A stretch of 41,418 bases of DNA from NCBI GenBank assembly GCA_031280375.1, contig JAITGU010000023.1:1-41418 (forward strand), written 5' to 3'. The DNA comes from Candidatus Methanovirga procula (GTDB taxonomy: Archaea; Methanobacteriota; Methanobacteria; Methanobacteriales; Methanobacteriaceae). The stretch's first letter is position 1. Each line of letters begins with the position of its first letter. A program made the position numbers and the translations under genes. Of the stretch, positions 1 through 41,418 are shown in pieces. The notes under the pieces were generated by a model. That model saw only the letters and a program-made list of their open reading frames with translations. It was not told where the DNA came from and did no database searches.

Positions 1-118
1 AAGTGTATTTTACCAATATTAATTTTTTGTAATTGGTATTTTAGTAAAATAAGGATTTTCAACGATTTTTGATTTTTTTTTCAAAAATCGAAAAAACTCC
101 ACACTTTTTTACAGTCTC
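1..118. mobile_element. Right end of a miniature inverted-repeat element (family 1, copy A), left end probably outside the window
   Basis: GAAAAAACTCCACACTTTTTTACAGTCTC (about 90-118) matches the right terminal arm of the complete copy at 11960-12102; preceded by hairpins such as CGATTTTTGA...TCAAAAATCG. Confidence 0.5.
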
Positions 119-399
119 GATAAAGTAAAAAAAAAATAAGGTTTTAAGATCTTTGATTCTGATATCTACAGGTTTTATTTGCTATATTCTATTTTTTAAA
201 TATAAATTAGTTTTTTATAACATTACAACATTGGATGAAGCGATTATTGCCTTATTAATGTAGTTTATAGTAAGTTTGATAATATTCTTAAAAAATAAAT
301 TTCTTGAAATTAATGTTAATCTATTGAATATTTTTTATTATATAAAATACATAATATTATTATTCAATTTTTAAAATAATTAATTTTTAATTATTAAAA

Positions 400-560
400 C
401 GAAGAATCAATTCTTCTAAATTTAAAAATAAATTTTCAATAATAAAAAATTTTGAATTAAAGAAAATTAAAATTTTCTAAATTATAAAATTAAAAATTTT
501 ATAATTAAAAAATAAGAAAATCATGAATAATAATTCTATTGAAAATTAAGGAAAATTAAG
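400..560. repeat. Cluster of consecutive perfect short palindromes (hairpin array)
   Basis: GAAGAAT-CA-ATTCTTC, GAAAATT-AA-AATTTTC and AATTATAAAATT-AAA-AATTTTATAATT (480-506); shares AAAAAATTTTGAATTAAAGAAA and the arrangement with the core of the element at 11960-12102. Confidence 0.6.
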
Positions 561-690
561 AGTAATTGCATTGTTCATGATTATCATTTTATACCATATA
601 ACATAGTAAAAGTCTCTAATACTTAAATTAAAATCACAGGGGAGGATGCGAATAATCGATATCTTTATATACTAATTACCAAATTAGGTT

Positions 691-773
691 AATTATGGGA
701 GTTTCAATATTTTATAAAATCTTTATCAAAAATATGTTATTTTTTGAGAGGTTAATAGAAACTCTCTATAATT
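691..773. repeat. Short imperfect inverted-repeat element (family 3, copy E)
   Basis: AATTATGGGAGTTTCAAT (691-708) against the reverse complement of ATAGAAACTCTCTATAATT (755-773). Confidence 0.4.
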
Positions 774-904
774 CATACCCACATAAATTTTTTAATCTAA
801 TTATATTTGGATTTTAGTTTTTTTTGGTGAGTGTGAAAGAATAAACAAAGAGGTGAATTATAATTGGTGTTTTAATTAAAATTCGGTGTAAACTTGTTAA
901 AAAT

Positions 905-1162
905 GTGGCTAAGCTCATGTTGATGGTGAGTGGAAAAGATAAGACTTTGAATGTGAAAAAGTTTGAGTATCACTTGTCAGGATTTTTGGTGCTGTTGATT
1001 TTTGGCTTAATTTTCTATGGGGTGTATTTTGCATCTAATAGATTATTTAAAGAAGATAAATTAAAAAGCATCTTATTTACTTTATCTGTTTTGTTATTGA
1101 TGATAATAGTTTTTAATAAAATGATTTTGTTGATGATTGTTTGTAAAACCTGTGGAGGTTAA
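905..1162 (+). CDS. Small two-TM membrane protein (candidate immunity protein, hypothetical)
   Basis: ORF with two hydrophobic segments; its 3' end contains the GGAGGT ribosome binding site of the next gene, suggesting translational coupling. Confidence 0.6.
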   Translation: MAKLMLMVSGKDKTLNVKKFEYHLSGFLVLLIFGLIFYGVYFASNRLFKEDKLKSILFTLSVLLLMIIVFNKMILLMIVCKTCGG

Positions 1163-1166
1163 AATA

Positions 1167-1928
1167 ATGAAAAATGAAATGAAAGGTTTATTTGTAATTG
1201 GATTAATACTGACTTCAATAGTTGGTAGTAGCTTTGCATTTAATATGCAAAATATGAGTAATAATCAGTCAAGTTACTTTGATGGAGTTTTAGCAGATTC
1301 AAAGAATTTTGAATATATTTGTCCAAGTAAAACTGGAGCTTTAGTAGATGTTTTGGATAGTAATCCCTGCAGTAATCTATTGACAAAATATAATTTTAGT
1401 GATGCTAATAATGAAGATTTATTAAACGAACTTAATAATAATCTTAAAAAAAATGCTGCTAATAACTCTAATTTATCTAATATTGAGATTGTAGGATTCA
1501 AATTCAAGCCAATTAATAGTGATTACTTTAATGTTACAGTTGACGAGAATAACATTGTTAAAGTGACTCAGTTACAAGATGTGGAGGATAATGAACAAGT
1601 AATGTTTTTAGCGGTGAATTTAGTGGTTCGTAACATAACTTCAGGTGATATCAGTGATTATACTTTTATTAGTTTTTTAGCTGATAAGAATCCTCATGTT
1701 CCAAATGTCAATAAAAAATTGGTTAATCCATTACTTCGATTGCCTGCAGTTGTATGTGAACCTGCATGTGCAATTATTGGTGTTATTATTACTCAAGAAG
1801 GAATAGGTGCATGTATAGCAGCATGTTTGTCATCAGGGTTCGCATGTGTTGTATGTGGTTTAATTTGGACAGCAGCCGTAGCTTTAGGAGTATATGATTG
1901 TAAGCAAGTTTGTTATAATCATGTGTGA
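1167..1928 (+). CDS. Secreted halocin C8-like bacteriocin precursor (candidate)
   Basis: Signal peptide MKNEMKGLFVIGLILTSIVGSSFAF; GGAGGT upstream of ATG 1167; C-terminal domain CEPACAIIGVIITQEGIGACIAACLSSGFACVVCGLIWTAAVALGVYDCKQVC with eight Cys in CxxxC/CxxC pairs and Gly/Ala-rich hydrophobic spacing like halocin C8. Confidence 0.7.
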   Translation: MKNEMKGLFVIGLILTSIVGSSFAFNMQNMSNNQSSYFDGVLADSKNFEYICPSKTGALVDVLDSNPCSNLLTKYNFSDANNEDLLNELNNNLKKNAANNSNLSNIEIVGFKFKPINSDYFNVTVDENNIVKVTQLQDVEDNEQVMFLAVNLVVRNITSGDISDYTFISFLADKNPHVPNVNKKLVNPLLRLPAVVCEPACAIIGVIITQEGIGACIAACLSSGFACVVCGLIWTAAVALGVYDCKQVCYNHV

Positions 1929-1945
1929 AATTTGTTTGCAGATTT

Positions 1946-2020
1946 GAGGTTGCAAATTTTTGTGGAGTTTTCTCATTTTTCATGTCTTTTTATATATAAA
2001 ACTGAATTTTCATGAAAAAC
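1946..2020. mobile_element. Partial family 1 miniature element (copy B) directly after the halocin-like gene
   Basis: GAGGTTGCAAATTTTTGTGGAGTTTTCTCATTTTTCATG closely matches the reverse complement of the right arm at 12064-12102; opposite end degenerate. Confidence 0.45.
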
Positions 2021-2060
2021 TCTATTATTTTTTTATTTACATTATCGGGAGGTTTTATTC

Positions 2061-2342
2061 ATGGATATTAAAAAAACTTTACAATTTTCTGTTCTTTTAG
2101 GGGGTTCTTCTCTTGTATTTGTGTTTATTTATAGAATACTTGGTGTTCATTTGAAGGTATATGATCTCATATCCTTTCAACAGTTAGTTCTTCCTTTATG
2201 GTTTTTTGCAATGTTTGATGGAGGTTTTGAAGATATAAGTACTCTTAGGTTTAAAAATAGGATTCTTAATAAAAAAATTGTCAAAATTTTTGTCATAAAT
2301 TTAGTATTCATATTATTAGCGTTCATATTATGTAATATTTGA
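2061..2342 (+). CDS. Small multi-TM membrane protein (candidate immunity protein, hypothetical)
   Basis: 93 aa ORF, GGGAGG ribosome binding site, three hydrophobic segments. Confidence 0.65.
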   Translation: MDIKKTLQFSVLLGGSSLVFVFIYRILGVHLKVYDLISFQQLVLPLWFFAMFDGGFEDISTLRFKNRILNKKIVKIFVINLVFILLAFILCNI

Positions 2343-2370
2343 TTATATGTCAATTTAAAGGAGTTGAACT

Positions 2371-5117
2371 ATGTTTTTGAATAAGAGTAAATTGATAATA
2401 ATATTTGCACTGTTTTTAATGGTTAGTGCAGTTCATGGTGTAAATTTTGGTGGATTTAATCATATTGGTTTATTCCATTCAATTGGTTTTGATGAATTGG
2501 GATTTGATGAAGTTATTATAAACCGACAAATGGGACAATAGCTGATGCCTTAAAAATTAGTGATCATGTTTTATTAATGCCAGGTACATATACTGGAGAA
2601 TGTAATACAAATATTAATATAAGTGGAAATAAGTATATTCATGCAATTGATCCAGAGATGGTTGTGATTGATGGAGCAGGAAAAACTAAACTATTCAATG
2701 TTGAAAAAAATTCTATTCTGAATTTGACTAATCTTGTGTTAACTGGAGGATGTGACAATGGAGGAAATGGAGGTGTAATTTTTAGTAATGGTTCATTAAA
2801 TATTAAAGGATGCACTATCCATAACAATAATGTCACTATCGGTGGGATATATGTTGATGGTATCAGTAATACTAATACTTTTAGTTTTATTAATAATAAA
2901 ATAATTAATAATCATGGATTACTTTGTGCTGGAGTATATATTAATGGATCTAATGGGATAATAAAAAACACCATGTTTGAAAATAATAGTAACATTAATC
3001 CAAATGCTTCTTCTTCAGCATTAATAATAAGTGGACAATTTAATGTTAATATAAGTAATTCTACTTTTAAAGACAATAATGGGTCTGTAGGTGCTGGATT
3101 AAGAATTTTAGGATCACCAGAAGATATTAAAAACTCAAAAACCATTATAAACAACTCAATATTTCATGATAATGAAGGAAGTCAAAGTGGAGCTGGACTA
3201 ATGTGTATGTGTTCTGATGTCTCTGTTGAAAATAGTAAGTTTTATAATAATAAAATAGATGAAAAATATGATCCTTTTAAATTTCTTTCTAATGGTGCTG
3301 GTGTGTATACTGCTAATTGTGAGCTGAATATTAAGAATTCTGAGTTTAGGAATAATAGTGCTTTGTATGGTTCTGGGTTATGTAATGAGAAGGGCACTAA
3401 TACAACTATTTAGAATTGTAATTTTGTAGATAATGTTGCGAGAGGTTATGGTGCTGGTATGGTAGTGTTGAATGGAAATTTAGATGTTAGAAATACTAAC
3501 TTCACGAACAATACTGCTAACATGGATACAAGTACTGATGATAATAATGGAGGAGGAATATACTTATTCAATGGAAATATTAATGTTGATAACTCTACTT
3601 TTAAAAATAATCATGCTAATCATGGTGCTGGATTGGATACCAGATTTGCTAATGTGAATATTAAAAATTCATTATTTGATGGTAATAATGCTGTTTATGG
3701 TGGTGGAGTATACACTCGTGGGGGAAATATTACTTTAAGTAATTCTGCATTGTCTAATAATAATGTTAGTATGAATGGTGGAGGAGTTTATAACTTGAAT
3801 GGTTCTGCTACTATTGATAACTGTAATATATCATCTAATATTGCTGCTGATAATGGTGGTGGTTTAGATGCAAGATATGGTAGTTATAATATTAAAAATT
3901 CTTTGATTAGTCATAATACTGGTAAGAATGGTGCTGGTGCTTATGTTCACTATGGTAATCTAAATATTACTTCATCCAATGTATCTGATAATAGTGGTGA
4001 GTATGGTGCTGGTTTATTCTGTGAAGATGGAAACCTTAACTTATTAAGTTCCAATGTATCTTTTAATCGTGCTTCACTTAATGCTGCTGGAGCATACAAT
4101 ATAAATGGTACAGTCACTATTGATAATTCCACCTTTGAAGGTAATGTTGCTGGTAATAATGGTGGTGGATTGGATACAAGGCATGGTAACTCATATATAG
4201 TTAATTCTAAGTTTATTAAAAATAATGCATCACAAGGAGGTGGATTCTACACTCGAGACGGTAATGTGACTATAAATAATACAGTACTCTCTGATAATGT
4301 TGCCATGTGTAATGGTAGAGCTATATACAATAATAATCCAATGACAATCCAAAAATGTACTTTTGAAAATAATAAGGTAGTATTTAATGATGGTGGAGCA
4401 ATAAAGAACTATGCTGAGATGAATATTAGTGATTCTGTGTTTAATGGTAATATTGGTATATATTTTGCTGGTGCTATTCGTAATGAAGGTTCAATGAAGA
4501 TTAACAGGACAATATTCACTGGGAACAAGGCTTTCAATGATAATGATGCTGTTTGGTCTGGTGCTGTGTTTTCTTGTGGTGATTTGCTTGTAGAAAATTC
4601 TAGTTTCCAAGATAATCAAGCCAACTATAAATCAGTGAATTCATGTGGTTATGCTGGTGCAATTTATAACTGTAGAGGTAAATTTACTGTGTTAACTTCT
4701 AATTTCACGGGTAATAAAGCTGGTTTTGATGGTGGTGCGGTTTATACTGATGGGGGGGATTTTGTTGTGAGAGATTCTAAATTCATGGATAATTTTGCAG
4801 GTGAAAGAGCTGGTGCTTTACATAATTGGGTGGGTAATTGTAATGTAATTAATTGTGAATTCATGAATAATAGTGCTCCTAATGGTGGTGCATTTTACAG
4901 TGATGGAGGTTCACATAATAATATCACATCATCCACATTTAAAGATAATGAAGCAGATCGTGGAGGAGCAATATATAGCAGTGATAATAGTTATTTAGAT
5001 ATAGGAGATTCTACTTTAACAAACAATAAAGTAGATCATATATTTGATTCCATACTCGGTGTTATAAATAAAAATGGTAAATATAACAATATTATAATAC
5101 ATAATTGTGCATTTTAA
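2371..5117 (+). pseudogene. Adhesin-like protein with pectate-lyase-type beta-helix repeats, disrupted
   Basis: Signal peptide MFLNKSKLIIIFALFLMVSAVHG starts at 2371 in frame 1; the body (GTIADALKISDHVLLMPGTYTGECN...) continues in frame 3 from about 2526 (frameshift), with an in-frame TAG at 3411-3413; many N-x-x-F-x-x-N-x-A-x-x-G-G-G/A repeats. Confidence 0.8.
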
Positions 5118-5198
5118 TTAAAAAAAATGCACACTATAAAATGAAGAAGCTGTTAGGGTTTGATTTTTCAAATCCCAGTTTTCTTTGTAATGAATGAG

Positions 5199-5262
5199 TT
5201 AAAAACATTAAGGATTATTATTCCATTTGGAAGTGAACAAGTCATTCTAAAAATGTTTTTAA
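5199..5262. repeat. Perfect 11-bp inverted repeat between the adhesin-like gene and the next small ORF
   Basis: TTAAAAACATT (5199-5209) and AATGTTTTTAA (5252-5262). Confidence 0.6.
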
Positions 5263-5284
5263 TAATTAATGAGGATTGTTTTTT

Positions 5285-5542
5285 ATGGATAGTAAGTATG
5301 TTTGGTTTGTGTTTATATTTTCTTTGATTAATTTAGGATTGTTTGTTGGAACTTTTATCTCTTGGGAAAATATGGTTCATGTTGATAATGGTAGTGTGGG
5401 TTCGAGTTTTGGTGTTAAGTTGGATTCTAAGTGGCATGTTGTGAGTAATTCCAGTAATGGTGATGCGAGTACTGTTAAGTATAATGATAATGAAAATAAT
5501 GTTTTGTTGATAGAATATTTTAAGAAAAATAAAGATGATTGA
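5285..5542 (+). CDS. Small N-terminally anchored exported protein, hypothetical
   Basis: ATG at 5285 after GAGG; one hydrophobic N-terminal helix; extracellular-like hydrophilic C-terminus. Confidence 0.6.
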   Translation: MDSKYVWFVFIFSLINLGLFVGTFISWENMVHVDNGSVGSSFGVKLDSKWHVVSNSSNGDASTVKYNDNENNVLLIEYFKKNKDD

Positions 5543-5611
5543 TTTTAAACTTTTTAATTTTATTTTTTTTCAATGAGGAATAATTAATATTATAATGCAG
5601 TGTTCCAATCA

Positions 5612-6631
5612 TTAAGATTTCCAATCATTGTATCCTTTTTTGAGTAATACTAAGAATAGTGGGGCACCTATTACTGCTGTTAAGATTCCTATTGGAATTT
5701 CGATTAAAAATAATCCTCTTGCAATATCATCCATTAATAAAAGAAATGATGCTCCAAAACTTATACTTGCAGGCAATAATATTTTATTATCTGGTCCTGT
5801 TAATATTCTTGTCATATGAGGCACTATTAACCCAACCCATCCTATAACTCCAGATAGACACACTGCGGATGCTGTTATAAAAGTTGATATTATAATAAAC
5901 ATTAATCTTAGCCTTTCTGTGTTTAATCCAAGGGCTTGAGATTCTTCATCACCCATTGCTAAGATATTTAATCTCCACCGAAGTAGAATTAGAATGATTA
6001 ATCCAGTAATTATTATTATCAACACTGGAATTAATGTTTTTGGGTTGATTGATGCAAGAGAACCCATTAGCCAAAAAGTTATTTCTGGTAATTTATTGTT
6101 TGGGTCTGCTAAGAATTTGGCTGATGATATTAATGAACCAAAAAATGATGATATTGCCATTCCAGATAAGACTAAGACAAGTATACCTGAGGTTTTGTAA
6201 ACCCTTGAGATGAAGTAGGTGATTGAAACTGAAATCATACCAAATATAAATGCTGAAAGTTGGATGAGGTATGAACTTCCATTTAGTAGTATTGCTATTG
6301 CCGCACCAAATCCTGATCCTGATGAAACTCCTAAAATATCTGGTGAAATAAGAGGATTTTTGAATATTGCTTGGAATGTCGCTCCAACAACTGAAAGTGC
6401 TGCTCCTACAACTAATGCTCCTATTATTCGGGGTAATCTTATGTTAAATACTACTGAAGTGATGGTGTCTGATACTGCATAACTTGGATCAAATTTTGAA
6501 ACTAAGGTGTATATGACTTCTATTGGTGTTACTGGGTATCGTCCTATTAAAAATGACATGAAAAATAGTGTTATTGGTATAAATATAAATATTAAGTGTA
6601 GAATTGTATATTTACCCTGTTTAAAATTCAT
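5612..6631 (-). CDS. FecCD/BtuC-family iron-siderophore/cobalamin ABC transporter permease
   Basis: VFNIRLPRIIGALVVGAALSVVGATFQAIFKNPLISPDILGVSSGSGFGAA and GVIGWVGLIVPHMTRILTGPDNKILLPAS are typical FecCD motifs. Confidence 0.92.
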   Translation of the reverse strand: MNFKQGKYTILHLIFIFIPITLFFMSFLIGRYPVTPIEVIYTLVSKFDPSYAVSDTITSVVFNIRLPRIIGALVVGAALSVVGATFQAIFKNPLISPDILGVSSGSGFGAAIAILLNGSSYLIQLSAFIFGMISVSITYFISRVYKTSGILVLVLSGMAISSFFGSLISSAKFLADPNNKLPEITFWLMGSLASINPKTLIPVLIIIITGLIILILLRWRLNILAMGDEESQALGLNTERLRLMFIIISTFITASAVCLSGVIGWVGLIVPHMTRILTGPDNKILLPASISFGASFLLLMDDIARGLFLIEIPIGILTAVIGAPLFLVLLKKGYNDWKS

Positions 6632-7500
6632 TTAATCACATATTTTTATTTTTAGTATTTCAGTTATTTTTTTTTATTATTGGAGGATGTCTAACAACTC
6701 AAATTTTTAAAGAATTGGTTGTATGATCTTCAATTTTAAAGACTATTGCCATGACAAATTTATTCTTTCTATTTTAGTATTGATTTTATTATTGATAATT
6801 TTTCATTAGAATCGTATTTAGTGAAATTTCAACTGATTAATCCTTTGATTTCCTGAAAACTCATTTTTAAAATTTTACTAAATTATTTTGTCTTGACACT
6901 ATGCTATCTTATTCCATGTAAAAATAATTAGGTCAGCTCATTATACTAACTAATAAGATTTTAATTTTAAATATTATAATTTTTAAATTAATCCAATGAG
7001 TAATTCGTAACTATTAATCTAACTTATACTTATTTAATTACATTTATATTGAACATAAATACATTTGAGGTTTATTTTTTTATAAAATTATTTAAATAGA
7101 AAAATCATTATAGTATCTTGTATTTATTTTTAGATTAATAATTTTATATTTTAAAAATTAATTTTAAATTTTTATAAAATTTTAAATTTTTATAAAAATA
7201 TTTTAAATATAATCTTAAATTTTTATATTTTAAATTATATATTGTTCAATTTCTCTATTTTTAAAAACAATATAATAATATATTTACAATTAAAATCAAA
7301 ATAATAATATACTTACTTTATTATAGTTACATACATTAATTAAGAAATTATGATAGATAATGTAATTCATTTATAATCTTAAGTTTATTATCTTAAATAT
7401 TTATAAGTAGTTAATATTACCTTTAATTGTACATGATATAATTACAAAAACAGTATCTTATCATTTAATATTATAAAAACAGTATAAAGTAAATGCGTTG

Positions 7501-8424
7501 ATGATTATGGATGAAAATGGTAAAATTTGGATGGATGGAAAATTTGTTAATTGGAATGATGCTAATATACACATTCTTTCTCATGTTATACATTATGGTT
7601 CAAGTGTTTTTGAAGGGATAAGGGCTTATGATATTGATGGAAATGTTGGAATTTTTAGATTAAAGGAACATGTTCAAAGGCTCTTTGAATCTATGAAAAT
7701 ATATCGCATGAATATATCTTATACTCCAGAAGAAATATCTGATGTTATTAAAGAGACAATAGCTATTAACAATCTTAAGAAATGTTATATCCGGCCTGTT
7801 GTTTATCGTGGTTATGGAACTTTTGGTGTTGATCCTCAAAAATTACCAGTTAACATAGCTATTGCTGTTTGGAGTTGGGGGCAGTATCTTGGTGATAATG
7901 CAGTTGAAAAAGGTGTTGATGTAGGGGTTTCGTCTTGGAGACGTTTAGCTCCAAATACTCTTCCAAGTTTGGCTAAATCAGGAGCAAATTATATGAATGC
8001 TCAACTTGCTAAATTAGAGGCAAGTGAAAACAATTTGGATGAATGTATTATGTTAGATATTGAAGGTTTTATTGGTGAAGGTAGTGGGGAGAATATTTTT
8101 TTAATTAAAGATAATATCATATATACTCCAGCTATTTCATCCTCTATTCTAAAAGGAATAACAAGAGATTCTGTTATAACCATAGCTAAAGATTTAGGTT
8201 ATGAAGTTGTACAAGAGAAGATACCAAGAGAACTATTATATGTGGCTGATGAATTATTTTATTCTGGAACTGCTGCTGAGATAACTCCAATAAGAACGGT
8301 TGATGGAATAGATGTTGGTAATGGAAAGGTAGGTTCTATTACTAAATCCATCCAAAGTGAATTCTTCAACATAATCAGAGGAAAGTCAGAGGATAAATAT
8401 CAGTGGTTAGATATATTAGATTAA
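7501..8424 (+). CDS. ilvE: Branched-chain amino acid aminotransferase
   Basis: [35 protein letters not shown] and [22 protein letters not shown] motifs of class IV aminotransferases. Confidence 0.95.
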
Positions 8425-8430
8425 ATAGCT

Positions 8431-11400
8431 ATGATTAGTATGGATTACTTTGATAGATTAGAAAAAGAAACTCAGGAATTATATGCAATAGCTAATCATG
8501 CAAGATCAAAAGGTTTTGATGTTGAAGTAGAAACTGAAATACCTTTAGCAAAGGATTTAGCTGAAAGAGTTGAAGGGCTTGTTGGTCCAAAAGGAATAGC
8601 TAAAAGAATTAAAGAATTGGAGAAAGAAAAAAATTCAAGAGAAGAAGTTGCTTTTGTAATAGCTTCTGAAATAGCTTTAAAAGAGCCTGATAAAGAACAA
8701 ACTAAAGAACAGTTAGCTGATCAGGGACTTAGAACAGCTTTAGCTATTTTAACAGAGGGTGTTGTTGCAGCTCCTCTTGAAGGAATATCTCAAGTGAAAA
8801 TAAAGCAAAACTTTGATGGAAGTCAATATTTAGCTGTTTATTTTGCAGGTCCTATTAGAAGTGCAGGAGGTACGGCTGCAGCTTTGGCTGTTTTACTTGG
8901 TCATCAAATTATGAAGACAACAGGTCTTAGTAAATATCAGCCGATTGATTTAGAAGTTGAGAGATATGTTGAAGAAGCTGAACTTTATGAATCTGAAGTC
9001 ACAAATCTCCAATATTCTCCTAAACCAGAAGAATTAAGGTTAACTACTAAAAATATTCCAGTTGAAGTGACAGGAGAGCAAACTGATAAAATTGAGGTTT
9101 CACATAGAGATTTAGAACGGGTTGAAACAAACAATATTCGTGGTGGAGCATTACTTGCGATTATAGAAGGAGTAATTCAGAAATCTGCTAAAGTTATTAA
9201 ATATGCTAAAGAACTTGGATTGGATGGATGGGAATGGTTAGAGGTGTTTAATAAAAAGTCTGCTGAGAAAAAAGATGATAGTGAAGATGAAAAACCTAAA
9301 GCCAAATATATCGAAGATATAATCGGTGGTCGGCCAGTTTTAGGTTATCCTAATGAGAAAGGTGGTTTTAGACTTCGTTATGGTAGGTCAAGAAACACGG
9401 GTTTAGCAGCTATGGGTGTAAATCCTGTAACAATGGAATTATTAGAGTTTTTAGCTGTTGGAACTCAAATGAAAATTGAAAGACCTGGAAAAGGAAATTG
9501 TGTTGTTCCAGTAGATTCAATTGAAGGACCTATTGTAAAATTAAGAAATGGTGATGTGTTAAAGTTAAAAACGATTAAGGAAGCTGTTAAATATAGAAAA
9601 GATGTTAAAGAAATCCTGTTCTTGGGTGATATCTTAATTGCCTATGGTGAATTCTTAAGAAACAATCAGAATTTATTGCCTTCAGCTTGGTGTGAAGAAT
9701 GGTGGGTGGAAATCTTAATTCATTGTGAAGAATATAAAAATAATGGTTTGACTGTTGATTTAATCAATGGTGAAAATAATAAAACTATTTTAACTGTTAA
9801 TTTAAACAACAATAAAACCTTAGACTTGGAAGATTATAAAGACTTAGAAATATTTAATAATAGCTATATTTCTGCTAAAACCTCATTTGAAATATCTAAA
9901 AAGTATGATGTTCCATTGAATCCAGAGTACACATACTCCTACAATGATATCACCATCACTGATCTGAATTCTTTAATAACCTGGATACATAAATATGATT
10001 ACATTGAAGGAACAGATCTTAGTTTAGATTTATCTCCTGAAAAAAGAATATTAGAAATTATTGGTGTAAGTCATAAACTAAGGGATGGGAAAGTTATTAT
10101 AAATAATGATGATGCATACACCCTTTTCCACACTTTAAAGGAAAATGTAGATGAAAATTCTGATAAAACCACACTTGAGAAAATAAATGAAATATCAGAA
10201 GTTAAAATAATGAATAAATCACCCACATATGTTGGTTGTCGTGTTGGAAGGCCTGAAAAATCAAAAGAAAGGCTTATGAAACCAGCTCCACATTCACTAT
10301 TTCCTGTTGGAATCTACGGAGGAACAAGAAGACTATTAGCTGAAGCATCTAAAAATAAACATTATAGTGTAGAAGCATCTGAGAGAATTTGTGATAACTG
10401 TAACTCTAAATCATATAATTCAATTTGTTCAAAATGTGGTTCTTCAACGACAATCAGCAAACCTTCAAAAAGAAGAATATCTCTTGGAAACTTACTTAGA
10501 AAGGCAAGTGAAAATATTCGTGTTCGCCAAGTCAGTGAAGTTAAAGGTGTCAAAGGAATGATTTCAGAATCAAAACTACCTGAACCAATTGAAAAAGGAA
10601 TACTCCGTGCAAAAAATGAAGTATTCATCTTTAAGGATGCTACCATTAGACACGACTCAACAGATCTTCCATTAACACACTTCATACCAAAAGAAATTGG
10701 GGTGGCAGTTGAAAAATTAAGAGAATTGGATTATGATAAAGATATTCATGGAAGTCCAATTGAAAATGAAAATCAAATCATTGAATTAAAAGTTCAAGAT
10801 ATTGTAGTGTCTAAAAATTGTGGAAAATACTTAGTTAAAGTTGCTAACTTTATTGACGATCTTTTAGAGAGATTCTATAAAATAGATAGATTTTACAATC
10901 TTACAAATAAAGAAGATTTAATCGGTCATTTAGTTGTAGGTCTTGCACCACACACATCAGCAGGAGTTTTAAGCAGAGTTGTAGGGTTTACATCTGCACA
11001 CTGCTGTTATGCTCATCCTTACTTTCATTCAGCAAAAAGAAGAAACTGTGATAGTGATGAAGACTCTGTGATGCTACTTTTAGATGCTTTAATAAACTTC
11101 TCCAAAACATACTTACCAAGTACAAGAGGAGGAAGTATGGATGCTCCGCTTGTTCTCTCATCAAGAATAGATCCTGAAGAAATAGATGATGAATCTCATA
11201 AAATAGATATTATTGAAAAATTCCCATTAGAATTCTTTAATAAAACATACGAAGACCTTAAACCAACAGAAGTATTGGATTTAATTGATAATGTTGGAAA
11301 ACATTTAGGAACACCTCACCAATACGAGAATTTAATGTTTTCACATCATACCTCACAAATCGATGCTGGACCTAATATCTGCATGTATAAAACCTTAAAT

Positions 11401-11796
11401 TCAATGAAAGAGAAAGTTGATTCTCAAATTGCCTTAGCTGAGACAATACGTGCTGTTGATCAACAAGGGGTAGTTGAAGGTGTTTTATCATCTCATTTCC
11501 TACCAGATATTATGGGTAACTCCAGAACATTTTCTAAACAAAAAGTAAGATGTACAAAATGCAATGCTAAATATAGACGAATACCTCTTACAGGTAAATG
11601 TAAATGTGGAAACAATCTTATGTTAACTGTTTCAAAGGGTTCAGTAACCAAATACTTGGAAATTTCAAAAGATTTAGTGAGTAGATATCCAATTAATCCA
11701 TACATTGTTCAAAGGCTTGAAATCCAAGAATTAAGTGTGAATTCCTTATTTGAAAGTGATAAATCTAAACAAAGTTCATTGGATGCATTTTTTTAA
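8431..11796 (+). CDS. polC: Archaeal DNA polymerase D large subunit (DP2)
   Basis: 1121 aa with VYFAGPIRSAGGTAAALAVLLGH, QQGVVEGVLSSHFLPDIMGNSRTFSKQKVRC and Cys-rich zinc motifs; no intein interruption seen. Confidence 0.97.
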   Translation: MISMDYFDRLEKETQELYAIANHARSKGFDVEVETEIPLAKDLAERVEGLVGPKGIAKRIKELEKEKNSREEVAFVIASEIALKEPDKEQTKEQLADQGLRTALAILTEGVVAAPLEGISQVKIKQNFDGSQYLAVYFAGPIRSAGGTAAALAVLLGHQIMKTTGLSKYQPIDLEVERYVEEAELYESEVTNLQYSPKPEELRLTTKNIPVEVTGEQTDKIEVSHRDLERVETNNIRGGALLAIIEGVIQKSAKVIKYAKELGLDGWEWLEVFNKKSAEKKDDSEDEKPKAKYIEDIIGGRPVLGYPNEKGGFRLRYGRSRNTGLAAMGVNPVTMELLEFLAVGTQMKIERPGKGNCVVPVDSIEGPIVKLRNGDVLKLKTIKEAVKYRKDVKEILFLGDILIAYGEFLRNNQNLLPSAWCEEWWVEILIHCEEYKNNGLTVDLINGENNKTILTVNLNNNKTLDLEDYKDLEIFNNSYISAKTSFEISKKYDVPLNPEYTYSYNDITITDLNSLITWIHKYDYIEGTDLSLDLSPEKRILEIIGVSHKLRDGKVIINNDDAYTLFHTLKENVDENSDKTTLEKINEISEVKIMNKSPTYVGCRVGRPEKSKERLMKPAPHSLFPVGIYGGTRRLLAEASKNKHYSVEASERICDNCNSKSYNSICSKCGSSTTISKPSKRRISLGNLLRKASENIRVRQVSEVKGVKGMISESKLPEPIEKGILRAKNEVFIFKDATIRHDSTDLPLTHFIPKEIGVAVEKLRELDYDKDIHGSPIENENQIIELKVQDIVVSKNCGKYLVKVANFIDDLLERFYKIDRFYNLTNKEDLIGHLVVGLAPHTSAGVLSRVVGFTSAHCCYAHPYFHSAKRRNCDSDEDSVMLLLDALINFSKTYLPSTRGGSMDAPLVLSSRIDPEEIDDESHKIDIIEKFPLEFFNKTYEDLKPTEVLDLIDNVGKHLGTPHQYENLMFSHHTSQIDAGPNICMYKTLNSMKEKVDSQIALAETIRAVDQQGVVEGVLSSHFLPDIMGNSRTFSKQKVRCTKCNAKYRRIPLTGKCKCGNNLMLTVSKGSVTKYLEISKDLVSRYPINPYIVQRLEIQELSVNSLFESDKSKQSSLDAFF

Positions 11797-11959
11797 TAGT
11801 GGGCTTGTATAAAGTATGTAGTTATATTAAATTTTGTAATTATATTTTTATTTAATTGATTAGCTTATTGTAGTTAATATTTTTAAAAAATAAAAATAAG
11901 AACTTATGATTAATTGATTATGATTGATTGAAAAATTGAATTTTCAAAATAAATTCATG

Positions 11960-12102
11960 GAGGCTGTCAAAAAGTGTGGAGGTTTTCATGAAAATCCATT
12001 TTTATATAAACGAAAATCAAAGATTTTCTAAATTCAAAATAAAAAATTTTGAATTAAAGAAATCATGAAAATTGAAAAACCTCCACAAAAGTTTACAACC
12101 TC
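11960..12102. mobile_element. Complete miniature inverted-repeat transposable element (family 1, copy C)
   Basis: Terminal inverted repeats GAGGCTGTCAAAAAGTGTGGAGGTTTTC and GAGGTTGTAAACTTTTGTGGAGGTTTTTC (reverse complement of right end); flanked by identical 8-bp AATTCATG at 11952-11959 and 12103-12110; internal hairpins, no ORF. Confidence 0.75.
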
Positions 12103-12170
12103 AATTCATGGTAAAGTATTTAAATGAAGAAATATAAAATATAAGAATGTTGTAAAAAATGATTATATAT

Positions 12171-12244
<74 letters not shown>

Positions 12245-12590
12245 TCATAAAGATTTATAATATCACATTTAGATCGTGTTGTAGATTAATATTATATAAT
12301 ATCTATTTTAAAATGTAAATGGTTGTTGTATTATTTACTATTTATAACTGGTTATTATATGATGTATTATTAAGAGTATGTTGTTCAGAATAGGATATAT
12401 GAAGGACATAATTTATTTTTTTGAGATATTTAACTCTTTTTGAGATGTATTATTAATAAAGTAGATGTTTTATTAATGGTATTTCGTAATAACATATATT
12501 TTTATAGATAATATTTTTATTAATAGTTTGCAAGGTTATTATTGGAATTTATTGATTATTAAGGTCTTGAACCGTAGCGATATTGTATGT

Positions 12591-12664
<74 letters not shown>

Positions 12665-12708
12665 TTGTAAATTGTAGTACATTAAATTCAGTAATTAAAT
12701 TGTTTAAA

Positions 12709-12736
12709 AGCAATAATTAAATAGCAATAATTAAAT
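12709..12736. repeat. Perfect 14-bp tandem duplication
   Basis: AGCAATAATTAAAT twice in succession. Confidence 0.8.
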
Positions 12737-12943
12737 AATATTCATATAATCGATTTATAATAATCGTTTATATATAATAATTAAATTTATATACTATGGT
12801 ATAATATAAATGTTTTAATAAAATATTAGTTACGATAATTAATATTGTAAACAGTGTATTTATTACTAATTAATTTAATATTATATTCTATACTAATAAT
12901 AATTAAAGTAAGTTTTTTATCATATCAAATGAAAAATGTTTCG

Positions 12944-13020
<77 letters not shown>

Positions 13021-13023
13021 TTC

Positions 13024-13097
<74 letters not shown>

Positions 13098-13179
13098 TTT
13101 TATACTTATTTATTCAAGTATTCTAATAATTAATTAAAAAAAGAGTTTAAGAGGCAATTAATATTTTGAATAAATGTTA

Positions 13180-13330
13180 AATATATGAGAATTTCTATAA
13201 ACTCAATATCTTAAAATTTTAGATTTTTAAAATTCCTAATTTGGGCTTTAAATCCAAAACAAAGAACTTTTAGCAAATATTAATTTTATCGATATTAGCA
13301 AAGTTAGGTTAATAGAAGTTCTCATATATT
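13180..13330. mobile_element. Inverted-repeat element (family 3, copy F), MITE-like
   Basis: AATATATGAGAATTTCTAT (13180-13198) and ATAGAAGTTCTCATATATT (13312-13330), 18 of 19 complementary; no ORF. Confidence 0.55.
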
Positions 13331-13491
13331 AAAAATTTTGAATATTTTCATAGTTTTGAGTTAAGATATTATTTGTTATTAAAGTTAAGATATTATTGAT
13401 GTAAATATGCTCTTGTATATGAAAGTATTAGTATATTAAAATATTTGTAGTATTATATCAAAGTTTGTAGTAATCTCAAAAAATTTTATAT

Positions 13492-13629
13492 ATTATAGTC
13501 ATATGGTTATGTTTGTAAATTATTAATTTAATTATATCTTATAAAATATCTTTAAATTAAATTTAAATAATATATATTAATTATTAAAAGTTTTATAATT
13601 ATTATAAAATTTTCAAAAATGACTATAAT
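13492..13629. mobile_element. Miniature inverted-repeat element (family 2, copy P)
   Basis: Perfect 11-bp terminal inverted repeats ATTATAGTCAT (13492-13502) and ATGACTATAAT (13619-13629); interior repeated in inverse orientation near 33470-33557. Confidence 0.6.
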
Positions 13630-13831
13630 CAATATTACGAAATAGAAAACTTTATAAATAATCTTTGTACATATTATATATTGAAGAAGTTCTTAATTTT
13701 TTTGTTCTGATTTATAGGATTATTATACTTTAAAATTGATTGTTATTATTTTAAAATATGTTAATTGTAATTTTGAGTTGTTAACTAATTTCTTTGCAAA
13801 TTTAAAAAATGGAATTAAAAATGTATTCAAT

Positions 13832-13903
13832 GCCCTGGTGGTGTAGGGGCTATCATGTGGGCCTGTCGAGCCCGCGACTCGGGTTCAAATCCCGGCCAGG
13901 GCG
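13832..13903 (+). tRNA. tRNA-Asp(GTC)
   Basis: GCCCTGG/CCAGGGC acceptor stem, CTGTCGA anticodon loop. Confidence 0.95.
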
Positions 13904-14190
13904 TTTATGATAATTTAATTATTATTTTATTCTTTATTTTGAATGAATTTAGATTCTTTTCACTGGAGATTTTGAATCTTCATAAGTTTTGTAAGTTTCA
14001 CGAATAAACTTGTAACTTTTATTTAAATTAGTTAAGTATAAATACTATGACTACCAAAAATTAATTACTGCTACTGTTTCATTATATTTTGTAGAGAATA
14101 TTTGTAAGACATTTGTTTTCTATGGTAGTTATTAACTAATCAATGATTATCATTAAATAATATGCTGAAATTATAGTAAGATATTCATTT

Positions 14191-14276
<86 letters not shown>

Positions 14277-14305
14277 AATTTAGATTTCTTGGTGGAGGAT
14301 ATATT

Positions 14306-14539
14306 TTGAAGAAAGATATCTTGATGCATGAACTTGTTCCAGAACATAAAATATTATCTGAATCTGATAAAAAGAAGGTTTTTAAAGATTTAGAGTGTAA
14401 TCAGAACCAATTACCTAAGATTAAAATAACTGATCCTGTTGTCGAAGCTATTGATGCTAGAAAAGGCGATGTTTTAGAAATTTCACGAAAGAGTGAGACT
14501 GCTGGCACTTTTATTACTTATAGGCTTGTAGAACCATAG
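14306..14539 (+). CDS. rpoH: DNA-directed RNA polymerase subunit H (Rpb5-like)
   Basis: LVPEHKILSESDKKKV...PKIKITDPVVEAIDARKGDVLEISRKSETAGTFITYRLV. Confidence 0.95.
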   Translation: MKKDILMHELVPEHKILSESDKKKVFKDLECNQNQLPKIKITDPVVEAIDARKGDVLEISRKSETAGTFITYRLVEP

Positions 14540-14821
14540 TTTTATGAATTAAATGTAGATTATTAATATTTTGAATCATCATTTATTATATATCACTAAA
14601 ATTAACATATTTCAATAGAAATTACTTATAATTATTAAATAAATACCTAACTTTAAAGAAATGCATAAATTTTTTAACAAAACTGATTTTATGTGTTTTG
14701 ATTATTTGTATATTAAACTCTTGACTTAATAGCTTTTGATAATTATTTATTTTCTATTAAATATAAGTTTTTCGTTATTAATTCTTATTATACAGCAACA
14801 TTATAATATTGGAGGATCCCC

Positions 14822-16381
14822 ATGAAAAATACATGGAGTTTAGTAGATACATTTTTTGATAAATATAACTTGGTAGATCATCATATAAAATCTTATAATG
14901 ATTTTATAAACAACAGAATACAAAGTATTATAAATATTACAGAACCTATTTCTTTAGAAAAAGGTGATTATACTGTTCGAACTGGAGAAGTTAAGATTGA
15001 AAGACCTTTTAATAAAGAGGCTGATGGTTCAGATACTTCAATTTGCCCTAAAGAAGCAAGATTAAGAAATTTAACTTATTCTGTTCATTTAAAGTTAGAA
15101 ATGGCTTTGGACAGTAAGGAAGAAGAGAATGATTTTGAATTAATTTCTATCGGTGAATTACCATTAATGTTGAAATCTGATTATTGTCATTTAAAAGGTT
15201 TGAATGAGGAACAATTATTAAAGGCTGGTGAAGATCCATTGGATCCAGGAGGCTATTTCATTGTTAATGGTTCAGAGCGTGCAGTTGTGACTATGGAAGA
15301 AATCGCCCCAAATAAGGTTATTTTAGAGAGGACGGGGGATGTCAGTGAAAAAATGGCTAAGGCTGTAGTTACTTCTATTAAAAGTGGGTTTAGAGCAAAA
15401 ATAGCTTTGGAGTATAAAAAACCTCGTAAAAGCGGTGTTTTTTTAAGAATTTCTTTTCCTTATGTTCCTGGTGAAATTCCGTTAGTAGTTCTGCTTAGAG
15501 CTTTAGGACTTTGCACTGATCAACAAATCATAACAACGATTTCTGATGAATTTGATTATCAAATGGTGGTTGCAGATGATATTCAAGTTTCTGATATTGG
15601 ATTAAAATTAAGTTCTAAAGCTATGGAAGATCTGACAGAAGATGAAAGGAATGATTATCTTCAAAAAGCTGCTATTAAGTTCATTGGTAATCGTGTTGCT
15701 AAAGGTATGGCTGAAGAATATCGTATTAAGCGTGCTGAGGATATTATTGATAGATATTTACTTCCGCACATTGGTATTGAAAGTGATAAAAGGGAGAAAA
15801 AAGCTATTTATTTGGCTGAGATGGCTGAAATGCTTTTACAGGTTATATTTGAAGAAAGAGAACCGCATGATAAGGATCACTATACTAATAAGAGGTTGCG
15901 TGTTTCTGGTGACTTAATGGAAGATCTTTTTAGAGTCGCATTCACCAATTTAACAAGGGATATATCCTATCAACTTGATAGAAGTGTTTATCGTGGAAAA
16001 GAACTTTCTATAAAACAAGCTACAAGATCCGATGTTTTAACTGATACTATTAAACATGCAATAGCAACTGGTAATTGGGTAGGTGGACGAGCAGGTGTAA
16101 GCCAACTTCTTGATAGAACAAGTTATATGGGTACATTATCACATCTTAGAAGAGTAGTTTCTCCTTTGAGTAGAACTCAACCTCATTTTGAAGCAAGGGA
16201 TTTGCACCCAACTCAATTTGGTAAAGTTTGTCCTAATGAAACTCCAGAAGGACCTAACTGTGGGTTGGTAAAGAATTTAGCTCTTATGTGTAAAATATCT
16301 GAAGGTTCAGATAACAATGAAATAATAAATATTATTAAGGAGATGAATATTGAACAGGGTTCTGAGATAGATTTAATTTAG
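14822..16381 (+). CDS. rpoB2: DNA-directed RNA polymerase subunit B''
   Basis: DPGGYFIVNGSERAVVTMEEIAPN and FGKVCPNETPEGPNCGLVKNLAL. Confidence 0.96.
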   Translation: MKNTWSLVDTFFDKYNLVDHHIKSYNDFINNRIQSIINITEPISLEKGDYTVRTGEVKIERPFNKEADGSDTSICPKEARLRNLTYSVHLKLEMALDSKEEENDFELISIGELPLMLKSDYCHLKGLNEEQLLKAGEDPLDPGGYFIVNGSERAVVTMEEIAPNKVILERTGDVSEKMAKAVVTSIKSGFRAKIALEYKKPRKSGVFLRISFPYVPGEIPLVVLLRALGLCTDQQIITTISDEFDYQMVVADDIQVSDIGLKLSSKAMEDLTEDERNDYLQKAAIKFIGNRVAKGMAEEYRIKRAEDIIDRYLLPHIGIESDKREKKAIYLAEMAEMLLQVIFEEREPHDKDHYTNKRLRVSGDLMEDLFRVAFTNLTRDISYQLDRSVYRGKELSIKQATRSDVLTDTIKHAIATGNWVGGRAGVSQLLDRTSYMGTLSHLRRVVSPLSRTQPHFEARDLHPTQFGKVCPNETPEGPNCGLVKNLALMCKISEGSDNNEIINIIKEMNIEQGSEIDLI

Positions 16382-16593
16382 AAACCTTGTAGCTGTTGTT
16401 TAAAGTTCAAAAATAATGATTTTGAAGATATTAAAAATATTTGAAGATATATGGCTATTGAAGATATTAAATAAATATTGTGGAAAGTATTAATTTTTGA
16501 ATTGTGTTAAGCTTGTTTTCATAATTATTAAAATTATGCTATTGATTTTTTTATTAAACAAATTAAATTAATTTTCTATTTGGAGGAAAATTT

Positions 16594-18405
16594 GTGAATA
16601 GTACTAAAATTTATATGAATGGAGAACTTATAGGTGTATGTGAAAATCCAGAAGAGTTTGTCACAGAGATGAGAGAAAAACGACGCTCAGGCCAAATTTC
16701 TGAAGAAATGAACATTACTTACTATGATAAAACATCAGAAATATATATCTTCAACGATCCTGGAAGAGCAAGACGACCTTTAATAATTGTTAAAAACGGT
16801 ATTCCTTTACTTGAAGATGAGCATATCCAAGAAATAACAGAAGGGAAACTTAAATGGGATGATTTGATAGTAAATGGTATTATTGAATATTTGGATGCTG
16901 AAGAAGAAGAAAACTCTTATATAGCAATGGGAATTAATGATCTTAATGAGGATCATACTCATTTAGAAATTGATCCTTCGACAATGTTAGGGATTTGTGC
17001 TGGAATCATTCCATTTTCTAATCATAATTCTTCACCAAGAAATACTATGGAAGCAGGAATGACAAAACAGGCATTAGGATTGTATGTTTCTAATTATATG
17101 CATCGTACTGATACGCGAGCTCATTTACTACATCAACCACAAACTCCTATGGTTAAAACAAGAATTATCGATGCTACTGATTATGATAAACGCCCATCTG
17201 GTCAAAATTTTGTAGTTGCTGTTATGTCCTTTGAAGGTTACAATATGGAAGATGCTTTAATTCTAAACAAATCATCTTTAGAAAGAGGTCTTGCAAGATC
17301 TTCTTTTTTTAGATCTTATGAAACATTTGAGAGAAAATATCCTGGAGGTCAAGAAGATAAATTTGAAGTACCAGGTAAAGGTGTGAGAGGATACAGATCT
17401 GAAAACGCATATAGACATTTAGATGAAGATGGTATAATTAATTCAGAATCTTATGTTGAATCTGGGGATGTTTTAATAGGGAAAACTTCTCCTCCCAGAT
17501 TTTTAGAAGAAATCGATGAGTTTGGATCTGCTAATGAGAAAAGAAGAGAAACTTCTGTTACAGTTAGAAATGGGGAAAAAGGTATTGTTGATGCTGTACT
17601 TTTAACAGAAACAGTTGAAGGGAGTAAATTAACTAAAATAAGAGTTAGAGACACACGTCAGCCAGAATTTGGGGATAAATTCGCATCAAGACATGGACAA
17701 AAAGGTGTTGTAGGTCTTATATTATCTCAAGAGGATGTTCCATTTACAGAAAATGGCGTTGTTCCAGATTTAATAGTTAATCCTCATGCTATTCCTTCAA
17801 GAATGTCTGTTGGTCAGGTATTGGAAATGGTTGCTGGTAAATCTGGCTGTATAAAGGGAGAAAGGGTTGATGGCACTCCCTTTAATCTGGATATAGAATC
17901 AGAAATTAGAAACTTCCTTACTGATAATGGGTTTGAACCTAATGGTTGTGAATCACTTTACAATGGAATGACTGGAGAGAGAATAGAAGCTGAAATATTT
18001 ATTGGTGTAGCTTATTATCAAAAATTGCATCATATGACAACTGATAAGATGTATGCTCGTTCACGTGGACCTGTTCAAGTTCTTACAAAACAGCCAACTG
18101 AAGGAAGAGCTCGTGAAGGTGGTTTAAGGTTTGGAGAAATGGAAAGAGATTGTTTGATTGCTCATGGTGCTGCTTTAGCTTTAAAAGAAAGACTTTTAGA
18201 TGAATCAGATAAATATGAAGCTATTGTATGTGGAAAATGTGGTATGCTTTCAGTGCATGATAAAATTAGAAATAAGATTTATTGTCCAATATGTGGTGAA
18301 GTGGATTCATTCCCAGTTGAAATTTCTTATGCTTTTAAATTACTATTGGATGAATTGAAGAGTTTATGTGTATTTCCAAAGCTTATTCTTGAAGATAAAG
18401 CTTAA
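16594..18405 (+). CDS. rpoB1: DNA-directed RNA polymerase subunit B'
   Basis: [25 protein letters not shown] and [17 protein letters not shown]. Confidence 0.96.
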
Positions 18406-18530
18406 ATGTGGTTATCTTAAGATCATATAACATTTATATAAAGATTCCTTGATTATGGAATTTTTAATATGAAAACAAGGATTAAAAATATGAAAAAGTT
18501 AAATATGAATATTATTAAGGAGAGAATAAA

Positions 18531-21134
<2,604 letters not shown>

Positions 21135-21155
21135 TAGCTATTAAGAGGCGATATT

Positions 21156-22340
21156 GTGGGAAATATTGATCAAGAAGTAGTAAATAAGGTTATTAAAATA
21201 GTTAAGAAGAAAAAAATAGATTTTCCAGAAAGTTATGTCAATGATATAGCAGAAGCGTGTATTAGAAGAGAACTAACAGATAAAGAATTAGAGACTCTCA
21301 TTGTTAGGGTTAAAAAAGCATATGAACGTTCAAAGGTTGAATCTGGAGAAGCTATAGGAACAGTCGCTGCTCAATCTGTAGGAGAGCCAGGAACACAGAT
21401 GACAATGAACACTTTTCACTATGCTGGAGTAGTTGAACTGAATGTTACATTAGGATTACCACGATTAATTGAAATAGTGGATGCAAGAAAAACAATATCA
21501 ACACCAACTATGGCAATATACTTTGATGAGGATCATAAGTTTGATGAGGAATTTGCTAAAAAAACAGCGAGTAAAATTGCTAAAATCACAATTAATAATG
21601 TTTTAGATGATGATTTACATATTGATTATGGTCAGATGAATGTTGAAGTAATCATTAGTCAAGAGAAAATTAAAGAAAAACATCTGGATTTTGATGAGAT
21701 TGTATCAAAGTTAGAAGCAAAACTTAAAAAACACACATTCGAGATTGAGGATAATAAGATAACAATCGCACCAAAAGTAGATAAAAGGACTAAAAATGGC
21801 ATACAAATTAGAGATATTCGTCTATTAGTTGATAAGATTAGACATTTTCAAATTAGTGGTGTTAAAGATGTTAATAGAGTCATAATAAGAAAAGATGAAC
21901 AATGGGTTCTTCACACTGAAGGCTCAAACCTTAAAGCCGTTCTTAAAATGGAAGGCATAGATAAGGAAAAAACCACTACCAATCATATTCATGAAATTTA
22001 TACTGTTTTAGGTATTGAGGCAGCTCGTAATGCAATAATAAAAGAAGCTCTTCATACGCTTGATGAACAAGGCCTTAGTGTTGATATTAGACATGTTATG
22101 TTAGTGGCTGATATGATGACTGCTGATGGATCTGTAAAATCTATTGGTAGACATGGTATCAGTGGTACTAAATCCAGTGTTTTAGCTCGTGCAGCTTTTG
22201 AAGAAACTGGTAAACATCTTCTTAATGCAAGTATAAGAGGAGAAGTTGATGAACTAACGGGTATTATTGAAAATATCATCATTGGACAGCCAATACCTCT
22301 TGGTACAGGTTCAGTCGGTATAAAAATGAAAAATAATTAA
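21156..22340 (+). CDS. rpoA2: DNA-directed RNA polymerase subunit A''
   Basis: [29 protein letters not shown] trigger-loop region. Confidence 0.96.
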
Positions 22341-22361
22341 TAAATGACTATAAGGAGGCAG

Positions 22362-22661
22362 ATGATGGATATAGATAGAGGAATTAGAGTAGCAGTTGAT
22401 ACAGGTGGTGTTATATTAGGTTCTGAAAAATCAATTCAATCTCTAAAGTTAGGGAATGGAAAACTTGTTGTTGTAGCAAAGAATTCTCCTAAAGAAATTA
22501 TTGAAGATGTAAAATATTATTCTAAACTTTCGGAGATTCCTATGCATATTTATGATGGAACAAGTGTGGATTTAGGGTCTGTATGTGGAAAACCTTTTAC
22601 TGTTGCAACTTTAATAATTAACGATCCAGGAGATTCTACCATTTTAGATGCTATGGGGTAG
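22362..22661 (+). CDS. rpl30e: Ribosomal protein L30e
   Basis: GVILGSEKSIQSLKLGNGKLVVVAKNSPKEI...SVDLGSVCGKPFTVATLII; GGAGG before ATG 22362. Confidence 0.93.
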   Translation: MMDIDRGIRVAVDTGGVILGSEKSIQSLKLGNGKLVVVAKNSPKEIIEDVKYYSKLSEIPMHIYDGTSVDLGSVCGKPFTVATLIINDPGDSTILDAMG

Positions 22662-22671
22662 GTAGATTATT

Positions 22672-23103
22672 GTGCAGATTAAATTCAATGGAAATGAAAT
22701 AAGATATATAGCACTATTTGAAAATATGACTGGTGCAATGGTTAAAGATTGTATCATTGATGAAGAAAATGGCAGAGTAACATTTGTTGTGAAAAATGGT
22801 GATATGGGTTTGGCTATTGGTAAGAAAGGGTCCACGGTTACAAAGGTTCAGAAAGCTGTTGATAAGGGTGTTGAAATAGTTGAACACTCTGAAGATCCAA
22901 TAGAGTTTTTAAAAAATTTATTGGCTCCAGCTCAACTTAAAACCATTAAAATTATCCAAAAAGAAGATGAAGAGAAAATAGCTAATATTGTTGTTGAAGG
23001 TCAAAATAAAGGTTTAGCTATTGGAAAAAATGGTCAAGCTATTGAAAGAACTAAACTATTGGCTAAAAGGCAACATAATATTAGTGATATTATAATAAAA
23101 TAG
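22672..23103 (+). CDS. nusA: NusA-like transcription factor with KH domains
   Basis: GDMGLAIGKKGSTV and GLAIGKNGQAIERTKLLAKR KH GXXG motifs; position after L30e. Confidence 0.93.
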   Translation: MQIKFNGNEIRYIALFENMTGAMVKDCIIDEENGRVTFVVKNGDMGLAIGKKGSTVTKVQKAVDKGVEIVEHSEDPIEFLKNLLAPAQLKTIKIIQKEDEEKIANIVVEGQNKGLAIGKNGQAIERTKLLAKRQHNISDIIIK

Positions 23104-23881
23104 TCATATATATGTTATTATTACCATAATCCTAATATTATTATTTATAAATATCTGTTACAATTATGCTATAATATAATAAAGATATAACAATAGATAT
23201 ATACATAATAAAATTTAAAATCATAAAAAAGAATAAGCTATAAAAAAGTAGAAAATATTTATAGGTTAAAATTTATAAGTTAAATAAAAAAGTAAAATGA
23301 TTTAAATATATTTTAAAAGTAAAATTACGAATTATGTATTGATAATAATTATAAATAAAGTCTTCATTTTTAAGTTTGTTTCTTAATCAAATGTTGATTT
23401 TAATGTCATTTGTTGTACCATTCCGATAAAATTCTTAATAGGTAAGATATCATTTGCCCTATTTTTAATTCTATCTGTTGTATGTGCTGTGGGTTAAATA
23501 TTTATAACTAATTTTTATTCTGATTTTTCATTGTTTTAAGGTAATTTTATCATAGAATAATTATTCAATATAATTATTTTAAAAAGTACATAAAATTTTT
23601 AATAGAAATATTATTTAATAATTAATAAAATATTAATTTTACTAAAGCATTAATTTATATTAAAATATTAAATTGTTAAAATATTATTTTATTATAATAG
23701 TATTATATGTCGATTTATAATATAATATTACATGTTTATAAAATATTAGTATACTATTATAAAAGTATACGATGGGGTTTCAAGAAGAATAAACCTTTAA
23801 TAAGTAATAAAACTTTATTAAGCAATAATAAAACTTATTGATCAATAAAAAAATTTTAATTATCTTAAGGAGATAATATTT

Positions 23882-24307
23882 ATGCCAGGACTTTTTGCTG
23901 CAAAAAAACTTAAAAAAAATAGACAAAATTTCAAATGGAAAGATGTTGAATATAAAAGAAAAGCTTTAAGATTAGATGTTAAAGCTGATCCTCTTGAAGG
24001 AGCACCTCAAGCAAGAGGAATTGTAATTGAGAAAGTAGGAATTGAAGCTAAGCAACCTAACTCTGCTATAAGGAAATGTGTTCGTGTGCAATTAATTAAA
24101 AACGGAAAACAATTAACTGCATTCGCTCCAGGGGATAAAGCTATTGGGTTCATCGATGAACACGATGAAGTTATGATTGAAGGGATTGGTGGACCTTCAG
24201 GAAGATCTATGGGAGATATTCCAGGTGTTAGATGGAAAGTTAGTAAAGTAAATAATGTTGCTTTATCTGAAATGGTTAGTGGTAGAGTAGAAAAACCTGT
24301 GAGGTAA
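23882..24307 (+). CDS. rps12: Ribosomal protein S12
   Basis: [32 protein letters not shown]-type motif. Confidence 0.97.
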
Positions 24308-24311
24308 TTTA

Positions 24312-24872
24312 ATGAGTCAAATTTTTGATAAATGGGATTTAAAAGAAGTTAAAGTCGAAGATTTAGGATTAATTAAATATATTTGTTTAGATGAGGTTTT
24401 AGTTCCTCATACATTAGGTAGACATGTTAAAAGACAATTTGCTAAATCCAAAGTTTCTATTATAGAAAGGTTGATGAATAAAATAATGAGAACTGAAAGA
24501 AATTCTGGCAAAAAAAATAAAGCTTACAATATTGTTAAAGGAGCTTTAGGAATCATTAACAAAAAAACTAAACAAAATCCTATTCAAATTTTAGTAAAAG
24601 CAATTGAGAACACTTCTCCTCGAGAAGAAACTACAAGAATTAGATACGGTGGTATTGGATATCAAGTAGCTGTTGATATTTCACCTCAAAGAAGAGTAGA
24701 TTTATCTTTAGGATTTTTGACAAAAGGAGCTTTACAATCTTCTTTTAAGAATAAGAAATCAGCTATTGCGTGTTTAGCAGACGAAATAATTCTTGCTTCC
24801 GAATATGATACTCGAAGTTTTGCAATTCAGAAAAAAGAAGAGAAAGAAAGAGTTGCAAGAGCAGCACATTGA
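24312..24872 (+). CDS. rps7: Ribosomal protein S7
   Basis: NSGKKNKAYNIVKGALGIINKKTKQNPIQILVKAIENTSPREETTRIRYGG. Confidence 0.97.
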   Translation: MSQIFDKWDLKEVKVEDLGLIKYICLDEVLVPHTLGRHVKRQFAKSKVSIIERLMNKIMRTERNSGKKNKAYNIVKGALGIINKKTKQNPIQILVKAIENTSPREETTRIRYGGIGYQVAVDISPQRRVDLSLGFLTKGALQSSFKNKKSAIACLADEIILASEYDTRSFAIQKKEEKERVARAAH

Positions 24873-25134
24873 TCTATTCTTATTTATTCTATTTTATATT
24901 ATAATTTTTTAATATAGTTTTTAATCATCTAATTTTATTTATCTGATTTTTATTATTTGAATCATAAATATTATTTTTTTGAGATCTATTATTAAATTAT
25001 AGTATAATTAATTAGTTATCTGATAAATTAGTAATATGGAACTTAGTATTGTAACTTATATAATAGTTTTAACTTAGTATGTTTTTTTTTAATATTCTAT
25101 GAATTTTTATCATGATGAAGTTTAAGGTGATATT

Positions 25135-27330
25135 TTGAGTAGACGAGACAAAATGATTGGGAAAATAAAAGAGTTGATGTATGAGCCTGATTTCATAAGA
25201 AATATAGGTATTGTTGCACATATTGATCATGGGAAAACAACATTATCTGATAACCTTTTAGCAGGAGCAGGTATGATTTCTGAGGACTTAGCTGGTGATG
25301 CAAGAAGTCTTGATTTTGATGAACAAGAATCTGCAAGAGGGATCACTATTGATGCTGCAAGTGTTTCAATGGTTCATAAATATGAAGATAATGATTATTT
25401 AATTAATTTGATTGATACACCAGGGCATGTTGATTTTGGGGGAGATGTAACTCGTGCAATGAGAGCTGTTGATGGTGCAGTTGTTGTTGTATGTGCTGTT
25501 GAAGGAATAATGCCTCAAACAGAAACTGTATTTAGACAAGCACTAAAAGAAAATGTTAGACCTGTATTATTTATTAACAAAGTTGATAGATTAATCAATG
25601 AATTAAAATTACAGCCAGAAGAACTTCAAAATAGATTTGTTAAGATAATCGCTGAAGCTAACAAACTTATTAAAGGAATGGCTCCTGAAGATAAGAAGGA
25701 CAAATGGAAAGTTGATGTTAGTGATGGTAGTGTTGCATTTGGTTCAGCTTATCATAACTGGGCAATTAATATTCCAATTATGCAGAAATCTGGAATTAAC
25801 TTTAAAGATATTATAGATTTCTGTAATGAAGATAAACAAAAAGACTTAGCTAAAAAGGTTCCAATAACTGAGGTATTATTAGGCATGGTTGTTAAACACT
25901 TACCAAGTCCTTTGATATCACAAAAATATAGGGTTCCAACTATTTGGGAAGGAGATATTGAAAGTGAAGAAGGACAAGGAATGATAAATACAGATTCAGA
26001 AGGTCCGTTAGCTGTTATGGTAACAAATGTAAGCATTGATAAACATGCTGGTGAGATCGCAACTGGAAGAGTTTATGGAGGAACGATTGAAAAAGGTATG
26101 GAGGTTTATCTTGTAGGTTCTCATGCAAAAACAAGAACTCAACAAGTTGGTGTTTTCTTTGGTGCTGAGAGAGTTAATACAGATAAGGTTCCTGCAGGAA
26201 ATATTGTGGCTATAACTGGTGCTAAAGGTGCGGTTGCTGGGGAGACAATTTGTGGTGATGGAAAAAGAATAAAAGAATTTGAAGGTATTGAACATATATC
26301 TGAACCAGTAGTTACAGTAGCTGTTGAAGCTAAAAACACTAAAGATCTTCCTAAGTTAATAGAAGTTTTAAGACAAGTGTCCAAAGAAGATCCTACTGTT
26401 AGAGTAGATATTAATGAAGAAACTGGGCAACATTTAATTTCAGGTATGGGAGAACTTCATTTAGAAATTATAACATATAGAATCAACGAAAAAGGTGTTG
26501 CAATTGAAACTTCTGAACCTATTGTGGTTTATAGAGAAACTGTTGCAGGAAAAGCAGGACCAGTTGAAGGTAAATCACCAAATAAACATAATAGATTTTA
26601 TATTGAAGTTGAAACACTTGACCAATCTATCTATGATGCAATAAATGATGGTAATATTAAAGAAGGTAGAGTTAAAGGTAAAGAATCTGCCCCATTATTC
26701 ATAGAAAATGGCTTAGATAAGGAAGAAGCAAGAAGAGTTTGGGATGTATATAATAAAAGTATATTTCTCAATATGACTCGTGGTATTCAATACTTAGATG
26801 AAGTTAGAGAGCTTTTAGTTGAAGGTTTTGAATCAGCTTTAGATGCTGGTCCAATAGCTAATGAAATAACTGTTGGATTGAAGTTTAAACTTGTGGATGC
26901 GAAACTTCACGAAGATGCAATTCATAGAGGACCTGCTCAAGTTTTACCATCAATAAGAAAAGCTATTTTTGGTTCAATAATGTTGGCACAACCTATTCTG
27001 CTTGAACCGATTCAAAAAGTGTTTATTAATACTCCTCAAGACTATATGGGTAATGCTACTCGAGAAATTCAAAATAGAAGAGGTCAAATAGTTGATATGG
27101 ATCAGGAAGGAGATATGGCCAATATAGAATCAAAAGTTCCTGTTGCTGAAATGTTTGGTTTTGCAGGAGATATTAGATCTGCTACAGAAGGTCGATGTTT
27201 ATGGTCTACTGAAAATGCAGGTTTTGAAAGATTACCAAACGAACTTCAAAAGCAGATTATTAGAGAAGTTAGACAAAGAAAAGGTTTAACTCCAGAACCG
27301 TATGGTGCAGATCATTATATAGGGCAATAA
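25135..27330 (+). CDS. fusA: Elongation factor EF-2
   Basis: [56 protein letters not shown] diphthamide region. Confidence 0.97.
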
Positions 27331-27747
27331 TATATAATAATATAACTAATTATATTATTTTGCAGATATTTTAAATTTTTTAGTTTGTAAACTAATGAAA
27401 GTTTGTGAGTTAATGGATAAATATTTATATAAAAAAAAATATATTATATTCAAGTTAAATACTCAACTTTAAAAATCAAATGAATTCAATTATTTAACTT
27501 CGTAAAATTAGATTTCAAATTTAATAAACTAATAACTGATGATTATTAAGTAAAATCGGGGATTGGATCCTTTAATTTAATTATATAAACTAAATTTTTT
27601 GATTTAAATTTCTATTTTATGCTTTTAATAATCTTTAAATAATTTAAATAATATTTAACTAATAAAACATTATAATAATGTTTAATCTATAAAATTTAGG
27701 TATTTACTAAATTTAAATGTTTACTATTTAATTGGAGGTTTTGTAAA

Positions 27748-28983
27748 ATGGCAAAAGAAAAAGAACATATCAATTTAGCGTTTATTGGACATGTTGATCA
27801 TGGAAAGTCTACACTTGTAGGACATTTATTATTACAATCTGGAGCAATTGCTGAACAGCAACTAGATGAGGGAGAAAATAAATTCAGATTTGTTATGGAC
27901 AAACTCAGTGAGGAAAGAGAAAGAGGAGTTACAATTGACTTGGCACACGCAAAGTTCGAAACTCCAACATATGAATTTACAATTGTGGACTGCCCAGGAC
28001 ACAGGGATTTTGTTAAAAATATGATCACTGGAGCATCCCAAGCAGATGCAGCAGTTCTTGTGGTAGCAGCAGACGATGGGGTAATGCCTCAAACTAAAGA
28101 ACACCTTTTCTTATCCAGAACATTAGGTATCAATCAACTAATTATTGCTATTAATAAGATGGATTTAGTTAAATACGATGAAAAGAAATTCAATGAATTA
28201 AAAAATGAAATTACAGCTTTAATAGCAACTGTTGGATACAAAGATATTACTTTCATACCACTCTCTGCATTTGAAGGAGACAATATTTCAGAAAGTAGTG
28301 CTAACACACCTTGGTATAAAGGTCCAACTTTAATCGATGCTCTAAATGATTTAGAAGCTCCTGAAAAACCAACTAACTTACCATTAAGAGTACCTATTCA
28401 AGATGTTTATTCAATCACTGGTGTAGGGACTGTACCTGTTGGAAGAGTAGAGACTGGTGTAATGAAAAAAGGAGAGAATGTTATATTTGAACCTGCAGGA
28501 GCATCTGGTGAAGTGAAAACTATTGAAATGCACCATGAAACTTTTGATGAAGCTGTACCTGGAGACAATATAGGATTCAATGTTAGAGGTGTAGGTAAAA
28601 ATGATATTAGGAGAGGAGATGTTGCAGGACATGCAACTAATGCACCAACTGTAGCTAAAGAATTTGATGCACAAGTTCAAGTATTAAACCATCCAGGTGT
28701 TATAACCATTGGATATACTCCAGTATTCCATTGTCACACAGCTCAAGTTGCTTGTACATTTTTAGAATTATCTAAAAAATTAGACCCAAGAACTGGTCAA
28801 GTTGCAGAAGAGAATCCAGATTTCTTAAAAACAGGAGATGCAGCTATTGTAAAAGTTGCACCAACAAAACCTATGGTAATTGAAAAATATAGTGAGATTC
28901 CTCATATGGGTCGTTTTGCTATAAGAGACAGTGGTCAAACTGTAGCTGCAGGAATGTGTATGAATATTGTTCCAGCTAAGTAA
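27748..28983 (+). CDS. tuf: Elongation factor EF-1 alpha
   Basis: [43 protein letters not shown]. Confidence 0.97.
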
Positions 28984-29001
28984 ATTTGGATTTTAGTTAT
29001 T

Positions 29002-29024
29002 GGTTGAGATAGTTTATTTCAACC
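29002..29024 (+). terminator. Short hairpin between EF-1 alpha and S10
   Basis: GGTTGA...TCAACC followed by a C tract. Confidence 0.3.
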
Positions 29025-29075
29025 ACCCCCCATATCTTTACTTATTTTTATTATTTTTAGGAAGAGGATAAAATT

Positions 29076-29384
29076 ATGCATCAAGCAAGAATTAAACTTA
29101 CAGGAACAGATCCAGATAAATTAGCTTATATTTGTGATCAGCTTAAAAAGATAGCTGAAAGAACTGGAGTAGATTTATCAGGTCCAATTCCCCTCCCAAC
29201 TAAGAAATTAGTTGTCCCAACAAGAAAATCACCAGATGGTGAAGGAAAAGCTACTTGGGAAAAATGGGAACTTAGAATTCATAAAAGACTTGTTGGTATT
29301 GGAGCCGATGAACGTGCAATGAGGCAAGTTATGAAAGTCAATGTTCCAGATAATGTAAGTATTGAAATTGAACTCAAAAGTTAA
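29076..29384 (+). CDS. rps10: Ribosomal protein S10
   Basis: [54 protein letters not shown]. Confidence 0.97.
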
Positions 29385-29472
29385 TTTTTTTTTAAAAAAA
29401 TATGTAATTAATTAACATAATATCATCTGTTAATTTAATTATATTATCATGTTTATAATTTATTCTGTTTCT

Positions 29473-29557
29473 GCCAGGATAGCCTAGTCAGGTAAGGCGC
29501 AGGACTTGAGATCCTGTGAAGATTCTCTTCGCCTGGGTTCAAATCCCAGTCCTGGCG
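29473..29557 (+). tRNA. tRNA-Ser(TGA)
   Basis: GCCAGGA/TCCTGGC acceptor stem, CAGGA-CTTGAGA-TCCTG anticodon arm, long variable arm, G discriminator. Confidence 0.93.
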
Positions 29558-29886
29558 TTTGTTCATATTAATTTTATTCTATCCTTTTTTCAATTATTTT
29601 GATTTGATATTTCTTGATTATATCTGGAAAAGTTCATAAATAAGAATTTATACAACTTATTACATGATTTAAAAGATTTGAAACCATGGCATGCATTGAT
29701 GTTATTAAAATACTCAGTCAGAAAATTTTAATCAAACATTCAAATGTTTATGAATCACTGATTTAATAAAGCATTACCCTTGATAAAGAAAGTTGTAAAA
29801 TCATGATTTTCTTAAAATCATTATAATTTTAAGAATAGTTTTTTATAAAAAGTCGTAAAACACTAAATTTATGGATGTGATTAGCT

Positions 29887-30342
29887 ATGCTTGGTGAGAA
29901 AGAACTCATTAAATTATTTCCAAATTTTAAAGAACATGTACAAGCCTCTGGAATTGATTTGCCACTTGATGAAGTTTTCATTCAAAAGTCTCCTGGTTCA
30001 TTAATTGATAATAAAAAGGTATTGCCAGAACTTGAACCAATAGATGGACCCATATATACACTTAAGCCTAAAACAGCTTACTTTGTAACTATTGATCGTA
30101 AGATAAAAATTCCAAAAGGATATGCTATGTTATATAAGTCAAGATCAACATTACTTCGCTCATTTGTTTCTGTTCAAACAGCTGTTGGAGATCCTGGATT
30201 TTATGGAACTTTAATGTTTTTATTATATAATCATGGGGATTTTGATTACAAAATAAAAAAAGGAGATCGAATAATTCAAGGAGTTGTTTTTGAGGTTGTT
30301 GGTTCTGGTGATTACACGGGATCTTATCAAGAAGAAGAATGA
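29887..30342 (+). CDS. dcd: dCTP deaminase/dUTPase family protein
   Basis: PKGYAMLYKSRSTLLRSFVSVQTAVGDPGFYGTLMFLLYNHGD. Confidence 0.8.
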   Translation: MLGEKELIKLFPNFKEHVQASGIDLPLDEVFIQKSPGSLIDNKKVLPELEPIDGPIYTLKPKTAYFVTIDRKIKIPKGYAMLYKSRSTLLRSFVSVQTAVGDPGFYGTLMFLLYNHGDFDYKIKKGDRIIQGVVFEVVGSGDYTGSYQEEE

Positions 30343-30405
30343 TTTTTCAAGTATATTTTTCCATAGTTCTTGGTGTTGTTGATATGTTTTTTTGGAGATG
30401 TTTAT

Positions 30406-32025
30406 ATGGATGTAGCTGAGGCTTTAGTTAAATTATTAGAAAATGAAGGAATAAAATTCATTTTTGGAGTTCCTGGAGAACAAATAGCAGGTTTTTACAA
30501 GGCTCTCAGTAAATCTAATATCAAACATATTCTATGTAGAAATGAACAGACAGCTGCAATAGCTGGTGAGGTTTATAGCCGAACTTCAGGAGAATTTGGG
30601 GTTTGTATTTCAACAGCAGGTCCTGGGGCTTTAAATCTTATGATGGGGGTGGCAACAGCCTTTAAAGATTCTGTTCCTCTACTTGTTATTACTGCAGATG
30701 TTCCTAATTCACTTAAAGGAAAAAACACCATACAAGATATTGACCTGCCATCTATTTTTAAACCTATAACCTTCAAAAATTATAGTCCAAAAAATGGCAC
30801 GGCAGCGATTTTAAATCTTAAAGAAGCTATTGAAATACTCAAAAAAGAACCTCGTGGACCAATACATTTAAATTTACCAAAAGATATTTTATCTGATAAA
30901 ACCATTGTAAATAAAAAAATTATTCACAACCCGAACTATGACTATTCAAATCTTGATTTAGCTATTCAAAAATTAAAATCAAGTAAGAAACCTTTAATAA
31001 TACTTGGAGAAGGTGTAAGAAGATCCAAATCTACAGATATTGTTAAAAAATTAATTAAAAAATATAAAATTCCAACTCTCCACACTTATCATGCCAACGG
31101 GATTTTAGATGGTGAAGATTCACTAAATTTTGGGATTGCTGGACTTAGAGGAAGTGAGGCTTCTACAACTCTTTTTAAAAATTCTGATTTAGTTCTTGTA
31201 TTAGGTGCAACTCTTAACGAGAGAACATTGAACTTAGATAAAGAAGAAGTGGATAAAATAGATGAATATATTGGAAGGTTTAATGATAAGATAACTCATG
31301 TTAACATTGATAAATCAGTTCTTAAAGGAAAAATTAAGATACATGGAGATATTAAAGAATTTTTAAATAGAATAAAAACTGAAGATATTTTTAGTGAAAT
31401 CGATGATGATTGGCTTACCAATAACTTTAAAAACAAAGAAGAAGATGTTAAACTTGAAATCGCTATTGATGATGAAGATACTTTAAAACCTCAAAATGCT
31501 GTAAAAGCTATTTTAGATGTTCATAGAGATAGTTTAATTGTTAATGATGCTGGAAGCCATACGAGTTGGGTTCTTATATTCCATAATCCAAGTGAAAAAG
31601 GGCGGTTGATTAACTCAGGAGGATTGATACCTATGGGATATGGTATTCCTGGAGCAATTGGTGCTTCAATAGCTAATACAGGAAAAGAAGTAATAACTGT
31701 TATGGGAGATGGTGATATTCAAATGAATATCCAAGATTTAGCAACAATATCTGAACATAACTTGCCAATCACCATCTTTGTTTTGAATAATAATCAGCTT
31801 GGAATAATCAGGCAATGGGAAGAATGTTTCTATAATATGGAACCTTATGCAGTTGATTTAAAAAATCCTGATTTTATAGCTATTTCAAAAGGTTATGGTA
31901 TTGAAGCAGAAAAAGTATCAACTTATGATGGGCTTGTTTCAGCTATTAAAAAGGCTAAATTACTTAAAAAACCTTATTTAATTGAAATAGCTGTTAGTAG
32001 AGAAAATATTCCTTTACCAGCATAG
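30406..32025 (+). CDS. Thiamine pyrophosphate-dependent enzyme, acetolactate synthase large-subunit-like
   Basis: FGVPGEQ...CRNEQTAAIAGEVYSR...STAGPGALNLMMGVATAF; GDGDIQMNIQDLATISEHNLPITIFVLNNNQLG TPP motif; GGAG upstream of ATG 30406. Confidence 0.88.
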   Translation: MDVAEALVKLLENEGIKFIFGVPGEQIAGFYKALSKSNIKHILCRNEQTAAIAGEVYSRTSGEFGVCISTAGPGALNLMMGVATAFKDSVPLLVITADVPNSLKGKNTIQDIDLPSIFKPITFKNYSPKNGTAAILNLKEAIEILKKEPRGPIHLNLPKDILSDKTIVNKKIIHNPNYDYSNLDLAIQKLKSSKKPLIILGEGVRRSKSTDIVKKLIKKYKIPTLHTYHANGILDGEDSLNFGIAGLRGSEASTTLFKNSDLVLVLGATLNERTLNLDKEEVDKIDEYIGRFNDKITHVNIDKSVLKGKIKIHGDIKEFLNRIKTEDIFSEIDDDWLTNNFKNKEEDVKLEIAIDDEDTLKPQNAVKAILDVHRDSLIVNDAGSHTSWVLIFHNPSEKGRLINSGGLIPMGYGIPGAIGASIANTGKEVITVMGDGDIQMNIQDLATISEHNLPITIFVLNNNQLGIIRQWEECFYNMEPYAVDLKNPDFIAISKGYGIEAEKVSTYDGLVSAIKKAKLLKKPYLIEIAVSRENIPLPA

Positions 32026-32289
32026 ATATTTTTTAATTTGCTCATTGATTTTTTAGTTATAAGTTTTAATTGCTTATGAGTTGTTGCACAATTCGATTTG
32101 CGATGAACAAAACTTGTTTTAATAGAATGTTATTAAAAATTTTTTAATTTAACTTAACAAAAATAATTGCTTGACGGATTCTTATAAAATATAAATTTTT
32201 AAAAAAGATAAAATATTAAAATTATGGCTCACCTGTAATTGTGGCACACAAAAGTTTTATATATTTATAGGAGTAACACTGATCTTCTG

Positions 32290-32455
32290 GAATTTATTGT
32301 CCTTGTTGCGGCTCTTTCGAAATATATGGTCGTGAAATGATCATAATAAAAGAAGATATTATCTGTAAAAAGAGATTGTGCTACTTTTTTTCAATGATTT
32401 TAATGGATACTCATCCTGAATTTTTACATTCTAAAAATTACAAATTTAAATAATA
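32290..32455 (+). pseudogene. Decayed zinc-ribbon ORF fragment, possible transposase N-terminus
   Basis: Frame reads SGIYCPCCGSFEIYGREMIIIKEDIICKKRLCYFFSMI with an in-frame stop directly upstream and no start. Confidence 0.4.
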
Positions 32456-32503
32456 TTTAATCTTTAAGTTCAATATGACATAAACAGTTTAATAAGTGAT
32501 TTG

Positions 32504-33349
32504 ATGGATATTGTAAATGAAGTTGAAAAAACACTCATTGAAGCAAGTACAACTTATTCTAAAGATAGAGTTGAAGCATTAAAAAAGGCTTATCAAAGGG
32601 AAACTAATGAAAATGCTAAATGGGCTTTAGATTTAATGATTAAAAATATGGAAACAGGGGAAAAGGATAAAGTCCCTTTATGTGATGATACTGGAATTCC
32701 ACACACATTAATTGAAGTGGGTGAGGATGTTGAAAACATTCCAAGTAGACTTTTTGAAAATATTAAAGAAGGAATAGCTATTGGACTTCAAAAACTACCC
32801 GGAAGACCAATGGCTGTATTGGGCAATGATATTGAAAAAATAGAACAATCAAAAGGTTTATATCCAAATAGTGAAAGTCTCAAACCAGCACCTTTTTTAG
32901 TTGATAATTATGCTGGAGATAAGATTAAAGTCCATATACTTCTTCTTGGTGGAGGTCCAGAAATAAGATCGAAAACAACTAAAGTTTTTCATAAAAGAGA
33001 TTATAATAATATTTTCAATGTTGCATTTAATCATTTAAAAGGTAATTTAAGTCTTCTTGGATGTACACCAGCTATTCCATCAATTGGAGTTGGAAGAACT
33101 CATTTTGAAGCAACAACATTAATGTTAAAGGGAATTGCTTATGGAAACTTAGATAATCAATCTGATTTAGAAAAAAGTTTCACTGGAAGATTAAATCAAC
33201 TTCAAATTGGACCATTGGGTCTTGGGGGAAATACAACGGTTTTAGGTTCTTTTATTAACATTGGTCCACAAAGGGCAAGTGGAGTTAGATTATTATCTGT
33301 TCGTCCTTGTTGTTTTGTAGAGCCAAGAGTGGCTTCCTTTGAATTTTAA
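32504..33349 (+). CDS. Class I fumarate hydratase / tartrate dehydratase alpha subunit
   Basis: VPLCDDTGIPHTLIEVG, LLGGGPEIRSKTTKVF, LGCTPAIPSIGVGRTHFEATTLMLKGIAYG, IGPLGLGGNTTVLG. Confidence 0.9.
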   Translation: MDIVNEVEKTLIEASTTYSKDRVEALKKAYQRETNENAKWALDLMIKNMETGEKDKVPLCDDTGIPHTLIEVGEDVENIPSRLFENIKEGIAIGLQKLPGRPMAVLGNDIEKIEQSKGLYPNSESLKPAPFLVDNYAGDKIKVHILLLGGGPEIRSKTTKVFHKRDYNNIFNVAFNHLKGNLSLLGCTPAIPSIGVGRTHFEATTLMLKGIAYGNLDNQSDLEKSFTGRLNQLQIGPLGLGGNTTVLGSFINIGPQRASGVRLLSVRPCCFVEPRVASFEF

Positions 33350-33469
33350 GCTGTTTTATAATCAATGTATTTATTGATTTGGATATTTAAAATTAAATTA
33401 ACATGCATTCTATATAAAATAAGGCATGCATGTTATGTATTACAAACATAATAATACGACTATATAATA

Positions 33470-33557
33470 TAGTCATTTTGTAAAATTTTATAAAATTAAA
33501 AAATTTAATATATATTATTTAAATTTAATTTAAAGATATTTTATAAGATATAATTAA
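33470..33557 (-). mobile_element. Second copy (Q) of family 2 repeat, inverted relative to 13492-13629
   Basis: Reverse complement TTAATTATATCTTATAAAATATCTTTAAATTAAATTTAAATAATATATATTAA is identical to 13528 onward, followed by further similarity up to TGACTATA. Confidence 0.65.
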
Positions 33558-33678
33558 GTTCAAATAAAGTCTGGTATGAAGTTTCTAAGGATGGTGAAAG
33601 CAAAAAATGTCAAACATCATCTCAATGGAACTTAAAAGATTAAGTTAACATCATTGATGGATAAACTATATTAATAAT

Positions 33679-33961
33679 GAAACCACAATTTATACTGATG
33701 AATATTCAATTTTATACAAGCACTAATAAACATCAGATTAATGGTCATTACACTGTTAATCAATAGTGAGAGAGAGTATGTTAATGGTATAAATGTTCAT
33801 TTGAATAATTGTGAAAATAAGATTTCTCTTTTAAGACCTTTTTTGAGGATTTTTAGGGGATGTTTTCTAAAAGGTTTTTGGCTGGATATATTATGTTTTT
33901 CCATGTATTCTATTTAATTATAAAAGAGGATGCTCCAGATAATCTTGCAAACTATATTTAA
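33679..33961 (+). pseudogene. IS1595/ISXO2-like transposase C-terminal remnant
   Basis: Frames together read ETTIYTDEYSILYKH / NGHYTVNQ / EREYVNGINVHLNNCENKISLLRPFLRIFRG / GYIMFFHVFYLIIKEDAPDNLANYI with stops and frameshifts. Confidence 0.7.
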
Positions 33962-33974
33962 AAATGTAATAATG

Positions 33975-33992
33975 TTAGGTGCATGAGCCTAA
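33975..33992 (+). promoter_or_regulatory. Small hairpin upstream of cimA
   Basis: TTAGGT-GCATGA-GCCTAA. Confidence 0.25.
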
Positions 33993-34023
33993 TTTATTTA
34001 TTAATTTAATTGTATAATTTATA

Positions 34024-35544
34024 ATGATAAGAATATTTTGTATGGGATTGGGAATATTGAAGAAAATTAATGTTTTTGACACAACACTTCGAGATGGAGA
34101 ACAAACACCTGGAATATCTTTAACTTTAAATGAAAAGTTAAGAATAGCTAATAAACTGGATGAAATTAGTGTGAATGTTATTGAAGCAGGTTCTGCAATC
34201 ACATCAACTGGAGAAAAGGAAGCCATTAAAGCAATTGTTAAAGAAGGATACAAGGCTGAAATTTCTTCATTTGCTCGTATTATTAAGGAAGATGTTGATG
34301 CAGCTATTGACTGTAATGTTGATAGTGTTCATCTTGTAGTTCCAACATCAGATTTACATATTAAAGAAAAGCTTAGAAAAACAAAAGACGAGGTTTTTAA
34401 TCAAACAATGAATATGGTGGAGTATAGTGTTGATCACGGATTGACAGTTGAACTTTCAGCTGAAGATGGAAGTCGTAGTGATGTAAGTTTTTTAAAGAAG
34501 ATCTTCAATGAAAGTATAGATATTGGTGCAAACAGAATTTGCGTCTGTGATACAGTTGGAATATTAACTCCAGAGAGAGCCTATGATTTTTACTCTAAAT
34601 TATCTGTTTTAACAGTTCCTTTAAGTGTTCATTGCCATAATGACTTCGGTTTGGCTGTTGCTAATACTATATCTGCTATAAGAGCAGGTGCAACTCAATT
34701 TCACTGTACAGTTAATGGGATTGGCGAGAGAGCAGGGAACGCATCTTTAGAAGAAACTGTAGTTTCATTAAATACTCTTTACAATGATTACACAACAGAT
34801 ATTCAAATAAACCAACTTTATGATGCTTCACGTCTGGTCGCGCGATTAACTGGTGTTTATCTACAACCTAATAAGGCAATTGTTGGTGAAAATGCTTTTT
34901 CTCATGAATCTGGAATTCATGCCGATGGAGTGATAAAAAATGCAGCGACTTACGAACCAATAATGCCTGAAATATTGGGTAGAAAGAGAAAATTTATTGT
35001 GGGTAAGCATATTGGTGTTAAAGGATTAAAACAAAGATTAGATAATTTAAATATTAAATATAATAGGAACCAAGTTAATGAAATATTTAACAGAATTAAA
35101 TATCTTGGAGACTTGGGTAAGTTAGTAAGTGATGTTGATCTTCAAGCAATAGCTGATGAGGTTCTTGAACTTGAACAAGAGAAAAAAATATCTCTTAAAG
35201 AGCTTTCAATTGTTTCAGGTAATAAAGTTATTCCCACAGCATCAGTTAAACTTGAAATTAATAAAAAAGATATTTTAATAGCTGATGTTGGTGTCGGACC
35301 AGTGGATGCAGCTATTGGAGCTGTTAAAAAAGGAATATCTGATTTTGCAGATATTGAACTTGTAGAATACCATGTTGATGCTATAACTGGAGGAACAGAT
35401 GCTCTTATTGATGTTATTCTTAAACTGAAGTTAGGTGAAGAAATTATCTCTGCACGAAGCACACAACCAGATATTATCAATGCAAGTGTGGAAGCGTTTT
35501 TAAGTGGTGCCAACAGACTTTTAGAAAATAGAGAAAATAGATAA
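34024..35544 (+). CDS. cimA: (R)-citramalate synthase / isopropylmalate synthase family
   Basis: [81 protein letters not shown], colinear with archaeal CimA. Confidence 0.85.
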
Positions 35545-35704
35545 TTAGTTTTGTATAGTTAAGGTTTTGAATTAACAAATAAAATGTTTAAAGTACTGAT
35601 TTGATTATTTTATTAAAATATTTTAAAGTTTTAAATATGAAATATTAATTACTGAAAATCCTTTGGATTTTCATATTTATTGATAATCATTTGCACTGAT
35701 AATT

Positions 35705-36415
35705 ATGATAAAAATAGCTACTGCAGAGTGTTTTACACATGGTCATATAGGAAGAGAAATCCATAATTTTATTCAGAATTATAAAGGGAACTTGGTATCT
35801 AAATATCTTGGAGATATTACTAATGATTATTTTAAAGATATTGTAGAGAATAAATATTCTGAAGATATTGAGGATGAATATGTTGAGGATAAAATCATTG
35901 ATATGGACACGGAAAATAAAAATTTAGATAAACTTCAAATTTCAGATGATCTTCGAGAAAATCTAATTTTAGTTTCTTCATTGTTTCTTCCATCTGTTGA
36001 TGGTCTTAGTAAAATCTTGAATCTTAATCCTCCTGAACCTCAAGAGATAATAAACGGGGTTAAGATTTATGGGGAGGAAAAAGATAAATTTGTATCTTCT
36101 TTAATGGCTAATGGTGTGAGAGAACTTTTGAATGTTGATATTGGTATAGGAACAACTGCAGGGATTGGAAGAGGAGGTATAACTATTTCTAATAACAAGT
36201 TGGATATTATAACAACTACTGATGTTTATGCTGATTTAAGGACTTTAACAAATATTGGTTTAAATGATAGTGAACTTATTTTTAAAAGACAGGAGAATGG
36301 TATTGTGAAGACATTGAAACTACTTCTTCATTTATTGAATAATGATCCAGATAAAATAGGTTTGGATAAAATAGCTGAGTTTGATAATATAGAAATCATT
36401 GAAAAGAATATATAG
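35705..36415 (+). CDS. UPF0254 family protein
   Basis: MIKIATAECFTHGHIGREIH and IGTTAGIGRGGITI...TTDVYADLR. Confidence 0.8.
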   Translation: MIKIATAECFTHGHIGREIHNFIQNYKGNLVSKYLGDITNDYFKDIVENKYSEDIEDEYVEDKIIDMDTENKNLDKLQISDDLRENLILVSSLFLPSVDGLSKILNLNPPEPQEIINGVKIYGEEKDKFVSSLMANGVRELLNVDIGIGTTAGIGRGGITISNNKLDIITTTDVYADLRTLTNIGLNDSELIFKRQENGIVKTLKLLLHLLNNDPDKIGLDKIAEFDNIEIIEKNI

Positions 36416-37020
36416 AAGTATATTTGAATATATAATAATATATTTAAATATATAGAAATATGGGAATATTAATAATAATCATCATCTTATTTTGTATTTT
36501 CCTCTCAAAAATTGGAAACATTTATATATAAAAAAAATATAACAATAGTTATATTGCTAAATTTGATTGAAATTTTTTCTACAAATACATATTGAATTTT
36601 TTGTTATATTATTATTTTTCATACTTGTTATAAAATAATAAAAATATCATGTCAAATATTCGTTAATGTATAATGGACATTATATAATAAATTTTACATT
36701 ATATATTAAATTTCATTATATGGTAATTATATGTTTGTAGATAAAATATTCTTTCTTAAATCTTATTAAATTATTAAAGAGCTAAAATTAGTTAAATAAT
36801 AAAATTAGTTAATAAATTATTAGTTAATAATTAATATTAATAAAATTCAGTAAAAAAATAAAAAATATATAGTTTGTCTAACTTTATTAACATTATATTT
36901 TTTTTTAAATTTTAAAAAATTTTTTATATGTTTTTAAATTAAAATCTGAGCAATTAAATAATAATACTTTTTTGATAATTTAAAGAATAATTTTTTTAAT
37001 AAAAATTAATTTAGATAGAT

Positions 37021-37093
37021 ATTATAAAAGTGTTAGATCAACATATATAATAGCTATTAATGTGATTAGAATGGCATTATAAAAGTGTTAGAT
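37021..37093 (+). promoter_or_regulatory. 18-bp direct repeat pair upstream of metY
   Basis: ATTATAAAAGTGTTAGAT at 37021-37038 and 37076-37093. Confidence 0.5.
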
Positions 37094-37158
37094 GAATTTA
37101 TAGAATTTTTAGATAATTGTTATAAAATTTTTAGATTATATATTTAGGAGATGATACA

Positions 37159-38451
37159 ATGAGTGAAGAAAATAAAAATTTAGGAAAAAGAACCTTAGAA
37201 TTACATGCTGGTCAAGAGGAACCAGATCCAGTCACTGGTGCAAGAGCAGTCCCTATATATCAAACCACATCTTATGTCTTTAAAGACACTGATGAAGCTG
37301 CAAACTTATTTGCACTTAAAGAGTTTGGACAAATATATACACGGTTAACCAATCCAACAAACGATGTTTTTGAAAAAAGGATTGCAGCTATTGAAGGTGG
37401 AGTAGCTGGTCTTTCATTCTCATCAGGTGCAGCAGCCATCACGACATCATTATTAAATCTTTCCAGTCCAGGTGATGAGTTTGTATCTGGAGATAACTTG
37501 TATGGTGGAACATACTCATTGTTTAACAACACATTTCCAACCTTAGCCAGAAAAGTTAACTTTGTTAATTCACAGGATTTAGATGAATATCAAGAAGCAA
37601 TAACTTCTAAAACTAAAGCATTGTTTGCTGAATCTTTAGGAAATCCAAAATTAGATGTTCCTGACTTTGAAGAACTTGCAAAAATAGCTCATGATAATGA
37701 TATTCCATTTATTGTTGATAACACCTCCGCTGTTGGTCTTGTAAGGCCAATTGAATATGGAGCAGATATTGTTGTTGATTCTGCAACTAAATTTATTGGA
37801 GGGCATGGAACAACATTAGGTGGAATTATCGTGGATTCAGGTAATTTTGATTGGGCTAATGACAAATTTCCAGAGTTCACAACTCCAGACCCAGCGTATA
37901 ATGGATTAATCTACACTGAAGCTTTTGAAAACTTGGCATATATAATTAAAGCACGAGGATCTTTCTTAAGAGATGTTGGTCCAACTCTCAGTCCATTTAA
38001 TTCATTTTTACTATTACAAGGAGCTGAAACATTATCCCTTAGAATGAAACAACATAGTGAAAATGCTCTTGAAGTTGCAAAATTCTTACAAGGACATCCT
38101 TCTGTCTCATGGGTTAATTATCCTGGTCTTGAAGATGATCCTTCACATGCAATTGCAAAGAAATATCTGAAAGGTGGTTATGGAGCATTATTAGGATTTG
38201 GAATTAAAGGTGGAATTGAAGAAGGCAAAAAATTCATAAATAGTGTTAAGTTGTTATCTCACTTGGCAAATATTGGTGATTCTAAATCATTAGTTATCCA
38301 CCCAGCTTCAACTACACATTCACAATTAAATGTTGAGGAACAAGCAAGCACTGGTGTGACTCCTGATTTCATTAGGTTATCCATTGGAACTGAAAATGTG
38401 GAAGATGTTATTGCTGATATTGATCAAGCTTTAAATAAAGCAACAAAATGA
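37159..38451 (+). CDS. metY: O-acetylhomoserine aminocarboxypropyltransferase (sulfhydrylase)
   Basis: [52 protein letters not shown]-lysine motif. Confidence 0.94.
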
Positions 38452-38799
38452 TAGCTTAACAATAAAGATTAAATCTAAGATAAAGCATACCATAAATTAA
38501 AGTATACAACTTAAAATCGTTGTAGATACTTGTATTATAGATAATTTGTAACAGTACCTATTACTTTAACATTTGTTAATGGAGGTAGTATCTTATATTT
38601 TATTAAATTTTTAAAAAACTTTAATTTATTATATTTTAATCTTTATTTTTTAAAATATCATGTTTAATTCTTTTATAATTAAAAATAAGATTATTTAATG
38701 ATTTCATAAAAAATATAAAATATTTGATAAAAAAATTGAAAATATTTAAAAAATTGAAAATATTTTAAACTATTAAATTGTTATGTAGGAAGTGATTAT

Positions 38800-39762
38800 A
38801 TGAGTGAAAATAAAATAGCTGAGAATATAACTGAACTTGTGGGAAAAACTCCTTTGGTTAAAATTAATAAGTTAGCAAAGGATTTTGATGGCGAAATAAT
38901 AGCCAAATTAGAATCTTTTAACCCATTAAGCAGTGTTAAAGATAGAATTGGTGTTGGAATGATTAATGCTGCTGAAAAAGAAGGCAAGATAAATAAAGAC
39001 ACGATTTTAATAGAACCAACCAGTGGAAACACTGGAATTGCCCTTGCTTTTGTTGCAGCTGCAAGAGGATATAAATTAATTCTCACTATGCCAGAGACTA
39101 TGTCAACTGAAAGAAAAAAACTATTAGCTATTTTTGGTGCAGAAATTGTTTTAACACCAGGACCTAAAGGAATGGGTGGAGCTGTTGCTAAAGCAAACGA
39201 GTTATTAGAACAGACAGAGAATTCATATTCAGTAAGTCAGTTTTCAAATCCTGTTAATGTGGAAACCCACTATAAAACAACAGCTCAAGAAATATTAGAT
39301 GATACCAATGGAGATATAGATATTGTAGTTTCAGGAGTAGGTACTGGTGGCACTGTAACTGGAATTTCAAAAGCTATTAAAGAAAAAAATCCTAATTTTA
39401 AAGCTGTAGCTGTTGAACCATCAGCATCACCTGTTTTATCTGGAGAATCTCCAGGACCTCACAAGATTCAAGGAATTGGTGCTGGTTTTATTCCAGACAT
39501 TTATGATTCAGAATATGTTGATGAGATTGTTAAAGTAGATGATAAGGATGCTGGGGCAACAATGATAAAATTAGCTAAAGAAGAAGGTATTTTAGCTGGA
39601 ATATCATCTGGTGCAGCCACTTATGCAGGTTTACAACTTGCAAAAAGACCTGAAAATAAGGGTAAAAAGATCCTTGTAATTCTTCCAGATACTGGTGAGA
39701 GATATTTATCTATGGAATGGGTATTTGAAGATATTTACAAAGATTATTATGATGTTTTGTAA
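38800..39762 (+). CDS. cysK: Cysteine synthase (O-acetylserine sulfhydrylase)
   Basis: NPLSSVKDRIGVGMI PLP site, EPTSGNTGIALAFVAAARGYKLILTMPETMS, GVGTGGTVTG. Confidence 0.95.
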   Translation: MSENKIAENITELVGKTPLVKINKLAKDFDGEIIAKLESFNPLSSVKDRIGVGMINAAEKEGKINKDTILIEPTSGNTGIALAFVAAARGYKLILTMPETMSTERKKLLAIFGAEIVLTPGPKGMGGAVAKANELLEQTENSYSVSQFSNPVNVETHYKTTAQEILDDTNGDIDIVVSGVGTGGTVTGISKAIKEKNPNFKAVAVEPSASPVLSGESPGPHKIQGIGAGFIPDIYDSEYVDEIVKVDDKDAGATMIKLAKEEGILAGISSGAATYAGLQLAKRPENKGKKILVILPDTGERYLSMEWVFEDIYKDYYDVL

Positions 39763-39936
39763 TATAACACAATATCATCAATTTTAACACAAATATTCTG
39801 AAGTACCGACGGCTTTGGTGGTGAATCGTGTGTTAGTAAATAATCCATTGTGTGCTTGTTGTGTGACCGATACTTTCTACAAGAATAGGTTCTTTCCTTA
39901 GAAAAGATAAGATTCACTTATAAAATTGGAACAATT

Positions 39937-41133
39937 TTATGTTAAACTTCTGTAAGGATAAATTCCCTTGTTTTCATACTCTTGTTTTAGCCATTCTTTA
40001 AGTATGGGTTCACTAATCGCATACACACCTTTGTCTTCATATTCAATTAAGCCTTCATTTAATAATTTTTTAAGTGGCATACTTAACGAACTTGAATTTA
40101 TATCAAGTTTTTCTGCTATTTTTTTTCTTTCGAGAGATCCTTCACTAAGGCTTGTAACTATTTTCTGCTCACGTAAAGTTAAACCACTCCATAAATTTAT
40201 TAAATGAAGTGCAAGGAATGGTAGCAAGTTCTGAAATTCTTTTTTTATTTTTTTATCATCTAAAAGAGTATTTTTTTCCAGTAACTGAGCAAAAGTATTT
40301 ACATAATGGGGTATTCCTCTTGTACACTTGTAAAATCTTTCAAATCCATCTTCTTCAAAGATTAATGATGGTAATTTCTCATTTAAGTATTTATAAACAG
40401 TATCTTTAGTAAAAGGATTTATTTCTATTGTTAGCATTCTGCCTCCAAAAGCACCTTTTCTACCAGCTATTTTTTCAACCATATCGTCTCTTGAACCTAT
40501 GGAGCCTGAAAATATATAAGCAACATTTCTTTGATTCTGGATAACACTTCTAAAAAGCCATAAAAAATTATTCAAATCATTATCCAAATCTTTTAAAGCT
40601 TGAAACTCGTCAATAATCATTATAACTCCTTTAATCCCATTATTTTCTTGTTCATAAATTTTTTGTGGTAATTCTAAAACAAAATCTGAAAGTTTTTTAT
40701 AGTTATCTTCTGTTTCAATGATTGGTATTGGATATCCTTCAGCTGATATAAGTTCTTTAATTTTGAAATTTTTAGTTTTAAAATATTTTTTAATTTTGTT
40801 AGTAATTGTTTTAAATCCCTTATTATTAATAGTTTCCATCCAAACTTTGTAAAATTCATTTATTAAGTCCATTTTTGTTAATTTGCCTGTTTGATATGTG
40901 TCTATACGTGTTAAGTCGATATAAGCTATTAAATAATCTTTTTCCATTTCATTTTTAATTTTTTTAAGTAAAGATGTTTTTCCAACACCTCTAATTCCTG
41001 ATAACATAATTGTTGGTGAAGAATTTTCTTCAAGTGTACTTAATAGTTTTTTTAGTAATGTAATTTCATTTTCACGATTGTAAAATTTTTCATCACTCAT
41101 ATTTGATTCAGTTCCCCATGCTAAACTGCTCAT
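39937..41133 (-). CDS. Archaeal ATPase-family P-loop protein with C-terminal winged-helix region
   Basis: FYNRENEITLLKKLL, SGIRGVGKTSLLKKI Walker A, VIMIIDEFQAL Walker B; C-terminal REQKIVTSLSEGSLERKKIAEKLDINSSSLSMPLKKLLNEGLIEYEDKGVYAISEPILKEWL. Confidence 0.88.
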   Translation of the reverse strand: MSSLAWGTESNMSDEKFYNRENEITLLKKLLSTLEENSSPTIMLSGIRGVGKTSLLKKIKNEMEKDYLIAYIDLTRIDTYQTGKLTKMDLINEFYKVWMETINNKGFKTITNKIKKYFKTKNFKIKELISAEGYPIPIIETEDNYKKLSDFVLELPQKIYEQENNGIKGVIMIIDEFQALKDLDNDLNNFLWLFRSVIQNQRNVAYIFSGSIGSRDDMVEKIAGRKGAFGGRMLTIEINPFTKDTVYKYLNEKLPSLIFEEDGFERFYKCTRGIPHYVNTFAQLLEKNTLLDDKKIKKEFQNLLPFLALHLINLWSGLTLREQKIVTSLSEGSLERKKIAEKLDINSSSLSMPLKKLLNEGLIEYEDKGVYAISEPILKEWLKQEYENKGIYPYRSLT

Positions 41134-41194
41134 ATTTTCAACTCTATTTTTTAATGATTCTTATTGATTATATATATTCTATTTTAAAACATTT

Positions 41195-41285
41195 ATTGTA
41201 AATATATTTTTTTGAGTATGTGTTCTATTTAGAATAGCTATTGTAAATATATTTTTTTGAGTATGTGTTCTATTTTAGAATAGCT
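41195..41285. repeat. Two tandem units of 45-46 bp upstream of the minus-strand ATPase gene
   Basis: ATTGTAAATATATTTTTTTGAGTATGTGTTCTATTT(T)AGAATAGCT repeated; partial third copy to the left (TTCTATTTTAAAACATTT). Confidence 0.85.
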
Positions 41286-41314
41286 ACTATAAATTGATAC
41301 CTGATTTATTATCT

Positions 41315-41418
41315 TTATTTTTTTTTTATCTTGTTAGTTTTCTTGTTCCAAGATGTTTCAAATCTATCATGATAATTTTTAGCGATATCTTCATATTTGT
41401 TCCAGATTCCAATGGCTG
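41315..41418 (-). CDS. C-terminal end of a protein cut by the window edge, unknown
   Basis: Minus-strand frame reads AIGIWNKYEDIAKNYHDRFETSWNKKTNKIKKK then TAA. Confidence 0.45.
   Translation of the reverse strand, partial: AIGIWNKYEDIAKNYHDRFETSWNKKTNKIKKK

What the first reader, a model, noticed from the sequence alone, without database searches (positions are those of the whole stretch)
905..2342. Candidate methanogen bacteriocin locus with a halocin C8-like precursor and two putative immunity proteins
The 1167-1928 product has a Sec-type signal peptide, a roughly 170-aa pro-region and a C-terminal domain with eight cysteines in four close pairs (CEPAC, CIAAC, CVVC, CKQVC) separated by Gly/Ala-rich hydrophobic stretches. 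Halocin C8 of haloarchaea has this layout: a Cys-rich mature peptide at the C-terminus of a longer precursor. The upstream 85-aa membrane protein overlaps the precursor's ribosome binding site, and a 93-aa membrane protein follows. I know of no characterised peptide antimicrobial of this type from a methanogen, but I cannot confirm novelty here.
Basis: partly seen in the sequence, partly recalled or inferred. Interest (0 to 1): 0.88.

Follow-up and report, generated by a model that had tools for sequence, protein, structure and literature searches.

The report
Swappable toxin-immunity cassette in a methanogen
A methane-producing archaeon of the genus Methanovirga (termite gut) carries a gene for a secreted, cysteine-rich peptide next to a small membrane protein, and in related genomes these two change together as one exchangeable unit inside a conserved locus, which is how peptide toxins and their matching self-protection proteins evolve.

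Summary
In detail: a 253-aa secreted precursor (1167-1928) with a conserved pro-region and a 65-aa core holding eight Cys in four close pairs. Relatives occur in four of seven Candidatus Methanovirga genomes and in none of 147 other genomes of the phylum. The core and the 93-aa membrane protein behind it form a cassette: against a homologous locus, DNA identity is 78-100% up to 1720, falls to chance level over 1721-2360, and returns to 90-99%. The same cassette sits elsewhere in another species behind a decapitated precursor, beside a thiazole/oxazole-peptide gene cluster. Core and immunity types co-vary (Mantel r 0.78, 4 of 40,320 permutations); the pro-region tracks neither. Best reading: a bacteriocin precursor with a cognate membrane immunity protein, evolving by cassette exchange. 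The downstream protein is the likely immunity protein; the upstream 85-aa ORF is a fusion left by a 276-bp deletion through three conserved accessory ORFs. The window's core does not match the halocin C8 domain; sibling cores do, weakly but beyond shuffled controls, below the curated cut-off. No activity is shown, and this copy may be impaired.

The parts
905..1162 (+). Fusion ORF (85 aa): start of a conserved small ORF (MAKLMLMVSGKDKT) joined to the C-terminal part of a conserved ~114-aa, 3-TM protein ending CKTCGG; 276 bp missing at about 945-947. Probably a broken accessory region, not immunity.
   Evidence: DNA alignment with four homologous loci; tblastn of the accessory ORFs; protein alignment
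1154..1158 (+). GGAGG ribosome-binding site of the precursor, inside the end of the upstream ORF; conserved in the homologues
   Evidence: sequence and alignment
1167..1928 (+). Precursor gene, 253 aa
   Evidence: ORF; homologues
1167..1238 (+). Sec-type signal peptide (residues 1-24, cleavage site inferred)
   Evidence: sequence; conserved in relatives
1239..1730 (+). Pro-region (about residues 25-188): predicted alpha/beta domain, conserved between loci, ends near FLADKNPHVPNVNKKLVNP
   Evidence: alignment; AlphaFold2 pLDDT about 70-90 over residues 61-190
1731..1925 (+). Putative mature core (65 aa, 8 Cys), type a; a likely hydrophobic helical hairpin
   Evidence: the model is low-confidence here
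2061..2342 (+). Putative cognate immunity protein, 93 aa, about two hydrophobic segments
   Evidence: co-varies with core type; same cassette in G129:C105 at 90% aa identity; hydropathy
1721..2360 (+). Exchangeable core + immunity cassette: identity to the homologous locus G130:C74 is at the shuffled baseline here, 78-100% on either side
   Evidence: sliding identity; shuffled baseline 47.3 +/- 1.9, observed 48.4

Best explanation
The locus is one allele of a polymorphic bacteriocin (archaeocin) system of Candidatus Methanovirga. Shown by sequence: a Sec-exported precursor with a conserved pro-domain, a variable Cys- and Gly/Ala-rich hydrophobic C-terminal core, and directly behind it a small membrane protein that changes with the core; core and membrane gene are exchanged together between homologous flanks. 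Inferred: the precursor is exported, its core is oxidised and cut off from the pro-domain, and it inserts into the membrane of related strains that lack the matching immunity protein; the downstream protein protects the producer from its own core. The constant upstream small membrane proteins with C-terminal CxxC motifs (CPICP, CKTCGG) probably help export or maturation, possibly disulfide formation. In the window that accessory region carries a 276-bp deletion, so this copy may depend on the intact accessory genes of the paralogous locus on contig C25 of the same genome, or be decaying.
For: Cassette swap: window against G130:C74 is 78-100% identical over 681-1720, 42-54% over 1721-2360, then 90-99% from 2361 to 2680, at the shuffled baseline within the cassette. 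The same drop is seen against G130:C212 and between the two loci of one genome. The same cassette lies at another place in G129, 87-98% identical over core and immunity genes, directly upstream of a SagB/SagC/SagD-type thiazole/oxazole peptide cluster, that is, in a bacteriocin-like island. Core and immunity similarity correlate (r 0.78, 4/40,320 permutations; r 0.66, p 0.019 in the six intact copies), pro-region and immunity do not (r 0.15, p 0.25). Two truncated, signal-less precursors each still sit next to an intact immunity ORF (G129:C105, G129:C34). dN/dS rises from the accessory orf3 (about 0.15-0.23) through the pro-region (0.32-0.53) to core (0.49-0.73) and immunity (0.49-1.0). Type-b cores resemble the halocin C8 domain beyond shuffled and membrane-protein controls.
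Against: No activity, expression or processing data. No Pfam, NCBIfam, PHROGs or PADLOC family matches above cut-off. No protease, exporter or disulfide enzyme was recognised next to the locus. The own-genome paralogue has a truncated immunity ORF (88 aa, stops in the remaining part), and the divergent G129:C57 precursor has no clear immunity gene behind it. The loci are few (nine, counting two truncated) and fall into few clusters, so the Mantel test rests on few independent events. The orphan immunity genes are too little diverged to prove selection to keep them.
Confidence: 0.72

Rival explanations
1. Antigenically variable surface or adhesion protein: the C-terminus is a variable hydrophobic membrane anchor or contact module, and the small membrane protein is its structural partner. 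Variation would come from recognition of termite flagellate hosts or from viruses.
For: An adhesin-like gene lies directly downstream in several loci. Methanovirga lives inside gut flagellates (PMC13135261). The pro-region model gives weak beta-sandwich-like matches, none with E<=0.001.
Against: The variable part is a short Cys-rich hydrophobic peptide rather than an exposed repeat domain; signal-less cores persist beside intact partner genes; type-b cores resemble an antimicrobial peptide domain.
Confidence: 0.12
2. Polymorphic peptide signal with a cognate membrane receptor (self-recognition or quorum sensing), in which peptide and receptor change together.
For: Co-varying peptide and membrane protein genes, the pattern also seen in pheromone-receptor pairs (general knowledge of AgrD/AgrC and ComX/ComP).
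Against: The partner is only 88-117 aa with 1-3 hydrophobic segments and no kinase or other output domain; the core is long and strongly hydrophobic for a pheromone.
Confidence: 0.07
3. True halocin C8 family member in which the pro-region itself is the immunity protein, as HalI is in ProC8.
For: Same layout (secreted precursor, Cys-rich C-terminal peptide); sibling type-b1 cores hit TIGR04449 weakly.
Against: No TIGR04449 match for the window protein; Sec rather than Tat signal; pro-region unrelated to haloarchaeal pro-regions (hhalign probability 0.1%) and constant while the core varies.
Confidence: 0.06

Closest known systems
Halocin C8 / halocin C8-like domain (NCBIfam TIGR04449)
   Same: Secreted archaeal precursor of about 250-300 aa with a hydrophobic, Gly/Ala-rich, Cys-rich peptide of 65-80 aa at the C-terminus; sibling type-b cores align with the domain in register.
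   Different: The window's core is not detectably related; Sec rather than Tat signal; 8 Cys in another spacing; immunity apparently a separate downstream membrane protein; unrelated pro-region.
Polymorphic toxin systems (CDI/Rhs type; predicted in archaea)
   Same: Conserved N-terminal delivery part, swappable C-terminal toxin with adjacent cognate immunity gene, displaced toxin-tip plus immunity cassettes elsewhere in the genome.
   Different: The toxin part is a short Cys-rich peptide, not an enzyme domain on a very large protein; no known delivery apparatus.
Sporulation-delaying protein SdpC (Bacillus)
   Same: Sec signal, pro-region, hydrophobic disulfide-bearing C-terminal peptide, separate membrane immunity protein, small maturation helpers (general knowledge).
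   Different: No NCBIfam hit to any such family; many more Cys; no SdpA/SdpB homologue seen; cassette variability.

Membership tests
Halocin C8 family | Match to the curated domain TIGR04449 above its cut-off (24 bits) | tested here: not met
   Window precursor: no hit at E<=10, core alone no hit, genome no hit. Sibling b1 cores 13.5 bits, below cut-off. Positive control: a Halobacterium precursor scores 49.1 bits.
Halocin C8 family | Twin-arginine (Tat) signal, as for ProC8 (PMC11509114) | tested here: not met
   The signal MKNEMKGLFVIGLILTSIVGSSFA has no arginine.
Halocin C8 family | Pro-region serves as the immunity protein (HalI) | tested here: inconclusive
   The pro-region does not track the core type and is unrelated to haloarchaeal pro-regions; function not tested.
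Halocin C8 family | Cys-rich C-terminal peptide released by proteolysis and active on relatives | not testable with these tools
   needs peptide chemistry and an inhibition assay
Polymorphic toxin system | Constant N-terminus, variable C-terminus | tested here: met
   Pro-region 78% identical against core 27% for window versus G130:C74; DNA identity drop.
Polymorphic toxin system | Adjacent immunity gene cognate to each C-terminus | tested here: met
   Co-variation in eight pairs, by sequence only; exception: no clear partner in G129:C57.
Polymorphic toxin system | Displaced toxin-tip and immunity cassettes | tested here: met
   G129:C105 and G129:C34 second copy.
Polymorphic toxin system | Large trafficking module or dedicated secretion system (CdiA, Rhs, T6SS and the like) | tested here: not met
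   253-aa Sec-exported protein; no Pfam or NCBIfam delivery domain.
SdpC family | NCBIfam match | tested here: not met
   no hit

The most novel reading that the evidence does not exclude
A new family of peptide bacteriocins in methanogens, distantly related to halocin C8 through its type-b cores, whose toxin core and membrane immunity gene are exchanged as one cassette inside a constant precursor and locus, and which mediates competition among closely related Methanovirga strains in termite guts.
Probability: 0.4. Interest if true: 0.82.

Novelty: new variant of a known kind. Interest (0 to 1): 0.66.

Why it matters
PMC10105419 names only halocins (haloarchaea) and sulfolobicins (Sulfolobales) as archaeocins described before its own work on archaeal lanthipeptides, and in the papers searched here I found no characterised peptide bacteriocin from a methanogen. 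If this locus works as inferred, methanogens compete by polymorphic peptide toxins, and core-immunity pairs are ready for cross-protection tests. It would also give gene-encoded, narrow-spectrum inhibitors of Methanobrevibacter-type archaea, and would raise the question of how a strict anaerobe forms disulfides outside the cell.

Tried and rejected
Family scans against Pfam, NCBIfam, PHROGs, PADLOC and PDB sequences gave no accepted match. The weak hits (RpiB, pufL, photosystem I) are hydrophobic or low-complexity matches. Viral contigs, plasmids and phages hold no relative, so I found no sign of a mobile element. Weak genome-search hits outside the genus lie mostly in long surface proteins; the G124 one is a 214-aa flavodoxin-like protein matching only near the signal region. 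Sub-threshold TIGR04449 hits in other Methanobacteriota are mostly ordinary membrane proteins, so the 13.5-bit score of b1 cores alone is not evidence; the shuffle and control tests are. The first hhalign comparison used one wrongly split core and is superseded. AlphaFold2 gave the core pLDDT of 31-49, so nothing is said about disulfide pairing. The fold search gave no match with E<=0.001. A notebook entry places the deletion junction at 952/953; 945-947 is right.

Full report
Setting. The window is contig C129 of an 84.8%-complete genome. Its relatives in the named collection are Candidatus Methanovirga australis and M. aequatorialis, so I take it as a Methanovirga species (Methanobacteriales). 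This genus is known only from lower termites, where it lives in or on gut flagellates (PMC10684969, PMC13135261). The precursor starts about 1.2 kb from the contig end, so further upstream context is missing.

Observation. All three ORFs are present as described. The precursor has a Sec-type signal, a pro-region of about 160 residues and a 65-residue core with eight Cys. AlphaFold2 with seven homologues predicts a folded alpha/beta pro-domain (pLDDT about 70-90 over residues 61-190) and a helical hairpin for the core at low confidence.

Distribution. Profile searches with seven homologues found relatives in four of seven genomes of the genus and in none of the other 147 genomes of the phylum at E<=0.001. 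There are nine loci: seven with full precursors, including a 61%-identical paralogue on contig C25 of the same genome, and two with truncated precursors.

Constant and variable parts. Between window and G130:C74 the signal is 96% identical, the pro-region 78%, the core 27% and the downstream membrane protein 24%, the last two at random level. Cores fall into types: a (window, G129:C105), b1 (G130:C74, G134, G129:C34 second copy), b2 (G129:C34, G000:C25), c (G130:C212), d (G129:C57). The downstream proteins fall into the same groups: 90% identical within a, 65-82% within b1, 65% within b2, and random or weak between groups. A Mantel test on eight core-immunity pairs gives r=0.78, reached by 4 of 40,320 permutations; in the six intact copies r=0.66, p=0.019. 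The pro-region correlates with neither. The clusters are few, so these probabilities overstate the independence.

Cassette exchange. DNA identity along the window against G130:C74 is 88-100% (681-1400), 78-85% (to 1720), 42-54% (1721-2360) and 90-99% (2361-2680). Within the cassette the overall identity is 48.4%, the shuffled baseline 47.3 +/- 1.9. Window against G130:C212, and the two loci of genome G130 against each other, show the same pattern. Conversely, the window cassette is 87-98% identical to G129:C105 from about 1641 to 2360, where the upstream flank is unrelated. There the precursor has lost its signal, most of its pro-region and two of the eight Cys, while the immunity ORF is intact. 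G129:C34 carries a full b2 cassette followed by a decapitated b1 core with its own intact immunity gene. G129:C139 and G130:C53 hold further immunity-a-like remnants without a precursor, one lacking a good start codon and one frameshifted. These displaced cassettes resemble those of polymorphic toxin systems. Divergence is too low to prove that the orphan immunity genes are under selection.

Neighbourhood of the displaced cassette. In G129:C105 (L019) the cassette is followed by a thiazole/oxazole-modified peptide cluster: a 40-aa Cys/Thr-rich precursor-like ORF (6612-6734, end CTTTCCCCATCCTCSCL), a SagB dehydrogenase (TIGR03605, 111.7 bits, above cut-off), a SagC-like protein, a SagD-type YcaO protein split over two ORFs, and an ABC transporter. 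The displaced cassette thus sits beside another bacteriocin-type cluster, which fits the toxin-immunity reading but does not prove it.

Accessory genes. Homologous loci carry three small overlapping ORFs upstream: MAKLMLxVSGKxKT... (about 35-50 aa), a one-TM protein ending CPICP, and a three-TM protein of about 114 aa ending CKTCGG. The third is the most constrained part measured (dN/dS about 0.15-0.23), and its C-terminal CxTCGG persists even in the 38%-identical G129:C57 version. The window lacks 276 bp across these ORFs, which fuses the first to the third in frame; that is the 85-aa ORF of the finding. It is therefore not an immunity protein by this evidence, and this copy may be impaired. 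The C25 locus of the same genome keeps the three ORFs but has a truncated immunity gene.

Relation to halocin C8. The window's core is unrelated by these tests: no TIGR04449 hit, hhalign at chance (118 of 200 column shuffles as good), 68 of 1000 shuffles as good against a halocin HMM. Type-b1 cores behave differently: TIGR04449 at 13.5 bits over 52 of 68 residues, Smith-Waterman p 0.0002-0.006, 0 of 200 column shuffles for the b alignment, 0 of 1000 sequence shuffles at 23-25 bits. Among 47 membrane-protein control segments none reached p<=1/300, and the best scored 8 bits. I read this as probable distant homology of b cores to the halocin C8 domain; it stays below the curated cut-off, and its extension to the window's core is only by position in the precursor. 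Pro-regions are unrelated.

Mechanism. The most likely working is export through Sec, oxidation and release of the core, membrane insertion in susceptible relatives, and protection by the matching small membrane protein. Export signal, architecture and cassette co-variation are shown by sequence; processing, oxidation, toxicity and protection are inferred.

Verdict.

Noticed in passing
L019 (G129:C105) 6612-11696: A thiazole/oxazole-modified peptide (TOMM) cluster in Candidatus Methanovirga aequatorialis, directly behind the displaced window-type cassette: 40-aa Cys/Thr-rich precursor-like ORF, SagB (above cut-off), SagC-like, SagD/YcaO split over two ORFs (8709-9209, 9206-10075; a frameshift or assembly error), ABC ATPase and permease. 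A modified-peptide cluster in a methanogen deserves its own look.
   Followed up: partly
window 2371-5117: An adhesin-like gene (MFLNKSKL...) directly downstream is broken in the window: a frameshift near 2522 and an in-frame stop at 3411-3413 relative to the open copy in L015 (3316 onward). Copies of this gene follow several of the precursor loci.
   Followed up: partly
L021 12242-12667 and L020 3066-3626: A secreted 141-aa protein (..VTTDSEGIYHGVMTGSIDLSS..) lies upstream of the C25 locus; its relative forms the N-terminal part of the 186-aa accessory protein of the divergent G129:C57 locus, which suggests a further component of the system.
   Followed up: partly
L020 4742-4949: A second pair of the first two accessory ORFs (MAKLML.., ..CPICP) lies behind the divergent precursor without a third ORF or a second precursor.
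   Followed up: no
L064 3450-3830 and L065 4005-4269: Remnants of immunity-a-like genes without a precursor; in L064 the end of the CKTCGG-type ORF (VCKACGC) is still recognisable upstream.
   Followed up: partly
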